DNA of 64,000 nt from contig NZ_JAUFQI010000001.1 of assembly GCF_030409715.1 (NCBI RefSeq), forward strand, positions 1,171,001 through 1,235,000, written 5' to 3'. Positions 1 to 64,000 of this stretch are shown here, one piece after another; position 1 is the stretch's first letter; the number at the start of each line of letters is the position of its first letter. The stretch is from Reinekea marina (lineage in GTDB: Bacteria > Pseudomonadota > Gammaproteobacteria > Pseudomonadales > Natronospirillaceae). The position numbers were made by a program, and so were the translations under genes. The notes under the pieces are model-generated. The model was given only the letters and a program-made list of their open reading frames with translations, did no database searches and had not been told where the DNA came from.

Positions 1-3
1 TTA

Positions 4-32
4 TTGACGCGATAAAGGTGCGAACGTATATT
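4..32 (+). promoter_or_regulatory. sigma70-type promoter of the hydroxyproline operon
   Basis: TTGACG at 4-9 and TATATT at 27-32 are separated by exactly 17 bases, a good match to a sigma70 promoter. It lies about 45 bases upstream of the first start codon (79). The -10 element is inside the palindrome-like operator at 24-40, so a bound repressor would block polymerase directly. Read from sequence only. Confidence 0.6.
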
Positions 33-40
33 GTATCCAT
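24..40. promoter_or_regulatory. putative GntR/FCD operator, copy 1
   Basis: This 17-base site shares 13 positions with the perfect palindrome at 9901-9917, including the continuous 12-mer ATATTGTATCCA. One copy lies over the importer promoter and the other upstream of the aldehyde dehydrogenase gene. A GntR/FCD regulator gene is next to the latter. The obvious reading is that this regulator binds both sites and induces the pathway when hydroxyproline or an intermediate is present; that link is inferred. Confidence 0.55.
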
Positions 41-78
41 TATCCCAAAAATAAAAACAACCAAGAAGGAAAATCAAA

Positions 79-879
79 ATGAAAAAAATCATTGCCTCAC
101 TCTTTAGTATTGCAGCGCTCAGCGCGACGTCCGTTTCTGCTGATACCTTAGATAACGTGGTAGATCGGGGGGAGTTGCGCTGTGGTGTGGTATTGGATTT
201 CCCACCCATCGGTTATCGAGATGCCAATAACGAGCCCGCCGGCTTCGATGTTGATTATTGCTACGACCTTGCAAAATCTTTAGAAGTGGATGTGAAAATA
301 ATGCCGCTCACATGGTCTGAACGACTGCCGGTGATTGTGACAGGTCGAGCCGATGTGGTCTTTGGTGGTACTTCCGATAGCCTCGCTAGAGCAAGAACGG
401 TTGGCTTCAGTATTCCTTACGCAATTTATTACTCACAAGGGGTAGTGAATTCTAAAAGTAACATCAAAACCATCGAAGATATTAAAGGTAAACGAGTTGC
501 TGCCGCATTAGGAACTTTGCCAGAGCAGGAGTGGTTAGAAATAGCCAAAGAGTGGGGCGAAGAAAGTAATTATCAAAGCTACCAATCTGAAAACGAAGTC
601 TTCTTAGCCGTTGCTCAAGGCAAAGCCGACATCGGTTTAACTACCAACACCGCCGTTAAGCCCGTGTCTGCACAATATAAAACAATAGAAGCAGGGCCGC
701 GGATGCCTTGGACTGCCGACTACACCTCTATAGTGAGTAAGCGTGAGGACGTTACTTGGATTAATTACTTGAACTTATTTGTGACCCATCAAGTTCGTTC
801 GGGTCGTTATCAAGAGTTGTGGGGCAAATATGTCGGTGGTGAAGCGCCGGAACTTCGAATCCCAGGTGTCATGTATTAA
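79..879 (+). CDS. ABC transporter periplasmic substrate-binding protein (family 3), probable hydroxyproline/proline uptake
   Basis: The product has 266 residues and begins with a cleavable signal peptide (about residues 1-21, ending SVSA). The rest is one SBP_bac_3 domain, starting with the typical RCGVVLDFPPIGY segment and ending with the lobe-closing region near residue 250. It would capture a polar amino acid in the periplasm and pass it to the permeases encoded next. AGAAGGA at 64-70 is a well-spaced ribosome binding site. The substrate is inferred from the hydroxyproline-degrading genes in the same operon. The sequence alone supports only a polar amino-acid binder. Confidence 0.85.
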   Translation: MKKIIASLFSIAALSATSVSADTLDNVVDRGELRCGVVLDFPPIGYRDANNEPAGFDVDYCYDLAKSLEVDVKIMPLTWSERLPVIVTGRADVVFGGTSDSLARARTVGFSIPYAIYYSQGVVNSKSNIKTIEDIKGKRVAAALGTLPEQEWLEIAKEWGEESNYQSYQSENEVFLAVAQGKADIGLTTNTAVKPVSAQYKTIEAGPRMPWTADYTSIVSKREDVTWINYLNLFVTHQVRSGRYQELWGKYVGGEAPELRIPGVMY

Positions 880-893
880 TCAACCGTAACTCA

Positions 894-925
894 ATACGTT
901 CTCGCTGCAATTGGTGAGAACGTAT
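894..925 (+). promoter_or_regulatory. intercistronic hairpin between binding protein and first permease
   Basis: ATACGTTCTC (894-903) and GAGAACGTAT (916-925) form a perfect 10-bp stem around a 12-base loop. There is no T-run after it, so it is not a classical terminator. Hairpins here in ABC operons commonly protect the upstream mRNA, so that binding protein exceeds membrane subunits. The permease ribosome binding site (AAGGAG, 931-936) follows a few bases later. Confidence 0.55.
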
Positions 926-942
926 GTTGTAAGGAGATACAG

Positions 943-1605
943 ATGTTTGAATACAATTTCCACTGGCGCCCAGTATTAAACAGCCTACCCGATTTACTGC
1001 AAGCGGGATTAGTGACCTTAAAAATAGCCTGTTTATCGATGCTTATTGGTGTAGTGATTGGACTATGTTTAGCCCTCATTAGAATCCATATGAGGGGACC
1101 TATTCATTGGTTTGCGGTGACCTGGATTGAAGTTGCGCGCAATACACCGGCACTATTTCAGCTGTTCTTTTTTGGTTTTGGCTTGGGGGCGTTTGGCGTG
1201 AACTTGTCACCCTTTGTCATTATTTTAATGGGTTTAAGTTTTAACTGTGCTGGCTATTTGGCTGAAAATTTTAGAGGTGGGTTTCAGGCAGTACCTATTA
1301 CCCAGCTTAATTCTGCGCGCTGCCTTGGCATGACTTCTTGGCAAGCGTATACCCGAATAGTGATACCGCAAGTTTTTCGAATTGTGTATTACCCAATGTC
1401 AAATCAAATGGTTTGGGCGGTGCTGATGTCGTCACTTGGTATGTTGGTCGGGTTTAAAGAACTCAGCGGTGAAACGCAATTTTTTGCAAGTCGAACATTT
1501 AGAGTGTTTGAATACTTTACCGCCGCGGCCGTTATTTATTACCTCATGGTTAAACTCATTCTTGCAGCGTCTCGCTTATTAGCATCGCGCTTATTTCGTT
1601 ATTAA
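943..1605 (+). CDS. amino-acid ABC transporter permease (HisM/GlnP family), first subunit
   Basis: The product is a 220-residue inner-membrane protein with about five hydrophobic segments, typical of polar amino-acid permeases. The segment from about residue 60 (WIEVARNTPALFQLFFFGFG) and the EAA-loop region around residues 110-140 (GGFQAVP..QLNSARCLGMTSWQAYTRIVIPQ, abbreviated) are family hallmarks; the loop contacts the ATPase. It pairs with the second permease encoded 10 bases downstream. AAGGAG at 931-936 is a strong ribosome binding site for the ATG at 943. Confidence 0.88.
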   Translation: MFEYNFHWRPVLNSLPDLLQAGLVTLKIACLSMLIGVVIGLCLALIRIHMRGPIHWFAVTWIEVARNTPALFQLFFFGFGLGAFGVNLSPFVIILMGLSFNCAGYLAENFRGGFQAVPITQLNSARCLGMTSWQAYTRIVIPQVFRIVYYPMSNQMVWAVLMSSLGMLVGFKELSGETQFFASRTFRVFEYFTAAAVIYYLMVKLILAASRLLASRLFRY

Positions 1606-1615
1606 GGAGGTTGGT

Positions 1616-2278
1616 ATGCAAGAACCCATTAGTTTTTTTACGAGTTTTAACTTTAACGATTTGTGGTTTTTAAGCGAGGCTGCATTGAGAACCCTGTGGA
1701 TATCGTTAATTTCAATTTCGATAGGCACTTTGCTGGGGTGTATCTTTGGTTGGCTGCAACACGAAAGTAAACGATTGGCGGGTATTCTTATTTCACCTGT
1801 CCTCGATATCTTTCGCTCGGTTCCACTGATTATTCAATTGGTGCTGTTTTATAATTTTGCTCCCATCGTCGGGTTGCACCTTGATCCTTTCTATTCTGGC
1901 GTTGTGATTCTAACGTTGTATACCGCTTCGTTAGTCAGCAACGTTGCGCGCGCAGGAATAGAATCCGTGCCACTACCCATGCGCAAGGCTTCCCGTTCAT
2001 TAGGCTTAACCTATTGGCAAGATATGATCCATGTTGTATTTCCAATAGGTGGGCGAGCGGTGTTTCCATCCTGGATTGGCGTCGTACTTGGGGTAATGAA
2101 AGACAGCGCTTTGGTGTCTGTATTGGGCTATGTTGAGTTACTCAAAGCTAGCCAGATTCTAATAACGCGAACTCAAGAACCATTGCTAATTCTCGGCTTG
2201 GCAGGCTTATTTTATTTCGCATTGTCGTATCCCATTTCCATGTATGCCTCAAAATTCGAACAAAGGTGGGCGAAATGA
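1616..2278 (+). CDS. amino-acid ABC transporter permease, second subunit
   Basis: This is a second 220-residue permease of the HisQ/HisM type, with multiple transmembrane segments and the family motif DIFRSVPLIIQL near residue 65. Its EAA loop (GIESVPLPMRKASRSLGLTYW) lies around residues 115-135. It starts 10 bases after the first permease with AAGGAGG at 1604-1610. Its TGA stop overlaps the likely ATG of the ATPase gene (ATGA at 2275-2278), which indicates translational coupling. With its partner it forms the heterodimeric channel. Confidence 0.88.
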   Translation: MQEPISFFTSFNFNDLWFLSEAALRTLWISLISISIGTLLGCIFGWLQHESKRLAGILISPVLDIFRSVPLIIQLVLFYNFAPIVGLHLDPFYSGVVILTLYTASLVSNVARAGIESVPLPMRKASRSLGLTYWQDMIHVVFPIGGRAVFPSWIGVVLGVMKDSALVSVLGYVELLKASQILITRTQEPLLILGLAGLFYFALSYPISMYASKFEQRWAK

Positions 2279-2997
2279 TTCAGATTAAAAATTTACATAA
2301 ACACTTTGGTGATTTACACGTTTTAAAAGGCATCAACTTAGACGTACAAAAAGGTGAGGTGCTCTCGGTGATCGGCTCTTCTGGGTCGGGTAAATCGACA
2401 TTGCTTTACTGTTTAAATGGCCTTGAGTCGATCGGCGATGGTTCAGTTATCGTCGATGGCGAAAATGTCCATGGCAAAAAGACAGACATTAATAAGTTAA
2501 GGCAGAAGTTAGGCATGGTGTTTCAGCAATGGAACAGCTTCCCACATTTGACCACACTAGAAAATGTCGCGTTAGCGCCTAAGCTTGTCAAAGGGAAATC
2601 CAAGCAAGAAGCCAAAGCCATTGCAGAACAACAACTGCGACACGTTGGTCTAGGCGATAAACTAAGTGTTTACCCAAACTCACTTTCAGGAGGTCAGCAG
2701 CAACGATTAGCCATTGCACGAGCGCTTGCGATGGAGCCTGAGTACATGTTGTTTGATGAAGCGACTTCTGCGCTAGACCCTGAAAAAGTTGGAGAAGTAC
2801 TCGATACCATGCGTCTCCTGGCGGAAGAAGGTATGACGATGATCTGCGTCACTCATGAAATGAGTTTTGCTCGCGAAGTATCAGATAGGGTGGCTTATTT
2901 TCATGAAGGCATCATGGCGGAAATTGGCACGGCACAACAAATATTTGAGCAGCCTCAGTCAGATTTAACTAAAAAATTCCTGGCGCATGTTCGATAA
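2275..2997 (+). CDS. amino-acid ABC transporter ATP-binding protein
   Basis: The product has about 240 residues and all ABC ATPase motifs: Walker A GSSGSGKST near residue 35, Q-loop FQQWNSFPHLT, signature LSGGQQQR near residue 137, Walker B MLFDEATSALDP, and the switch His in CVTHEMSFA. An in-frame GTG lies at 2266. I chose the ATG at 2275 because it forms an ATGA overlap with the permease stop and has an upstream AAAGGTGGG at a normal distance. It energises import by the two permeases. Confidence 0.9.
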   Translation: MIQIKNLHKHFGDLHVLKGINLDVQKGEVLSVIGSSGSGKSTLLYCLNGLESIGDGSVIVDGENVHGKKTDINKLRQKLGMVFQQWNSFPHLTTLENVALAPKLVKGKSKQEAKAIAEQQLRHVGLGDKLSVYPNSLSGGQQQRLAIARALAMEPEYMLFDEATSALDPEKVGEVLDTMRLLAEEGMTMICVTHEMSFAREVSDRVAYFHEGIMAEIGTAQQIFEQPQSDLTKKFLAHVR

Positions 2998-3038
2998 ATA
3001 TCACCATAACAAAAAGTAAAAATTAAAAGGGCAAAAAA

Positions 3039-4001
3039 ATGAATAAGGCAATTTTCCACGGTGTAATACCGGCACTCATGACTCCTTGTACAGCAGACCG
3101 TCAACCCGATTTTGATGCATTGGTCAAAAAAGGTCAGCAGATGATTGCGGCGGGTATGTCAGCGGTTGTCTATTGTGGATCAATGGGAGACTGGCCACTT
3201 TTGACAGATGAGCAGCGCATGGAAGGTGTAGAGCGACTAGTGAAAGCCGGAGTGCCTGTTATCGTAGGTACGGGCGCTATCAATACACAGTCTGCCGTTG
3301 CGAATGCTGCACATGCCGAGAAGGTAGGTGCAGCAGGATTAATGGTAATTCCGCGAGTGCTTTCGCGCGGCACGGTTGTCAGTGCACAGAAAAATCATTT
3401 TAAAGCCATTTTAAATGCCGCACCCTCTATACCGGCCATTATTTATAACAGCCCGGTGTATGGGTACGAAACTCGAGCCGATTTATTTTTTGCGTTGCGT
3501 GCAGAACACCCTAATTTAATTGGCTTTAAAGAATTTGGCAGTGCCGAAGCCATGCGTTACGCCGCAGAGAATATCACCTCGGGTAGCGACGAGGTTTTGT
3601 TAATGGTCGGTGTCGATACACGCGTTTATCATGGCATTGTTAATTGTGGTGCTACCGGGGCAATTACAGGGATAGGTACGGCCTTACCGAAAGAAGTTAT
3701 TTTGTTAACCAAACTTTCTAAGCTAGCCGCAAAAGGGAATGCAGAAGCCCGTTTACGAGCACAAGAGCTCGAAGAAGCCATGGCGGTTCTCGCTAGCTTT
3801 GATGAAGGACCCGAATTGGTTTTGTTCTTTAAATATTTGCTTGTTTTAAATGGTGAAGACGAATACCAGCTGCATTTTAATGAAACGGATGAGCTAAATC
3901 TGGAACAGCGTAGCTACTGTGAACAACAATACGATTTGTTTAAAGCTTGGTATGCTGATTGGGAAAAACAAGGTGGAGTTATAGCCGAATGCTTATCGTA
4001 G
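3039..4001 (+). CDS. DapA-family lyase, probable 1-pyrroline-4-hydroxy-2-carboxylate deaminase
   Basis: This 320-residue protein belongs to the dihydrodipicolinate synthase/N-acetylneuraminate lyase superfamily, TIM-barrel class I aldolases. The Schiff-base lysine is K164 in IGFKEFG and the conserved tyrosine is Y136 in IIYNSPVYG. The substrate-loop region reads YCGSMGDW rather than the GTTGE of true DapA, arguing against lysine biosynthesis. In hydroxyproline catabolism a member of this family dehydrates and deaminates pyrroline-4-hydroxy-2-carboxylate to 2-oxoglutarate semialdehyde. The neighbouring epimerase, dehydrogenase and aldehyde dehydrogenase support that role. The 3' end overlaps the next gene by 13 bases. 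Confidence 0.8.
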   Translation: MNKAIFHGVIPALMTPCTADRQPDFDALVKKGQQMIAAGMSAVVYCGSMGDWPLLTDEQRMEGVERLVKAGVPVIVGTGAINTQSAVANAAHAEKVGAAGLMVIPRVLSRGTVVSAQKNHFKAILNAAPSIPAIIYNSPVYGYETRADLFFALRAEHPNLIGFKEFGSAEAMRYAAENITSGSDEVLLMVGVDTRVYHGIVNCGATGAITGIGTALPKEVILLTKLSKLAAKGNAEARLRAQELEEAMAVLASFDEGPELVLFFKYLLVLNGEDEYQLHFNETDELNLEQRSYCEQQYDLFKAWYADWEKQGGVIAECLS

Positions 4002-4939
4002 ACAGCCATACAGAAGGTGAGCCTACCCGTGTCATTCTAGAAGGAGGACCTGATCTCGGATCAGGTTCTCTAGCTGAACGAGCTGATATTTTGGCGACAC
4101 AGTATCGCGATTTTTATCGCTCTGTCGTTGTAGAGCCTTATGGACAAGAGGCTATGGTCGGCGCGCTGTTTACGCCACCCACACGACCAGATTGTGTGAC
4201 GGGTGTTATTTATTTTGATGCCGCTGCCGTTATTGGTATGTGTGGCCACGGTACCATAGGGGTTGCGGCGACATTGGCGCACCTGGGTAAAATAGGCATC
4301 GGTACACATAAAATAGAAACGCCGGTGGGTGTCGTTGAAATTACGCTTACAGATAAAAATACGGTCACGGTCAAGAATATTGATAGCTTCCGCTATAAGC
4401 ACTCAGTAGCGATTATGGTACCGGGAGTGGGTGAGGTAACAGGTGATATAGCTTATGGTGGCAACTGGTTCTATATGGTCGAAAACAGCCCAGTACCGGT
4501 TCAGCCGAGCAATATTCGTGAATTAACGGATGTTGGTATCGCTATCCGAGAAGCTATTGTAGCGAACGAACTCACGGGTAAAGAGGGTGCAGAGATCGAT
4601 CATATTGTTTTGTATGGACCTGCGTTAACCAACAACGGTCATAGCCGTAACTTTGTACTATGCCCCGATAATGCCTTCGACCGTTCGCCATGCGGTACCG
4701 GTTGCTCGGCTCGTTTAGCTTGTTTAGCCGCAGATGACCGCCTTAAACCAGGCGAAAAAATAAACCAAGAAAGCACTATTGGCAGTGGCTATACCTTAAG
4801 TTATGAACTGTCTAATCAGCCAACCGGCGCTTTTCTAAACATAGTGCCTTCTATTGAAGGGCAGGCGTTTATTACGCGAGAGGGGCAGCTTATGCTAAAT
4901 GACCATGACCCTTTGAAGGCCGGTTTCGCACAGGAGTAG
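3989..4939 (+). CDS. 4-hydroxyproline 2-epimerase (proline racemase family)
   Basis: From the ATG at 3989 the product is about 316 residues and begins LIVDSHTEGEPTRV, the usual family N-terminus. An in-frame upstream start (3959) would add ten atypical residues. AGGTGGAG at 3971-3978 supports 3989. Both catalytic cysteines are present: C85 in MCGHGTIG and C235 in DRSPCGTG. This Cys/Cys pair is typical of the racemase/epimerase two-base mechanism. It should convert trans-4-hydroxy-L-proline to cis-4-hydroxy-D-proline, the first cytoplasmic step. Proline racemase is the alternative, but the neighbouring genes favour hydroxyproline. Confidence 0.85.
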   Translation: MLIVDSHTEGEPTRVILEGGPDLGSGSLAERADILATQYRDFYRSVVVEPYGQEAMVGALFTPPTRPDCVTGVIYFDAAAVIGMCGHGTIGVAATLAHLGKIGIGTHKIETPVGVVEITLTDKNTVTVKNIDSFRYKHSVAIMVPGVGEVTGDIAYGGNWFYMVENSPVPVQPSNIRELTDVGIAIREAIVANELTGKEGAEIDHIVLYGPALTNNGHSRNFVLCPDNAFDRSPCGTGCSARLACLAADDRLKPGEKINQESTIGSGYTLSYELSNQPTGAFLNIVPSIEGQAFITREGQLMLNDHDPLKAGFAQE

Positions 4940-4961
4940 CTGGTAAGACAGCTGTAAATTT

Positions 4962-6212
4962 ATGACTCTCAATCAATCATATGATGTCATCGTAATCGGA
5001 GCCGGAATTATCGGTGTCAGTAGTGCGTTGCAATTGCAGGCTAACGGTAAAAGAGTGCTTCTGGTTGATAAAAAAGGCATCGCCCAAGAAACGTCGGCCG
5101 GTAATGCAGGTGCCTTCGCTTTTGCCGATGTTGTTCCTCTCGCTACCCCAGGTATTATGCTGAAAGCACCTAAGTGGTTATTAGACCCATTGGGACCATT
5201 ATCGCTTAGACCTGCCTATTTATTAAATATACTTCCCTGGCTGTATAAGTTTTGGCGTGCAAGCTGGCCGAGAAATTATCAAGCCGCATTGACGGCTCAA
5301 GCCAATCTCATGAAATTCTCGCAAGCGGCTTTAGAGCGACAAATACAGCTGGTAAAGGGCGAGTCGATGATGCGTCGCGAAGGTCAATTGCAACTCTATG
5401 AAGGGGCGTCTGAGTTTCGAGCCAGTTTAGCCGGTTGGCAAACTCGAAAAGAGTATGGCGTTAAATTTGAACTATTAGAAAGCTGTGACGCCATTGCCAA
5501 GATACAACCAGGACTGCATAAGCGATTTACCCATGCGGGTTATACCCCTGATTGGATGAACGTGACCGACCCTAAAGCATGGACAAATTACTTAGCCAAT
5601 GCCTTTGAAAAATTTGGTGGGCAATTAAAAGTAGCCAATGTTAGTACGATCAAGCTGCTAGGTAATGGTGTTTCCGTGAGCATAGATGATCGTTTGATCA
5701 AAGCCGAACAACTCGTGGTTGCGGCCGGGGCTTGGTCTAAAACATTAGCCAAAGCGCTGGGTGATCAAGTCCCGTTAGAAACTGAGCGTGGTTATAACAC
5801 AACATTGCCTGCCGAAGATTTTCAGCTTAAAACCCATTTGAGTTTCAGTAACCACGGCTTTGTAGTTTCAAAAATTGGCGAATCGATTCGTGTAGGTGGC
5901 GCGGTTGAGTTAGGCGGATTAAAACTGGTACCAAACTATAAACGCGCCGAAGCATTGCTAAATAAAGCCAAAGATTTTATTCCCCAACTCAACAACCAGG
6001 GTGGCGAGCAGTGGATGGGTTATAGGCCATCAATGCCAGATAGCTTACCCGTTATTAGTTATGCCAAAAATACCAATCAAGTCGTTTATGCCTTCGGGCA
6101 CGGGCACTTAGGATTGACTCAAGCGGCGGGTACAGCAGAACTGGTGAGGCAATTATTAATGGGTCAAACCCCCGTGATCAATGTAGCACCCTATTCAGTC
6201 AAGCGTTTTTAA
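4962..6212 (+). CDS. FAD-dependent D-amino-acid dehydrogenase, probable D-hydroxyproline dehydrogenase
   Basis: The 416-residue product has an N-terminal FAD-binding motif, VIVIGAGIIG, with G13, G15 and G18. It has the DAO-fold C-terminal FAD segment YAFGHGHLGLTQAAG near residue 385, as in DadA. It would oxidise cis-4-hydroxy-D-proline to pyrroline-4-hydroxy-2-carboxylate and pass electrons to the respiratory chain. It is the single-subunit DadA-like type rather than a multi-subunit enzyme. It sits between the epimerase that makes its substrate and the rest of the operon. A general D-amino-acid dehydrogenase cannot be excluded from sequence alone. Confidence 0.82.
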   Translation: MTLNQSYDVIVIGAGIIGVSSALQLQANGKRVLLVDKKGIAQETSAGNAGAFAFADVVPLATPGIMLKAPKWLLDPLGPLSLRPAYLLNILPWLYKFWRASWPRNYQAALTAQANLMKFSQAALERQIQLVKGESMMRREGQLQLYEGASEFRASLAGWQTRKEYGVKFELLESCDAIAKIQPGLHKRFTHAGYTPDWMNVTDPKAWTNYLANAFEKFGGQLKVANVSTIKLLGNGVSVSIDDRLIKAEQLVVAAGAWSKTLAKALGDQVPLETERGYNTTLPAEDFQLKTHLSFSNHGFVVSKIGESIRVGGAVELGGLKLVPNYKRAEALLNKAKDFIPQLNNQGGEQWMGYRPSMPDSLPVISYAKNTNQVVYAFGHGHLGLTQAAGTAELVRQLLMGQTPVINVAPYSVKRF

Positions 6213-6233
6213 CCCTTACCCAATTGAGAGGTA

Positions 6234-7262
6234 ATGATGAGAAGTGTAAAAACCGTACACGTAGTTTCGGCGCATGCTGAAGGCGAAGTTGGGGACGTTA
6301 TCGTTGGGGGCGTTGCGCCACCTCCGGGCGAGACACTCTGGCAGCAACGAACCTTTATAGAGCAAGATAAACAGCTCAGAAACTTTATGCTGAACGAGCC
6401 AAGAGGTGGCGTGTTTCGGCATGTAAATTTATTAGTGCCACCTAAAAACCCGTTAGCCGACGCGGCTTTTATTATTATGGAGCCAGAAGACACGCCGCCG
6501 ATGTCGGGTTCTAACTCTATTTGCGTGGCCACGGTATTATTAGACAGTGGCATTTTACCGATGAAAGAACCTTATACCGATATCGTCTTAGAAGCACCCG
6601 GCGGGCTTGTGCATGTTCGCGCACATTGCAAAGAAGGAAAAGCGGTTCGTATTTTTGTAAAAAATGTGCTCAGTTTTGTCGATCAGCTAAACGTATCATT
6701 AGAGGTTGAGGGCTTAGGCACAATTCAAGTCGACACCGCTTACGGAGGCGACAGTTTTGTGTTAGTCGATGCGCAATCGCTGGGGTTTAATATTGTAGAA
6801 TCTGAGGCCAAAGCCCTTGCTCAACTCGGCGTCAAGATAACCAATGCTGCCAATGAACAACTCGGTTTTACGCACCCTTCGAACCCTAATTGGAGCCATA
6901 TTTCATTCTGTGCTTTTTGTGGGCCCGTCCAACAATCCGAAACAGGCTTAGAAAGTAAATCCGCTGTGGCCATTCAACCCGGTAAAGTAGATCGTTCGCC
7001 TACGGGCACAGCGGTATCGGCTCGGCTGGCTGTGATGCATGCAAAAGGGATTATTAAGCCACAGCAAAAGTTTCAAGCCACTTCGATAATGGGGTCAAAA
7101 TTTGATGGCGAGATCAGTGAAGTCACAGACTTAAAGGGTAAGCCCGCTATTGTCCCTCAAATTAGTGGGCGTGGCTGGATAACCGGTGTTCATCAGCATA
7201 TGCTAGACCCAGATGATCCTTGGCCACAAGGGTATCGGTTGAGCGATACTTGGGGCGCATAA
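6234..7262 (+). CDS. proline racemase family protein, possible trans-3-hydroxy-L-proline dehydratase, with Ser/Thr active site
   Basis: This 342-residue protein is a second proline-racemase-family member. Aligned by eye with the upstream epimerase, the first catalytic cysteine is Ser91 ([13 protein letters not shown]) and the second is Thr257 ([13 protein letters not shown]). Neither general-base cysteine is conserved; Cys97 lies nearby. Characterised trans-3-Hyp dehydratases have Cys/Thr, and some bifunctional members have Ser/Cys. The Ser/Thr pair is therefore unusual, but a dehydratase rather than an epimerase is still the best guess. The adjacent Ldh-family reductase would consume its product, pyrroline-2-carboxylate. 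ATG codons at 6234 and 6237 are both possible; GAGAGG at 6226-6231 is better spaced for the second. Confidence 0.7.
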
Positions 7263-7299
7263 AGGCATTTATAAAAAAACTAGCGAATAGGAAGACCGT

Positions 7300-8316
7300 A
7301 TGTCCGATCAAATTCAGTTAAGCTTGCAACAGGTTCGTGAGTTAAGCGAAGGCATATTACTCTACAATGGATTTAGCTTAGATCATGCCCAATCGATCAC
7401 CGATACAATTTACGCGTGCCAACAAGACGATTGCCAGTCGCATGGTTTGTATCGGTTGTTGATGTGTATTGAAAGTATTCGTTCTGGGCGAGTAGATGGC
7501 TCGGCTGAGCCGAGTGTCACAGATGCAGGCCCTTCTGTTGTGAAAGCAAATGCGAATCAAGGTATCTCACTACTTGCTTTACGTGCCGGCATGCCGTTGT
7601 TGATCGAAAAAGCCAAAAAGAATGGTATAGCCGCCATGGCAATTAACAATTGTTTTCATTTTTCAGCGCTATGGCCCGAGGTTGAAGTACTCTCTAGTGC
7701 AGGTCTTGCTGGGTTGGCCATGGTGCCGAGCCATGCTTGGGTTGCTCCTGCCGGTGGCACCCGCGGCACCTTGGGCACCAACCCCCTGGCGTTTAGTTGG
7801 CCACGAATAGGCAAGCATCCTTTCACCTTCGACTTTGCGACTAGCCAGTTTGCCCGTGGTGAAATTGAACTCTATCGCAGAGCAGGTAAGCCCTTGCCTG
7901 AAGGTGTTGCAATAGATAAACAGGGCAACCCAACGACCGATGCAGAAGCCGCCATGCAAGGCGCAATGCTCACTTTTGGTGGCTATAAAGGTTCGGCTTT
8001 ATCGATCATGATTGAACTGTTGGCGGGTCCTTTAATTGATGACCTCACCAGTAAAGAAAGTATGGAGTTTGCCCAAGGCAAACCAGAAGCGCCTTATCAT
8101 GGTGAAATTATTATTGCGTTTGATCCGCATATGTTTAGCGCAGGGCAAGTAGGCAAAAACAATGAGAGAGCCGAACGAATGTTTGCAGATATTATTGAAC
8201 AAGGCGCTCGCTTACCCTCGCAACGCCGCTACCAAGCACGAGAACGAAACAAAGCGTCTGGCTACGTTTCCATGCCGAAAAATCTCTATGAAGATTTGTT
8301 AGCGTTAAAAAAGTAA
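7300..8316 (+). CDS. Ldh family oxidoreductase, probable pyrroline-2-carboxylate reductase
   Basis: The 338-residue product belongs to the malate/L-lactate/ureidoglycolate dehydrogenase family, an NAD(P)H fold unrelated to classical LDH. Typical segments are the N-terminal helical region with the QSHGLYRL motif near residue 48, the glycine-rich GGTRGTLGTNPLAFSWP around residues 150-166 and the later GGYKGSALSIMIELLAG. In hydroxyproline clusters this family reduces pyrroline-2-carboxylate (and piperideine-2-carboxylate) to L-proline. That completes trans-3-Hyp degradation after the dehydratase encoded upstream. AGGAAG about 7289-7294 is a well-placed ribosome binding site. It is the last gene of the plus-strand operon. 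Confidence 0.78.
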   Translation: MSDQIQLSLQQVRELSEGILLYNGFSLDHAQSITDTIYACQQDDCQSHGLYRLLMCIESIRSGRVDGSAEPSVTDAGPSVVKANANQGISLLALRAGMPLLIEKAKKNGIAAMAINNCFHFSALWPEVEVLSSAGLAGLAMVPSHAWVAPAGGTRGTLGTNPLAFSWPRIGKHPFTFDFATSQFARGEIELYRRAGKPLPEGVAIDKQGNPTTDAEAAMQGAMLTFGGYKGSALSIMIELLAGPLIDDLTSKESMEFAQGKPEAPYHGEIIIAFDPHMFSAGQVGKNNERAERMFADIIEQGARLPSQRRYQARERNKASGYVSMPKNLYEDLLALKK

Positions 8317-8326
8317 GCAAAAAAAA

Positions 8327-8343
8327 CCGCGACTGAATCGCGG
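8327..8343. terminator. bidirectional rho-independent terminator
   Basis: CCGCGA (8327-8332) pairs with TCGCGG (8338-8343) around a 5-base loop. Six A bases precede the stem and seven T bases follow it, so it works on both strands. It separates the convergent reductase gene (ends 8316) and aldehyde dehydrogenase gene (ends 8354). Confidence 0.85.
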
Positions 8344-8353
8344 TTTTTTTGGT

Positions 8354-9868
8354 TTATTGTAGTTTGGGTGGAAGCAGCGACCGCGGTATATCTTGGTAGC
8401 AAACCGGTCTTAAAAAACGACGGATTGCCAGGGTGCCGACAGAGGTTGCACCAAAATTGGTCGATGCAGGGTAAGGACCCCCATGCACCATACTGTCACA
8501 AACCTCGACTCCAGTAGGGAAACCATTGGCCAATAGACGCCCCGCTTTGCGTTCTAAAATAGGCAGGAAAGCACTGGCATGCTCATAATCGCCTTCGTCT
8601 ACATGTATGGTGCACGTTAGTTGGCCTTTTAACTTACGTGCAATTGCAAGGAGCTCTTCGCTGTTTTGGGCTAATACAACTAACCCAAGTGGACCAAAAA
8701 CTTCTTCTGCGAGGTCTTCGTTTTCTAACCAGTTAGCAGCCGAGGTGGATAATAAGCTTGCATTGGCTTGGCGAGAATGAATGTCTTTGCCTTCCAGTTT
8801 GTCTACACCTTTGGTGCTCGCCAGTTTTTCTGAGTTCTTTCGGAAAGCTTGGGCAATGCCATCGGTGAGCATATTTTGAGCCTCTATTTTTACGAGCGCT
8901 TCCCTTGCCGTAGCAATAAACTTATCGGCATTAGAGCCTGCTAGCATCAAAACCAAACCTGGGTTTGTGCAAAATTGACCGGCCCCCATTGTTAAAGATT
9001 GCACCCAGCCCTGGGCGAGTGCCTCTGTTTTATTTGCAAGCGCCTGCTCGAATATAAACACTGGGTTAATAGAGCCTAGCTCACCAAAAAATGGAATGGG
9101 TTCTGGGCGTTGAGCGCAAAGATCGAACAGGGCGCGCCCTCCGGCGAAGGACCCAGTAAAGCCTACGGCTTTAATAAGGGGGTGCTGTACTAAGGCTGTT
9201 CCTACATCGAATTGATCGTCATGGATTAAGCTGAATGTGCCCTTTGGTAAGCCAAGTTGTTCAATAGCAGCGTGAATGGCCTGTGCAATAATTTCAGCGG
9301 TGCCTGGATGGGCTGGGTGAGCTTTAACGATGACAGGGCAACCCGCTGCCAGAGCAGCGGCGGTATCACCGCCGGCAGTCGAAAAAGCCAGCGGAAAGTT
9401 AGATGCGCCAAACACGGCGACAGGACCAATAGGTCGCTGGATCATTTTTAGATCGGGGCGTGGTAAGGGCGTACGCTCAGGTAGGGCAGGATCATGACGT
9501 TTATCTAAATAGTCATCTTTGAGAATGTGTTGTGCAAATAATCGTAACTGACCGCAAGTGCGTCCACGTTCGCCAATTAACCTGGCTTCTGGCAAACCTG
9601 TTTCAGTACAGCCTATTGCGGTGATGTCATCTCCGCGAGCATCGATTTCATCGGCAATGGCGTTCAAAAATGCGGCTTTAGTTTCTTGACTAATGTAACC
9701 ATAGCTTTCAAATGCCTGTTCAGCTGCTTGTGCGGCGGTGTTGACCAATTCAAGATTGCCTCTCGAAAAGCAATAACCATTGCCGGTAAGGGGTGTCGAT
9801 GAAAACTTAGGTTCAGAACCAATCCATTGTCCAGCAATGTAGTGGTTACCATGAGGGGTATAGGCCAT
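8354..9868 (-). CDS. 2-oxoglutarate semialdehyde dehydrogenase (NADP+-type aldehyde dehydrogenase)
   Basis: The 504-residue product is an aldehyde dehydrogenase with catalytic C300 (GAGQFCTNPG), general-base E263 (FFGELGSINP) and the cofactor-binding GFTGSFAGG near residue 236. It resembles the subgroup annotated as alpha-ketoglutaric semialdehyde dehydrogenase, with an N-terminal HYIAGQWIG segment. It would oxidise the semialdehyde made by the DapA-family deaminase to 2-oxoglutarate, the exit to the TCA cycle. It is transcribed toward the importer/enzyme operon from a separate promoter region carrying the same operator-like palindrome. Confidence 0.85.
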   Translation of the reverse strand: MAYTPHGNHYIAGQWIGSEPKFSSTPLTGNGYCFSRGNLELVNTAAQAAEQAFESYGYISQETKAAFLNAIADEIDARGDDITAIGCTETGLPEARLIGERGRTCGQLRLFAQHILKDDYLDKRHDPALPERTPLPRPDLKMIQRPIGPVAVFGASNFPLAFSTAGGDTAAALAAGCPVIVKAHPAHPGTAEIIAQAIHAAIEQLGLPKGTFSLIHDDQFDVGTALVQHPLIKAVGFTGSFAGGRALFDLCAQRPEPIPFFGELGSINPVFIFEQALANKTEALAQGWVQSLTMGAGQFCTNPGLVLMLAGSNADKFIATAREALVKIEAQNMLTDGIAQAFRKNSEKLASTKGVDKLEGKDIHSRQANASLLSTSAANWLENEDLAEEVFGPLGLVVLAQNSEELLAIARKLKGQLTCTIHVDEGDYEHASAFLPILERKAGRLLANGFPTGVEVCDSMVHGGPYPASTNFGATSVGTLAIRRFLRPVCYQDIPRSLLPPKLQ

Positions 9869-9900
9869 AAGCGGAAAGCTCCCGTTGAGATTGTCATTAT

Positions 9901-9933
9901 TTGGATATTGTATCCAAAAATACAGTAAACTGT
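9901..9933. promoter_or_regulatory. putative GntR/FCD operator copy 2 plus adjacent palindrome
   Basis: TTGGATA-TTG-TATCCAA (9901-9917) is a perfect palindrome with 7-base arms, 33 bases upstream of the aldehyde dehydrogenase start. It shares 13 of 17 positions with the site at 24-40. A second perfect palindrome, ACAGT-AA-ACTGT (9922-9933), follows at once and has no counterpart in the importer promoter. TACAAT on the minus strand overlaps the first palindrome and may be the -10 element; no convincing -35 was found. Confidence 0.55.
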
Positions 9934-10048
9934 TTTGGGGTGCAATAGTGCTTCACCATCAAAACGGGGTTAAAGGAAAAAACGGGTATTTGGAACAGGA
10001 GGAGACTCTGCTGAAAGCCCAGCATAGAGCCTCACATTAGGTCATTGG

Positions 10049-10720
10049 TTATGAATCTCGAGTTTTTGCAATGAGTTCGATCAGCTGCTGCTTGGTATCG
10101 ATTAAATGCTTTGTTAGTAGGCTAGTGGCCACTTCGATGTTTCGATCTTTGGCGAAGCTTAATAAGGCGCGGTGCTCATTCTCTGCATTATCGGCTTTGC
10201 GAAGTTGATCAATGTGCATACTGACATAGCGGTTCGCTTGCATGCTGATACGTTCTAACAGTTGCATAGTGAGTGATTGATTTGCGGCGGCATAAAGTAG
10301 CCCATGGAATTCGGCATTGAGCGGCCCCCACTCTGCGACATTGCCGGCCGCATAGGAAGCTTCCATCTTATCGAGAAGGGCTTGGCATGCTTCAAAATCT
10401 TGTTCAGTCATGCGCGGGATTGACTTTGAGAATAGATCCACTTCTAATAGCACACGTAAATCAAATATTTCAGCAATTTCTTCTAACGAATGTTTGGTAA
10501 CTGTTGCACCTTTGTTAGTGGTGAACACAACTAAGCCTTCTGAGTCTAAGCGCTTTAAGGCTTCTCTTACCGGCATCCGTGAAACATCATACTCTGCTGC
10601 GAGCAGCTCTTGGCGAATAAGGTCACCCTCTGCCAGATCACCCGATAATATTCGGCTACGTAAATCTGCCGCAATAACATCCGGTAAGCTTTGACGTGTA
10701 ACGGCCCGTTTTTTTACCAA
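10049..10720 (-). CDS. GntR family transcriptional regulator, FCD subfamily
   Basis: The protein has an N-terminal winged helix (DVIAADLRSRILSGDLAEGDLIRQ..., recognition helix VSRMPVREALKRLDSEGLV) and a C-terminal FCD ligand-binding domain with metal-ligand-type residues (FDLRVLLE, NAEFH, EHRALL). I start it at the TTG at 10720, giving 223 residues, because CGAGGG lies 7 bases upstream and the sequence beyond is atypical. A longer reading to a TTG at 10816 is possible, but a TATAAT (10760-10765, minus strand) would fall inside it. FCD regulators usually repress catabolic operons until a small acid or amino acid binds. Control of this hydroxyproline locus is inferred from position and the shared palindromes. 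Confidence 0.82.
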   Translation of the reverse strand: MVKKRAVTRQSLPDVIAADLRSRILSGDLAEGDLIRQELLAAEYDVSRMPVREALKRLDSEGLVVFTTNKGATVTKHSLEEIAEIFDLRVLLEVDLFSKSIPRMTEQDFEACQALLDKMEASYAAGNVAEWGPLNAEFHGLLYAAANQSLTMQLLERISMQANRYVSMHIDQLRKADNAENEHRALLSFAKDRNIEVATSLLTKHLIDTKQQLIELIAKTRDS

Positions 10721-10869
10721 GGTACTGCCCTCGAAATAAAATGATAGTGTTAGCGCAAGATTATACTCGAACAACCAAGCACTCGCTATGGTTGAAACAT
10801 TTACGCTTTTTAACAATAAAGGTTTGCTCAGAGGGAATTGAAAAGATCAGTCGTGGGGGCAAGAAAAAA

Positions 10870-10893
10870 GGGTACTGGCAAAGCCAAGTACCC
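10870..10893 (-). terminator. terminator of the pbpC/macroglobulin operon
   Basis: GGGTACT (10870-10876) pairs with AGTACCC (10887-10893), and GGC with GCC inside, leaving one bulged base. On the minus strand the stem is followed by TTTTTTCTT. It lies just downstream of the macroglobulin stop at 10912. Confidence 0.75.
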
Positions 10894-10911
10894 TTATCGT
10901 GTCGTTAAGTT

Positions 10912-13900
10912 TTAGGGTGCCGGTATGATGTTGACAACCCCAGGGGTTTCGCTGATTGCAAAATACTCTGGGCGGTACATATCTTCGATCATGCTATTTG
11001 GAAAGCTATAGACACCAGGAGTCACTGCTCTGACCAAGTAGAACAAAGTAGTGTCAGACCAATGAGTTAGTGATACCTCGGCGACGTAACGATCGTCTCG
11101 ATACTCTTCGTAAGAGACTTTATAGGATCGGAAATAATCACCTACGTTTTGCCCTTCAATGTTAATCTCATCGAGATTCACAGAAGCGTTTAACAGATTT
11201 TGATTCTCAAGTTCAAAGCCGGCAGGCAGTAAATCAACCAACAAGGCTTCTGGGAACCTCTCATTATTGCTACCCACTGTTACTTTGGCAATGAACAGGT
11301 CGCCACTGGTAGCCTCTGAACTAAAGTCAATTCGGTTGCCATTTAGATCATAGAAGTGACGGGAAATATGCATGCCATTTGAATTAGCGGTTAAAGGCTG
11401 ATCTGGTACCCCATTCCAAGCGATGCTGGCGTAAAGTTTTTTATCGCTGGCCTCAATCGAAGTGATTGAAGAAAGCTGCTCACCGTTTATTAAGGTGTTA
11501 AACGGTTTAGCCTGATCAATAGATTGATTAAATTCTGACGTATTTAAGGTTGCCATCCATTGTTGGCCCGATAGCGCATAGCTTTTCCCTAGCCTTGCTA
11601 ACGCAATACGTTCTTGCGTACTGAACCAACGCCTTTTTTGCAGCCCTTGTTCAAGTTGAGATGGTAAATTGCCATAGTCAAAATCGTTCTCCATGGCCAA
11701 GGCTAAGGTTAAGGCTGTATCTCGAACACTAGAGCCGTAGTCAGCGTAATAAGAGTTGCCTTGCCGAGTATGGGTCAGGGCATTGTTTGCAGCCAATGTA
11801 GCGCGTTGCTCGTCTCCCAATATTTTTAACGCAACGGCAATATGCATCCACGGCAAGCTCGATTGAGTAATCTTCCCTTTTTCTAAAGAGCTGTATAGTC
11901 GGCGCACGTCACTTAAGCTAGCAAGATTTGCCTTTGCCAACACCATGGCAGCATACGAACGATAAGCTAGCTGATAGTAGTTGTTGTTTTCTGTCCAAAT
12001 ATTATCACTGGCTGTGCCTTTCAACATTCGGCTTAAAAAGCGAGTGGATTGGTTTAATAAACCAGTATCTACACTCACGCCAATATTGCGCGCATCCACC
12101 ATTAAATCGGTGGCATAAACGCTGCCCCACATGGAAGTATGGGAACTGTTGTTCCAATAACCAAATGAGCCGTCGGACTTTTGCTTGGCGGCTAAACGAT
12201 CAATGCCTTTTTGAATTTGGGCTAAGCGGAAAGACTCAGTAAAAGGTTGTTTAAAGCGCGCTTCAAAAGCAGACGATAAATTGAGTGCATCAAAAGCGGC
12301 TTGATCAATGAGAACCCAAGGGTAGGTTGAACTTGTGGTTTGTTCTAAGCATCCGTAAGGATACTTTAATAGATAGTCCAAATGACTGCCGAAGTTTATG
12401 GCGGGTCGATCCGACAATGTCAATTGTGCCGATACAGTAGATGGCATCAACCGTGAGGTGTCAATATTCGGCTGCCAAGCTTCTTGGGCATCAATTACTT
12501 TGCGAACGATATTGGTTTGTATTGGGAATGGCGCACGCGTACCCAACGTCCACTCGCGATTCAAATTGATGTCGTCACCATTGGTAATGTTGATACGAAT
12601 GGCGCCGACTCCAGTGTAATCAACCGCCTGAATGGGTATCCGAAGGCTTTGTTTTTCTTGGTCGTTCAGAGCTTGCGTTTGTGAAAATTGTTTTGCTTCA
12701 ACCGATCCTGACACCTGAACCTGAATATCGAACGATTGATCAGTACCTGATAAATTATGCAGGTCTAGGGTTAACTCGGAACTATCTCCCATGGCTAAAA
12801 ACCGTGGCATCGATAATTGAGTCACTAACTTATCGGCAATGGTAGTTTCTACTTCCTCGCTGCCAACGGCCTGCTCAGACCATACCACGGCCATCCACTT
12901 CACTCGTCCATTAAACGAAGGAATGTCAAAATCGAAAGCCGCTGTTCCGTTCACTACTTCTACGGGTTGAGAGAAGTAAGAAATTATTTGTACGTCGCTC
13001 TTCGGTTTATCGCCACCTCGACTTAATTGATCATCGGAATCATCGAAACCTCCACCAAAAGATTGAGTATAGGTTTTATAACCGAGGTTATTAATAATGT
13101 TGCCGTACATATCGAAATATTGGCTTTCAAATCGTTTTGCAGAGTAGAAAAATGATTGCGGCTGCGGGCTTTGATAACCAGTAATATTTAATACGCCAAG
13201 ATCCACCAGTGCCATCGTTGCCCAAATCTTGTTGCCATCTGCGATTTGTGCGTTTTTGACTTTAATTTCAGCACGAGCGGTTGTGTTAGGCTCAATTTTC
13301 TCTGGCGCATCGATGCTGACGTCAAAGACGGCATCTGATCGTTGCAACGGTAAATGACTAATGCCTAGTGATCGCTGAGGGGCAACTTCTTCGACTTGAT
13401 CTGAAGACGCCACTACCATAATCGACAAATAGTAGTCGTGACGGTCCCAGTCTTGAGGTATCGTCAGTTTGTACTCATTCAACCCTTTAATTGAGCTAAA
13501 CGAATCACTGAACAAGACGCCTTTAGAACTTTCAACTTGTAATACCGTTTGACCCGCGCTTGCACTGTTGAATTGAATAGATGCGGTTTCACCCGGTGCG
13601 TAATGATCTTGATCTAAAATGATGTCGATAACTTCAGGTCGCATTGATGACCTGTTCGCGTTGTACCAACTATATTGCGTGCGGAATGGGTGAACCGTTT
13701 TCATGCCTGAACCTGAGGTGATTTCTAGTTCATAGTCACCCCAATGTAATGGCAATTCTATTTCAGTACCGGCTTCAGTAACATTCAATTGCTGCGAATA
13801 GGCAACATAGACATCAGCGTTGTATCGCCAGTTCCAGCCGTTTTCTTGATCGTAAAACCAATAGTAATCACGGGACTTGCGGATTAATGAAATTGAAACA

Positions 13901-15774
13901 TTATCCGGCATTGCTTTGCCTTGAGCATCAACGCTAATAAGGTGAAACTTTGCTTTTTGATTTGATTTTGGTCGGTCTTTAAAAAGTCGTTTAACGCCCA
14001 CGTATTGTGCCGTTGGGTTAGGAAGCTGAATCACTGATTGACTGCGAGTAATCGGGCGACCTCCTTCTTCAAATACACTGGCGGTCACTCGATAATTCAA
14101 CGGCAAGCTTAAGTCTTGCCAGAGGTTTGGAATTTCTAGTTCACCATAGCCTGAATCGTTTAATGAAATATCGCTCAGTTGCTGAGTGTTACGTTGAATC
14201 GAGGCCGTTGGGTCGCTGAACTTGTATTCGTCCCATTGCTCAAAGAGGTTGGTGGCCGCTGTGACAGTAACGATACCATTCGCTCTATTGCCGCTTGCCG
14301 GTGCACCGTAAAGGTAGTCTGCTTGAATTGGAACTGTTGCGTTGCCTGGGTCAACATACCGATATTTTTGGCGTTCGCCATCGTAAAAAGATAAGGCTAA
14401 CCGCTCGGGCAAAAATTCTTCGACTTTAAATTTGTAGCTGCCTTGGTAAAGGCTGCTGTTTGGCAAGTCTAGCGTCCATTCACCCGTGGGTGCATTTTCA
14501 TCTAACGTAAATTGATAAAGATAGTGCCCTTGATTGTTGGCTCGCCAAGTAAAATTTTTAACACGTGAACCACGAGCATCATAAAGTATTGCAGGAACAG
14601 GTGGCGTTTTTGTAGTGACACCATCGTAATTTTTTAAAATCATATTAATGTTTACAACTTCGCCAGGACGGTATAAATCACGTGGTCCGTACAAAAATGG
14701 TTGTAGTTCACGATGGCGATCTGGACTGTTTCCGTAAGAAGATAGATCCAGCTGATGGTTGGAAGTACGAATAAAACTTACTTGATCATTGTATTGCGCA
14801 ACAATTAAATTCGGCTTCTTATTGGTATTGAATCGGTGTTCACCTTCACTATCAGTAAAGCCGTTACTATGGTGTTTGGTGTTGTCTTGGTTGCCTCGCC
14901 AATAGTAAGTGACCTCTACTCCCTCAATAGGTTCTCCAGTTGTAAGATCATTGCTCAGCAACTGAATTTCGTCTTTAAAAAAGCGCGCATGCAAACCAAT
15001 GTTTGATTGCGTAAACATTTGAGTGTCGTATCTATATTCATACTCACCAGGCTTTCGCAGCACAGCAACATAAATACCGTCGACAAATTTGTTCAGTGCA
15101 GGGCTTACATCTAAGTTAAGGGTTGTACGAGTATGCTTTTTTAAATCGAAGTCGTAGTGAGCCGTGTGGATCAAATCTGCCCAGCGTTTTAAATTGGTTA
15201 ATGAATCGTAGTACATACGACCGCTGTAAAAGGTATCGGCTAAGAACTTATCACGGTCTTGGTCTCTAACTCGGAATATATCCAATTCAACAGAGTCTAG
15301 ATTTACGGCCGTTATCGGCAGTTCGTTTTGAAGGCTACCCGTTAGGTATTGCCCAGATTGCGCAAACGAAGCGGCCGGCGTTAACTGCTTAGTGGATACA
15401 CTCCACTGAGTCGATATAAAAGTACTGTTACCGCGCGAGAGTTGTTTTGCCACTAAAGAGTTAAGTTGAGTGGAAGTTAAGCGAGTATCCAGGGTGACTT
15501 TGTAAGTGGTATTGGGCTCTACAAATGGGAGTGTCCAACTGTAGCCATCGTCTAGTGTGAGCCAAGAACTGCCATTGTCTAATTCTGGTTTCACCGTTAC
15601 AAAGTTTTCTAACTGTGTTGCGGCATCAATGGCTTCGGTAAATCGAATGATTAATGCTGGGGCATTGTCATAGCTCGATTCAGCGACTTTAGAGGCGTAA
15701 AACTCGGCATAACTTAAATTACTGAGCACCAAGCAAGCAAACGTTGCAAATGTGGTGACTATCCTTTTAAACAT
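10912..15774 (-). CDS. bacterial alpha-2-macroglobulin-like protease inhibitor
   Basis: This 1620-residue protein has an N-terminal signal peptide (ending SNLSYA) and a long series of macroglobulin (MG) beta domains. It has the thioester motif CLEQ at C1142-Q1145 within YGCLEQTTSS, followed by the alpha-helical thioester domain (about 1140-1400). Such proteins trap proteases that enter the periplasm. The neighbouring upstream gene encodes PBP1C; the same pairing in other gammaproteobacteria suggests coupling of wall repair with protease defence. The E. coli homologue is a lipoprotein. Here the only cysteine in the signal peptide sits in TFAC, a poor lipobox, so a soluble or differently anchored form is likely. 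It starts 48 bases after pbpC, as a probable operon. Confidence 0.88.
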   Translation of the reverse strand: MFKRIVTTFATFACLVLSNLSYAEFYASKVAESSYDNAPALIIRFTEAIDAATQLENFVTVKPELDNGSSWLTLDDGYSWTLPFVEPNTTYKVTLDTRLTSTQLNSLVAKQLSRGNSTFISTQWSVSTKQLTPAASFAQSGQYLTGSLQNELPITAVNLDSVELDIFRVRDQDRDKFLADTFYSGRMYYDSLTNLKRWADLIHTAHYDFDLKKHTRTTLNLDVSPALNKFVDGIYVAVLRKPGEYEYRYDTQMFTQSNIGLHARFFKDEIQLLSNDLTTGEPIEGVEVTYYWRGNQDNTKHHSNGFTDSEGEHRFNTNKKPNLIVAQYNDQVSFIRTSNHQLDLSSYGNSPDRHRELQPFLYGPRDLYRPGEVVNINMILKNYDGVTTKTPPVPAILYDARGSRVKNFTWRANNQGHYLYQFTLDENAPTGEWTLDLPNSSLYQGSYKFKVEEFLPERLALSFYDGERQKYRYVDPGNATVPIQADYLYGAPASGNRANGIVTVTAATNLFEQWDEYKFSDPTASIQRNTQQLSDISLNDSGYGELEIPNLWQDLSLPLNYRVTASVFEEGGRPITRSQSVIQLPNPTAQYVGVKRLFKDRPKSNQKAKFHLISVDAQGKAMPDNVSISLIRKSRDYYWFYDQENGWNWRYNADVYVAYSQQLNVTEAGTEIELPLHWGDYELEITSGSGMKTVHPFRTQYSWYNANRSSMRPEVIDIILDQDHYAPGETASIQFNSASAGQTVLQVESSKGVLFSDSFSSIKGLNEYKLTIPQDWDRHDYYLSIMVVASSDQVEEVAPQRSLGISHLPLQRSDAVFDVSIDAPEKIEPNTTARAEIKVKNAQIADGNKIWATMALVDLGVLNITGYQSPQPQSFFYSAKRFESQYFDMYGNIINNLGYKTYTQSFGGGFDDSDDQLSRGGDKPKSDVQIISYFSQPVEVVNGTAAFDFDIPSFNGRVKWMAVVWSEQAVGSEEVETTIADKLVTQLSMPRFLAMGDSSELTLDLHNLSGTDQSFDIQVQVSGSVEAKQFSQTQALNDQEKQSLRIPIQAVDYTGVGAIRINITNGDDINLNREWTLGTRAPFPIQTNIVRKVIDAQEAWQPNIDTSRLMPSTVSAQLTLSDRPAINFGSHLDYLLKYPYGCLEQTTSSTYPWVLIDQAAFDALNLSSAFEARFKQPFTESFRLAQIQKGIDRLAAKQKSDGSFGYWNNSSHTSMWGSVYATDLMVDARNIGVSVDTGLLNQSTRFLSRMLKGTASDNIWTENNNYYQLAYRSYAAMVLAKANLASLSDVRRLYSSLEKGKITQSSLPWMHIAVALKILGDEQRATLAANNALTHTRQGNSYYADYGSSVRDTALTLALAMENDFDYGNLPSQLEQGLQKRRWFSTQERIALARLGKSYALSGQQWMATLNTSEFNQSIDQAKPFNTLINGEQLSSITSIEASDKKLYASIAWNGVPDQPLTANSNGMHISRHFYDLNGNRIDFSSEATSGDLFIAKVTVGSNNERFPEALLVDLLPAGFELENQNLLNASVNLDEINIEGQNVGDYFRSYKVSYEEYRDDRYVAEVSLTHWSDTTLFYLVRAVTPGVYSFPNSMIEDMYRPEYFAISETPGVVNIIPAP

Positions 15775-15821
15775 GAGTGTTCCTTTTAACGTGAATAATA
15801 TCTTAAATAAGTAGCAATGAA

Positions 15822-18155
15822 CTATTGAGCGTAGACGTTCAGTGTTTGCCGAGCCATATCGCCATTGCGATCGGTTAAAACAATGTTGTATTGGTATGTC
15901 CCTGAGACGGTGAGTGACAATTTATCAGAGCTGCTATCACCGATTTGACCATTTACATACCAATAATAGGGGCTTTGCCCGCCTTGCGCAAAAATGTTGA
16001 TTGTTTTTGTTGATCCGCCCTCAAGGATGAGGGCATCTCCTTCATTCACACCAGAGATACGCAACGGCAGCCGTGCGACATCGGCCAGCTCATTAGGGCA
16101 GCGAGGATCGACGTTGGGTACCTTGGTGGACGTTAAAAAGGCATTGGGTAGCCACGGTTGAAGTTGCGGCGGCCAAAGTGATATTTCAGATTCCATAAAA
16201 TCTAGATCGCATCCAAAGGGTACGCTCAGTTGTGAGTCTTTTGCGCGGCGGACAAATTGAATAGGATCATTGAAAAGCTGGTCATCATTTTTAGTGCTCA
16301 TCCACGTTTTCGGCGTGGTGTTATTAACTGTCCAGGCTGAATGCTGAATATCGCAGTCGGGTCCATTCGAGGGCTGGCCACTTGGCCAGCAGATAGTCAC
16401 ATTATCGACAGATGCAGGCTGCTTAGGGGCGATAAACTGTGACGGTAAAAAACTGGCCAGTTGTTTTAACAAAGGCACCGCTGTTTGGCTGCCGTGATGC
16501 GCTGCGATAGGTTGCCCATCGGGTCGGCCGACCCAAACTCCAATGGTGTAGTGATCACTGACTCCAATAGCCCATGAATCTCGATTGCCATAGCTGGTTC
16601 CCGTTTTTATCGCCAGGCCGCGTGGTGCATTTTCGGCCGTCAGTAATAGGGTTCGAATAACCCAAGCGGCTCCTGGGCTGAGCAATGAAACGCTCTCGAC
16701 ATCTTCCTTTTCTGTGTTGAAACGAGCCGTTGTTGCCATTCCGTCGTTTCCCAAAGCAGAGTAAAGCTGAACGAGTGAAGCCAGATTTGTTCCAAGCCCT
16801 CCTAATCCTATTGAAAGTGTTGGCGGTTCTGCCGAGGGCAGCCTTAATTCGGCTCCGGCCTTTTGGAGCTGAAGATAAAGAGCCGCGGGACCTATTCTCT
16901 CGAGTACTTGAATGGCTGGAATATTCAGACTTTTTTGTAAGGCGTCGGCAACCGTAACCGCACCGCTAAAGCCGCCGGTAAAATTAAGAGGCTGATAATC
17001 GCCAAACCTAAGCGGGACATCCAGTAATAAACTGTGGCTGTGAATAAGGCCCTGGTCTATCGCCATGCCATAAATAAAGGGTTTAAGTGTGGAACCGGGT
17101 GAGCGAATGGCGGTCACCATATCAACATACCCGTCTCTATTTGGGTTAGCAAAATCGGCGCTGCCCACATACACCTTTATTGCGCCTGTCTTGCTGTCCA
17201 TGACCATCGCAGCTGCAGAGGCTGAATTGTCGATACGCTGGACATAATCCTGTAAACGCTGCTGTGCCGTTTGTTGCCATGCTAAATTGATGGTGGTTTT
17301 GATGATGGGTTCGGAGGAAGCATTCGCAAGCCGTCGCGCTAAAATGGGGGCATCTTGGTACCGCTCGATCGTGCTGGCAAAAATGGTTTCCATCATGGCA
17401 TCTTGTGCCGTAGATTGAGACCAAACGCCTTGGCGAACGAGTCGATTCAGAACTTTGTTGCGTGCGGCGGTGGCTTGCTCAGGGTATCGATCTGGGCGGT
17501 AGCGTGAAGGCGCTTGTGGTAATACCGCCAACAATGCCGCTTGTGCGTGGGTTAATTGCTCTGGACCATAACCAAAATAAGTTAATGAGGCTGCATGAAC
17601 CCCTTCTGCAGTGCCGCCAAAGGGGGCATGGTTTAAATAGTATTGAAGGATGTCATCTTTGCTGAAGTGCCATTCCAATTGCAGTGCACGAAAAATTTCT
17701 TTTAATTTTCCCGACAACGTCCGAGGTTCAGGGTATTTTAACCGAGCAACCTGCATGGTTAATGTAGAGCCGCCTGATATAATTTTACCGTGCCATAGCC
17801 ATTGACCAAAGGCGCGCATTAACGCAGCAGGGTTTACACCTGGGTGGTAGTAAAAATATCGATCTTCATACTGAATTAAGGCTTCGATATAAAGCGAAGA
17901 GACATCGCTAAGCGAGATCGGATAACGCCAAACGCCGTTTTCATCGGCAAAAGCACGAAGCGGACGCCCATCTTCTGAGAGGACGACCTGACTTATGTGG
18001 CGTGGCTTTAGGTTGACGGGCCAAAACCAGTCTGCGACTGAGAAAGCCAACAGCATGATGAGTAAAGATGCACCAAGCCAGTAGGCTTTTGGGTAGCGTT
18101 TAAAAGCGATTTTCATTTGCTTAAACCATCCTTGGCTTAATAAAAGCGACCTCAC
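15822..18155 (-). CDS. pbpC: penicillin-binding protein 1C, bifunctional glycosyltransferase/transpeptidase
   Basis: The 777-residue product has a membrane anchor (about residues 28-45). A family-51 glycosyltransferase domain follows (E97 in IQYEDRYFY, GGSTLTMQVARL near 128). The transpeptidase domain has S355-x-x-K358 (SPGSTLKPF), SLN at 409-411 and KTG at 517-519, and the C-terminal BiPBP_C domain characterises PBP1C. It polymerises and may cross-link peptidoglycan in the periplasm. The GTG at 18155 is one base after the pyrF stop. An ATG at 18116 (MKIAFKRYPK) is a plausible alternative start with AAGGA upstream. Downstream comes the macroglobulin gene. Confidence 0.9.
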   Translation of the reverse strand: MRSLLLSQGWFKQMKIAFKRYPKAYWLGASLLIMLLAFSVADWFWPVNLKPRHISQVVLSEDGRPLRAFADENGVWRYPISLSDVSSLYIEALIQYEDRYFYYHPGVNPAALMRAFGQWLWHGKIISGGSTLTMQVARLKYPEPRTLSGKLKEIFRALQLEWHFSKDDILQYYLNHAPFGGTAEGVHAASLTYFGYGPEQLTHAQAALLAVLPQAPSRYRPDRYPEQATAARNKVLNRLVRQGVWSQSTAQDAMMETIFASTIERYQDAPILARRLANASSEPIIKTTINLAWQQTAQQRLQDYVQRIDNSASAAAMVMDSKTGAIKVYVGSADFANPNRDGYVDMVTAIRSPGSTLKPFIYGMAIDQGLIHSHSLLLDVPLRFGDYQPLNFTGGFSGAVTVADALQKSLNIPAIQVLERIGPAALYLQLQKAGAELRLPSAEPPTLSIGLGGLGTNLASLVQLYSALGNDGMATTARFNTEKEDVESVSLLSPGAAWVIRTLLLTAENAPRGLAIKTGTSYGNRDSWAIGVSDHYTIGVWVGRPDGQPIAAHHGSQTAVPLLKQLASFLPSQFIAPKQPASVDNVTICWPSGQPSNGPDCDIQHSAWTVNNTTPKTWMSTKNDDQLFNDPIQFVRRAKDSQLSVPFGCDLDFMESEISLWPPQLQPWLPNAFLTSTKVPNVDPRCPNELADVARLPLRISGVNEGDALILEGGSTKTINIFAQGGQSPYYWYVNGQIGDSSSDKLSLTVSGTYQYNIVLTDRNGDMARQTLNVYAQ

Positions 18156-18156
18156 C

Positions 18157-18981
18157 CTATGGGTGGTGGTGATCGTTAATTGCGTTTATATCATCGCGCA
18201 ACTTTTTCGTCTCTTTTGCAGCGGCTTGGGCAAAGTCTTCACCCTGAGAGGCGTATAAAACTTGACGAGAAGAGTTAATTATTAGGCCTGAACCTGGCGA
18301 GGTTTGGCCATTTTCAACAGTGGCCGTCAAATCTCCTCCCTGCGCGCCAATGCCGGGCACTAAGAAAGGTAGATCAGGAGCAACTGATCGAATTTTAGCC
18401 ATTTCTTCGGCGGCGGTTGCGCCAACAACCAAGCTGATGTTGCCATGTTCATTCCACAACTGCTGGGCTTTTCGAGCAACATGGATATAAAGCGGCTCAC
18501 CTTCAATAGTCTGGTTCTGAAATTCTGCCGCTGATGGATTCGAAGTACGGCACAAAACGATCACGCCTTTATCTTGAAACTTCGCAAACGGAAGTACGGT
18601 GTCACTGCCCATATAGGGGTTCACCGTAACCGCGTCGGCGAGATAGTGCTCAAACGCTTCTCGGGCATACATTGAGGCTGTAGAACCAATATCGCCTCGT
18701 TTGGAATCTAAAATGACCGGTATATTAGGGTAGTTCGATTTAGCATAGGCGATCGTCTGCTTCAACTGCGACTCGGCTGCTTCAGCTGCATAGTGCGCAA
18801 ATTGAGGTTTAAAACAACAAACGTACTTGGCTGTCGCGTCTATGATGGCTTTATTGAATTCAAAAATAGCATTAGTTTGAGAAGAGAAAGCGGGAGGGAA
18901 GCGGTCTAAAAATGGGTCAAGGCCAACACAAACTTGAGTTCCAGATTGCCAATGGTGCCGAATAGCATCGTTAAAATTCAA
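18157..18981 (-). CDS. pyrF: orotidine 5'-phosphate decarboxylase
   Basis: The 274-residue product is the longer, type-2 form of OMP decarboxylase. The active-site segment is VILDSKRGDIGSTA (near residues 90-103), carrying the Asp-Lys-Asp of the catalytic array. The N-terminal CVGLDPFLDRFP and a phosphate-binding VPGIGAQGGD region (near residue 210) are also present. It catalyses the last step of UMP synthesis, OMP to UMP plus CO2. The E. coli enzyme is a shorter type. It lies directly upstream of pbpC with one base between them, so transcription is probably shared. Confidence 0.92.
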   Translation of the reverse strand: MNFNDAIRHHWQSGTQVCVGLDPFLDRFPPAFSSQTNAIFEFNKAIIDATAKYVCCFKPQFAHYAAEAAESQLKQTIAYAKSNYPNIPVILDSKRGDIGSTASMYAREAFEHYLADAVTVNPYMGSDTVLPFAKFQDKGVIVLCRTSNPSAAEFQNQTIEGEPLYIHVARKAQQLWNEHGNISLVVGATAAEEMAKIRSVAPDLPFLVPGIGAQGGDLTATVENGQTSPGSGLIINSSRQVLYASQGEDFAQAAAKETKKLRDDINAINDHHHP

Positions 18982-19003
18982 ACCCTTACTCCCCTTAAAA
19001 TTC

Positions 19004-19028
19004 GCCCTGCATGATGCGGCTGCAGGGC
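19004..19028 (-). terminator. terminator-like hairpin between argA and pyrF
   Basis: GCCCTGCA (19004-19011) and TGCAGGGC (19021-19028) form a perfect 8-bp stem with a 9-base loop. On the minus strand it follows the argA stop and is trailed by GAATTTTAA, a weak T-run. It may attenuate rather than end transcription before pyrF. Confidence 0.45.
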
Positions 19029-19035
19029 TTTAAAG

Positions 19036-20298
19036 TCAACTAACGAGCGATTTTATATAGACCTTTGAATTGCGTTCGATGTTGTATAAACGCTGTTTGT
19101 TTTCAGGCAAGTCTTGAACCGTCGCAGCTCTAAAACCTCGCTCAATAAACCAATGTTCGGTTTGTGTGGTGAGAACAAAAATTTCTTTTAATTGCAGCTG
19201 GCGTGCTTCGCGCTCAGCGGCATTTAATAATGCATTGCCACGACCCCCTTTTTGGTAATCGGGGTGCACGGCAAGGCTAGCAATTTCGGCGATGTGCTCA
19301 TTTAATGGAAAGACGGCCGCACAACCAATAATCATTCCGTCTCGTTCATTGACTAGGTAGTGACCTATATCATTCTCGAGCGTTTCTTGGTCGCGTTTAA
19401 CTAAAATTTGTTGATCTTCTAAGGGCTTAAGCAGTGCCGCGATACCGGAAATATCATTGGCACGTGCTTTTCTAAATGTATCGTACGAATCACGTGCAAC
19501 TAGGGTGCCTACACCGTCTCGAGTAAATAGCTCGCTTAACAATGCACCGTCTTCATGGCCATCAATAATATGGCAACGAGGAATACCCGCCATGCTGGCG
19601 TTATGAGCTACTTTCAACTCCAGTAGGCCTGAGCTGCTTTCATTTAATTGACTGATGGCCCCTTTTAAAGCATCTAGGCTCATCTCTTTTTGACCATCCG
19701 TGCTCGGGTGCGGGTTATCCCCGACGATAACAACTTTATCGGCGTTGAGATGTTTCGCGACCTCGACAACTAAATTGTCAGGCGACAAATAAAGAATATC
19801 ACCCGTTATGCTGTAACCCAGTGGCGGAATTAACACTAAATTTTGATTATCGAGCTGCTCTCTTATGGCTAAATGATTAACGCGTCTCACTCGGCCTTGC
19901 GCCATTAGATCAACACCATCTACGACCCCTGCAGGGCGAGCTGAAATGAAATTGCCACTGACTACGTTGACGTTTGCCCCATGCATAGGCGAATTGGTAA
20001 TGCCTTGGCTAAACATGGCTTCCATCGCGTAGCGGCGTTGTCCAATTTCTGCCGTGATATTTAACAGCTGTTCAGCGGTGATTTGTGCGCTCGAAATAGG
20101 GTTGTTATGGCTATCGTGAGCATCGAATAAAACCACAAGGCGCAACCCAAGGCTACTGAGTAACGCCATGTCTCCTACAATAGACATTAACCGCTCGTGA
20201 TCCAGTACCTTGCTCCGTAACCATAAAACCGTCGTTTTTCCGCGATAGGCGTGTATGTAGGGTGCGCTGTGTCGAAAATTGGTGACAAAATCCATCAA
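19036..20298 (-). CDS. argA: amino-acid N-acetyltransferase (N-acetylglutamate synthase)
   Basis: The 420-residue product has the classical ArgA architecture: an amino-acid-kinase-like domain (about 1-280) that binds arginine as feedback inhibitor, and a C-terminal GNAT domain (about 290-420). The acetyl-CoA loop there reads SLAVHPDYQKGGRGNALL. It acetylates glutamate to begin arginine biosynthesis. The N-terminus FVTNFRHSAPYIHAYRGKTTVLWL is typical. Two adjacent ATG codons open the frame (20298 and 20295). It is on the minus strand between hemN and pyrF. Confidence 0.93.
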   Translation of the reverse strand: MMDFVTNFRHSAPYIHAYRGKTTVLWLRSKVLDHERLMSIVGDMALLSSLGLRLVVLFDAHDSHNNPISSAQITAEQLLNITAEIGQRRYAMEAMFSQGITNSPMHGANVNVVSGNFISARPAGVVDGVDLMAQGRVRRVNHLAIREQLDNQNLVLIPPLGYSITGDILYLSPDNLVVEVAKHLNADKVVIVGDNPHPSTDGQKEMSLDALKGAISQLNESSSGLLELKVAHNASMAGIPRCHIIDGHEDGALLSELFTRDGVGTLVARDSYDTFRKARANDISGIAALLKPLEDQQILVKRDQETLENDIGHYLVNERDGMIIGCAAVFPLNEHIAEIASLAVHPDYQKGGRGNALLNAAEREARQLQLKEIFVLTTQTEHWFIERGFRAATVQDLPENKQRLYNIERNSKVYIKSLVS

Positions 20299-20443
20299 GG
20301 TCTCTTTTCTGATTCATAGGAAGGCTGAATTCATTGAGACTGTATAAAAAGCCGAAAAAAATTGCGAGTAATTTATTTAGAAGAATCCTGCACCTAAACA
20401 ATTTTCGGATCAATTTAAAAAATTATCTTAGGTGCAATGTTTA

Positions 20444-21835
20444 TTACAATACTTTTGAAAACCGCTGTGCATTTTGTGCATTAAAGTACACATCAAATGC
20501 GAGTAAAATAGGGCGCAAAAGTAAGCGTCCGAGTGGTTTTACTTTAACTACATCGCTCTTGATCTCTACCAGACCATCTTCAGCGAGCTCTTTCATACGT
20601 TGCCATTCAGAATCAAAATACTCCACGGCATTGATGTTGAATTTTTCCGATGCTTCCGATAATGAAAGCGTGCCTTGGCAAGCGAGTTGTGAAATGCTCC
20701 ACTGGCGTATTTTGTCGTCCTTATTTAAAAACAATCCGCGCTTTATCGTTAACTGCTTTTGCTCTATTAGTGCTTCGTAAGGCTCTACTTCATGGTGGTT
20801 TTGTAAAAATGCACCGTTTATTTGGCTAATGCCTGATACGCCCAATGCAAGCATGTCGGTTTGGCCTTGGGTAGAATAACCTTGGAAATTGCGTTGTAAT
20901 GTGCCTTCTTTTAGTGCTTTGCTGAGCTCGTCGGTTGGTTTTGCAAAGTGATCCATGCCAATGTAAATATAACCCTCATTTTGCAATAGTTCGATGCTGT
21001 CTCGCAATATTGTTAATTTTTCATCGGCGATTGGCACCGTTTTAGAGTCTATTCTTCTTTGTGGTTTAAAGCGCTCGGGCAGATGCGCATAGTTATAAAG
21101 GCTGATGCGATCGGGGCTCAGTTGGAGTGTTTTTTTCCACGACTCTGTAAAACTAGCGGTTGTTTGCTTTGGTAGCCCGCAAATGAGGTCAAAGTTAACC
21201 GATGCATAACCCAGCGCTCTCGCTTTATCTACTTTCTCTTTCACCAGCTCAAACGATTGAACTCGATTAATCGCCACTTGGGTTTCATGATTAAAGTCTT
21301 GCACACCAAAACTGACACGGTTGAAACCGCGCATCCGCAATAGCGTTAGCATTTCGTTGCTGGTTTCTCGAGGGTCAAGTTCTATTGAGAATTCACCCGG
21401 GTAAACCTCGGGATTCCATTCAAAGTAAACGGTAAGTAGATCGAGCATTCGAGTCATTTGCTCGGTACTTAAAAATGTTGGCGTTCCGCCACCCAAGTGC
21501 AGCTGAGTGATGGGGCGATGCCCAAAATTATGTGCTTGTAAGGCCATTTCTTGTTCGAGCATATCTAAATATTTATCGGGTCTATCTCGATCTTTGGTGG
21601 CAATTTTGTTGCAAGCGCAGTAAAAGCAAATATGCTCACAAAAAGGTATGTGTATATAAAGTGAGAGTGGCGAATGATTGTTAATCTGTTGACTTAGGTG
21701 ATCGGTCACTTGAATGGGTTGCAATGAGGTAAATTGAACCGCTGTTGGGTAAGACGTATAGCGAGGGGCATTGATATCGTATTTACGAATTAACTCTTCA
21801 TCCCAAGGCACATACCATTCATTTTCTCGGTTCAT
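20444..21835 (-). CDS. hemN: oxygen-independent coproporphyrinogen III oxidase
   Basis: The 463-residue radical-SAM enzyme carries the cluster motif C66-x3-C70-x2-C73 in FCEHICFYCACNK. It has the preceding RYTSYPTAVQF segment, the GGGTPTFL motif near residue 115 and the C-terminal HemN domain. It converts coproporphyrinogen III to protoporphyrinogen IX without oxygen, supporting heme synthesis in low-oxygen conditions. The ATG at 21835 has GGAGATGTAA upstream. Length and the CxxxCxxC plus extra Cys (CACNK) match true HemN rather than the HemW-like chaperone. The gene downstream is argA, and a ~320-bp repeat lies upstream. Confidence 0.92.
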   Translation of the reverse strand: MNRENEWYVPWDEELIRKYDINAPRYTSYPTAVQFTSLQPIQVTDHLSQQINNHSPLSLYIHIPFCEHICFYCACNKIATKDRDRPDKYLDMLEQEMALQAHNFGHRPITQLHLGGGTPTFLSTEQMTRMLDLLTVYFEWNPEVYPGEFSIELDPRETSNEMLTLLRMRGFNRVSFGVQDFNHETQVAINRVQSFELVKEKVDKARALGYASVNFDLICGLPKQTTASFTESWKKTLQLSPDRISLYNYAHLPERFKPQRRIDSKTVPIADEKLTILRDSIELLQNEGYIYIGMDHFAKPTDELSKALKEGTLQRNFQGYSTQGQTDMLALGVSGISQINGAFLQNHHEVEPYEALIEQKQLTIKRGLFLNKDDKIRQWSISQLACQGTLSLSEASEKFNINAVEYFDSEWQRMKELAEDGLVEIKSDVVKVKPLGRLLLRPILLAFDVYFNAQNAQRFSKVL

Positions 21836-22008
21836 TTACATCTCCATTCAGGCGTTTACATTAATGCAAAGCACTGTAACGAAGGTTCGTTTCCTAGGCT
21901 TGACTTGAATCAATAGGAAGGCAATTTAAACCCTAATTTATACCCAATACCAAACATAGTGGCTATATCTCGCTTTGGAGGCGGGGCCCACTTCCGCAAG
22001 TCGCTGCG

Positions 22009-22019
22009 CGCGCATCCAT
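22009..22019 (+). other. predicted unoccupied IS1111 target
   Basis: CGCGCATCCAT here equals the target rebuilt by removing the element at 54536-55938 (CGCGCAT joined to CCAT). It also equals the join of the two 7-nt guide-like segments in the element's non-coding region. Confidence 0.55.
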
Positions 22020-22243
22020 GTACCACTAAACTTCGCCATCTAGGCTTACGACGCCCGCTCCAGTGAAACACACCCCCAAAGCGAATCATCAAGCCACCCC
22101 AAGTAGGAATGCTCGAAGTGCCTAAATGTTTTGTTCGAGCTGGCAGCCTATTCTCGCAGCCCGCAGCCAAAAACCAATCTAAATAACCAAAAAAAATCGC
22201 CAATCACTATTGAATTTCAAAAGTGACGGCGATCTAATTTTGT

Positions 22244-22296
22244 CTTGCAGCTTGCAGCTTGCAGCTTGCAGCTTGCAGCTTGCAGCTTGCAGCTTG
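22244..22296. repeat. tandem heptanucleotide array (CTTGCAG), ~7.6 copies
   Basis: Seven exact CTTGCAG units (22244-22292) plus CTTG make 53 bases. The array ends five bases from the crp stop codon (22302-22304), so it lies in the crp 3' untranslated region. The second array (56167-56211) has ~6.4 units. The copy-number difference suggests slippage. With spacer-less 7-base units this is not a CRISPR. Confidence 0.9.
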
Positions 22297-22301
22297 AAAA
22301 A

Positions 22302-22952
22302 CTAACCCCCTTCAGTAAAAAACTCGCGGGATCCATAAACAACCATGGTTTTGCCTTTAACGGAGACTAAGCCTTGTTCTTCTAAGCCTTTGAGGACTCG
22401 GCCAACCATTTCGCGTGAACAACCTACAATGCGGCCAATTTCTTGGCGGGTGATTTTAATCTGCATGCCGTCTGGGTGGGTCATGGCATCGGGTTGTTTG
22501 CATAGATCGAGTAGGGTTCGAGCAACGCGCCCTGTGACGTCTAGGAAGGCTAAATCGCCGACTTTACGGGTAGTGTTACGTAACCGGGTAGCCATTTGCT
22601 CGCCGATGAAATACAGCATGCGGCCGTCGTTGTGAGTAATTTCGCGGAATTTTGAGTAAGAAATTTCGGCTACTTCGCATTCGGTTTTGGTTTTTACCCA
22701 TGCCGAGCGAGAGTTCATTGAGTCGAATAAGCCCATTTCACCAAAAAAATCACCGGCGTTTAAGTAAGCCATGATCATCTCGCGACCATCGTCTTCTTCA
22801 ATGATGACAGAGACGGTGCCTTTTATGATGTAATACAGAGAGTCACTTTTATCGCCTGCGTAGATCAATGTCGTCTTAGATGGGTAACGGCGACGATGAC
22901 ATTGCGATAAGAAATAATCTAAATGTTTATGTTCAAGAGTATTAGTGACCAT
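22302..22952 (-). CDS. crp: cAMP-receptor-type global regulator (CRP/Vfr)
   Basis: The 216-residue product has an N-terminal cyclic-nucleotide-binding domain, with phosphate-binding-cassette residues FFGEMGLFD and [17 protein letters not shown] dimerisation helix follows, then a C-terminal helix-turn-helix ([28 protein letters not shown], recognition helix near residues 180-192). Length and motifs match Vfr/CRP rather than Fnr; no N-terminal cysteine cluster is present. It should activate or repress many promoters when cAMP binds. It is transcribed away from the OsmC-like gene across a 313-base region. The heptamer array lies immediately downstream. Confidence 0.93.
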
Positions 22953-23265
22953 TCGTAATGAATTCCAATTCTTTTATTAGCAAGCTGTCAAACTCATGTG
23001 TTTAAGACTGATTTGTGCTAAAACGGTGATTTTAAATCATTATGAGGCATAATGAACAGTGTGACTATGCCCAATCTCTCGTTGTTTGACGCACTTCCCG
23101 TTTTTACGAGAAGATAGTTAGCTTCCAGTTAATTTCGGTTGTAAATATCAGTGTAGTTAGATTTAACATAATTGCCTATGTAAATACAGATAAAATGAAA
23201 GACATTGCTGGCAACCTGAGTGACCGGTAGTCTTGAACTTAGCTTTTCGCTTTTAAGGAGATACG
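22953..23265. other. divergent intergenic region crp/osmC-like
   Basis: This 313-base AT-rich region must hold the promoters of both genes. A perfect palindrome TGATTT-T-AAATCA lies at 23027-23039. It is too compact for a classical CRP site (TGTGA-N6-TCACA), and none was seen. No ORF or RNA gene was recognised. AAGGAG at about 23255-23260 is the ribosome binding site of the plus-strand gene. Confidence 0.5.
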
Positions 23266-23688
23266 ATGAAAGCAGAATTAAAATGGGCGGGTAATAAAGC
23301 CTACGCTTATACCACCAATAGTGGCTTTGAAGGCTTTTTAGATGGGGCCGCGAAAGACAGCGATGATGCCAAAGGGCCTAGCCCGATGGAGATGATTCTG
23401 TGCGGTCTCGGTGGCTGTACTTCTTATGATGTGGTGAATATTTTGAAGAAGAGCCGTCAAGATATAGTCGACTGTAAAACTGAGCTTGAAGCTGAACGTG
23501 CTGATACGGTTCCGTCTGTTTTTACTAAGATTCACATCCATTTCACGGTGTCTGGTCGTAATCTTAAAGAATCCCAGGTTGAACGTGCCGTGAAGCTTTC
23601 TGCAGAGAAGTATTGCAGCGCTTCTTTAATGCTTGAGCGCGGTGGTGTTGAAATAACGCACAGCCATACAATTGTTGAATTGCCATAA
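23266..23688 (+). CDS. OsmC family protein
   Basis: The 140-residue product has the OsmC/Ohr fold with two conserved cysteines, one in CGLGGCTSYDVV (near residues 46-51) and one in KYCSASLML (near residue 113). Members detoxify organic or inorganic peroxides by a Cys thiol mechanism. This one looks like the YhfA-type branch next to crp in many gammaproteobacteria, whose physiological substrate is not settled. It is a single gene with an AAGGAG ribosome binding site. The family call is secure; the peroxidase role is inferred. Confidence 0.85.
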   Translation: MKAELKWAGNKAYAYTTNSGFEGFLDGAAKDSDDAKGPSPMEMILCGLGGCTSYDVVNILKKSRQDIVDCKTELEAERADTVPSVFTKIHIHFTVSGRNLKESQVERAVKLSAEKYCSASLMLERGGVEITHSHTIVELP

Positions 23689-23700
23689 CAACTGAATTTA

Positions 23701-23723
23701 GCGTAATCTGAGAAGAATTACGC
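23701..23723 (+). terminator. weak terminator-like hairpin after the OsmC-like gene
   Basis: GCGTAAT (23701-23707) and ATTACGC (23717-23723) form a perfect 7-bp stem with a 9-base loop, starting 13 bases after the stop. Only ATTTCT follows, so termination would be partial. Confidence 0.45.
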
Positions 23724-23868
23724 ATTTCTGTGCGTTCTATGGCTTTTTTAAATGGAATTTCCGCGTAAACTGTTGCATAACGAGACACACCTATAGTCCG
23801 GCGGTAGTTCGACATCATAGCTTACCGCCAAGACAATAATAAGAAACGTCACTATAAGAGCTGTACGC

Positions 23869-25341
23869 ATGACACAAGAGATTGAGTTAAAACTATCGAT
23901 CACGTCCGAGGCGGTCGATAAATTCAAAGCGATTCCAATTTTAAATGGGGTAGAGTGCGATGTATCTACCCTAGAAAACACCTATTACGATACACCGGCG
24001 CTTACCTTAACAGCCCAAGGTTCGGCGCTTCGCCTGCGAAAGTTGCCAAATGGCTATGTTCAAACCTTAAAATCACGCGGCCAAAATGTCGGCGGATTGC
24101 ATTTACGTGAAGAATGGGAATTTCCGGTTTCTAACGCTGAATTAGAGCTGTCTCAGTTTCCGAGTGATGCATTACCACAAGGCATATCTCAAACCGATTT
24201 AGTCGCATTGTTCAAAACCGACTTTAACCGCACTCGTTGGTTGGTAAATTTTGGTGAATCTACCGTTGAAATTGTGCTCGATCAAGGCGTTATCGCGGTC
24301 GGCGAAGAAACCGACCCAATCAGTGAGCTTGAGTTAGAGCTAAAAAGTGGAAACATTGATGATTTACTTAAGCTGTCCCTAAGCATCAGCGAGTCGGTTG
24401 CTGTGATGCCTTCAGATATCTCAAAAGCTGAGCGAGGTTATCGATTATTTCAGCAAAACACGGGCGTATCGGTTGATCTGCCTAATATCGTACCTCAGCA
24501 AAGTATGGAAAGTGCCTTTTGTGCACTATTTGGTTATGAATTAGAAAAAATTCAGCGTTTTTGGCAGGGCTATTGGAGTACAGGTGAATGGAAGCTGTTG
24601 AATCAAGTTCTATTAACCTTAGGCAATTTAGACGCTCAAATCGACTGGTTCCAAGATCTGATTCCTGAATCACAGCGATTTTACGTAAAAGCCCAAATTA
24701 ATTGGCTCGAGCAAGCGCTAAAGCCTATTTTATCTTGGTGGCCAGCCTGTTTTGAGTTGTCTCAACATGCATTAGAAGACCCTGCGAATTTAGCCGTAAG
24801 CCTTCAGCAGAGTAAAGCTCAACGTGCATTGGCCGGGCTAACTCAATTGCAAGAAAACCCCTTACTTGGGCATCGCATGCTTTGTTTAACGGCGTGGTTG
24901 CATCGCCGACGCTGGCGAGAGGATCAAACCCCGCAGCAGCGCGATAAAGCCGAGTTGGCGATTGTCGATGGGTTAGACCGCTACTTATCGGCTGCAATGA
25001 ATGCTGTGCAGTTGGAAGGCTTTGCAGGCAGTGTCAGTAATGCGTTGGCGCAGACTCCTGCTGTACACCGCTTGTTAATGCTTTGCCGTTACTTTGACCA
25101 CTTTTATGGAAAGGAACTTGGCGAGTTACGAGCACCTTTAGAGGCCTTAGAAGATAACTTGTCGCGATTGTCGGCCATGGAAGTGATGGCGAGATTAAAA
25201 GACTGGATTAATGGCTTGCCACTAGAAGAACAAGCCAGCGTGCACAGCTGGGCGCGCAGCAAGCCTGTTTTATTGCGGGATATAAAACAATTAGCGGGCC
25301 GTTTATTTAAAAATGCAGATCAGTTAGAGGTTCATGCTTGA
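23869..25341 (+). CDS. CYTH/CHAD-domain inorganic triphosphatase (YgiF-like)
   Basis: The 490-residue product begins with a CYTH triphosphate-tunnel domain (about residues 1-200). It has the signature EIELKL (ExExK) at residues 4-9 and the later metal and phosphate ligands RLRKLPNGYVQTLKSRG and ISELELELKSG. The helical C-terminal half (about 220-490) resembles a CHAD domain, associated with polyphosphate. The E. coli homologue YgiF hydrolyses inorganic triphosphate. Its TGA stop overlaps the TTG start of the GspE-like gene (TTGA at 25338-25341), so the two genes are translationally coupled, an unexpected partnership. Confidence 0.82.
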   Translation: MTQEIELKLSITSEAVDKFKAIPILNGVECDVSTLENTYYDTPALTLTAQGSALRLRKLPNGYVQTLKSRGQNVGGLHLREEWEFPVSNAELELSQFPSDALPQGISQTDLVALFKTDFNRTRWLVNFGESTVEIVLDQGVIAVGEETDPISELELELKSGNIDDLLKLSLSISESVAVMPSDISKAERGYRLFQQNTGVSVDLPNIVPQQSMESAFCALFGYELEKIQRFWQGYWSTGEWKLLNQVLLTLGNLDAQIDWFQDLIPESQRFYVKAQINWLEQALKPILSWWPACFELSQHALEDPANLAVSLQQSKAQRALAGLTQLQENPLLGHRMLCLTAWLHRRRWREDQTPQQRDKAELAIVDGLDRYLSAAMNAVQLEGFAGSVSNALAQTPAVHRLLMLCRYFDHFYGKELGELRAPLEALEDNLSRLSAMEVMARLKDWINGLPLEEQASVHSWARSKPVLLRDIKQLAGRLFKNADQLEVHA

Positions 25342-27086
25342 AGTTATTGTCTGGAAGCTTACGTGTAGATGAGTTACTCGACCAGCTATTAGAGGCGGGT
25401 AGAATCACTGAAAAAACGCATGAGCAAGCGCGAACTAAGTCGCGCCAATCCGACCCTTACAGTGTCAATATTCTCGAAAACATGCAGCTAGACGATGCCA
25501 ATAGCCCTGGAAAGTCTCTGACTGCAGCGGCCATCTATGAGTGGTTGGGTGATTCCCTTTCAATGCCTTACGTACATATTGATCCGCTCAAGGTCGATGT
25601 TGAGTCTATTGCCTCTATCATGAGTTTCGAATATGCAAAGCGCTACCACTTGCTGCCATTGAAACAAACCGATACAACCGTACAGATCGCAACTTGCGAG
25701 CCAATGATCACCGGCTGGGAAGATACCATTGAGCAAGTTACGCGTCGTAAAATTGAAAAAGTCTTAGCCGTACCGAAAGACATTGAACGTTACGGTCTAG
25801 AGTTCTATGCGCTTAATCGCTCGGTCAGTGGTGCCAAAGGTAAAAACCGATCTCAAGGCATTGGTAATTTTGAGCAATTGGTTGAGCTGGGCAACTTAAA
25901 GTCGCCCGATGCCAACGATGAGCATATTATTAATATTGTTGATTGGTTATTCCAATATGCATTTGATCAGCGCGCTTCAGATATACATATAGAGCCTCGT
26001 CGAGATTATTCACACATACGTTTTCGCATCGATGGTATTTTGCACACGGTTTACCAGCTACCCATTCAGGTGGGTCAAGCGGTCGTGAGTCGTTTAAAAA
26101 TACTGGGTCGTATGAATATTGCTGAAAAGCGAAAGCCATTAGATGGACGCGTAAAAACTAAAACACCTGATGGTCAAGAGATCGAATTACGATTATCTAC
26201 CTTACCAACCGCTTTTGGTGAAAAGTTGGTAATGAGAATTTTTGATCCAGAAGTTTTATTAAAAACTTTTGATCAGCTAGGTTTACTCGATGAAGATTTA
26301 CAGCATTGGCAAAACATGACGTCGCAGCCAAATGGCATCATTTTAGTCACTGGCCCAACCGGCTCAGGTAAAACAACTACGCTTTATTCCACTCTAAAAA
26401 ACTTAGCCACGACAGAAGTGAATGTCTGCACCATCGAAGACCCAATTGAAATGGTAGAACCTGCGTTTAATCAAATGCAAATTCAGGGCAATATTGATTT
26501 AAGTTTTTCATCGGGCATAAAGGCGCTAATGCGACAAGACCCCGACATTATTATGATTGGTGAAATACGCGATTTAGAAACCGCGCAAATGGCGATACAG
26601 GCCGCACTGACGGGCCATTTAGTATTATCGACGGTTCATACTAATGACGCACCTTCAGCCGTGACACGGCTACTTGATTTAGGTGTTCCTGGTTATCTGA
26701 TTAAATCGACTTTATTAGGGGTCATGGCTCAACGCTTGGTGCGCACACTGTGCCCACATTGTAAGGCTGAAGATACCCTTGAAGATAAAACTTGGCAGCA
26801 ATTGGTCAAACCCTGGAGTGCAAAGAAACCGGCAAAGGTTTTTAAACCTGTCGGTTGCTTAGAATGTCGCAATACTGGTTTTTTAGGGCGATCGGGTGTT
26901 TATGAAAGCTTTGAAATGAGTGAAGCCTTAGCTGATTTAATTTACGACGGCTGTGATCCTCAAACACTCAGAAAGCATGCCATTAAAGAAGGTATGTTGA
27001 GTTTGAGACTTTCTGGAGCGCGTAAAATTGCTGCCGGTTTAACGACAGCAGAAGAAATTTTACGGGTAACACCAGATACGCGCTAA
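25338..27086 (+). CDS. GspE/PilB-type secretion ATPase, orphan
   Basis: The 582-residue ATPase has an N-terminal GspE-N/MshEN-like domain and then the type II/IV secretion motor core. Walker A is GPTGSGKTTT near residue 339, with an Asp-box and Walker B DPDIIMIGEIRD, and His boxes. The tetracysteine zinc motif CPHC...CLEC of the GspE/PilB/MshE group is present. It would drive a type II secretion or type IV pilus machine, but no pilin or secretin genes are near. The TTG start overlaps the preceding stop, with AGAGG 7 bases upstream. Its TAA stop interlocks with the coq7 stop on the other strand. Confidence 0.85.
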   Translation: MKLLSGSLRVDELLDQLLEAGRITEKTHEQARTKSRQSDPYSVNILENMQLDDANSPGKSLTAAAIYEWLGDSLSMPYVHIDPLKVDVESIASIMSFEYAKRYHLLPLKQTDTTVQIATCEPMITGWEDTIEQVTRRKIEKVLAVPKDIERYGLEFYALNRSVSGAKGKNRSQGIGNFEQLVELGNLKSPDANDEHIINIVDWLFQYAFDQRASDIHIEPRRDYSHIRFRIDGILHTVYQLPIQVGQAVVSRLKILGRMNIAEKRKPLDGRVKTKTPDGQEIELRLSTLPTAFGEKLVMRIFDPEVLLKTFDQLGLLDEDLQHWQNMTSQPNGIILVTGPTGSGKTTTLYSTLKNLATTEVNVCTIEDPIEMVEPAFNQMQIQGNIDLSFSSGIKALMRQDPDIIMIGEIRDLETAQMAIQAALTGHLVLSTVHTNDAPSAVTRLLDLGVPGYLIKSTLLGVMAQRLVRTLCPHCKAEDTLEDKTWQQLVKPWSAKKPAKVFKPVGCLECRNTGFLGRSGVYESFEMSEALADLIYDGCDPQTLRKHAIKEGMLSLRLSGARKIAAGLTTAEEILRVTPDTR

Positions 27087-27721
27087 ATTCGGTAAGTGGT
27101 TTTAGTCATCACCTGAGACACGCCCGTCATAAACAGCTTTACTGTTTTCGGGAAGTTTACTCCGCCAGCTTCTAGCGCTGAGTTTGCATGACGGGTTTCA
27201 TCTTCGAGCATTTGTTCAATGATCAATGTTGAGCGCGGGTCTTGCTCTTGTATTTCATGTAAGTGGTCGGCCAAATGTTTGCTCACTTGTTCTTCAGTTG
27301 CAGCGACAAAGCCCAGCGACCATTTGTCTCCCGCTAGCCCAGCCGCAGCCCCAATTCCATAAGACAACCCATAAAATACGGGGTTTAAGTAACTGGTGTG
27401 AGCGTTCAGTTCATTTAAGCGCGCTTCACACCAAGCAAGGTGATCGAGCTCTTCTTCGGCAGCCTGTTCCATTTTTTCACGAATATCAGGCAGTTTAGCC
27501 GTTAGTGATTGGCCTTGATACAGCGCTTGAGCACAGACCTCTCCCGTGTGGTTTATTCGCATTAAGCCCGCAACATGACGGCTCATGTCATCCGAGAGAT
27601 CACTGGTTTCTTTTTGCCCAGGTCTTGGTGCCTTTGCTTTCACCGCACCAGGGGTGAGCGTTTTTAGAGCGTTATCTAAATGCTCCGTAATGCGATCAGA
27701 AAAAGTGCGGTTTCTTAACAT
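27083..27721 (-). CDS. coq7: 2-polyprenyl-3-methyl-6-methoxy-1,4-benzoquinol hydroxylase
   Basis: The product is a carboxylate-bridged di-iron hydroxylase of ubiquinone biosynthesis, acting at the inner membrane. Metal-ligand motifs are visible in order: MRINHTGEVCAQALY, EEELDHLAWCE, ATEEQVSKHL and EDETRHANSAL. I start it at the ATG at 27721 (212 residues) because AGAGGA lies five to six bases upstream. An ATG at 27754 would add eleven residues without a good ribosome binding site. The start lies inside the 3' end of the kinase gene (26-base overlap). The stop interlocks with that of the convergent ATPase gene. Confidence 0.92.
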   Translation of the reverse strand: MLRNRTFSDRITEHLDNALKTLTPGAVKAKAPRPGQKETSDLSDDMSRHVAGLMRINHTGEVCAQALYQGQSLTAKLPDIREKMEQAAEEELDHLAWCEARLNELNAHTSYLNPVFYGLSYGIGAAAGLAGDKWSLGFVAATEEQVSKHLADHLHEIQEQDPRSTLIIEQMLEDETRHANSALEAGGVNFPKTVKLFMTGVSQVMTKTTYRI

Positions 27722-30035
27722 GTCTTTCCTCTTGATTTTTGATGATATCGGCATGAGCCTGGTTCAATGTGTCTCGTAATGCACGAGCTGAAACCGGCTT
27801 TGACAAAACATATTTTATGCCTAGTTCATTTTCATTGACCTGGCTAGACACTTCGTCGGCACCGGTCATCATTATTACAACAATATTTCGATTTAAACTC
27901 GCGTCTTGGCGAATACGTTGCACGAGTTCTACGCCCGACATAGAGGGCATGTTGTGATCTACGATCAACACGTCGACGGGTTCACCTTTATGGAATTCAT
28001 TGTGAAGGTTCGCCAAAGCCGATTGACCATTACTCATACTTAATACATGCATGCGCCAACTTTGCGCTAAATGTTCAATCACCTTACGACAAGTTAGGTT
28101 GTCGTCGACGACCATTAAGCGGAATTTTTTTAGCGGTAAGTTGGGGGTTTGCATCGTAGAGCGTGGCGTTGGAACATCTACCAATGGAATATCCAACCAA
28201 ACGGTGGTGCCCATTCGTAGTTCACTGCTCAAGGTAAGCTGGCCGCCCAAAATACCCATTAGATATTTACTGATTGGTAGACCAATGTGAACATCGGAGG
28301 AGTGGTTTGCGTTGTCTTGATCAGGAAAAGAAAATAACTGAGTGCGAGCTTCTTTTGATATTCCAGGACCAGTGTCTGTAATGCTAAATCGAATGCGGTT
28401 TTGCTGCCATGGTTTCACTTGGATCAAAACTTCACCTTGCTCAGTATACTGAATAGCATTCTCAATTACGTTAGACAAAACCTGACCAATGATATGTGCG
28501 TTACCCCGGTAATAAGATGGGATGTCGGGCTGAATATCGAGTACCAGTTCGATGCCTTTATTGTGAGCAACGCGAGAGAACGGCTGCAAGGTATCTTCAA
28601 TTAAATCGTATAAATCAAATTCACCTTCGTTATCAGGGATCCGATTTAAACCAATACGAATTAAATTCTGAATTTGGTCGGCTTCTCGTAATAGCGAATG
28701 GCCTGCCGCCTGCACAGTGTTAACAAATTCCTGCTGGTGGGCTGAAAGCGTTGTATCTTGCAGTAACTCTGTCATGCCTAATACGCCATTAATGGGGCCG
28801 CGAATGTCATGATTTATTTTTCTTAATAATGGCCAGTGCATATTAGGAATCACCATGCCTTCAACGGCCACGCGATCCAGTCGATGGTGCGAAATAACCC
28901 AGGTTGCCCATAGCGTTAAGGCAACTGCAGACGCTGATGAGATTCGTAGAACAAAGAAGCTGGTGTCGCTTAATAGAAAAATACCAAATGAAATGAGAGA
29001 GGTTGTTGTAAAAAACGCAATCAAACTGATAAATGTGAATAATAGCAGTCGCTCTGTTAGGCTGCTAGGTTTATTGATAATCCAATAGGTGCCGATGATG
29101 CAAATAGCTATGGGCACAATGATCATTTGGAATGACAATGCACTGTAAGAAAACAAGGCGAAAATAGTGACAAAAGCCAGCAAGTAAGCCAACCATTTGA
29201 GCGCATCTTTTATCCAGCTGACGTGACGGTCATTGTTTGTATCGGCTAGCAGTCGTGCAAAGGATCCAACAATTAAGAAAGCCCCTATATTTTCTGATCG
29301 AATGTCGACAAAGGTTAATGTTGGAAACCAGGCAGACATTATTCCTGACCATCCGGCAATGTTCAGAATAAAACCGACACACATCGACATGGTCCAAAAG
29401 GTTAACAAACTGTGAAATTTGGCCAAGTTAAATAGGGCGACAATGCACATGATGAATAGAAACGATAGTGTTGAGATATGAAATAAAAACTCTTTCGAAA
29501 GCTGACTCAACGAATTGCTTTCGCTTCTTAGCATTAGTTGTAGATTTGCGGGCTCAGAGCTTTTGATCAGTACTAAAAGTTGGTGCGAACCAGGGCGAAG
29601 TTCAATGGGCAAAATATATCGACCTAAAGGGAACGGCCGATCTTGATAAGCAACACTGGAGCCTGTGGAGATTCGTTTAAATGTATCGAGCGGATCACTC
29701 ATGTATAGATCGGCTCTGTCTATATGAGGGCCGTTTAAAATCAGATGAAGCTTTTGAATGCTGCCCGTATTATTAGCCAAGTTAACACGGATCCACGTTG
29801 GTTCGTGAAGAAGGCCGCGACGAATAAAATCATTGTGAATGGGCGTAAATTTATTCTCGAAGGCGGGCTGTTGCAATTGAACAAATGAAAAAGCTTCATT
29901 GGGGTCATTAAAATAATCGGCATAGCCTGAAATATTGGTATCAATATTAGCGCGCGCTATTTGCAGTGGCTCAGATGAGGCGGCCGACGCGAGAAATATA
30001 AGGCTCAGAACGAACAAAAATACTGTGCGGATCAT
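27696..30035 (-). CDS. 7TMR-DISM hybrid sensor histidine kinase
   Basis: From the ATG at 30035 the protein has about 779 residues. It has a signal peptide, a periplasmic 7TMR-DISMED2 jelly-roll domain (about 30-180) and a seven-helix 7TMR-DISM membrane domain (about 185-395). Next come HisKA with H409 (KINHDIRGPINGVLGM), a HATPase domain (N-box VIENAIQYTEQG, ITDTGPGIS) and a C-terminal receiver with phospho-acceptor D693 (VDVLIVDHNMP) and the conserved Lys in LSKPVS. An upstream in-frame ATG (30104) would place residues before the signal peptide. Carbohydrate-like ligands are proposed for DISMED2 domains; the signal here is unknown. No output regulator is adjacent. Its last 26 bases overlap coq7. 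Confidence 0.85.
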   Translation of the reverse strand: MIRTVFLFVLSLIFLASAASSEPLQIARANIDTNISGYADYFNDPNEAFSFVQLQQPAFENKFTPIHNDFIRRGLLHEPTWIRVNLANNTGSIQKLHLILNGPHIDRADLYMSDPLDTFKRISTGSSVAYQDRPFPLGRYILPIELRPGSHQLLVLIKSSEPANLQLMLRSESNSLSQLSKEFLFHISTLSFLFIMCIVALFNLAKFHSLLTFWTMSMCVGFILNIAGWSGIMSAWFPTLTFVDIRSENIGAFLIVGSFARLLADTNNDRHVSWIKDALKWLAYLLAFVTIFALFSYSALSFQMIIVPIAICIIGTYWIINKPSSLTERLLLFTFISLIAFFTTTSLISFGIFLLSDTSFFVLRISSASAVALTLWATWVISHHRLDRVAVEGMVIPNMHWPLLRKINHDIRGPINGVLGMTELLQDTTLSAHQQEFVNTVQAAGHSLLREADQIQNLIRIGLNRIPDNEGEFDLYDLIEDTLQPFSRVAHNKGIELVLDIQPDIPSYYRGNAHIIGQVLSNVIENAIQYTEQGEVLIQVKPWQQNRIRFSITDTGPGISKEARTQLFSFPDQDNANHSSDVHIGLPISKYLMGILGGQLTLSSELRMGTTVWLDIPLVDVPTPRSTMQTPNLPLKKFRLMVVDDNLTCRKVIEHLAQSWRMHVLSMSNGQSALANLHNEFHKGEPVDVLIVDHNMPSMSGVELVQRIRQDASLNRNIVVIMMTGADEVSSQVNENELGIKYVLSKPVSARALRDTLNQAHADIIKNQEERHVKKPHFF

Positions 30036-30148
30036 TACATTTAAACCAGTGGAATGAAGCGAGCAGTATAACCCGATTTGATGCGTCAAAAATACTCCAT
30101 TCATGCACAGTTAATTCAGAGGCTGGCAAGAATGGAGCAGCGGCCTAT

Positions 30149-31429
30149 CTAACGGTTAATGGCTTTGTGGCCGATATCGGTGCGGAAATAAACGTTGTCC
30201 CATTGTATGGTATTAACGCCTTGGTAAGCTTTTGCTTGCGCATCCGCTACGGTGTCACCCAGCGCTGTAACGCACAGCACTCGACCGCCATTGGTGATTG
30301 TATCACCTTGCTCATTGGTAGCCGTTCCCGCTTGAAATACTTTAACGCCCAGCGCTTGTGCCACATCAATACCTTGAATGATATCACCCTTAGCGTAGTC
30401 AAATGGGTAGCCTCCGGCCGCCATAACGACACCGACGGCGGCTCTTTTATCCCATTGAGCATTCATTGAAGATAGCTTGCCGTTTACAGCGGCCTCGCAA
30501 AGCGCTGGAAGGTCTGATTGCAAACGCATCATTATTGGCTGCGTTTCAGGGTCTCCAAACCGGCAATTGTATTCTAAGACGTATGGCGTACCTTCTTCAG
30601 ATACCATAATGCCTGCATACAAAAATCCACGATAGCGGTTCCCTTCTGCGTTCATTCCTTTAACGGTGGGGTAGATCACTTCGTTTAATATGCGATCATG
30701 GATCTCAGACGTAACAACAGGTGCAGGAGAATAGGCTCCCATTCCTCCTGTGTTAGGTCCTAGATCTCCGTTGTCACGTGCTTTGTGATCTTGGGAGGTC
30801 GCCAGTGTCAGTACATCTTCGCCATCGACCATCACAATAAAACTGGCTTCTTCGCCTGTTAAAAATTGTTCAATAACGACACGTGCCCCTGCATCACCAA
30901 ATTTATTGCCGGCAAGCATGTCGTTCACAGCTTCAATTGCTTCTTGGTTGGTTTGCGCCAAGATGACACCTTTTCCTGCGGCTAAACCATCGGCTTTAAC
31001 GACGATGGGCGCGCCTTTTTCTTCAATATACGCGACCGCAGGTTCAATCTCCGTAAAAACGCCATAAAACGCAGTGGGTATATTGTGGCGTGCTAAGAAA
31101 TCTTTTGTAAATGCCTTAGAGCCCTCTAGTTGAGAGGCGGCTTTGGATGGACCAAATATAGCTAGGCCGGCCGCTTCAAAGGCATCGACAACCCCTTCAA
31201 CTAATGGCGCTTCAGGACCTACAATGGTTAAGTTCACGGTGTTTGCTTTGGCAAATTCGATAAGCGCAGGGAAATCGGTCGCGGCAATATCGACATTAGT
31301 AACACCGGCTTCGCTGCTTGTCCCTGTATTACCTGGCGCGACAAACACCTGCTTCACGTTTGGGGATTGAATACACTTCCATGCCAAAGCGTGCTCACGG
31401 CCGCCGTTGCCTAAAATTAAAACATTCAT
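30149..31429 (-). CDS. purD: phosphoribosylamine-glycine ligase
   Basis: The 426-residue GARS enzyme has the usual N-terminal MNVLILGNGGREHALAW. A central ATP-grasp domain contains PIVVKADGLAAGKGV and DGDLGPNTGGMGAYSPAP-like segments, and a C-terminal domain follows. It ligates glycine to phosphoribosylamine in purine synthesis. It begins 14 bases after the purH stop on the same strand, so purH-purD form an operon. Length is normal for the family. Confidence 0.96.
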   Translation of the reverse strand: MNVLILGNGGREHALAWKCIQSPNVKQVFVAPGNTGTSSEAGVTNVDIAATDFPALIEFAKANTVNLTIVGPEAPLVEGVVDAFEAAGLAIFGPSKAASQLEGSKAFTKDFLARHNIPTAFYGVFTEIEPAVAYIEEKGAPIVVKADGLAAGKGVILAQTNQEAIEAVNDMLAGNKFGDAGARVVIEQFLTGEEASFIVMVDGEDVLTLATSQDHKARDNGDLGPNTGGMGAYSPAPVVTSEIHDRILNEVIYPTVKGMNAEGNRYRGFLYAGIMVSEEGTPYVLEYNCRFGDPETQPIMMRLQSDLPALCEAAVNGKLSSMNAQWDKRAAVGVVMAAGGYPFDYAKGDIIQGIDVAQALGVKVFQAGTATNEQGDTITNGGRVLCVTALGDTVADAQAKAYQGVNTIQWDNVYFRTDIGHKAINR

Positions 31430-31443
31430 TTATTCAGTCCTTT

Positions 31444-33039
31444 TTAATGTCGGAAATGACGCATGCCGGTGAATACCATGGCAATACCGTGTTCATCTGC
31501 CGCAGCGATAACTTCTTCATCTCTCATGCTACCGCCGGGCTGAATAACGGCTGAAACACCCATCTCTGCGGCTTGATCTAAGCTGTCTCTGAACGGTAAA
31601 AATGCTTCAGAAGCCATGGCCGACCCAGCAATGTTTATATTTTCATCTTTTGCTTTGATGTTGGCAATAATGGCGCTGTATACACGGCTCATTTGTCCCG
31701 CACCGATACCGGTACTAAGACCATCTTTTGCATAAACAATGGCGTTCGATTTAACAAATTTTGCGACTTTCCATGCAAACATTAAATCTTTAATTTGTTC
31801 TGGAGATGGTTGCGCTTTCGTGACAACCTTTAAGTCTGATTCGCTGACCATGCCAAGATCTCTGTCTTGAACCAAAAGACCGCCGTTCACACGTTTAAAG
31901 TCTAAAGATGGAATGCGTTGACCCCATTGTCCACAGGCTAATAAACGGACATTGGGTTTTTGGGCCACTACGTCTGCGGCCGCTTTACTGACGGAAGGGG
32001 CGATAATAACCTCGACAAACTGCTTCCCAATAATTGCTTCGGCAGCCTCGGCATCTAATTCGCGGTTGAACGCGATAATGCCTCCAAATGCCGAGGTGGT
32101 ATCAACGGATAACGCCCTATGATAAGCATCGGTTAAGTTTTTACCGGTTGCTACACCACAAGGATTAGCGTGTTTGACGATAACACAGGCTGGTTCCTCA
32201 AAACTTTTCACACACTCTAAAGCGGCGTCCGTATCGGCAATGTTATTGAAGCTCAGCGCTTTGCCCTGCAAGGTAGTAATGGTTGAAATACCAGGTTCAA
32301 GCTCGCCTGATTCTATGTAAAAAGCGGCCTTTTGATGTGGGTTTTCACCATAGCGCATTGTGTCTTTTAAAAGAAATTGGCTGTTAAAGGTTTCTGGAAA
32401 ACTGCGTGTTTCAGGCGGTTTTGAAGGAGCCGTGTCTGCGGGCACTGAGCCGAAGTAATTTGCGATCATGCCATCGTATTTAGCGGTGTGCTCAAAGGCT
32501 AAGCGCGCTAAATTAAAACGAGTCGCATGAGACAAACCGCCATTTGTATCCCATTCGCTAAGAATTTCCTCATAGGAGGAGCTGTTTACAACAATCGCGA
32601 CATCTTTGTGGTTCTTTGCTGCAGAACGAACCATTGTGGGGCCACCAATATCGATGTTTTCAATTGCATCCGCCAAGATACAATCATCTTTTGCAATGGT
32701 TTCGGCAAAGGGGTATAGATTTACAACCACCATATCAATCGGCTTTATGTTGTGTTCTGCCATGACTGACTCGTCTTGGCCGCGTCGACCTAAAATTCCG
32801 CCGTGAATCAATGGGTGAAGTGTTTTAACACGACCATCCATCATTTCGGGAAAGCCTGTTACTTCGGAAGCTTCGGTGACAGGAATATCGTGCTGTTGCA
32901 ATAGTTTAAAAGTTCCACCGGTAGAAATAAGGCTTACACCACGGTCGTGCAAGGCTTTTGCAAAATCAACGATACCAGCTTTATCCGAAACACTGATCAG
33001 TGCTCGTTTTGGGGTCACTACATTCACAGGTTGTGTCAT
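31444..33039 (-). CDS. purH: bifunctional AICAR formyltransferase/IMP cyclohydrolase
   Basis: The 531-residue product has an N-terminal MGS-like IMP cyclohydrolase domain ([29 protein letters not shown]) and a C-terminal AICAR transformylase domain. The latter has the catalytic KHANPCGVA motif (near residue 270). It carries out the last two steps of IMP synthesis. CGAGGAT upstream of the ATG at 33039 is the ribosome binding site. purD follows. No clear PurR-type operator was seen in the 33040-33099 leader. Confidence 0.96.
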
Positions 33040-33099
33040 TTTATCCTCGAGGAATTAATATTTGAGTAGTCGGTCAATTATCTAAGGTGCCAGAAACAA

Positions 33100-33123
33100 C
33101 AAAGGCGACCGAAGTCGCCTTTG
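33100..33123 (-). terminator. terminator of the dusB-fis operon
   Basis: CAAAGGCGAC (33100-33109) pairs with GTCGCCTTTG (33114-33123) around a CGAA tetraloop, a 10-bp stem. On the minus strand TTGTTTC follows. It begins seven bases past the fis stop. Confidence 0.75.
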
Positions 33124-33129
33124 TGCATA

Positions 33130-33429
33130 TTATAGTAAGCCGTATTGCTTCAGCTTTTTCCGAAGCGTCCCTCGGTTTAAACCGAGTACTTGAGAGGCTT
33201 TAGTTTGGTTGTCGCGGCAATAACGCATTACAGCTTCCAACATAGGCGCTTCAACTTCTGTTAATACCATTTGGTGGACGTTAGAAACGTCTTGACCGTC
33301 TAAGTGTGCGAAATAATTGCGCATCGCGATTTCAACGCTGTCTCGCAACGTCTGTGGGTTTTCACTGGCAGCGTGTAGCTGAAGTGATTCATGTGTGTCT
33401 GTTGTTGGCGCAACAATTTCAATAGTCAT
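33130..33429 (-). CDS. fis: Fis nucleoid-associated DNA-binding protein
   Basis: The 99-residue protein ends in the Fis helix-turn-helix ([30 protein letters not shown]), with normal family length. It bends DNA and regulates rRNA and growth-phase genes. As in most gammaproteobacteria it lies downstream of dusB. Its ATG overlaps the dusB stop by four bases (33426-33429), so it depends on dusB translation and transcription. Confidence 0.95.
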
Positions 33430-34415
33430 GCAGCAGTATCCTTAGATGATTCTAGATGTTCAAAAATTGTGTCTATAGCCAGCAGTTGCTCTGAAGCCGA
33501 CTCTAGCTGATTTAGGTGTTTCAATACACTTCGGTCGGTTTGTTGAGCTTTTAGGTACCAACCAAGGTGCTTTCGGGCAATACGTACGCCCATGTACTCG
33601 CCGTAAAACTCATGCAATGCGTTGAGGTGACCACTGAGCAGTGCATGAACTTCATTTGGTGTTGGGTCTGGCTTTATTTCACCAGACGCTAAGTAACGGT
33701 TTATTTGATCGAATATCCAAGGGTTACCTTGGGCGGCCCGACCAATCATGACACCATCGACTTGGGTGTACTCCATCACTTGTTTTGCTTTCTGCGGTGA
33801 ATCAATATCACCATTCGCTAAAACAGGAATTGATAACGCTGATTTTACATCGGCAATGGTTTGATACTCTGCATCGCCCTTGTAACCCTGATCTCTTGTG
33901 CGGCCGTGAATGGCCAGCATCTTTATGCCGATATCTTCGGCCATTTTTGCAATGGTGAGGGCATTTTTACTTTGTCCACACCAGCCTGTACGAATCTTTA
34001 ACGTCACGGGAACATTCACCGCAGCGACGACGGCATTGAGAATTTCTCTAACGAGCGCCTCGTCTTTCATCAACGCTGAGCCTGCGGCTCTGTTGCACAC
34101 TTTCTTTGCGGGGCACCCCATATTGATGTCGATGATTTGAGCACCAATTTTAACGTTTTGCTCTGCCGCATGGGCTAACATATTCGCTTCACCGCCAGCA
34201 ATCTGAATACTGATCGGTTCGGCCTCTCCACTGTGATTGAGGCGCCAACGGGACTTGTTAGTGGTCCATAATCGAGTGTCGCTGGTGACCATTTCTGATA
34301 CCACCAATCCAGCACCTTGAGCTTTGCATAACTTTCGAAACGGCTGATCCGTCACGCCAGCCATAGGCGCTAATACGGTGGGCTGACTGATTCGATATGG
34401 GCCAATGCTAAACAC
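33426..34415 (-). CDS. dusB: tRNA-dihydrouridine synthase B
   Basis: The 329-residue flavoprotein has the Dus signature [18 protein letters not shown] (near residues 98-115), with the catalytic cysteine. It has the FMN-binding [13 protein letters not shown] and the N-terminal [15 protein letters not shown]. It reduces uridine to dihydrouridine in the tRNA D-loop. The dusB-fis order is standard for gammaproteobacteria. The 194 bases upstream (34416-34609) contain no recognisable gene. Confidence 0.94.
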
Positions 34416-34609
34416 GTATGATCGATTAAAATTTGCTCAACTCAAGGGCGCGAAATAATAGCGATTCTTGGCCTCGATTGAAAGCTCGTTGACCAGAAAG
34501 TCGTCTTTTTTTTTAAATTATTTATCTACAGTTCAAGATTTCATGAGTGAACAGCGTTTTACAATAAATATTTAAAATTCAAAGAGTTAGCTTCGTTTTG
34601 CCAAAAAAA

Positions 34610-35914
34610 TTATTGATTGATTGGGTTTAGTATCAATTGGTAATTAATGGCATTAGGTGCGGGTGCTTTTATTGGAATAGAGACATACACTCGAGTATTG
34701 AGAGGCATGTTGACTACGCCGGTCATTTCACCTTTTAAGTAGTCTGCAGGTAGGAAGTTTTGATCGGCCACAATTTTTCCATTCACGTCGGAATATTGCA
34801 AAATGAGCTCTGGGAAGGGTTGTTTAAACGGTGCTCGGTTGGTTAGCACTATGTCGACCATCTTTATGTCTTTCAAGGCGGTGTTTTTATGGTCTCTGAC
34901 AATGACTGACGTGCGAATTTGAGTCACATCAACCTGTTCTGGTAGCTGACATCCTATGATGTCACAGGCTGCAGAATATAATCCACGCCATTGATCCATG
35001 CGAGCGTAGGTATCCCGCTGCATCCAGGCTAGCTGTGCCATTAACAACGCCAGTAACAATATGACAAGCAACCACCCTAAAGGGCGTAATCGGCTTAACC
35101 GCTCCTCATAGTGAAAATCCAAATCGAGCTCTTGGCTGGCTTGATTAACTACTTGAGAAGCGCTTTTAGGTTGTGCAGCCGTTTGGTTCTCTTCGAGATC
35201 GACAAATAATGGCGAACGTCGCATCGCCGCATTATGGGTATCTGTATGGTTTTGTGGCGTTCCAACATTTCTTGATTCAAAGACAGCAGGCTTGCTCAGA
35301 GAAACGTCTTCTTTCTCAATTTCTTCGAGCATAGACTCGGCCCAGCTTTCATCATTCTCGTCTTCATCGTCTTTGAACAAATCGGTTTCTAACGATTGAG
35401 TCTCAGATTTAAAATGATCAGAACGAGCATTTGGCTGGCTAGAAGCATTTAAATTTAGAAAACTGTCTGACAATTCGCCTAAGCTGTCGTTTTGTTCATC
35501 TTCATCGAACAACTCGTCATCGTCTTCACCATCACTGAATAAAAACTCTTCTTCCTCTTCTGCGCCAAATAAAAACTCGGCATCATCATCGTCATCCGCT
35601 AAAAATTGACTCGATTCTTCTGCAGGGGAAGGTCGTGGTGGAGGCGTAGGCTTCGGTTTCGCGACGGGTTTTGGTTTTGCAGCGGGCTTAGTCGCAGATT
35701 TTGCAGGGGTTTTTGGCTGTGCCCGTTTTGCAACAGGCGCAGCTTTACCAGGAGTTTGCGCCGGAATAGAGGTTGTGACCAAATGGTTGCGAGCACTGAA
35801 TACTTGTAAGCAGGCACCACACCGCACAGACCCATTAGCTACCGCTAATTGCTCAGTCCTCACTCGAAAAGAGGTGCCACAATGTGGGCATTGTGTGATG
35901 AATGATTCTGCCAT
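34610..35914 (-). CDS. zinc-ribbon and DUF3426 membrane protein
   Basis: The 434-residue product starts with an MJ0042-type zinc ribbon (CPHCGTSFRVRTEQL...RCGACLQVF, residues about 9-40). A Lys/Pro/Ala-rich linker and a strongly acidic Asp/Glu region (about 100-200) follow. One transmembrane helix (LLVILLLALLMAQLAW, near residue 283) leads into a C-terminal periplasmic DUF3426 domain. It sits beside prmA and dusB, as homologues do in other Pseudomonas-like genomes. Its function is not established. The low-complexity linker suggests a flexible cytoplasmic arm. Confidence 0.82.
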   Translation of the reverse strand: MAESFITQCPHCGTSFRVRTEQLAVANGSVRCGACLQVFSARNHLVTTSIPAQTPGKAAPVAKRAQPKTPAKSATKPAAKPKPVAKPKPTPPPRPSPAEESSQFLADDDDDAEFLFGAEEEEEFLFSDGEDDDELFDEDEQNDSLGELSDSFLNLNASSQPNARSDHFKSETQSLETDLFKDDEDENDESWAESMLEEIEKEDVSLSKPAVFESRNVGTPQNHTDTHNAAMRRSPLFVDLEENQTAAQPKSASQVVNQASQELDLDFHYEERLSRLRPLGWLLVILLLALLMAQLAWMQRDTYARMDQWRGLYSAACDIIGCQLPEQVDVTQIRTSVIVRDHKNTALKDIKMVDIVLTNRAPFKQPFPELILQYSDVNGKIVADQNFLPADYLKGEMTGVVNMPLNTRVYVSIPIKAPAPNAINYQLILNPINQ

Positions 35915-36016
35915 TTTAACTCGTATCCTTCGCGTCCGTGACGAACATTATCCTATTAAAATCCGAAGCTTAGCGCATGAACTTTAAGAAAGCTCTAAGA
36001 TTAACCCATTGTGAGT

Positions 36017-36922
36017 TTACTTAAAACCTTTAGGCTGGCGTTTTCGCCCACTCAGGCGTACCCAGCCATCTAATTCTTCAACAGGGTCAAAGCTGATCCA
36101 GCGTTCATAGGCATCTACTACTGAACTGGCTTGATGCGATAAAATACCTGACAAAACCAAAGGTGCATCGGCGTTAAGGCGCTGACAAATAGCCTCGGCC
36201 ATGTCGCAAAGCGGACCGGCTAATATATTAGCCACAACAACATCATATGATTCAGCTAAGGTTTCAACGTCTGTGGTAACGCGGAACAAGGATGGGCTTA
36301 AGTTATTGGTGTTGGCATTATTCTCAGTGGCCGTTATCGCCTGTGGATCAATGTCGATGCCATCCATTTGTTCTGCGCCCAATAGCAGGGCTGACAGACC
36401 TAAAATTCCGGAGCCGCAACCGTAGTCTAATACTTTTTCACCGCCTTTGACGTGATCATTCAGCCACTTTAAGCATAAGAATGTGGTCGGGTGGGTGCCT
36501 GTACCAAAAGCTAAACCGGGATCAAGCTTTAAGTTTACGGCGTTTTGATCGGGTGCCTCTCGCCACGACGGAACAATCCATAACCGGTCTCCACAAGCGA
36601 TGGGTTGAAAGTTATCCATCCATTCGCGTTCCCAATCTTTATCTTCTAGGATTTCAGCTGAAACCGTGCCAACGTGCATTTTTTCAGCAGCGATCAGCTG
36701 ATTTAAAGTGTCGACTAGCTGTTCTGCATCGGTATCTTCATCAAAAAGCCCTTGCAATGTGGTGTGTTCCCACAAGGGCGTCGTTCCTCGTATCGGTTCG
36801 AAAACAGGCTGGTCTTCAGTATCTATAAGTGTTACCGCCTTACAACCGGCCAGCAACATGGCGTCTTCAAGCACTTCGGTATATTTCGGAAGAGTAGGAA
36901 TTTTGATTTGTAACCAAGGCAT
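36017..36922 (-). CDS. prmA: ribosomal protein L11 methyltransferase
   Basis: The 301-residue product has the PrmA N-terminal substrate domain (MPWLQIKI) and a class I SAM-dependent methyltransferase domain. The latter has VLDYGCGSGILGLSALLLGA near residue 165 and the VVANILAGPL motif near residue 234. It trimethylates ribosomal protein L11. Length and motif order are typical. It lies upstream of the DUF3426 gene on the same strand, 102 bases apart. Confidence 0.95.
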   Translation of the reverse strand: MPWLQIKIPTLPKYTEVLEDAMLLAGCKAVTLIDTEDQPVFEPIRGTTPLWEHTTLQGLFDEDTDAEQLVDTLNQLIAAEKMHVGTVSAEILEDKDWEREWMDNFQPIACGDRLWIVPSWREAPDQNAVNLKLDPGLAFGTGTHPTTFLCLKWLNDHVKGGEKVLDYGCGSGILGLSALLLGAEQMDGIDIDPQAITATENNANTNNLSPSLFRVTTDVETLAESYDVVVANILAGPLCDMAEAICQRLNADAPLVLSGILSHQASSVVDAYERWISFDPVEELDGWVRLSGRKRQPKGFK

Positions 36923-37014
36923 AAACTGCAGCTCATTAAAATTTTTACCTATTGTACAAGAAAATTAAAAAAGGGTACGTTTTTTAGTTTCCCATTCCTA
37001 AACTCGCAGCCATA

Positions 37015-37040
37015 AAAAAAGGCGCCGAAGCGCCTTTTTT
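37015..37040 (-). terminator. terminator of the opp operon
   Basis: GGCGC (37021-37025), a CGAA loop and GCGCC (37030-37034) lie between six A bases and six T bases, which extend the stem and provide U-runs on either strand. It is six bases past the oppF stop. Confidence 0.85.
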
Positions 37041-37045
37041 AAAAC

Positions 37046-38038
37046 TTAATCGTGAAAGTGGCAGGCCACTTCATGTAGGTCGGCTACATCGATCAGTTCT
37101 GGTTTCTTCTGAGCACATAAGTCTTGCGCCTTCGGGCAACGTGTACGGAATACGCAGCCTGAAGGTGGGTTCATTGGAGAGGGCAAGTCGCCTTCTAAAA
37201 TGATGACTTCTTTATTGCGTTCAATTTCTGGATCGGGCACGGGCACTGCAGAGATTAATGCCTGCGTATACGGGTGACGTGGTGTTTTATACAGCTGATC
37301 GCTGGTGGTAATTTCACAGATATTACCCAGATATAAAACCATCACTCGCGTACTGATGTGCTGAACAATGCTGAGGTCGTGCGCAATGAAGATAAGCGAT
37401 AAGCCCATCTCTTGTTGCAGTTCCATCAACAAGTTTACGATTTGCGCCTGAATTGATACATCCAATGCCGATACCGGCTCATCGCAGATAATCAGTTTAG
37501 GCTTTAAAATCAAAGCACGTGCTATCCCGATACGTTGGCATTGACCGCCAGAGAATTCGTGAGGGTAGCGGTTAATCTGGTTGGGCAGTAAACCAACTTT
37601 GATCAACATTTCTTTCACTTTTTCTTTGCGCTCATCGGCTTTCATTTCTGGGTGATGCGTTTTAAGCGGCTCAGAAATAATGTCGCCAATGGTCATTCGT
37701 GGGTTTAACGAGGCCAATGGGTCTTGGAATATCATTTGTAAATCGCGGCGCGATTCTTTCATTTCTCGTTTGCTGGCAGTGAGTAGGTCTTTACCGAGCC
37801 ACATCACTTTGCCGGCTTCAGCGGGTACCATTTTAATCACGGCACGCGCGAGTGTGCTTTTACCACAGCCCGATTCGCCAACAATCCCAAGGGTTTCGCC
37901 TGCGTATAAATCAAAGCTGACACCATCCACAGCTTTTAAAATGCCAGGTTTGGTCCATGGCATCGCATTGGGCGGGAAAATATTGAAGTAAACTTTAAGA
38001 TCGTCTACGGATAATAATTTTTCTTTTTGAGCGGTCAT
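37046..38038 (-). CDS. oppF: oligopeptide ABC transporter ATP-binding protein OppF
   Basis: The 330-residue ATPase has Walker A GESGCGKST near residue 56, Q-loop and signature FSGGQCQRIGIARAL. Walker B is LIICDEPVSALDV, with the C-terminal oligopeptide/dipeptide extension of Opp/Dpp ATPases (CVFRTRCPKAQDLC). It powers peptide import with OppD. Its ATG overlaps the oppD stop by one base (TAATG). It is the last gene of the operon. Confidence 0.93.
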   Translation of the reverse strand: MTAQKEKLLSVDDLKVYFNIFPPNAMPWTKPGILKAVDGVSFDLYAGETLGIVGESGCGKSTLARAVIKMVPAEAGKVMWLGKDLLTASKREMKESRRDLQMIFQDPLASLNPRMTIGDIISEPLKTHHPEMKADERKEKVKEMLIKVGLLPNQINRYPHEFSGGQCQRIGIARALILKPKLIICDEPVSALDVSIQAQIVNLLMELQQEMGLSLIFIAHDLSIVQHISTRVMVLYLGNICEITTSDQLYKTPRHPYTQALISAVPVPDPEIERNKEVIILEGDLPSPMNPPSGCVFRTRCPKAQDLCAQKKPELIDVADLHEVACHFHD

Positions 38039-39003
38039 TAGATTTCCTCCACTGGCTTATGGCAAGCACGTAGGCGTTTGCCATCGTAGTTTACAAGTGC
38101 AGCTGGTTCTTTGTGACACTGATCAGTCGCATGTTCGCAGCGTGGAGAAAATGGACAGCCCACAGGCATGTTCATCATATTCGGTGGGTTGCCTGGAATC
38201 GTGTGCAATTCTGACCCTACATGGTCTAAGCGCGGAATAGCCGATAGCAATCCTTTGGTATAAGGATGAGATGGCGTTTTAAACAGGTCTGTCGTGTTTG
38301 CATACTCCATAACCTTACCGCCGTACATAACTAGGGTGTCTTCACAGCTGCCTGCAACAACGCCTAAATCATGCGTAATCAATATGATTGAGGTGCCGAA
38401 ATCTTTCTGGAGATCAGCCAACAGATCCATAATTTGCGCTTGTACAGTTACATCTAGTGCCGTAGTAGGTTCATCGGCAATCAACAGCTCTGGACGGCAT
38501 AACAATGCCATCGCAATCATTACGCGCTGACGCATACCACCAGAGAATTCATGCGGATAAAGATGAATACGTGATGCCGCCTCTGGAATTCTTACCGCAT
38601 CCAGCATGCGAATTGATTCAGCTAAAGCTTCCTCACGGTTCATGCCTTTATGCAAGATCAATACTTCCATCAGCTGTTCACTGACTTTGATGTAAGGGTT
38701 GAGTGATGTCATTGGGTCTTGGAAAATCATCGCGATTTTTTCGGCGCGGATTTTATTCAGGCCCTGCTCAGGCAAGTTTAATATTTCAACACCATCAAAC
38801 TTAACGCTGCCCGTTGCCCAGCCGTTTTGAGCCAATAAGCCCATGATCGAGAATACGGTTTGGCTTTTTCCTGAACCTGATTCACCCACAATACCGAGGG
38901 TTTTACCTTTTTCTAAGGTAAAGTTGACGCCGTTGACCGCACTGACGATACCATCGCCTGTTTGGAACTGAACGCCGAGGTCTTTAACTTCTAATAAGCT
39001 CAT
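38038..39003 (-). CDS. oppD: oligopeptide ABC transporter ATP-binding protein OppD
   Basis: The 321-residue product has Walker A GESGSGKSQT near residue 40, signature FSGGMRQRVMIAMAL and Walker B LLIADEPTTALDV. The cysteine-containing C-terminal oligo_HPY region (CPFSPRCEHATDQC) may bind an iron-sulphur cluster in some OppD proteins. It partners OppF. It begins 13 bases after oppC. Confidence 0.93.
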   Translation of the reverse strand: MSLLEVKDLGVQFQTGDGIVSAVNGVNFTLEKGKTLGIVGESGSGKSQTVFSIMGLLAQNGWATGSVKFDGVEILNLPEQGLNKIRAEKIAMIFQDPMTSLNPYIKVSEQLMEVLILHKGMNREEALAESIRMLDAVRIPEAASRIHLYPHEFSGGMRQRVMIAMALLCRPELLIADEPTTALDVTVQAQIMDLLADLQKDFGTSIILITHDLGVVAGSCEDTLVMYGGKVMEYANTTDLFKTPSHPYTKGLLSAIPRLDHVGSELHTIPGNPPNMMNMPVGCPFSPRCEHATDQCHKEPAALVNYDGKRLRACHKPVEEI

Positions 39004-39016
39004 AATTCGCTCCTAG

Positions 39017-39946
39017 TTACCGGTCTTTAGGGTCTAACGCGTCGCGTAAACCGTCACCAATGAAAAACATGCTGAATAGCGTTACAACAAAGAAGAACAA
39101 GGGGAAACCAATTTGCCACAAAGTGCCGTACTGCATGGTTCCTGCACCTGCACTAATGAGTGCACCCCAAGACGTGCTTGGTTCTTGTACGCCTAAGCCT
39201 AGGAATGAAATAAAAGATTCGGTTAAAATTAAGCCCGGAACCAGTAGCGATGCATATACGATTACAATCCCAATTAAGTTTGGAACAATGTGTCGCATGA
39301 TGATCGTGAAGTTTGAAACGCCCGCTGCGATAGCTGCTTCGATGTATTCTTTGTTCTTGATAGTCAGTGTTTGCCCTCGGACAATTCGAGACATGTCCAA
39401 CCAGGAAATGAGACCAATACCGATAAAAAGCATATTGATGGAGCGTCCAAATACGACTAACAGCAAAATCAAAACAAACATGTATGGTATAGACATTAAT
39501 ATGTCGACTAGACGCATCATAGCGTTGTCAACTCGTCCACCTACATAGCCTGCTGTTGCACCGTATAGAGTTCCAACAATGACGGCTACCAAAGAACCAA
39601 TAATCCCTACTTTTAAGGAAATACTAGTACCCTGAATTACACGGGAGTAAAGATCGCGACCAAGGTCATCTGTACCAAAGTAGTGTCCAGTCTCGAACGA
39701 AGGTGCACCTAATTGCTTTACTTGGCCTAATACGGCCCAGTCAATTTCTTCATTAGTCCACTGAGCGAAGCTCGGACCAATAAGGGTAAACAATAGGATA
39801 AGCGCAAGCGCGATAACGCCGCCAACCGCAGCTTTATTGTGTGAAAAGCGTCTCGCGGCATCAGCCCAAAGAGATCGACCTTCAATCTCTTCAGCATTGA
39901 GCATATTTTCAGCGAGTTCTTCTACTTTTTTAGAATTTACAATCAT
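39017..39946 (-). CDS. oppC: oligopeptide ABC transporter permease OppC
   Basis: The 309-residue inner-membrane protein has a cytoplasmic N-terminus carrying the OppC_N helix and about six membrane segments. The EAA loop reads EAAIAAGVSNFTIIMRHIVPN (near residues 200-220). It forms the peptide channel with OppB. It lies 18 bases downstream of oppB on the same strand. Confidence 0.93.
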   Translation of the reverse strand: MIVNSKKVEELAENMLNAEEIEGRSLWADAARRFSHNKAAVGGVIALALILLFTLIGPSFAQWTNEEIDWAVLGQVKQLGAPSFETGHYFGTDDLGRDLYSRVIQGTSISLKVGIIGSLVAVIVGTLYGATAGYVGGRVDNAMMRLVDILMSIPYMFVLILLLVVFGRSINMLFIGIGLISWLDMSRIVRGQTLTIKNKEYIEAAIAAGVSNFTIIMRHIVPNLIGIVIVYASLLVPGLILTESFISFLGLGVQEPSTSWGALISAGAGTMQYGTLWQIGFPLFFFVVTLFSMFFIGDGLRDALDPKDR

Positions 39947-39964
39947 TTTTTAAGCCTCACTGTC

Positions 39965-40888
39965 TTAGTAACGAATTTTAGGATCAATCCACGCGTAGAG
40001 GATATCTACCAGGATGTTTAGCAAGACAGTTAATGTACCAATTAAAATAGTAATACCCATGATGGTTGAGTAATCACGGTTAAGGGCGCCATTCACGAAT
40101 AACACGCCAATACCACCTGTACTGAAGTACATATCAATAATGACAGAACCGGTAATCATGCCGACAAATGCGGGACCCATGTAAGATAAAACAGGCAATA
40201 AAGCTGGCTTAAGCGCATGCTTCATAATGATTCGGCTATAAGGAACGCCCTTTGCTTTAGCCGTACGAATAAAGTTTGAATTTAAAACTTCGAGCATAGA
40301 TGAGCGGGTAATTCGCGCAATGGTTGCCATGTAGCTGGTAGACAGTGCGATAACAGGCATGATGATGAACTGAGGTTTACCACCTTCCCAACCACCGCCG
40401 GGTAGCCATCCTAAATACAGCGTGAACAGTAATACAAGCAAGGGTGCCATGACAAAGTTGGGTAAAACTTGTGCCGTGAAGGTAAAGCTTAACGCGGCGT
40501 AATCTTTCCAATTATTGTGGTTAAGTGCGGCGATAACCCCGAGCGTAACCCCAAACAACACCGCGACTAGGGCTGAAATAGAGCCATAGGTCAAGGTCAC
40601 TGGAAAACCATCAGAAATTAGGTCGTTAACAGATCGATCTTTATATCGAAATGAAGGACCAAAGTCGAAATCCACGACAATGTCGCGTACGTAATCAAAT
40701 ATCTGATAATACAGCGGCTTATCGAGGCCATATTTGGCGTTGATATTGGCTTCTACCTGAGGCGGAAGAGCACGTTCAGAGGTGAATGGACCCCCTGGGG
40801 CGCTGTGCATTAACAAAAATGAAACGATAATTAAAATGAGTAGCGTTGGAATTGCGGTTAGCAAACGCTTTGCTATGAAACTGAACAT
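39965..40888 (-). CDS. oppB: oligopeptide ABC transporter permease OppB
   Basis: The 307-residue permease has the standard BPD_transp_1 fold. Its N-terminal helix runs into a periplasmic loop (GGPFTSERALPP), and the EAA loop is RTAKAKGVPYSRIIMKHALK. It is the first membrane subunit of the operon, 252 bases downstream of oppA and beyond the hairpin at 41092-41118. Low read-through from oppA would keep permease levels below the binding protein. Confidence 0.93.
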   Translation of the reverse strand: MFSFIAKRLLTAIPTLLILIIVSFLLMHSAPGGPFTSERALPPQVEANINAKYGLDKPLYYQIFDYVRDIVVDFDFGPSFRYKDRSVNDLISDGFPVTLTYGSISALVAVLFGVTLGVIAALNHNNWKDYAALSFTFTAQVLPNFVMAPLLVLLFTLYLGWLPGGGWEGGKPQFIIMPVIALSTSYMATIARITRSSMLEVLNSNFIRTAKAKGVPYSRIIMKHALKPALLPVLSYMGPAFVGMITGSVIIDMYFSTGGIGVLFVNGALNRDYSTIMGITILIGTLTVLLNILVDILYAWIDPKIRY

Positions 40889-41091
40889 AGAGGTGTCCTG
40901 TTTTTATCTACACGAAAGGGCGGATTTTATCCTGTTCACTTGTGATTAGCGACTTTTACTACACATTAATAAAGCCAACAAAATCAAATGCTTAGGGTGA
41001 ACTGTAATCATACCTTTACAAATAGAAAAGGCGGCTATTTATAGTTATTGGTTTATATAGCGAACAACAAACTTTCTTGCGTTCAAACAAA

Positions 41092-41118
41092 AACACCGCC
41101 AGCAAAGCCGGCGGTGTT
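41092..41118 (-). terminator. attenuating terminator between oppA and oppB
   Basis: AACACCGCC (41092-41100) pairs with GGCGGTGTT (41110-41118), a perfect 9-bp GC-rich stem. On the minus strand it is followed by TTTGTTTG, an imperfect U-run. Its place directly after oppA and before oppB suggests partial termination. Confidence 0.7.
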
Positions 41119-41140
41119 GAATTGTTAAGCGATTAAACTA

Positions 41141-42817
41141 TTACTCTGCAACTTTATACAAGTTACGTGCGTACCAGTTTTGCTCAACGTTCTGTACAGG
41201 CCAGCCTTTAACATCAGACTCAAGCATGAATACGCCAGAGTAGTGGTAAACTGGGATTACAGGCATTTCTTCAGCTAAGATTTGCTCAACAGCCGTGTAG
41301 TTCGCGCTTGGATCAGCCATTGTTTTAGCTTCGTCCATTAAGCGATCTACTTCTGGGTTGTTGTACTTACCATCGTTGTAGCCAGAGCCAGAACGTACTA
41401 AGTCTAAGAAAGTAGACGCTTCGTTGTAGTCACCACACCAAGCACCACGTGCTAGAGCAAAGTTTTGGTTGCCACGTTCTGTTAGGAATGTTTTCCATTC
41501 CATGTTGTTTAGCTCAGCTTGTACGCCTAGCTTAGACTTCCACATTTGAGCAATTGCCGTAGCAATTTGCTTGTGACCTTCAGAAGTGTTGTACAACATT
41601 TCGAAAGTTAGTGGGTTGTTTTCGCCGTAACCAGCTTCAGCTAGTAGTTCTTTCGCTTTCGCATCACGCTCAGCTTGAGTCATTTCAGCAAATGGTACTG
41701 AAGGCACGTTAAAGCCAGCAGTTGAACCAGGAGTGAAAGTGTAAGCATCGATCTGACCAGCTTGTAAAATTTGGTCAGTGATTACTGTACGGTCAATTGA
41801 GTAAGCTAATGCTTTACGAACGCGTACGTCTTTAAACGCTTCTGGACCAGAGTCGCTTAGGTTGAATGTGTAGTAGTAGTTACATAGACGAGGGAAAGAA
41901 ATTGCTTCGTCACCGAACTCAGCTTTAAGCGCTTTGAACTGACCAGCAGGTACAGGACCTTTGTCTAGCTCACCCGCTTTCCAACGAATTAAACCTTGGT
42001 TTTCATCTGGAATAACTACAGCAACAATTTTCTCAAGGATAGTTGCTTCGTTGTTCCAGTACTTATCGTTACGTACCAATACAGCTCGTTCGTTTACAAC
42101 GTGCTCAGAAAGAACGTATGCGCCGTTAGAAACCATGTTCTCTGGCTTAGTCCAATCTGCACCGTGCTTCTCAATGGTCGCTTGGTGAGTTGGGAAAGTT
42201 GTTGTGTGAACAACCATCATTGGGAAGTAAGGAAGAGAGTCGGTTAGTTCAACTTGTAGTGTGTAGTCATCTACAGCTTTCACGCCTAAAGAGTCTACAT
42301 CAGCTTTGCCAGCAACAATTTCTGCGCCATTTTTGATAGACATGATTTCCATGTACCAAGCATAAGGAGAAGCCGTTTCAGGGTTTACTGCGCGCTTCCA
42401 GCCGTATACGAAATCTTTCGCAGTTACAGGGTCGCCGTTGCTCCACTTAGCATCTTTACGCAAGTAGAACGTGTAAGTCATTTTATCTTCAGAAGCTTCG
42501 AAACGCTCAGCAACACCAGGTACAAGGTTGCCATCTGCGTCTTGGTTTAATAGGCCTTCGAATAGGTTACGTACGTGCTCAGCACCAGATACGTCTTCTA
42601 CGATTTGTGGGTCAAATGAGCTGTGCTCATCAAGTGCCCAGTATGTGAATGTTTGATCTGCAGCTAAAGTTTCGCCAGTTACAGGGTGGGTTGGACCCGA
42701 TTTAACTTCTGGTGCCGCATTTGAAGTAGTTGCCGCTTCTTCATCAGATGAACAGCCGACCATGAATACGGCAGAAGAAACTAGCGCAGCAGCCAGCGTT
42801 TTTGTAAATGGTTTCAT
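41141..42817 (-). CDS. oppA: oligopeptide-binding lipoprotein OppA
   Basis: From the ATG at 42817 the product has about 558 residues: a signal peptide with lipobox MVGC (Cys near residue 22), then the SBP_bac_5 fold. Typical segments are FTYWALDEHSSFDPQIVEDVSG and the domain-III region. The lipobox predicts anchoring to a membrane rather than free periplasmic protein. AGAGGA lies six bases upstream of this ATG; the longer reading to 42889 lacks such support and would bury the signal peptide. It captures oligopeptides for OppBCDF, encoded downstream after a hairpin. Confidence 0.93.
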   Translation of the reverse strand: MKPFTKTLAAALVSSAVFMVGCSSDEEAATTSNAAPEVKSGPTHPVTGETLAADQTFTYWALDEHSSFDPQIVEDVSGAEHVRNLFEGLLNQDADGNLVPGVAERFEASEDKMTYTFYLRKDAKWSNGDPVTAKDFVYGWKRAVNPETASPYAWYMEIMSIKNGAEIVAGKADVDSLGVKAVDDYTLQVELTDSLPYFPMMVVHTTTFPTHQATIEKHGADWTKPENMVSNGAYVLSEHVVNERAVLVRNDKYWNNEATILEKIVAVVIPDENQGLIRWKAGELDKGPVPAGQFKALKAEFGDEAISFPRLCNYYYTFNLSDSGPEAFKDVRVRKALAYSIDRTVITDQILQAGQIDAYTFTPGSTAGFNVPSVPFAEMTQAERDAKAKELLAEAGYGENNPLTFEMLYNTSEGHKQIATAIAQMWKSKLGVQAELNNMEWKTFLTERGNQNFALARGAWCGDYNEASTFLDLVRSGSGYNDGKYNNPEVDRLMDEAKTMADPSANYTAVEQILAEEMPVIPVYHYSGVFMLESDVKGWPVQNVEQNWYARNLYKVAE

Positions 42818-43249
42818 GAGTGATCCTCTTATTATGTTTTTTTTATAACTTCTTTTGGAAGCTTTTGCATTACATTCAAGCTTGCGCAATTGCGCTTCGC
42901 AATCAGTCTACCCTGATATCCCGAACGTGACTATCCATTCAAAATATATACCAAAGTGTTTCTGTTTACGCCAGCGAACAATAAATCAACGCATTCTGCT
43001 TAAAAATTGCCCAACAGGACAACCCAAAGCTTAAAAGCTCGTAGCGGTTGTAGTTATTTCGCTAATAGGTGGTGAAACTTGGCATATCTCGCCTAAAACT
43101 TCAACGTACTTTTTCTTTTTTTGCATCATTGTTTTAGACTTTTAGTGTATTGACAAAAATAAAATAAAGCAAAGCTTAGCGTTTTAAATGATGATAACGG
43201 CTTAAAAAGGGGCGTAAACTTTTGGATTTACCTAATGTGGTGCGTTTTT
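42818..43249. other. intergenic region upstream of oppA
   Basis: These 432 bases hold the oppA leader and promoter, and the tail after the PilZ gene. The sequence is AT-rich with poly-T and poly-A tracts around 43110-43170. No ORF, RNA gene or clear promoter pair was recognised. Confidence 0.4.
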
Positions 43250-43636
43250 CTATTGGTTGATGAGGTGGTCTAATTCCCTTTGTAGGGCGGCCTCGTCCCC
43301 TAAATTTACTTCAATCAGTCTGCGTAATAATGAGGCAGAATCGAGCTCAAGTTTTATGATAGACAGGCCGAAGGTGTGTGCACTTTCGTTTACATAAGCA
43401 ATTTCGCCATCAAAAGCTATTTCCCAAGAATCATCACTTGGAGACACGGTTGCTGCGCATTGTGTTTTTAACGCGGGCAGAGAAGTGCTTTCTGGTAGGC
43501 AGACTAATGCACCTTTTAAGCTGATATCGTGAAGTTCGCCAGAAATTTGAGCCTGATCCGGTAGGGTGATGACAATATTTGAATCAAACGGTATGCGTTG
43601 GAATCGGCGTTTTTCTTCAGTCATTTCAGTTTCCAT
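43250..43636 (-). CDS. PilZ domain c-di-GMP-binding protein
   Basis: The 128-residue product is a single PilZ domain with both c-di-GMP motifs: R10-x3-R14 (RRFQR) and D37-x-S-x-x-G42 (DISLKG). It should bind the second messenger and modulate motility or a surface process through an unknown partner. It may instead start at an ATG at 43624, which has GGAAA upstream. It is transcribed divergently from msrA across 66 bases. Confidence 0.85.
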   Translation of the reverse strand: METEMTEEKRRFQRIPFDSNIVITLPDQAQISGELHDISLKGALVCLPESTSLPALKTQCAATVSPSDDSWEIAFDGEIAYVNESAHTFGLSIIKLELDSASLLRRLIEVNLGDEAALQRELDHLINQ

Positions 43637-43648
43637 AAGTCAACGTCA

Positions 43649-43677
43649 TTGAAATTACTATAGAGTGGTCTTATAAA
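43649..43677 (+). promoter_or_regulatory. msrA promoter
   Basis: TTGAAA (43649-43654) and TATAAA (43672-43677) are spaced by 17 bases, 26 bases upstream of the msrA start. It fits a sigma70 promoter well. Confidence 0.55.
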
Positions 43678-43702
43678 GGGTGCAAATGAAAAGGGGAAAT
43701 CT

Positions 43703-44323
43703 ATGTCAGAGTCGTCTATTGAGTTACAACTGTCCGAAGCACTGCCCGATCGCTCAGAACCAATGCAATTGAATTTTCAGCACCAAGTTTTTCAAAGAGA
43801 TATGAGGGATGTGCCAGAAGGCGCAGAGGTTATCTGGTTGGCCGCTGGTTGTTTTTGGGGTGTAGAGAGGCTCTTTTGGCAGTTAGACGGTGTGGTAAAT
43901 ACTGCTGTTGGTTATGCCGGCGGATACACCCAAAACCCGACTTATAAAGATGTGTGTACTGGCAAAACAGGCCACACAGAAATTGTTCAAGTTGCTTTCA
44001 TACCAAGCCAATTGCCTTTAAAGGCTTTGCTAAAGGCTTATTGGGAGGCGCACGACCCAACGCAGGGTATGCGTCAAGGCAATGATAGAGGGACTCAATA
44101 CCGATCTGCTATTTACGCAGAATCAGCCATGCTCGCAGAAATTGAGGCGTCAAAACAGAGTTATCAAGAGCAGTTGAATGCCAAAGGGCTGGGCAACATT
44201 ACGACTGAAATTAAGGTTAAACAGCCATTCTATTTTGCTGAAGAAGAGCATCAGCAATATTTGTATAAAAACCCAGAAGGCTATTGTGGGCTTAAAGGCA
44301 CGGGGGCTGTATGTCCAATCTAA
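43703..44323 (+). CDS. msrA: peptide-methionine (S)-S-oxide reductase MsrA
   Basis: The 206-residue product has the catalytic motif AAGCFWGVE with Cys50 and the C-terminal resolving-cysteine segment GYCGLKGTGAVCPI. The N-terminal extension is typical of the longer MsrA form. It reduces methionine S-sulphoxide in oxidised proteins. AAAGGGGAAA lies upstream of the ATG. The last 13 bases overlap the yfcL-like gene, so the two are coupled. Confidence 0.94.
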   Translation: MSESSIELQLSEALPDRSEPMQLNFQHQVFQRDMRDVPEGAEVIWLAAGCFWGVERLFWQLDGVVNTAVGYAGGYTQNPTYKDVCTGKTGHTEIVQVAFIPSQLPLKALLKAYWEAHDPTQGMRQGNDRGTQYRSAIYAESAMLAEIEASKQSYQEQLNAKGLGNITTEIKVKQPFYFAEEEHQQYLYKNPEGYCGLKGTGAVCPI

Positions 44324-44577
44324 CCGCTCAAGATTGGTCGGAAAGTGCTATCAATGTTTTGCGGGTAAAAGAGCAAAATTGTGCTGAGACCGATTTATTT
44401 TGTATCGGTTATTTAATACCGCAGGTTGAGCTTTTAGAGGTTGAGCTCATTGACAAGCAAGCTTCAGCAGATTGGTGGCAACAGCAATTTATAGAGTTTG
44501 TGCGCGGTAATATGTCTGCAGATAAAATGCAGGCTGATGATGAACGAACGATAGAGCAGCTAATGGCCGATTTATAG
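44311..44577 (+). CDS. yfcL: YfcL family protein
   Basis: The 88-residue product resembles the small soluble YfcL family in length and in its central FCIGYLIPQVELLEVELID segment. No catalytic motif is visible, and the family has no established role. It starts within the end of msrA and is followed by a 13-bp inverted repeat. Confidence 0.65.
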   Translation: MSNLTAQDWSESAINVLRVKEQNCAETDLFCIGYLIPQVELLEVELIDKQASADWWQQQFIEFVRGNMSADKMQADDERTIEQLMADL

Positions 44578-44582
44578 CGAAT

Positions 44583-44613
44583 TTGGGTCTAAATTATCAC
44601 AATTTAGACCCAA
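44583..44613. repeat. 13-bp perfect inverted repeat after yfcL
   Basis: TTGGGTCTAAATT (44583-44595) and AATTTAGACCCAA (44601-44613) form a perfect 13-bp hairpin with a five-base loop. It is between convergent yfcL and the TetR gene. Neither side has a T-run, so it may shield mRNA ends from exonuclease or end transcription inefficiently. Confidence 0.7.
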
Positions 44614-44647
44614 GGCAGCCAAATTGAACCATGAATTAGGTGCTTAA

Positions 44648-45043
44648 TTAGATGTTTAAGTAAATCTTTTCGATTAGTAGGCCGTTTAGTTGATGTAAAT
44701 GCTCGCCTAACATCGACTTAAGCGCCTGATAACCTTCCGTTGCGTGAACCAATGGAAAATAATCTGCATTGGTTATAAACAATCGAAAATCATCCGGACG
44801 GGATTGCCAAAAGTCTTTATATACTTGGCCTTTATCGCCGGCAATTTTAAGTTGTTGCTCTAATTCCATTGCTACTTCTTCCCATAGTCCAGCGACAATT
44901 TCCTCTTTATTCTTAAAGTAGTAATAAATGGAAGGCGCGGCGCAGCCAGTTTCTGCTGCTATTTTTCGCAACGATAGTTTATTGATGCCCTGTTCGGTAA
45001 GTACCTTTCGAGCGGATTCTAATATGTTCTCTTTCTTAATCAT
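44648..45043 (-). CDS. short TetR family regulator
   Basis: The 131-residue product has a good N-terminal TetR DNA-binding domain (ILESARKVLTEQGINKLSLRKIAAETGCAAPSIYYYFKNKEEI, residues about 7-50). Its ligand domain is only ~80 residues, whereas most TetR proteins total ~190. It may be a naturally compact member or a C-terminally truncated one. No leftover coding sequence was recognised downstream (44577-44647). Its target and ligand are unknown. Confidence 0.75.
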   Translation of the reverse strand: MIKKENILESARKVLTEQGINKLSLRKIAAETGCAAPSIYYYFKNKEEIVAGLWEEVAMELEQQLKIAGDKGQVYKDFWQSRPDDFRLFITNADYFPLVHATEGYQALKSMLGEHLHQLNGLLIEKIYLNI

Positions 45044-45202
45044 GGACTGCCTGCTTTTGTCTCAAACTTATGTTTCTAATAACACCGTTTTAAAAACCTA
45101 GCAGTGGAAATGGCATTGCGCTAATTTCCTGCTGTAAATTTTGTAACCAAGTGTTAATTTAAGAGGTTTAGCAATTGTTGCAGTTGGTTCTTGTTGAAAT
45201 AG

Positions 45203-45230
45203 TTGCATGGTTTTACAATGAGACTATAGT
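45203..45230 (+). promoter_or_regulatory. possible pilH promoter
   Basis: TTGCAT (45203-45208) and TATAGT (45225-45230) are separated by 16 bases, 48 bases before the pilH start. This is a moderate sigma70 match. Confidence 0.4.
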
Positions 45231-45278
45231 TTCGAGCATATATATAAATTCGTAATATCGCAGTTTGAGGAAATTCGC

Positions 45279-45638
45279 ATGGCAACAATTTTAGTGGTAG
45301 ATGACTCACCAAGCCAGATAGCGCACTTTACAAAGATTTTAGAGGCCAATGGTCATGAGTGTATCGTTGCTGAAGATGGTGCCTCTGGCGTTGCGCTGGC
45401 AAAAAGCGCGCAGCCCGATTTAATCTTGATGGATGTAGTAATGCCCGAGTTAAACGGCTTTCAAGCCACTCGCAAACTTACACAGGACCCTTCTACAAAG
45501 CAGATCCCTGTTGTTTTAGCAACAACTAAAGACCAAGAGACCGATCGTGTGTGGGGGCAAAGACAAGGTGCTAAAGCTTTTTTGGTTAAACCGGTAGATG
45601 AAGCAGAATTGCTAAAAACGCTGGCTAAATTCCTCTAA
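45279..45638 (+). CDS. pilH: PilH-like single-domain response regulator
   Basis: The 119-residue CheY-like receiver has phospho-acceptor D52 (LILMDVVMPELNGFQATRKL), acidic D8/D9 (VVDDS) and the Lys of LVKPVDE. The segment VLATTKDQETDRVWGQRQGA is strikingly like Pseudomonas PilH, which tunes the Chp chemosensory system that controls twitching and cAMP. No pilG, pilI, pilJ or chpA gene is adjacent, so here it is separated from its system. The downstream gene is convergent. Confidence 0.82.
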   Translation: MATILVVDDSPSQIAHFTKILEANGHECIVAEDGASGVALAKSAQPDLILMDVVMPELNGFQATRKLTQDPSTKQIPVVLATTKDQETDRVWGQRQGAKAFLVKPVDEAELLKTLAKFL

Positions 45639-45641
45639 TGT

Positions 45642-46067
45642 TCACTGGCTCATTCGAGCCGCGTCTAACGTACTGAATACACGGTATAATGTGTTGAGCG
45701 TCGACCTTTCATGAAAAGAGTCGGTGCTCGGCAGTCTTCCTTCTATGGCCTTTAATATTGAAATAGACTCATTTTGAGCGGAAAGCCCATTGACAGTTTT
45801 TTGCTCTTCAACGCCGATAATGCCGTAATCAAAAAGAGATTGGGTGACCGGTCGAATGCTGGCAGTTGTATCAAGTTGCTGATTAAAGGTATTCGCGATC
45901 CATTGATACACCGTACGTTGGTCACTGATGCTCACGCTTAAATCGGCGCTGGATGGGTCATCGCTTGCCGCTTCTCTCGGAGCATGGGTCTGTTCAGCTT
46001 TCTGAGCTAACGAAGCGGGCTGCTCATGCCGTTGGTATGATTGTACCGCTGTTGTACTTATGTCCAT
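45642..46067 (-). CDS. hypothetical protein
   Basis: This 141-residue protein matches no family I know. It is polar, with a probably disordered N-terminal ~50 residues (rich in Ser, Gln, Ala, Asp). A helical C-terminal part follows (YQWIANTFNQQLD, LNTLYRVFSTLDAARMSQ). There is no signal peptide or membrane segment. It faces pilH with three bases between the stops. The good start context and length favour a real gene. Confidence 0.55.
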   Translation of the reverse strand: MDISTTAVQSYQRHEQPASLAQKAEQTHAPREAASDDPSSADLSVSISDQRTVYQWIANTFNQQLDTTASIRPVTQSLFDYGIIGVEEQKTVNGLSAQNESISILKAIEGRLPSTDSFHERSTLNTLYRVFSTLDAARMSQ

Positions 46068-46139
46068 TTCTTTTCCGCTTTTTACTCACCTACGGCTTAA
46101 TCAGCAAGGACTGTGCCTGTTAATCCTGTGCGCAAAAAA

Positions 46140-46159
46140 AACCCTGCTTAAGCAGGGTT
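46140..46159 (-). terminator. dksA terminator
   Basis: AACCCTGCTT (46140-46149) is followed at once by its complement AAGCAGGGTT (46150-46159). On the minus strand seven T bases follow. It lies 31 bases past the dksA stop. Confidence 0.8.
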
Positions 46160-46189
46160 CTTTTGTGAATAAGCTTGCTTATTCGAGTT

Positions 46190-46597
46190 TTAGTTATCGC
46201 GGAAATTGCGCTCTTTCATCTCTTGGCGCTGCTTTTCTTCTGCGCAAAGCGTGGCCGTTGGGCGTAGCAATAAACGTTTAATGCCAATCTCTTCGCCCGT
46301 GACTTCACAATAACCGAAGTCATCTTTATCGATGCGCTTAATGGCTTGCTCGATCTTTGGTAATAATTTGGTTTGCCGGTCTAAAAAACGCAAAGCCATA
46401 CGACGTTCTTCTTCGATGGCGGCTTTGTCTAGCTCGTCAGGTTCATTTTCAAAACTTGCGAGCTGTGCACGAGCAGCGGCTAATGATTCACGAACTTCTT
46501 TAGCTTGTTCTTCTAACAAGCTACGAAAAAACTCACGTTGAGCTTCGTTCATGTATTCATCTTCTGGTGCGGCTAACATTTGTTCACGTGTCAGCAT
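46190..46597 (-). CDS. dksA: DksA-family RNA polymerase-binding factor lacking two zinc cysteines
   Basis: The 135-residue product has the DksA coiled coil with the tip motif conserved: D54, D57 and A59 in PDELDKAAIEEE align with D71, D74 and A76 of E. coli. The C-terminal globular segment reads FGYCEVTGEEIGIKRL...ATLCAEEK. Only C97 and C118 remain of the four zinc ligands; T100 and E121 replace the others. This pattern resembles Pseudomonas DksA2, which works without zinc. It should modulate RNA polymerase with ppGpp. Whether a zinc-binding DksA exists elsewhere cannot be seen. Confidence 0.88.
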   Translation of the reverse strand: MLTREQMLAAPEDEYMNEAQREFFRSLLEEQAKEVRESLAAARAQLASFENEPDELDKAAIEEERRMALRFLDRQTKLLPKIEQAIKRIDKDDFGYCEVTGEEIGIKRLLLRPTATLCAEEKQRQEMKERNFRDN

Positions 46598-46633
46598 AGC
46601 GTCCTTCCCATTTCAGCGATTCGGTAGTTTAAC

Positions 46634-46652
46634 ATGTGTTAAATAGACACAT
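46634..46652. promoter_or_regulatory. inverted repeat upstream of dksA
   Basis: ATGTGT (46634-46639) and ACACAT (46647-46652) flank a 7-base spacer, 37 bases upstream of dksA. It may be an operator; the binding protein is unknown. Confidence 0.35.
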
Positions 46653-46770
46653 CTTAAAGGTAGCGAACACGGTTTATAATATCTATATCTTTTGTGTAGT
46701 TTAGCCTAAAAAATGCGGCCAAACAGACCTAAGTCAACTATCAGTCGTCAAAGGATCGCGCATCATATAT

Positions 46771-46808
46771 CATTGATTCTTATGTTAAAACATAAATTCT
46801 CATTGATT
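46771..46808. promoter_or_regulatory. palindrome and direct repeats upstream of purU
   Basis: TTATGTT-AA-AACATAA (46780-46795) is a perfect palindrome. It is flanked by two copies of CATTGATT (46771-46778 and 46801-46808), 30 bases apart. The block ends 47 bases before purU and looks like an operator region. No known consensus was matched. Confidence 0.4.
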
Positions 46809-46855
46809 TGTGTTCATTTTTCCAATCTTGACGATTAATCTACAACGGAGACACT

Positions 46856-47710
46856 ATGGAGCGCGTTTATCGTCTGGTGATGTCTAGCCCAGATCGAGTA
46901 GGTATTGTTGCTCGGGTAGCCAGCTTTTTGGCCCAATATAATGGCAGTATTTTAGAAGCAAACCACCACGCCGACCTTGAGCAGGGCTGGTTTTTTATGC
47001 GAAACGAAATTAAGGCAAGCTCTTTGCCATTCAGTGCGGGTAAGTTAGCTGAGATGTTCGCTCCGATCGCTGCCGATTTAGACATGACCTTTGAAGTCAC
47101 CGATACCGATGTAAAAAAACGTGTCGTTTTAATGTGCAGCCGAGACAGCCACTGCTTAGCGGATATACTTAATCGCTGGCACAGTGGTGATTTACCCTGC
47201 GATATTCCTTGTGTGATTTCAAATCATGAAGATTTACGCAGCCTAGTTGAATGGCATGGAATTCCATTTTTCCACGTCCCGGTAGATCCTTCAAACAAGG
47301 CACCTCACTTTGCTGAAGTCGAGCGCTTAGTTGCTGAGCATAAAGCCGATGCATTAGTGCTGGCTCGCTATATGCAAATTTTACCAGAAGCGTTGTGTTC
47401 TTTACTTCCAAATAAAATTATTAACATTCATCATAGTTTTTTACCTTCATTTATCGGTGCTCGTCCTTATCATCAGGCACAAGAGCGAGGGGTGAAATTG
47501 ATCGGGGCAACTTGCCACTACGTAACCAGCGATTTAGATGCAGGTCCAATCATCGATCAAGACGTGGTTCGAATATCTCATCGAGACACAGTTGAAGACA
47601 TGGTGAGATTAGGCAAAGACTGTGAAAAGACAGTATTGGCAAGAGGATTGCGCTGGCATCTTGAAGATAGAATATTAGTTCACGGTAATAAAACCGTTGT
47701 GTTTTCATAA
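46856..47710 (+). CDS. purU: formyltetrahydrofolate deformylase
   Basis: The 284-residue product has an N-terminal ACT domain (YRLVMSSPDRVGIVARVASFL, about residues 5-80) and a C-terminal formyl-transferase-fold hydrolase domain. The latter has the catalytic INIHHSFLPSFIGARPYHQA and YVTSDLDAGPIIDQD segments. It releases formate from 10-formyl-THF to balance one-carbon units and supply formate for purine synthesis. ACGGAG precedes the ATG. The porin-like gene starts 17 bases downstream and may be cotranscribed. Confidence 0.95.
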   Translation: MERVYRLVMSSPDRVGIVARVASFLAQYNGSILEANHHADLEQGWFFMRNEIKASSLPFSAGKLAEMFAPIAADLDMTFEVTDTDVKKRVVLMCSRDSHCLADILNRWHSGDLPCDIPCVISNHEDLRSLVEWHGIPFFHVPVDPSNKAPHFAEVERLVAEHKADALVLARYMQILPEALCSLLPNKIINIHHSFLPSFIGARPYHQAQERGVKLIGATCHYVTSDLDAGPIIDQDVVRISHRDTVEDMVRLGKDCEKTVLARGLRWHLEDRILVHGNKTVVFS

Positions 47711-47727
47711 AGTTTGATAGGGTTACC

Positions 47728-48594
47728 ATGTTAAAGAAAGTATTTAGTATTTCTGGGCTTACCGTTGCATTGCAAATGGCAGCGCCCGCGTTCGCCATTC
47801 AGGCTCAGCCTTCTGGTCAGGTACAAATTCAAGCCGCTTATGTTTCAGAGGCCATTAATGATCACAATTGGCTGGTGCAAATGCCAAACACCTATATAGG
47901 TGTCAGTGCGTTAGAGTCGTTGCCAAGTGGGACATTTCGGGCGCATTGGCGGGCCGGGTTCGAGCCATTTGCCGATGAATTGACCTTAGATCAACAGCAA
48001 ATGTACGTGCAATGGCAGCAAGGTGCATTTGCGCTCTGGGGCGGTGAATTGCCAACCTTAGAATCCGTTTTAATTGAATCAGAAATGAGCACTTTGGTGT
48101 CGGCAGCACGCGGCGGGTTAGCGGTGGCAAATTACATCGTTCCTACCGAGAAAAAAGCCCTTCGAGCCGATTTTCAATCCAATGAAGCGGTTCTGTTTAC
48201 AGGGCAGTGGGTTTTTGATGAAACGAAAACGGACCAGCAATGGAGTATTGGCGCGGTTGTGCAGTCGCCAGAAGGCTCAATAGCCACCACTTACCGACAA
48301 ACTGAAGCAGGAAATAACCAGTGGGGTACCAGACTGAGATGGGTCAGTGGTACCACAACCTTTTTTGCCGCTACGTTATACGAAGAGTCTTTATTGGCTT
48401 GGGATGTTGGATTGCAGATTCAAGGTGCTCGCGCTATGAGCTTTGTAAATTATAGTGTTGATGGTGATGAAGACGGTTTATGGCGATTAGGTTTGCACCA
48501 AAATTTAACCCAATCGTTAATCAACTTTTCAGAAATAGTATGGGATGCCGACGCTAACCTGCAGTGGTCAACTGGGTTTCAACTTAAGTTTTGA
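47728..48594 (+). CDS. outer-membrane porin-like beta-barrel protein
   Basis: The 288-residue product has a signal peptide ending at about AFA (residue 23). Alternating polar and hydrophobic strands follow (YIGVSALESL, LTLDQQQMYVQWQQGAFALWGGELP), with the last residue an aromatic Phe, typical of proteins inserted by Bam. I do not recognise a specific porin family; the LWGGELPTLESVL region recalls diffusion porins. Its stop lies directly against the mltF stop on the other strand. Confidence 0.6.
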   Translation: MLKKVFSISGLTVALQMAAPAFAIQAQPSGQVQIQAAYVSEAINDHNWLVQMPNTYIGVSALESLPSGTFRAHWRAGFEPFADELTLDQQQMYVQWQQGAFALWGGELPTLESVLIESEMSTLVSAARGGLAVANYIVPTEKKALRADFQSNEAVLFTGQWVFDETKTDQQWSIGAVVQSPEGSIATTYRQTEAGNNQWGTRLRWVSGTTTFFAATLYEESLLAWDVGLQIQGARAMSFVNYSVDGDEDGLWRLGLHQNLTQSLINFSEIVWDADANLQWSTGFQLKF

Positions 48595-50031
48595 TCACAA
48601 CCCTTGAAATATAGGGACTTCGGCCTCGGGTAATTGATCGAGGCGATCGGGCTGAATGCTATCGCCTTCTTTCGGGAAGGCTTTTTTCATCTTCTCATAA
48701 TATTGTCGAATATTACCAACATACACTACAGGCTCATTGCCTCGAGCGTAACCATAAGTAGTCCATGGGTAGTAAGACTTTAACGCTAGCTTGGGTAAGC
48801 TTTTTCTAACGTCAATCCAAATATTGGGGTTGCCGCCTTCAATCTCTGTAATTTTCCTAGCATCTTCAACATGCCCTGCGCCTACGTTATAGGCAGCTAA
48901 CGCAAACCATGTTCTGTCTGGTTCAGTTATTTGTTCAGGCACTCGATCTATAAGTCGACTTAAATAACGGCTGCCTGCGTCTATGGATTGCTGTGGGTCG
49001 GATCTATTGGATATACCCATGTCTTTAGCGGTCGCTTGAGTCACCATCATGATGCCTCGTACGCCAGTGGGTGAAACGGCATTAGCTCGCCAATGACTTT
49101 CTTGGTAGGCGACGGCGGCGAGTAAACGCCAATCGAGATTGTTTTGCTCTGCGTATTGTTCAAACCAGGCTCGGTATCTGGGCAGTCTGGACGCCATATG
49201 GCGTTCAAATGTTCGATTATCGACAAAATCAAACTCACCCGCATGGCCAAAATAGCGGTCGATCATTTGCACCATCAGCCCCGAGTCTTGAATACTTTTT
49301 ATCGTATTGTTTACTTTGGAAAGTAGGGTTCCATCATGGTTGGAATGAAATAAAATTCTAATATCGCGAGAAGGGCTTTCGATAGGGAAAAACAAAAGAT
49401 CTGGGAATACGGTTTGTTGAAGATGAAAATCTCTTTCATCGAGCAAAATTAAATCCAGTGAACCAATGTCGACCAATGTCATTAATTCTGCACTGAGTCG
49501 GCCAGGCTCGTATTGAATTTCCAAATTTGGGTATTGAGATTTTAACTGTTGCGCGGGGAGAGCGTGGGCTAATGGATCGAGTATACCGGCGACTAATTCA
49601 TCACCCGTTTCAAAGTCGGTGTTTTTTTTGCGAACTATCCCCAGTGATGTGACGTAATAGGGCAGGCTTTTTTGAAATAAATCCGAAGGGTTACTTGTTC
49701 CGGTTATGGCCATATCAACAGCACCTACTTCGAGGGCTTGGTATAGATCATCGAGATTACGAACCGCAAAGGTTGAGATGGAAATGCCTAATTGCGTTTC
49801 AATTTCTTCTAAAATCCCCCGTTCAAACCCTGATATTTCTTGACCGACAGGCCAGTAAATCCCTTCGCTTTCGCGAACAGCGACGATAATTTCATTGCGA
49901 TCAACAATCTGATCCCACTGCGTTCGCCACGTAAAGCCTTTGATAATCAAGCTTCCGCTGACAACAACAAAGAACACGGCCGCAAAAAGCAGCATCAGTG
50001 TTTTAAATGGGTTTACAAAATAAAAACGCAT
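48595..50031 (-). CDS. mltF: membrane-bound lytic murein transglycosylase F
   Basis: The 478-residue product has an N-terminal membrane/signal segment, then an SBP_bac_3-like domain (about 45-270). The C-terminal SLT family-1 lytic transglycosylase domain has catalytic E311 (AVAYQESHW) and [16 protein letters not shown]. It cleaves peptidoglycan to 1,6-anhydro products. The gene is divergent from purL, an arrangement conserved in E. coli. No lipobox is present in the N-terminus ([11 protein letters not shown]). Confidence 0.93.
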
Positions 50032-50137
50032 CCGAAGTATTTACTGCCTCATTCACTGCCATTTTAACTCGAAATCTATTACTATACCGCCGATTTTCAG
50101 ACCCCATCAATCCCAACTGTTTGGACAGGTTTATTTG

Positions 50138-53100
50138 ATGCTGACGCTTCCTGGTAATACCGCACTTTCTCAATTTCGCCGTGAAAAATTAACGGCTCAA
50201 CTTCAATCCCTCGTGCCTGAGATTGTAGACTGCTATGCGCAGTACGTGCATTTTGCACAACTACTCAAGCCATTAACAGATTATGAGCTTACTGTGCTCG
50301 ATCAACTGTTGCATTACGGGCCAAGTGCCTCAGGTGAAACGGTTGAAGGCGAAAGCGTTTGGGTTACACCACGACAAGGTACTATTTCACCTTGGTCAAC
50401 GAAAGCCACCGACATTGCTCATAATAGCGCTTTATCTAATGTTAAGCGACTTGAGCGCGGTGTTCGCTACGTATTGAAATCAGAACAGCCTTTGTCGGAA
50501 GAACAAATTAAAGTGGCATCGGCTGCGTTATTCGATCGAATGACTGAATCTGTTTATTTCAATGAACCAACGGCCAATACCTTGTTTGCAGAACAAGAGC
50601 CAGCACCTTTAACGACAGTAGATATTCTTCAAGGTGGTAAGGCGGCATTAGAAACCGCAAATTCTCAATTAGGGTTGGCACTAGCAAGCGATGAAATTGA
50701 ATATTTAGTCGCATCTTACACTGCGTTAAATCGTAACCCAACCGATGTTGAATTGATGATGTTTGCACAGGCAAACTCTGAACATTGTCGCCACAAAATT
50801 TTTAATGCCAGTTGGATCATCGATGGCGAAGAATCGCCTTGGTCGTTGTTCAAAATGATCAAAAACACCTACGAAAATAATAGCGAAGGTGTGCTGTCAG
50901 CATACAAAGACAATGCCGCCGTGTTTTCAGGCTTTAATGGCAAACGCTTTTACACCAACGATCAGCATCAGTACGGTTACAACGAAGAAAATATTCATAT
51001 TTTATTTAAAGTTGAAACCCATAACCACCCAACGGCCATTGCACCTTTTGCAGGAGCGGCCACAGGTTCAGGTGGTGAAATTCGTGATGAAGGCGCAACA
51101 GGTATGGGCGGTAAGCCGAAAGCCGGTTTAGCTGGCTTCAGTGTGTCCGATCTTCGCATTCCTGGTTTCGAGCAACCGTGGGAAAGTTACTACGGCAAAC
51201 CCGCGCGTATTGTGAGCGCACTCGATATTATGATCGAAGGTCCTTTAGGGGGAGCCGCATTTAACAATGAATTTGGCCGCCCTAATTTAGTCGGTTACTT
51301 CCGCACTTATGAAGCATCGGCTGCAGGCGCAAACGGTACAGAGATTCGCGGTTATCATAAACCGATCATGATTGCTGGTGGATACGGAAACATCAAAGAA
51401 GAGCATGTTGAAAAAGCGTGGGATAACATTCCCGTTGGCGCGCAATTGATTGTGCTCGGTGGGCCAGCCATGCAAATTGGTTTAGGCGGAGGCGCGGCCA
51501 GTTCAGTTGACAGTGCAGAAGGCAACGAAGATTTAGATTTTGCTTCGGTGCAACGTGGGAATCCAGAAATGGAACGCCGCTGCCAAGAAGTTATTGATCG
51601 ATGCTGGGAATTGGGAGATAACAATCCTATCGCCTTCATACATGATGTCGGTGCAGGCGGTTTATCAAATGCGATGCCGGAGCTTGTCGCCGATGGCGGT
51701 CGTGGCGGTAAATTTGAATTGCGCGATATTCCAAATGATGAACCGGGCATGTCGCCGTTGGCGGTCTGGTCGAACGAATCACAAGAACGTTATGTTTTGG
51801 CTGTAACGCCAGAACAAATGCCTGTTTTCGAAGCACTGTGCAAACGCGAGCGTTGCCCATATGCCGTAATTGGTGAAGCGAATGACAGTGCAAACCTAGT
51901 CGTGAGTGATTCGCATTTTAATAACAACGCTGTCGATATGCCACTCGACGTATTGTTAGGCAAGCCACCTAAAATGCAGCGCGCATTCGATCGTGTAGAA
52001 TTTAAGAAAGATACTTTTACTACGCACAATTTAGATATTAACGACACTATAGAGCGTGTGCTGCGATTACCTGCTGTGGCGAGTAAAAGCTTTTTAATAA
52101 CCATTGGTGATCGTTCGATAACAGGTATGGTCGCACGCGATCAAATGGTAGGGCCTTGGCAAATTCCAGTAGCGAACGCGGCAGTGACTACCTCTGGTTT
52201 TGAGTCTTATACGGGTGAAGCGATGGCAATGGGTGAGCGTACCCCAGTTGCTGTAATCAACCCAGCGGCCTCTGGCCGTTTAGCAGTTGCAGAAACGTTA
52301 ACGAACATTGCTTCAACTTATATCGGTGAAATGAAAAACGTTCGTCTCTCGGCAAACTGGATGGCCGCCGCCGGCCACCCAGGAGAAGACGAAGCGTTAT
52401 ACGATACCGTAAAAGCGGTTGGCTTAGAGTTATGCCCAGCGTTAGATTTAACGATCCCTGTGGGCAAAGATTCAATGTCTATGCGAACCACTTGGCAAGA
52501 AGACGGAAAAGAAAAATCGGTCACTTCGCCGTTGAGTCTAATTGTTACTGGCGGTGCACCGGTGAAAGATGTGCGCTTAACGGTTACACCTGAAATTAAA
52601 ACGAATAAAGGTGAGACCGATTTAGTATTGATAGATTTAGGTAAAGGGCAAAACCGCTTGGCGGGCAGTGCACTTGCTCAGGTGTATCGAAAAGTAGGTG
52701 ATGAAGCACCCGATGTTGATGATGCTGAAGATTTGAAAGCTTTCTGGGCTGTCATCCAAGGTTTATTGCAAGATCAAAAACTATTGGCCTACCATGACCG
52801 CTCCGATGGCGGCGTGTTTGTCACTTTAGCCGAAATGGCGTTTGCAGGCCGAACCGGTGTCGATATTGCGACTGATCGATTTGCTGGCGACGATGTTATG
52901 GCGGCTTTATTCAGTGAAGAGTTGGGCGCAGTTATACAAGTTAAACAATCTGAGACTGAATCTGTGTTGGCTCAATTTAATGCAGCAGGCTTGGCTGAAT
53001 GTGTGAGTGTTATTGGTTGCCCAAATGATGATGACTTGGTGCGCATTACCGCCGATGACGATGAGCTTTATGTGAAGCCGCGAACCGACTTATTACGTAT

Positions 53101-54037
53101 GTGGAGCGAAACCAGTTTCCGCATTCAATCGCTACGTGATAATGAAAAATGCGCGCAACAAGAATACGATTCGTTACTCGATGCGAACGATCCTGGCTTA
53201 CATGCTGAGTTAAGTTTTGACCCAGCACAAGACATTGCCGCGCCGTTTATTGCAAAGGGTGTTCGTCCTAAAATGGCCATTTTGAGAGAGCAGGGTGTAA
53301 ACGGGCAAATTGAAATGGCGGCGGCTTTTGATCGCGCAGGTTTTGATTCGATAGACGTTCACATGAGTGACATTTTATCGGGCTCGGTTACCCTTGATCA
53401 ATTCAGCGGGTTAGTGGCCTGTGGTGGCTTCTCATACGGTGATGTATTAGGTGCCGGTGAAGGTTGGGCAAAATCGATTTTATTTAACGAGGGTGCCAAG
53501 CAGCAGTTCAAAGACTTCTTTGCCGATCAATCTAAGTTTGCATTGGGCGTTTGTAATGGGTGTCAGATGCTTTCCAATTTACGGTCCATCATTGATGGCA
53601 CGGATCATTGGCCGCACTTTGTTCGCAATGAATCTGAGCAGTTTGAAGCTCGCGTGGCGATGGTTGAAGTACCAGAGTCTCCGTCAATCTTTTTGACGGG
53701 CATGGCGGGCTCTAAAATGCCGATTGCGGTGGCTCATGGTGAAGGTCGTGCGGAATATAAAGACGAGGCGCATCAAAACCTAGCCGCGCAAAGTGGTTTA
53801 GTTGCGCTCCAGTATGTTGATAATTACGGTAAGGTGACTGAGCAATACCCGGCGAACCCGAACGGTTCGGCTTTGGGTATGAACGGTTTTACCACCCCCG
53901 ATGGTCGTATCACCATTATGATGCCACACCCAGAGCGTGTGTTCCGTTCCGTGACTAATTCGTGGGCACCAGAAGTCTGGGATGAAGACGGCGCTTGGAT
54001 TCGTATGTTCCGCAACGCTCGCGCTTGGGTTAAGTAA
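50138..54037 (+). CDS. purL: phosphoribosylformylglycinamidine synthase
   Basis: The 1299-residue enzyme is the large, single-chain form of FGAM synthase. It has an N-terminal domain, an AIRS-type synthetase core ([32 protein letters not shown] abbreviated, near residue 295) and a C-terminal glutaminase. The glutaminase nucleophile is C1139 (GVCNGCQM), and its His is in [10 protein letters not shown]. It catalyses the fourth purine step. A TTG at 50135 is in frame, but the following ATG is the likelier start. The 106-base region shared with divergent mltF contains no clear operator. Confidence 0.95.
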
Positions 54038-54042
54038 GTTTC

Positions 54043-54393
54043 ATGGCTGAGTTTTTTCTGGTTTTTGTCGTTACGTTTTTGGTCGTGGGTGGTGTCGCCC
54101 TAGCCATGGCATTCGGCAAAAAACCAGTTTATCAGCCAGAAATCGAAGACCTTCAAGCCACGTTAACGCGCTTGCTTGAAGGTCAACTCACGCCAAACGA
54201 ATGGAACTTTTTCATCGACATGCCCATTCGTCACAACGAAGAACTCGATAACATCCGCCTACAATGCCAAAGCATTAACGAACTCTACGCACTAAGAGTC
54301 AGAAACAACCAAATTCGCTTCCGCGAAGAAGGCGAAATCAAACTCCGCTTCATTTTATCCAAACTAGAACAAGCCGGCAGCCGCAGCTTTTAA
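54043..54393 (+). CDS. small membrane-anchored hypothetical protein
   Basis: The 116-residue protein begins with one hydrophobic helix (FFLVFVVTFLVVGGVALAMAF). A cytoplasmic helical tail follows, with charged heptad-like spacing (PEIEDLQATLTRLLEG, HNEELDNIRLQCQSINELYALR). No known family was recognised. It begins five bases after purL and may be cotranscribed. The tail could form a coiled coil. Confidence 0.6.
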   Translation: MAEFFLVFVVTFLVVGGVALAMAFGKKPVYQPEIEDLQATLTRLLEGQLTPNEWNFFIDMPIRHNEELDNIRLQCQSINELYALRVRNNQIRFREEGEIKLRFILSKLEQAGSRSF

Positions 54394-54453
54394 TAAAAGC
54401 AAGATCGCTCAAAGCAACACAAAGGCGCGATGGCTTTAAGTGTTTAGACCCTG

Positions 54454-54483
54454 CTTGTAGCTTGAAGCTATTAACTTGCAGCT
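54454..54483. repeat. 30-bp direct repeat, copy A
   Basis: A 30-base sequence here recurs at 56317-56346 with 28 of 30 matches. Both copies include CTTGAAGCTATTAACTTGCA and lie on either side of the interrupted repeat and IS. It shows that the region is built of repeated non-coding modules. Confidence 0.8.
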
Positions 54484-54490
54484 TAATTCC

Positions 54491-54535
54491 CGCTTCGGTG
54501 GCGCGTTCCACTTCCGCGGGTCGCTGCTCGCGCAT
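54491..54535. repeat. dispersed repeat copy 2, left fragment
   Basis: This matches the first ~45 bases of the intact copy at 21970-22296 (CGCTT-GG-GGCG, CCACTTCCGC, TCGCTGC-CGCGCAT). The match stops at CGCGCAT, where the insertion element begins. Confidence 0.75.
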
Positions 54536-54540
54536 ATATG

Positions 54541-54824
54541 GACCCACCCCGTTTGCAAGACATATTTGATCATCATGTGAGAGAAAATCATTGCTCTCAT
54601 ATATCCGGCCTTTGACTGAAGGTGTTTTTGACCTCCTGGCCCCGATGGTTATCTGCGCTCAACCCCCTCATCATCCATACGGCCTCGAAGGCCAATGCGC
54701 GTGTAAGGGTTCGGATGAGCCGGTCTGACCTATCTCACCATCCGATCAATCTGTCTTTTGCAACTGAAGTGAAAGGTAATTACTTTCTCTTATTATATTG
54801 CCAGCCTTTGGCTGGCGTTTGCTT
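54541..54824 (-). ncRNA. candidate bridge RNA/seekRNA of the IS element
   Basis: IS1111-group elements encode a guide RNA downstream of the transposase. This non-coding region, read on the minus strand, can fold accordingly. One stem-loop has an outer stem AACCC/GGGTT (54711-54707 with 54665-54661) and an apical GGCC-UUCGA-GGCC (54693-54681). The 5' side of its internal loop is CGCGCAT (54701-54695) and the 3' side ATGGATG (54678-54672). These equal the left target top strand and right target bottom strand. Another stem uses TCGGATG/CATCCGA (54711-54717, 54739-54745). The transcript ends are unknown. Confidence 0.55.
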
Positions 54825-55841
54825 CTATACCGCTAAGCGGTAACTCTCTTCTCGGGCCATAACTACCCAAGCAATACGTGCTAGTTTATTAGCTACAGCG
54901 ACACAGGCTTTATTATGCCCGCGGCGCGCCAACAGTGCTTGTGCCCAACAACTGAAGCGATCGATCTTGCCGGCCGAATGCATGAGTACTGCGCGAGCAC
55001 CGTGTATCAATAGAGTGCGTAAGTAGCCGTTACCCCGTTTACTGATCCCAAGTAAACCTGCCTTGCCGCCACTGGCGTGTTGCCCAGGTACGAGGCCAAT
55101 CCACGCAGAAAAATGACGACCATTCACAAAGTTTTTGCCATCGCCTGCAGCCGCATACAATGCACTGGCGGTTATTGCGCCGATGCCCAACACGCCTTCT
55201 AGGCGTTTACAGGTCTCGTTCTCTTTGTTCACTGCTTTTATCCTTTGCTCGCAGATGTGCAGTCGTTGATCCAGTTCGTACAGCTCGTCGAGCAAGTCGG
55301 CAAAGAGCTCTCGTGCCATAACCGTTAAACCATTTTCTGCATCTTCTAATACTTCCGGCAATGTTCGGCGTACAGAGGCAATCCCTTGGTTAATCACAAT
55401 CCCATACTCCGCCAGTAACCCTCGTACCTGATTGACCAATCCGGTACGGGCCTTTTTAAGACGTTCACGGCGGCAGTGATAATTCTGTACATCTTGTTGC
55501 TCAATACTCTTGATAGGCACAAAGCGCATCGTTGGCCGCTGCGCGGCTTCAGCGATTGCCTCAGCATCGTTGTAGTCGTTTTTATTACCTTTTAAAAACG
55601 GCTTGACGTACTGCGGCGCGATAAGTTTGACCTGATGACCTTGCGCAATAAACGCCCACGCCCAGTAGTTGGCGCCGCCGCAGGCTTCCATCACAATTAA
55701 ACACGGATCTAAGTTTGCCATGTAAGCCAAAACCTCTTTTCGACGCAGCTGCTTTTTCTTAACCAGCTTGCCCATCCGGTTGGTAGCAAACAGATGAAAA
55801 ACAGACTTTGCAATATCTAACCCAATCGTTGTAATCTTCAT
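54825..55841 (-). CDS. IS110-family transposase (IS1111 group)
   Basis: From the ATG at 55841 the product has 338 residues, starting MKITTIGLDIAK. The RuvC-like DEDD domain shows D9, E52 (IVMEACGG), D89 and D92 (NKNDYNDAEA). A coiled-coil linker leads to the C-terminal Transposase_20 domain with GVLGIGAITASAL and the IS1111-typical GLVPGQHASGGK...ISKRGNGYLRTLLIHGARAV. It is a guide-RNA-dependent recombinase that excises a circle and inserts at a target. A TTG at 55880 is in frame, but GGAG nine bases before 55841 supports the ATG. The frame is intact, so the element may be active. Confidence 0.93.
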   Translation of the reverse strand: MKITTIGLDIAKSVFHLFATNRMGKLVKKKQLRRKEVLAYMANLDPCLIVMEACGGANYWAWAFIAQGHQVKLIAPQYVKPFLKGNKNDYNDAEAIAEAAQRPTMRFVPIKSIEQQDVQNYHCRRERLKKARTGLVNQVRGLLAEYGIVINQGIASVRRTLPEVLEDAENGLTVMARELFADLLDELYELDQRLHICEQRIKAVNKENETCKRLEGVLGIGAITASALYAAAGDGKNFVNGRHFSAWIGLVPGQHASGGKAGLLGISKRGNGYLRTLLIHGARAVLMHSAGKIDRFSCWAQALLARRGHNKACVAVANKLARIAWVVMAREESYRLAV

Positions 55842-55938
55842 ATCGACCCACTCCGCTTCTGTTAAATGGTTTGTGTTCAACTTCCATTTTGGCCCATTAT
55901 GAGGCCGATAGGGAAGTGGGGTGGGTCCATACCATTAT

Positions 55939-56211
55939 CCATGCGCCGCTGTACTTCGGCATCCATGCCTCAGATGCCCGCTCCTGTGAAACCCACCCCC
56001 AAAGCTAATCACCAACACCACTCCCAAGTAGGAGCGCGCGAAGCAAAGCGAAGCCGCGAAATGTGTTGACCTGACCCGCAGCCCGAAACCAAAAACCGCA
56101 CTTGATAACCCAAAAAAATTCGCCAATCATCATTGAATTTCAAAAGCGACGGCGATTTGATCTTGTCTTGCAGCTTGCAGCTTGCAGCTTGCAGCTTGCA
56201 GCTTGCAGCTT
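55939..56211. repeat. dispersed repeat copy 2, right fragment, with heptamer array
   Basis: This continues the repeat broken by the IS, from CCATGCG onward. It contains GTAGGAGCG (56028-56036) followed by CCGCGAA, which recalls Pseudomonas REP sequences. It ends in ~6.4 tandem CTTGCAG units (56167-56211). Together with 54491-54535 it gives ~318 bases, close to the intact copy. Confidence 0.75.
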
Positions 56212-56465
56212 TTCCCCCTCAACCCAAAACATCTCAAATCTAAAAAATCGTCTCTCCACTGCGTTCCGACGACTCCTACACGTTCAATTATCAGCACAAA
56301 CCCTCTTTTGACCATACTTGCGGCTTGAAGCTATTAACTTGCAGCTCAAAAAAACTGGTACGAATTGCTGACACCCAACCCCTTCTTTTTTCAAAAACAG
56401 ATCTTGTCATTACCGCTGTGCTCGGTACCCTAACAGCAACAACAATAAACAGAATTTAAGCGCCT
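56212..56465. other. intergenic region with further repeat modules
   Basis: A 33-base segment at 56248-56280 matches 59706-59738 at 29 of 33 positions. Copy B of the 30-bp direct repeat is at 56317-56346. No gene was seen. The promoter of the acetoacetyl-CoA synthetase gene should lie at the right end. Confidence 0.55.
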
Positions 56466-58400
56466 ATGTCGACAATACTATTTCGTCCGTCTCAGTCTCA
56501 AATGGAACAAACCCAGTTGAGTGGTTTTGCCAAACGTTTCGATGCTCAAGCGTTTGATTATAATTACAGTGCCCTTCATCACTACAGTATTAATAATCTC
56601 AGTGAGTTTTGGCAGGCTGTGTGGGATTTCGGTGATGTCCAAGGGTTTGCGGGTGATGTTGTTTTAGGGCATGCGCAAATGCCTGATGCGAAGTGGTTTC
56701 CTAACGCTAAGCTGAATTTCGCCAATAATTTACTGCACCATGGTGAAAACGATAGAAACGCCATTGTTGCGGTGAGTGAATCTCGTGAAGCACAAGAGAT
56801 TAGCTATAAGCAGCTGCGAGAAAGCGTGATGCAGTTGGCGGCATATCTTCAGCAAGAGTGTGGTGTACAACCTAAAGACGTTGTGGCCGGTTATATTGGT
56901 AATACTCAGGAAGCGCTAATAGGTATGCTGGCGACCACTTATTTGGGCGCTATTTGGACATCAGCCTCGCCTGATTTTGGTTATGAAGGTGTCTTTGATC
57001 GGCTTGGTCAGGTTGAACCGGTGGTGTTGTTGGCGGGTAATGGCTACGGTTATGGCGGAAAACTATTTGATCGTCGCGAGGTTGTCGATCAATTGCGTGC
57101 TTCGGTGCCTTCTATACGGCAAACGATCAATGTTTCTGTGGTGCCTAGTATAGCGAGCATTGAACGAGCTACTGAGCTAGAGGATATATTAAAGCAAAAC
57201 CGTGCTGCGCCTGAGCTTGTGGAGTTCCCGTTTGACCACCCATTGGTTGTGCTTTATTCATCGGGTACCACGGGTAAGCCTAAATGCATTATACACAGTG
57301 CTGGTGGTACTTTGCTTCAGCATATTAAAGAGCTACGTTTACACGGTGATATATCCAAAGAGTCGACTTTTTTCTATTTCACCACGACCGGTTGGATGAT
57401 GTGGAATTGGCTTGCCTCTGGCTTAGTGACCGGTGCGACCCTTATAATTTTTGATGGCAACCCGATGTACCCAACCGAGTCGGTGCTATGGGAGTTGGCT
57501 TCAAAGTACCGGGTGACTCACTTTGGTACCAGTGCTAAGTATCTGAGCGCTTGTCAAAAGTTAGGCGTTGCTCCGAAAGAAAACAATTTAGACGCTTTGC
57601 GCGTGGTGTTTTCCACTGGCTCGCCTCTGTCACCTGAAGACTTCGATTGGGTGTACAGTGAAGTTAAATCCGATGTCATGTTGCACTCTATTTCAGGTGG
57701 TACAGACATTGTGTCGTGTTTTGTCGGTGGTAACCCCTGGTCACCCGTTGTTAAAGGTAAAATACAGGCCGCTAATTTAGGTATGGCGGTGGAGTCTTGG
57801 AGCGATGAAGGTGAATCTATCTTAAACCAACGTGGTGAATTGGTGTGCCGTTTACCCGCCCCATGCATGCCTATAGGGTTCTGGAATGACCCAGATAAGG
57901 CTCGCTATAAAAGCGCATACTTTGAGCGGTTCGACAATGTTTGGGCGCAAGGTGATTTTTGCGAAATAGATGAGCAGGGCCAAGTCGTTATTCTTGGTCG
58001 AAGCGATACAACACTAAACCCAGGTGGCGTCAGAATTGGCACCGCTGAAATTTATCGTCAGGTGGAAACTATCGAACAAGTCACTGATTCGCTAGTGGTG
58101 GGTCATCAAACCGATAATGATGTAGAAGTCGTTTTATTCGTAAAACTCAACTCATCGACTGAGCTGGATGATTCGCTGATAAAGGCAATCAAACAGCGTA
58201 TCCGCGAAAACACCACACCAAGACACGTTCCAAAACATATCTTTGCCGTCGCAGATATTCCTTATACTCGCTCAGGTAAAAAAGTGGAGCTGGCCGTAAC
58301 TCAAATCTTACGGGGTGATACTCCCAAAAATACAACGGCCATGGCAAATGCTGAATGCTTAGAAGAGTATCAAGCGATCAAAGCAAAGTACTTGGCTTAA
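56466..58400 (+). CDS. aacS: acetoacetyl-CoA synthetase
   Basis: The 644-residue adenylate-forming enzyme has the P-loop VVLYSSGTTGKPKCI near residue 260 and the family motifs GWMMWNWLASGL and SISGGTDIVSCFVGGNP. A C-terminal domain carries GRSDTTLNPGGVRIG and the catalytic Lys in RSGKKVEL. The N-terminus has the acetyl-CoA-synthetase-like FWQAVWDF segment. It activates acetoacetate with ATP and CoA, probably for ketone-body or leucine use. It is a single gene followed by a hairpin. Confidence 0.92.
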   Translation: MSTILFRPSQSQMEQTQLSGFAKRFDAQAFDYNYSALHHYSINNLSEFWQAVWDFGDVQGFAGDVVLGHAQMPDAKWFPNAKLNFANNLLHHGENDRNAIVAVSESREAQEISYKQLRESVMQLAAYLQQECGVQPKDVVAGYIGNTQEALIGMLATTYLGAIWTSASPDFGYEGVFDRLGQVEPVVLLAGNGYGYGGKLFDRREVVDQLRASVPSIRQTINVSVVPSIASIERATELEDILKQNRAAPELVEFPFDHPLVVLYSSGTTGKPKCIIHSAGGTLLQHIKELRLHGDISKESTFFYFTTTGWMMWNWLASGLVTGATLIIFDGNPMYPTESVLWELASKYRVTHFGTSAKYLSACQKLGVAPKENNLDALRVVFSTGSPLSPEDFDWVYSEVKSDVMLHSISGGTDIVSCFVGGNPWSPVVKGKIQAANLGMAVESWSDEGESILNQRGELVCRLPAPCMPIGFWNDPDKARYKSAYFERFDNVWAQGDFCEIDEQGQVVILGRSDTTLNPGGVRIGTAEIYRQVETIEQVTDSLVVGHQTDNDVEVVLFVKLNSSTELDDSLIKAIKQRIRENTTPRHVPKHIFAVADIPYTRSGKKVELAVTQILRGDTPKNTTAMANAECLEEYQAIKAKYLA

Positions 58401-58429
58401 ATATTTTCAAAACAGCAAGCTTAAGCAGT

Positions 58430-58458
58430 CAAAGGTTAGTCCATCAGTCTAACCTTTG
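58430..58458 (+). terminator. terminator-like hairpin after aacS
   Basis: CAAAGGTTAG (58430-58439) and CTAACCTTTG (58449-58458) form a perfect 10-bp stem with a 9-base loop, 30 bases past the stop. There is no T-run after it. A truncated piece of the CAGCTATT/GCAGCTTAATT repeat follows (about 58465-58492). Confidence 0.5.
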
Positions 58459-58595
58459 GCCTAGCCTCCAGCTATTCACTGGCAGCTTAATTACCGAAGC
58501 CCTAAACCGTTTCCCCTCTACCAACCACCAAATAGAAGTTATACTCTAAATTCAAACGCCCATTAAAAAGAATAAACCCATAGCGACTGAATAAC

Positions 58596-59090
58596 ATGAA
58601 GATTAAACCACTCTTAAAAAGTGATCTTGCAGAGGCCATCACTGTAATCAAGGCTTCGTTTGAAACTTATGTGAAACCATCTTGGTCTCAAAACGCGATA
58701 GAGGCATTTTATACAAAAGATATAGCAATCGATAAATTAAAATCGTTGCTTGATAGCGACAATATTTGTTTGAAATGTACAGTTGATGACTGCATTTCTG
58801 GCGTGCTTTTATTTTCTTCGAAAAGAAAACTTGCTTACTTATTCGTTAGTCCTGAAGAAAACGGTAAGGGAATAGCGAAGAAGTTGTTTGATGCTGCAAA
58901 ATTGCAAGTTGATGATTCTGTTGATTATATTGAGCTGGCTTCAACGGAATACGCTGTACCTGTTTATGAAAAGCTAGGATTCAGAAAATCAGCCAATGCC
59001 TTTTTGTATAACGATTGTACCTTTCAGCCGATGGTCTATTGGATGGGAAATTATAGGCTAAATTCTTCTGTTCAAATTATAGAGTCTTAA
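58596..59090 (+). CDS. GNAT family N-acetyltransferase
   Basis: The 164-residue product is a GNAT fold with the acetyl-CoA-binding loop YLFVSPEENGKGIAKKLFDAA (near residues 85-105) and the C-terminal AVPVYEKLGF motif. The acceptor is unknown; small molecules, peptides or protein N-termini are possible. It is AT-richer than its neighbours, which may hint at acquisition. Its stop overlaps the stop of the convergent GNAT gene. Confidence 0.8.
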   Translation: MKIKPLLKSDLAEAITVIKASFETYVKPSWSQNAIEAFYTKDIAIDKLKSLLDSDNICLKCTVDDCISGVLLFSSKRKLAYLFVSPEENGKGIAKKLFDAAKLQVDDSVDYIELASTEYAVPVYEKLGFRKSANAFLYNDCTFQPMVYWMGNYRLNSSVQIIES

Positions 59091-59569
59091 ATTCTAAACT
59101 CATAAAAGTCGGCGTATGGTTTATCCGATCGAGTTCCTAAATTGTGCCAACCGAGTTTTTCATAAAATGCTTTTGCATTTATATTCTTTTTTCCGACACT
59201 GAGTAACAATGAACCTGCACCCAATGTATGAAAAATATCAATGCTTTTATCATGTAGCATTCGGCCAAAACCAGCACCTCTATATTCTGGACGCAAGTAA
59301 AATAAATTAACATAGCCAACGTTTGGGCTTTCATGCCATTTCATTTCCAGTTGTCCCGCTAATTGACCGTTGAAATAGCAAAGACAGTTGCCTTGTGGGA
59401 TTTGACTGATTCTCTTTTCAAGCCGGCTTATATACTCATCACCATTTTCGCCTCCAATCTGGCTCAGAAATCCATCACTATTTCCGTGGGTACAAATATA
59501 GGCATCAAGTCGATGCTCAATACAAATACTCCGATCGAGAGTGGGGTCAATTGTCTTAAATTCAAACAT
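59087..59569 (-). CDS. GNAT family N-acetyltransferase
   Basis: The 160-residue product has the GNAT motif A region NLFYLRPEYRGAGFGRMLHDK (near residues 90-110) and the C-terminal NAKAFYEKLGWHNLGTRSDKPYADFYEF segment. The acceptor is not predictable. It is convergent with the other GNAT gene; the stops share four bases. The two are not close copies of each other. Confidence 0.8.
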   Translation of the reverse strand: MFEFKTIDPTLDRSICIEHRLDAYICTHGNSDGFLSQIGGENGDEYISRLEKRISQIPQGNCLCYFNGQLAGQLEMKWHESPNVGYVNLFYLRPEYRGAGFGRMLHDKSIDIFHTLGAGSLLLSVGKKNINAKAFYEKLGWHNLGTRSDKPYADFYEFRI

Positions 59570-59939
59570 AGTTAAAGTTTAAAATGCGGATGTTATTTTA
59601 AAGGTTAACCTAACAGCCTTCCAAATGCATGACCTAGTTCGAGTTATTAGTAAGCAATATCTAAGAAATGACAAAATCTAAATCATACAGCCTATTCAAA
59701 AACAATCGCCTCTCCACTTCGTTCTGAAGACTCCTACAATAAATAGACCGCGCAAAGCTGTAAGAGCGCTGGAAGCAACGCGGAGACGCGAATGTTTTGT
59801 CCTAAGCCGCAACACGATGCCCGCAGCAATAAACAAACACCGCCATTTCTTTGACGAACGTCATAAAAATGGGGCCTAAAATTCGCATGATTTGAGTCCT
59901 TGAGTTAGGATTAAATTCTGACTAGTTGAGGCCGATCAT
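59570..59939. other. intergenic region with repeat modules upstream of protease
   Basis: These 370 bases include the 33-base module at 59706-59738 also found at 56248-56280. A degenerate stretch (about 59750-59830) shares blocks such as CGCGAATGTTTTG and GCCCGCAGC with the ~320-bp repeat. No gene was recognised. Confidence 0.5.
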
Positions 59940-61058
59940 TTGAATAAACTCTTCGCTTTTGTTTTGTGTTTACCGTTATTTGCATTTGCTGCGGATGATT
60001 CGTTCGGTGAACGTGGTATAGCGCCCCGTATCATTAATGGTTCGGCGACGTCTCCCAATGAGCATGAGTATTTTGTCGCGTTACTTAGGGTTTATAACTG
60101 GGCAGATGGTAAGTCATACGCGAGTCCAGGTAACTCTACCGGATATAGTTGGAATGCTTTTTGTGGCGCTAGTCATATTGGTGGCGGTAAGGTGGTGACT
60201 GCGGCCCATTGTGTTGATGGTTATCCCGCTGGCGCTTCGGTACATTTGCTGATCGGTGATTACTCAAATGTAAGCACGGGTAAGGGTATGCAATATGAGT
60301 TTTGTAAAGATGAGGGCTTAGTTTCTTATGATTGTATTGGAGAAGATTCTAAAGAAGCTGATCCAATAGGGTACCACTTTACGGGTTATACAATTTACAC
60401 GGGCAGTGAAACACCTATCGAAATACCCTCTGAAAATATAGAAGTTCACCCACTTTATAACAGTGCAACGCTTGAATATGACATTGCTATTTTGCATTTG
60501 CCTCAGGTTTCAAATAAGCCATCTCTGGCGTTACCGACCATGGATTTATTCGATCATTTAGCGAAAAATACATCTTCTAAAGTACAAGTTATTGGTCATG
60601 GTGATACGTTAAGTGATAACAACGTTGCGACATTTTCGGCCAGCGCTCAATTGCTCGATGTTGATCTAACACCTCGTACCGTTCAAGAATGCAACAACTC
60701 GAATATTGGTAACAATTTTGATGCTTTTACGATGATTTGTGCAGGAGACCCAGGATACGACTCTTGTCAGGGTGACAGTGGTGGTCCGTTGATTGATCCT
60801 GATACCGATACTTTGTTGGGGGTTGTCAGTTGGGGGCCATCTCAGTGTGGTATTAATCGGGCTAATGCTTATGGTGTTTATTCGAATGTCTATAACTTGC
60901 GTGATTGGATCAATGAGGGCAGTTTATCGATGGATCTTAATGCAGACACCACTCGTAATTCTGATGGTCAAGTAAGTCGCTTGGGCGCTGGCTCGTTACC
61001 GATGTTCGGCATGATAGCGTTAGCGGGATTGTTATGGGCTGGGCGACGACGTGGCTAA
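59940..61058 (+). CDS. secreted trypsin-like serine protease with GlyGly-CTERM-like tail
   Basis: The 372-residue product has a signal peptide ([14 protein letters not shown]) and a short propeptide ending R30, before IINGS, the usual activation site of S1 proteases. The triad is H90 (VTAAHC), D181 (EYDIAIL) and S280 (CQGDSGGPL). D274 at the specificity position predicts cleavage after Arg or Lys. The C-terminus has GAGSLP, a hydrophobic helix ([14 protein letters not shown]) and RRR, like GlyGly-CTERM tails cut by rhombosortase after type II secretion. The start is TTG. It overlaps the next gene by eight bases. Confidence 0.88.
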
Positions 61059-61386
61059 ATTCAAGCTTTTTCTATGTTCGCTAATAGTTGTGTTTACGGC
61101 AGGGTGCAGTACCTTTCCGGGTCGCGATTATTCGGTGCCTTTGCTACTAAACCCGGTTGTGTTCAGTGATCGAGTTGAGGTGTCTGTGATGTCTCATGGT
61201 TGTACTACGGAAGATGATTTTTATTTGTTGGTGAAGGGCGAAAAAGTGACGTTACGCCAAATAAAACCAGATCTTTGCCGCGCTGCGCCGTCGTTAATTC
61301 GATTATCGTTTAATTATCGCTTTGGTGATTCATTGATAACCTTCAAAAATGATGTTCGCTACATGAATCGAGTTCAAACTCGATAA
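61051..61386 (+). CDS. small lipoprotein, hypothetical
   Basis: The 111-residue product starts at a GTG inside the protease gene and has a type II signal peptide with lipobox TAGC (Cys near residue 19). The mature part has a few cysteines ([19 protein letters not shown]) and predicted beta strands; no known domain was recognised. The eight-base overlap with the protease suggests they are made together. It could be an inhibitor, chaperone or anchor for the protease, but that is only inference. Confidence 0.6.
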
Positions 61387-61388
61387 TC

Positions 61389-61913
61389 TTATATCGAAAA
61401 GTATCGCAACTCTGGTGATGGTTGGCTGTATCGCCAATACTGATCAAAGCTCGATTGCAGGCTCTTTACCGAGGTTTTATCATCTGTATGTGCAAATCCA
61501 ATGTAGTTGTCTAATTTTTGTCGTATTACCACGCCTCCTCTGTCTACCAATATAAATTCACAGTTAATCGGCTCTTTTTCGAGTATTTCTGGTTCGATGA
61601 TTCTGGCTTCTATTCGGGATAACTTTTTAATAAGGGGCACCAATGGGTGGTCGGTTTTCAATGCGTGGGTAGTTTGTGCAATGAGTAATCTCATTTGGGC
61701 TCGGCGATTAGTCAGTATAAATTGTTTAAGTGCTGAAACTACGGCTTCGTTGCCGAGCCAAGGGCGGTTTAGGTCTTGGCTGATGATATTAATGCTGCGC
61801 AAACCTGCATCAATTAACGGTGTTGATTGGTTGATAAAACCTGCGATGGAATCTAATCGAATAACGCCAGTTTGGCTCTCTGCCTCTGTTGCTGGCTCTG
61901 AAGATTGGCTCAT
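61389..61913 (-). CDS. hypothetical protein
   Basis: I do not firmly recognise this 174-residue protein. It is soluble, with no signal peptide. Segments such as LRSINIISQDLNRPWLGNEAVVSALKQFI and MRLLIAQTTHALKTDHPLVPLIKKL (given in part) loosely recall the fold of phospholipase D-like proteins, but no HKD motif is present. It follows rsgA by 18 bases on the same strand, so the two are likely cotranscribed. Confidence 0.55.
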   Translation of the reverse strand: MSQSSEPATEAESQTGVIRLDSIAGFINQSTPLIDAGLRSINIISQDLNRPWLGNEAVVSALKQFILTNRRAQMRLLIAQTTHALKTDHPLVPLIKKLSRIEARIIEPEILEKEPINCEFILVDRGGVVIRQKLDNYIGFAHTDDKTSVKSLQSSFDQYWRYSQPSPELRYFSI

Positions 61914-61931
61914 AGTCTCCCTCGGTACAGT

Positions 61932-62957
61932 TTAGGATCTCATGGTGACTTCGTCTATCGAATCACGAATGGCTAAGTAGCTGTTTAACCTGCGCTCAAG
62001 CAACTCTCCGTTTTCAACGGCTATTTTAACCGCGCATTTGGGTTCGTGTGTATGAGTGCAATTATTAAACTTGCAGTAGTGTGCGTGTTCGGTGACATCT
62101 GGGAAGCCTTTGTCTAAGTCTTCTTCGGTAATGTGCCACAAGCCAAATTCGCGTATACCGGGGCTGTCGATGAGCTGTCCGCCGCTGGGAATGTGATAAA
62201 TTTTAGCCGTGGTGGTGGTGTGTCGGCCTTTGCCGGTGGCTTCAGAAATCTCACCGACGCGAATATCTTCCCCTGGCAAGAGTGCGGATATGATTGAAGA
62301 TTTACCCACACCCGATTGCCCGACAAAGACTGAGTTGCCTTCTGCGACTAACGTTTTGATGGCAGCAAGCTCTTCTTCATTGTGAATACTGGCAATTAAG
62401 GTGATGCAGCCAAGGTCTTCGTATTGTTTTAACTCTTCGAGCATTTCAGGAGCTTGGTCAATTAAATCGTGTTTGTTGAGCAAGATAACGGGCTGAATGT
62501 CGTCGTGTGCCGTGGCTACAAGATAACGGTCTATCAAATTTACGGGTGTGCGCGGTGATGGGCACGCAACGATAATAATACGATCAACGTTTGCGGCCAC
62601 TGGTCGCAGCTTACCGCGGTAATCTGGGCGAGTAAGAATTGATTGGCGTTCTTGAAGTGCGACTATAACTCCTTGACCTTCGCCTTTCTCATCGGCGTGC
62701 CAAATCACTTTATCGCCCGTGACCAACACAGGTAGGTTGCTGCGCACCGAACAGCGTGTTATTTCGCCGTTTTCGCCTTCAATATCTAAAGTTGCGCCGA
62801 AGTGAGCAATCACTAACCCTTGCCGCGGCTCGCCGAGTTGATCGGTTGCAAAGGCTTGTTCTATTTTTTGGTCTTTCTTTTGTGCTCGCGCAAGGCGTTC
62901 TTGCTGGACTTTGTCGATGCGAAATTGCTGTTGTCGAGATAGTTTTCGTTTACTCAT
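61932..62957 (-). CDS. rsgA: small ribosomal subunit biogenesis GTPase RsgA
   Basis: The 341-residue product has the circularly permuted GTPase order: an N-terminal OB fold, then NKHD (G4) near residue 160, G1 VGQSGVGKSS near residue 215 and DSPG (G3) near residue 263. A C-terminal zinc module follows (CKFNNCTHTHEPKC). It helps mature the 30S subunit and checks the decoding centre. It is divergent from orn, as in Pseudomonas and E. coli. Confidence 0.95.
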   Translation of the reverse strand: MSKRKLSRQQQFRIDKVQQERLARAQKKDQKIEQAFATDQLGEPRQGLVIAHFGATLDIEGENGEITRCSVRSNLPVLVTGDKVIWHADEKGEGQGVIVALQERQSILTRPDYRGKLRPVAANVDRIIIVACPSPRTPVNLIDRYLVATAHDDIQPVILLNKHDLIDQAPEMLEELKQYEDLGCITLIASIHNEEELAAIKTLVAEGNSVFVGQSGVGKSSIISALLPGEDIRVGEISEATGKGRHTTTTAKIYHIPSGGQLIDSPGIREFGLWHITEEDLDKGFPDVTEHAHYCKFNNCTHTHEPKCAVKIAVENGELLERRLNSYLAIRDSIDEVTMRS

Positions 62958-63027
62958 GCGCGCTCTGTGTTGAGATCGGTTACAATAACCGACAGTTTAC
63001 AGTTTCACGCGCTAAAGGTTGAGCTTA

Positions 63028-63573
63028 ATGGACAAAAAAACGAATTTAATCTGGATAGACCTCGAAATGTCAGGGTTGAAGCCAGAAACTGACCATATTT
63101 TAGAGATTGCCACGCTAGTCACCGATAAAGACCTTAACATAATCGCCGAAGGGCCAGAGTTAGTCATTCACCAACCCGACAGTGTGTTAGATGCGATGGA
63201 TGAATGGTGTACAACGCATCATGGTGAGTCTGGCCTAACTGCGAAAGTTCAGCAAAGCAGCATCAGTGTTGAAGTTGCGGCGCAACAAACGCTCGATTTT
63301 GTGAAAGAGTGGGTTGATCAAGGTGCGTCGCCATTATGCGGGAACTCAATCTGGCAGGATCGTCGTTTTCTTATTAAGTACATGCCCGATTTAGATGCCT
63401 ATTTCCATTACCGTAATATCGATGTCAGCACCTTGAAAGAACTGGCCGCACGTTGGAACCCTGAAATTTTGAAAGGTTTTCAGAAAAAGGGCAGCCATAG
63501 AGCCTTAGATGACATCATCGAGTCTATCGAAGAGCTCAAATACTATCGTAAGCATTTTATCACTTTACCTTAG
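63028..63573 (+). CDS. orn: oligoribonuclease
   Basis: The 181-residue DEDDh exonuclease has D11 and E13 (WIDLEMSGL), the Asp in SIWQDRRFL and the C-terminal SHRALDD. It degrades 2- to 5-mer RNA and pGpG, so it also ends c-di-GMP turnover. The ATG at 63028 has AAAGG nine bases upstream; a TTG at 63019 would add three residues. It is divergent from rsgA. Confidence 0.95.
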
Positions 63574-63577
63574 CCGC

Positions 63578-64000
63578 TTAAATTTGGCTGTATAACCGCC
63601 CGAGATGCCCTTGAAAATGCTCTAAAAATAAGCGCGTTTTTAGGGGTAAGTGGCGGCTTTTGTAAATAACACTAAGCTCCTCTGCAACAGGTTTTCCTTC
63701 TAACGCTACCGCCGCAAGCGCGCCTCTTCTTATATAAGGTTCGGCTAAATAGACAGGTAACCTAACTAAGCCAAGTCCACGAATGGCAGCCTGTAAGCGC
63801 ATATCTGGGCTATTCAGTGTTAACCTTCCGCTTACTTCTATCGCGTCTAAAGAACGCTCCCTGCGAAACAACCATTGGTGCTCGCCTCCTTGAAGAATAC
63901 ACGGGAAGTCAGAGACCTCTGTTAAATGTTTCGGTGCTTTATTGGCGCAATGTGCGGCAATATACAGCCCCTGTGGAATACTCATGAGCGATTGTGCAAT
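63578..64000 (-). CDS. LysR family regulator, C-terminal part, cut by the window edge
   Basis: The frame stays open to base 64000, so only the last ~140 residues of the ligand-binding domain are visible. Segments such as GLYIAAHCANKAPKHL, AAIRGLGLVRLPVYLAEPYIRRGALAAV and the final KTRLFLEHFQGHL are typical of LysR effector domains of the CrgA/DmlR type. The N-terminal DNA-binding helix-turn-helix is outside the window. It is convergent with orn, four bases away. Its ligand is unknown. Confidence 0.82.
   Translation of the reverse strand: MAQSLMSIPQGLYIAAHCANKAPKHLTEVSDFPCILQGGEHQWLFRRERSLDAIEVSGRLTLNSPDMRLQAAIRGLGLVRLPVYLAEPYIRRGALAAVALEGKPVAEELSVIYKSRHLPLKTRLFLEHFQGHLGRLYSQI

Follow-up and report, generated by a model that had tools for sequence, protein, structure and literature searches.

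The window, by which we mean the whole 64,000-nt stretch of DNA analysed (G000:C1:1171001-1235000), carries on its minus strand, at 54535-55937, an insertion sequence of 1403 bp that we call IS1. The preliminary description of this DNA had placed it in the IS1111 group, an assignment borne out by a DEDD transposase, 13-bp inverted repeats, extensions of 7 and 3 bp and a non-coding region downstream of the gene. The inverted repeats are subterminal and perfect, within the 11-13 bp typical of IS1111 elements: the left one, ATGGACCCACCCC, lies at 55918..55930 and the right one, GGGGTGGGTCCAT, at 54538..54550, both on the minus strand. Outside them are the left extension TAATGGT (55931-55937, minus strand) and the right extension ATA (54535-54537, minus strand), and there is no target duplication, as in IS1111 elements. 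The ends of IS1 (54535..55937) are fixed by an empty site of another copy, with a one-base ambiguity, and agree with the 7 bp left and 3 bp right published for IS1111 (PMC11187229; here and below, published elements are cited from excerpts of the papers concerned). In transposase orientation the target flanks are GCATGGA on the left (55938..55944, minus strand) and TGCGCG on the right (54529..54534, minus strand).

The transposase gene occupies 54825..55841 on the minus strand and encodes 338 aa when counted from its ATG; the listed open reading frame is 351 aa long and starts at a TTG at 55880. The protein matches Pfam PF01548 (DEDD_Tnp_IS110) and PF02371 (Transposase_20), scores 348.8 bits against NCBIfam NF033542 ('IS110 family RNA-guided transposase'; cut-off 140) and carries GLVPGQHASGG; both Pfam domains, a length of roughly 330-350 aa and a GL-P----S(T)G motif characterise IS1111 transposases. 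The layout of the element points the same way: the non-coding region downstream of the gene, counted from the stop codon as far as the outer edge of the right inverted repeat, is 286 bp long, or 274 nt if the repeat is left out, and the downstream end of the element spans ~290 bp against ~96 bp upstream (from the ATG at 55841 to the element end). A long downstream region is the IS1111 arrangement, and the longer upstream region of IS110-type elements such as IS621 is not seen. Comparison by sequence found only two solved relatives of the transposase, IS621, which is the best, and ISCro4, an RNA-guided system. IS621 is likewise guided by an RNA (PMC11208160, PMC11208158).

Copies of IS1, an empty site and a palindromic repeat

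IS1 is present in the genome as five identical copies (L001-L005, of which L003 is the window copy), with a 1398-bp core found at 100% identity in five places. Four of these copies lie in one orientation inside an interspersed palindromic repeat, with flanks GCATGGA|TGC(G/A)CGA in transposase orientation; the fifth, L005, lies off the repeat at a looser site, with flanks CATGGA|AGCGTT in the same orientation. A second genome of the same species (G009) has no transposase match at E <= 1e-60, and the site of L005 is preserved there exactly in its empty state, AACGCTTCCATG (plus strand), where the occupied site reads AACGCT|TATATGG...CCATTA|TCCATG (plus strand). This comparison shows that the L005 insertion was precise and without target duplication, to within one base, and the empty site permits crossover only at G|A or A|T. 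The two-base AT core in which the preliminary description let the two guide matches overlap can be read at the window site, but at L005 the full AT overlap is not the exchange interval. The L005 insertion breaks codon 2 of a 328-aa gene whose frame is open in G009 (L044 1114-2100, minus strand), and whose product is presumably membrane-transport-like, resembling an ABC-type permease. The window site of IS1 is also empty in G009, but the hairpin loop there differs, and therefore no pre-insertion sequence was taken from it.

The palindromic repeat lies at about 54480-54534 and 55938-56000 of the window and often forms short arrays with a spacing of ~190-355 bp. Its apical loops are variable (CATGGAT, CAGGAT, CAAGGAT and others). 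Since minimum-free-energy folds of two repeat units disagreed, we claim no structure for it beyond the palindromic arms. At the gathering score, Rfam gave no match for either the repeat or the guide RNA in six sources (the window and five loci), and a search of 54300-56200 at E values up to 5 returned a single miRNA match (E 3.7) that we take as chance. Two search patterns, each tolerating as many as 3 mismatches, gave 25 and 23 unoccupied repeats, 48 together, a count that depends on the patterns and misses more diverged repeats; a CATGGAT loop occurs in 12 of these 48, and all four repeat-borne IS1 copies sit at CATGGA|T. The hypergeometric probability of drawing four of four from 16 among 52 is 0.0067.

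In G009, the place corresponding to the repeat at window 54480-56000 (L040) has a different loop, GCGCCTCCGTGCGC; loops of the repeat may be changing fast, or the arrays may be homogenised. A tandem 7-base unit, GCTTGCA, lies at about 56168-56213 of the window and is present in L010 too.

The target loop and its match to the flanks

A stem-loop that the preliminary description had read on the minus strand downstream of the transposase stop is present at 54661-54712, and we take this element (GAACCCTTACACGCGCATTGGCCTTCGAGGCCGTATGGATGATGAGGGGGTT, 54661..54712, minus strand) to be the target-binding stem-loop of a guide RNA. As had been noted, its side CGCGCAT equals the plus strand of the window at 54529-54535, and the rebuilt junction, CATCCAT, has its complement within the half ATGGATG. 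The outer AACCC/GGGUU stem described earlier stands only in part: outer stems exist, but the consensus has CCU/AGG plus an 8-pair stem and not exactly that pairing. The putative 3' target guide, TATGGA with core T, occupies 54673..54679 (minus strand) and agrees with the left flank CATGGA at five of six bases, the sixth allowing a G-U pair, and with position +1; the 5' side of the loop, 5' of this guide, lies at 54696..54702 (minus strand) and gives a fixed-position guide match. In transposase orientation the complement of the top strand (right flank) comes 5' and that of the bottom strand (left flank) 3', which is the order of IS1111 and not the reverse order of IS110, in which the bottom-strand complement is first. 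The guide order given in the preliminary description is therefore right for IS1111, but its statement that IS110 shares this order is not, the two families being opposite in this respect (Siddiquee et al., PMC11187229, as excerpted).

With the loop positions held fixed, L002, L003 and L004 each score 12/14 against their own flanks, L001 scores 11/14, and L005 scores 8/14 with a core mismatch. Over 127,920 window positions on both strands, at least 12 is reached by 4, at least 11 by 15 and at least 8 by 2052. When the loop position is left free the match becomes far less specific: a score of 12 or more is then attained by 49, and one of 11 or more by 387, of 2000 sites drawn at random from the window, flanks of other elements reach 12 in 4 of 52 cases, and 16 of 52 foreign flanks do no worse than L001's own. 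A guide match in a single copy is, taken alone, only suggestive; because of the noise in the free search, guide positions were in what follows fixed by scaffold motifs. Comparison of the loop halves with the flanks of other copies, a check proposed together with the original observation, finds good matches in four of the five copies and a partial one in L005, and does not refute the reading.

The same genome holds four copies of a second element, IS2, whose transposase is 45-46% identical to that of IS1. Its loop reads GAGCGCT-hairpin-CGTAGG[A], and three of four copies have GTAGG as left flank (L036 has GTAAG) and three of four AGCG(C/A)TC as right flank (L037 has AGTGATT). IS1 and IS2 have different predicted guides, and that of IS2 fits the target of IS2, which likewise differs from that of IS1. 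Units of the kind of repeat that IS1 enters adjoin the IS2 copies L036-L038. Among closer relatives, L020 and L108 (transposases 74% and 78% identical to that of IS1) have IS1-like ends and donor-loop bases together with other target loops, which match their own flanks at 4/6 with a core mismatch and 5/7 in L020, and at 5/6 with a core mismatch and 5/7 in L108; this is suggestive of natural retargeting and does not prove it.

At 56028-56044 of the window, beside the repeat entered by IS1, there is an unoccupied site of the kind entered by IS2, GTAGGAGCGCGCGAAGC; the two elements thus point to separate parts of a single repeat neighbourhood.

Flank tests, donor loop and RNA structure across relatives

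Two sets of relatives were assembled. Set 1 was drawn from 390 genomes belonging to the order (of which 55 had matches at E <= 1e-70), 22 belonging to the family (6 with matches at E <= 1e-60) and L020, the one locus added by a contig scan; after removal of 12 of its 83 loci for want of an inverted repeat, of L088 for a spurious repeat and of one with a cut flank, it comprised 69 elements in 53 distinct regions. Set 2 came from 369 genomes belonging to the class (of which 39 had matches at E <= 1e-60), of whose 48 loci 15 were dropped and 33 used, giving 30 distinct regions, with the locator unchanged. The locator finds the target loop by scaffold motifs and makes no use of guide positions, and the one thing searched for was where the 5' guide ends, over ~24 positions and in the same way with own and with shuffled flanks. 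Set 2 is the cleaner test because the scaffold motifs were picked after set 1 had been seen.

In set 1 the 3' guide agrees with the element's own flanks at 217 of 318 positions, compared with 90.7+-8.2 (maximum 116) over 400 shuffles of the flanks; the 5' guide does so at 315 of 371 (223.4+-5.8, maximum 242) and the core of the target loop in 42 of 53 (23.7+-2.6, maximum 32). The corresponding values for set 2 are 100 of 180 for the 3' guide (48.6+-6.3, maximum 72), 146 of 210 for the 5' guide (125.0+-4.1, maximum 137) and 15 of 30 for the core (8.6+-2.4), a value that the best of 400 shuffles also attained. Since the elements are kin and not independent, these standard deviations overstate certainty; an effect in the opposite direction is that shuffling keeps elements with a shared target in the pool. 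In 11 of the 53 regions of set 1 and 12 of the 30 of set 2 the 3' guide and core score below 4/7 at the located loop; in these cases, probably, either the loop escaped the locator or the element itself is a misfit.

The conserved part of the predicted guide RNA, with target and donor loop, spans 54582..54735 (minus strand), as aligned through the identical copy L001. Made from 27 of the 53 regions, this alignment (A1) has 19 consensus pairs, 13 of them with compensatory change, among them an 8-pair stem of columns 17-24 with 79-86; 95.5% of its cells are paired, compared with 76.1% in shuffled and at most 48.7% in slid controls. At a fixed distance downstream of the target loop stands ACCAT (54645..54649, minus strand), the complement of positions +3..+7 of the left end (ATGGT), which we read as the 5' half of a donor loop; the 3' half, TATA with core T (54599..54603, minus strand), equals the final four right-end bases together with +1. 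In set 1 the donor loop agrees with right-end bases at 187 of 212 positions (shuffled 161.7+-3.2, maximum 171), with the core in 49 of 53 (25.6+-2.7, maximum 37) and with the left end at 216 of 265 (176.6+-4.7, maximum 191). Elements whose right end is not TATA have a matching change in the RNA in 18 of 19 cases, and the match is exact in 26 of the 34 with TATA. Set 2 gives 100 of 120 for the right end (83.4+-2.8, maximum 93), 18 of 30 for the core (11.1+-2.2, maximum 17) and 104 of 150 for the left end (90.0+-3.5, maximum 101).

These results bear on three other explanations of the loop. It is very unlikely, in our judgement, that the transposase protein alone reads the palindromic repeat in the manner of site-specific recombinases and that the element's origin gave the RNA match as a by-product: the target is indeed palindromic, a form that proteins often read, and the guide RNA is a prediction, but the loops track the flanks of their own elements across 53 + 30 distinct regions, IS1 and IS2 differ in loop and target alike, and the best solved relative by sequence, IS621, is RNA-guided (PMC11208160, PMC11208158, as excerpted). 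More improbable still is a match that arose by chance or from a captured piece of flanking DNA. The free-search scores of a single element do lie near the tail of chance, but the fixed-position tests, the four copies in the repeat, IS2, set 2 and the shuffles of both sets contradict chance, and the halves match opposite strands around a hairpin, unlike any captured stretch of flank. Stem-loops after genes often end transcription, and two terminator-like sites do lie near the stop codon (54799-54817 and 54828-54842), but both have their T-run on the plus strand and are no excess over shuffles (2 compared with a mean of 1.8), on the minus strand the loop 54661-54712 is not followed by a T-run, and the loop's variable positions follow the flanks, so that a terminator, or a structure regulating the transposase, in place of a guide is hardly credible. 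The guide-RNA reading of the original observation has thus gained support from the copies, from IS2 with its different guide and target, and from flank shuffling in two sets of relatives.

Mechanism, relation to known systems and a possible handshake base

Taken together, the evidence makes it very probable that IS1 is an IS1111-group insertion sequence with a guide RNA aimed at the loop of the palindromic repeat, the RNA being, by prediction from sequence, an IS1111 seekRNA or bridge RNA. From the observed matches, copies, covariation and the one exact empty site, we infer transcription, binding, circle formation and strand exchange as follows. The DEDD transposase would use an RNA encoded downstream of its gene, whose target loop is programmed to the palindromic-repeat loop and whose donor loop would pair with the element's own joined ends in an excised circle; the circle junction would create a TATAAT promoter driving both transposase and RNA. 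A guide so aimed would explain why IS1 accumulates in the repeat, with its copies there facing the same way, and now and then enters a looser site.

The TATAAT of the circle form was recognised by eye and spans the junction, with TA from 54536-54535 and TAAT from 55937-55934; a -35-like TTGCAA (54553..54558, minus strand), also found by eye, would lie 16 bp before it in the circle. A promoter scan of 54400-56100 as it stands gave no promoter-like site on the minus strand. Promoter activity at the circle junction would fit the published circle promoter of ISEc11 (PMC11187229).

IS1 is like the IS1111 seekRNA elements ISEc11, ISPa11 and ISKpn4 (Siddiquee et al. 2024, PMC11187229) in its downstream non-coding region, subterminal inverted repeats, 7- and 3-bp extensions, lack of target duplication, GL-P----SG motif and order of the top-strand before the bottom-strand complement, and ISPa11 likewise targets a palindromic repeat; it differs from them in guide and target, and a donor loop is not described in the excerpts of that paper. 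With the bridge RNA of IS621 and IS110 (PMC11208160, PMC11208158) the predicted system has in common a target and a donor loop in one RNA, a DEDD recombinase and a promoter that, in IS1 as there, would form at the joined ends. Unlike IS1, IS110-group elements have the RNA mostly upstream of the gene and the guide order reversed (Durrant et al. 2024, Hiraizumi et al. 2024), inverted repeats of only 2-3 bp and, in IS621, a CT core (PMC11208160, PMC11208158). Durrant et al. (PMC11208160) predicted bridge RNAs in six IS110/IS1111 elements, including ISPa11, and inspected the loops by hand; IS1, by prediction, has donor-binding bases as do the IS1111 orthologues of that work, where they often lie in a multiloop, and compared with those six elements the donor match is here tested on 53 + 30 regions with shuffles.

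Neither IS1 nor a handshake signal in IS1111 was among the matches listed in a search of titles and abstract beginnings of the IS1111 and bridge-RNA literature, in which subscription journals and preprints are thinly covered. We take IS1 to be an RNA-guided IS1111 system not reported before, of an already known type in which its membership is well supported, and the newest hint to be a handshake-like base. The system offers a clean natural test of RNA-guided insertion, in that the flanks of five identical copies are known, the same genome has IS2 with another guide, and one empty site is preserved exactly.

The hint concerns position +2 in the 3' half of the donor loop, which may match the target and not the donor; we put this forward tentatively, as a possibility that is rather doubtful. 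Where target and donor differ, donor-loop +2 follows the target in 25 of 28 cases in set 1 (41 elements), in 29 of 32 in a wider selection of set 1 (45 elements) and in 10 of 11 in set 2, and its agreement with the target, 42 of 45 compared with a shuffled mean of 31.0, was equalled by none of 1000 shuffles; this evidence is thin because G dominates target +2. Among discordant elements with a base other than G, three of five fit in set 1 (L092, L100 and L103, with T), with L056 and L079 (C) following the donor, and three of four fit in set 2, L128 being the miss; the fitting ones may share ancestry. In set 1, position +3 of the donor loop shows no signal (12/41 compared with 9.8+-2.6), and neither does +2 in the 5' half (25/41 compared with 27.2+-1.5). 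In IS621 it is the guides pairing with the top strand that carry the handshake bases (Hiraizumi et al., PMC11208158, as excerpted), whereas the handshake-like base of IS1111 would lie in the guide pairing with the bottom strand. If true, IS1111 would be the mirror image of IS110, with the bottom strand exchanged first; the donor-loop and +2 signals suggest how recombination in the two groups may mirror each other, which is relevant to genome engineering with small systems.
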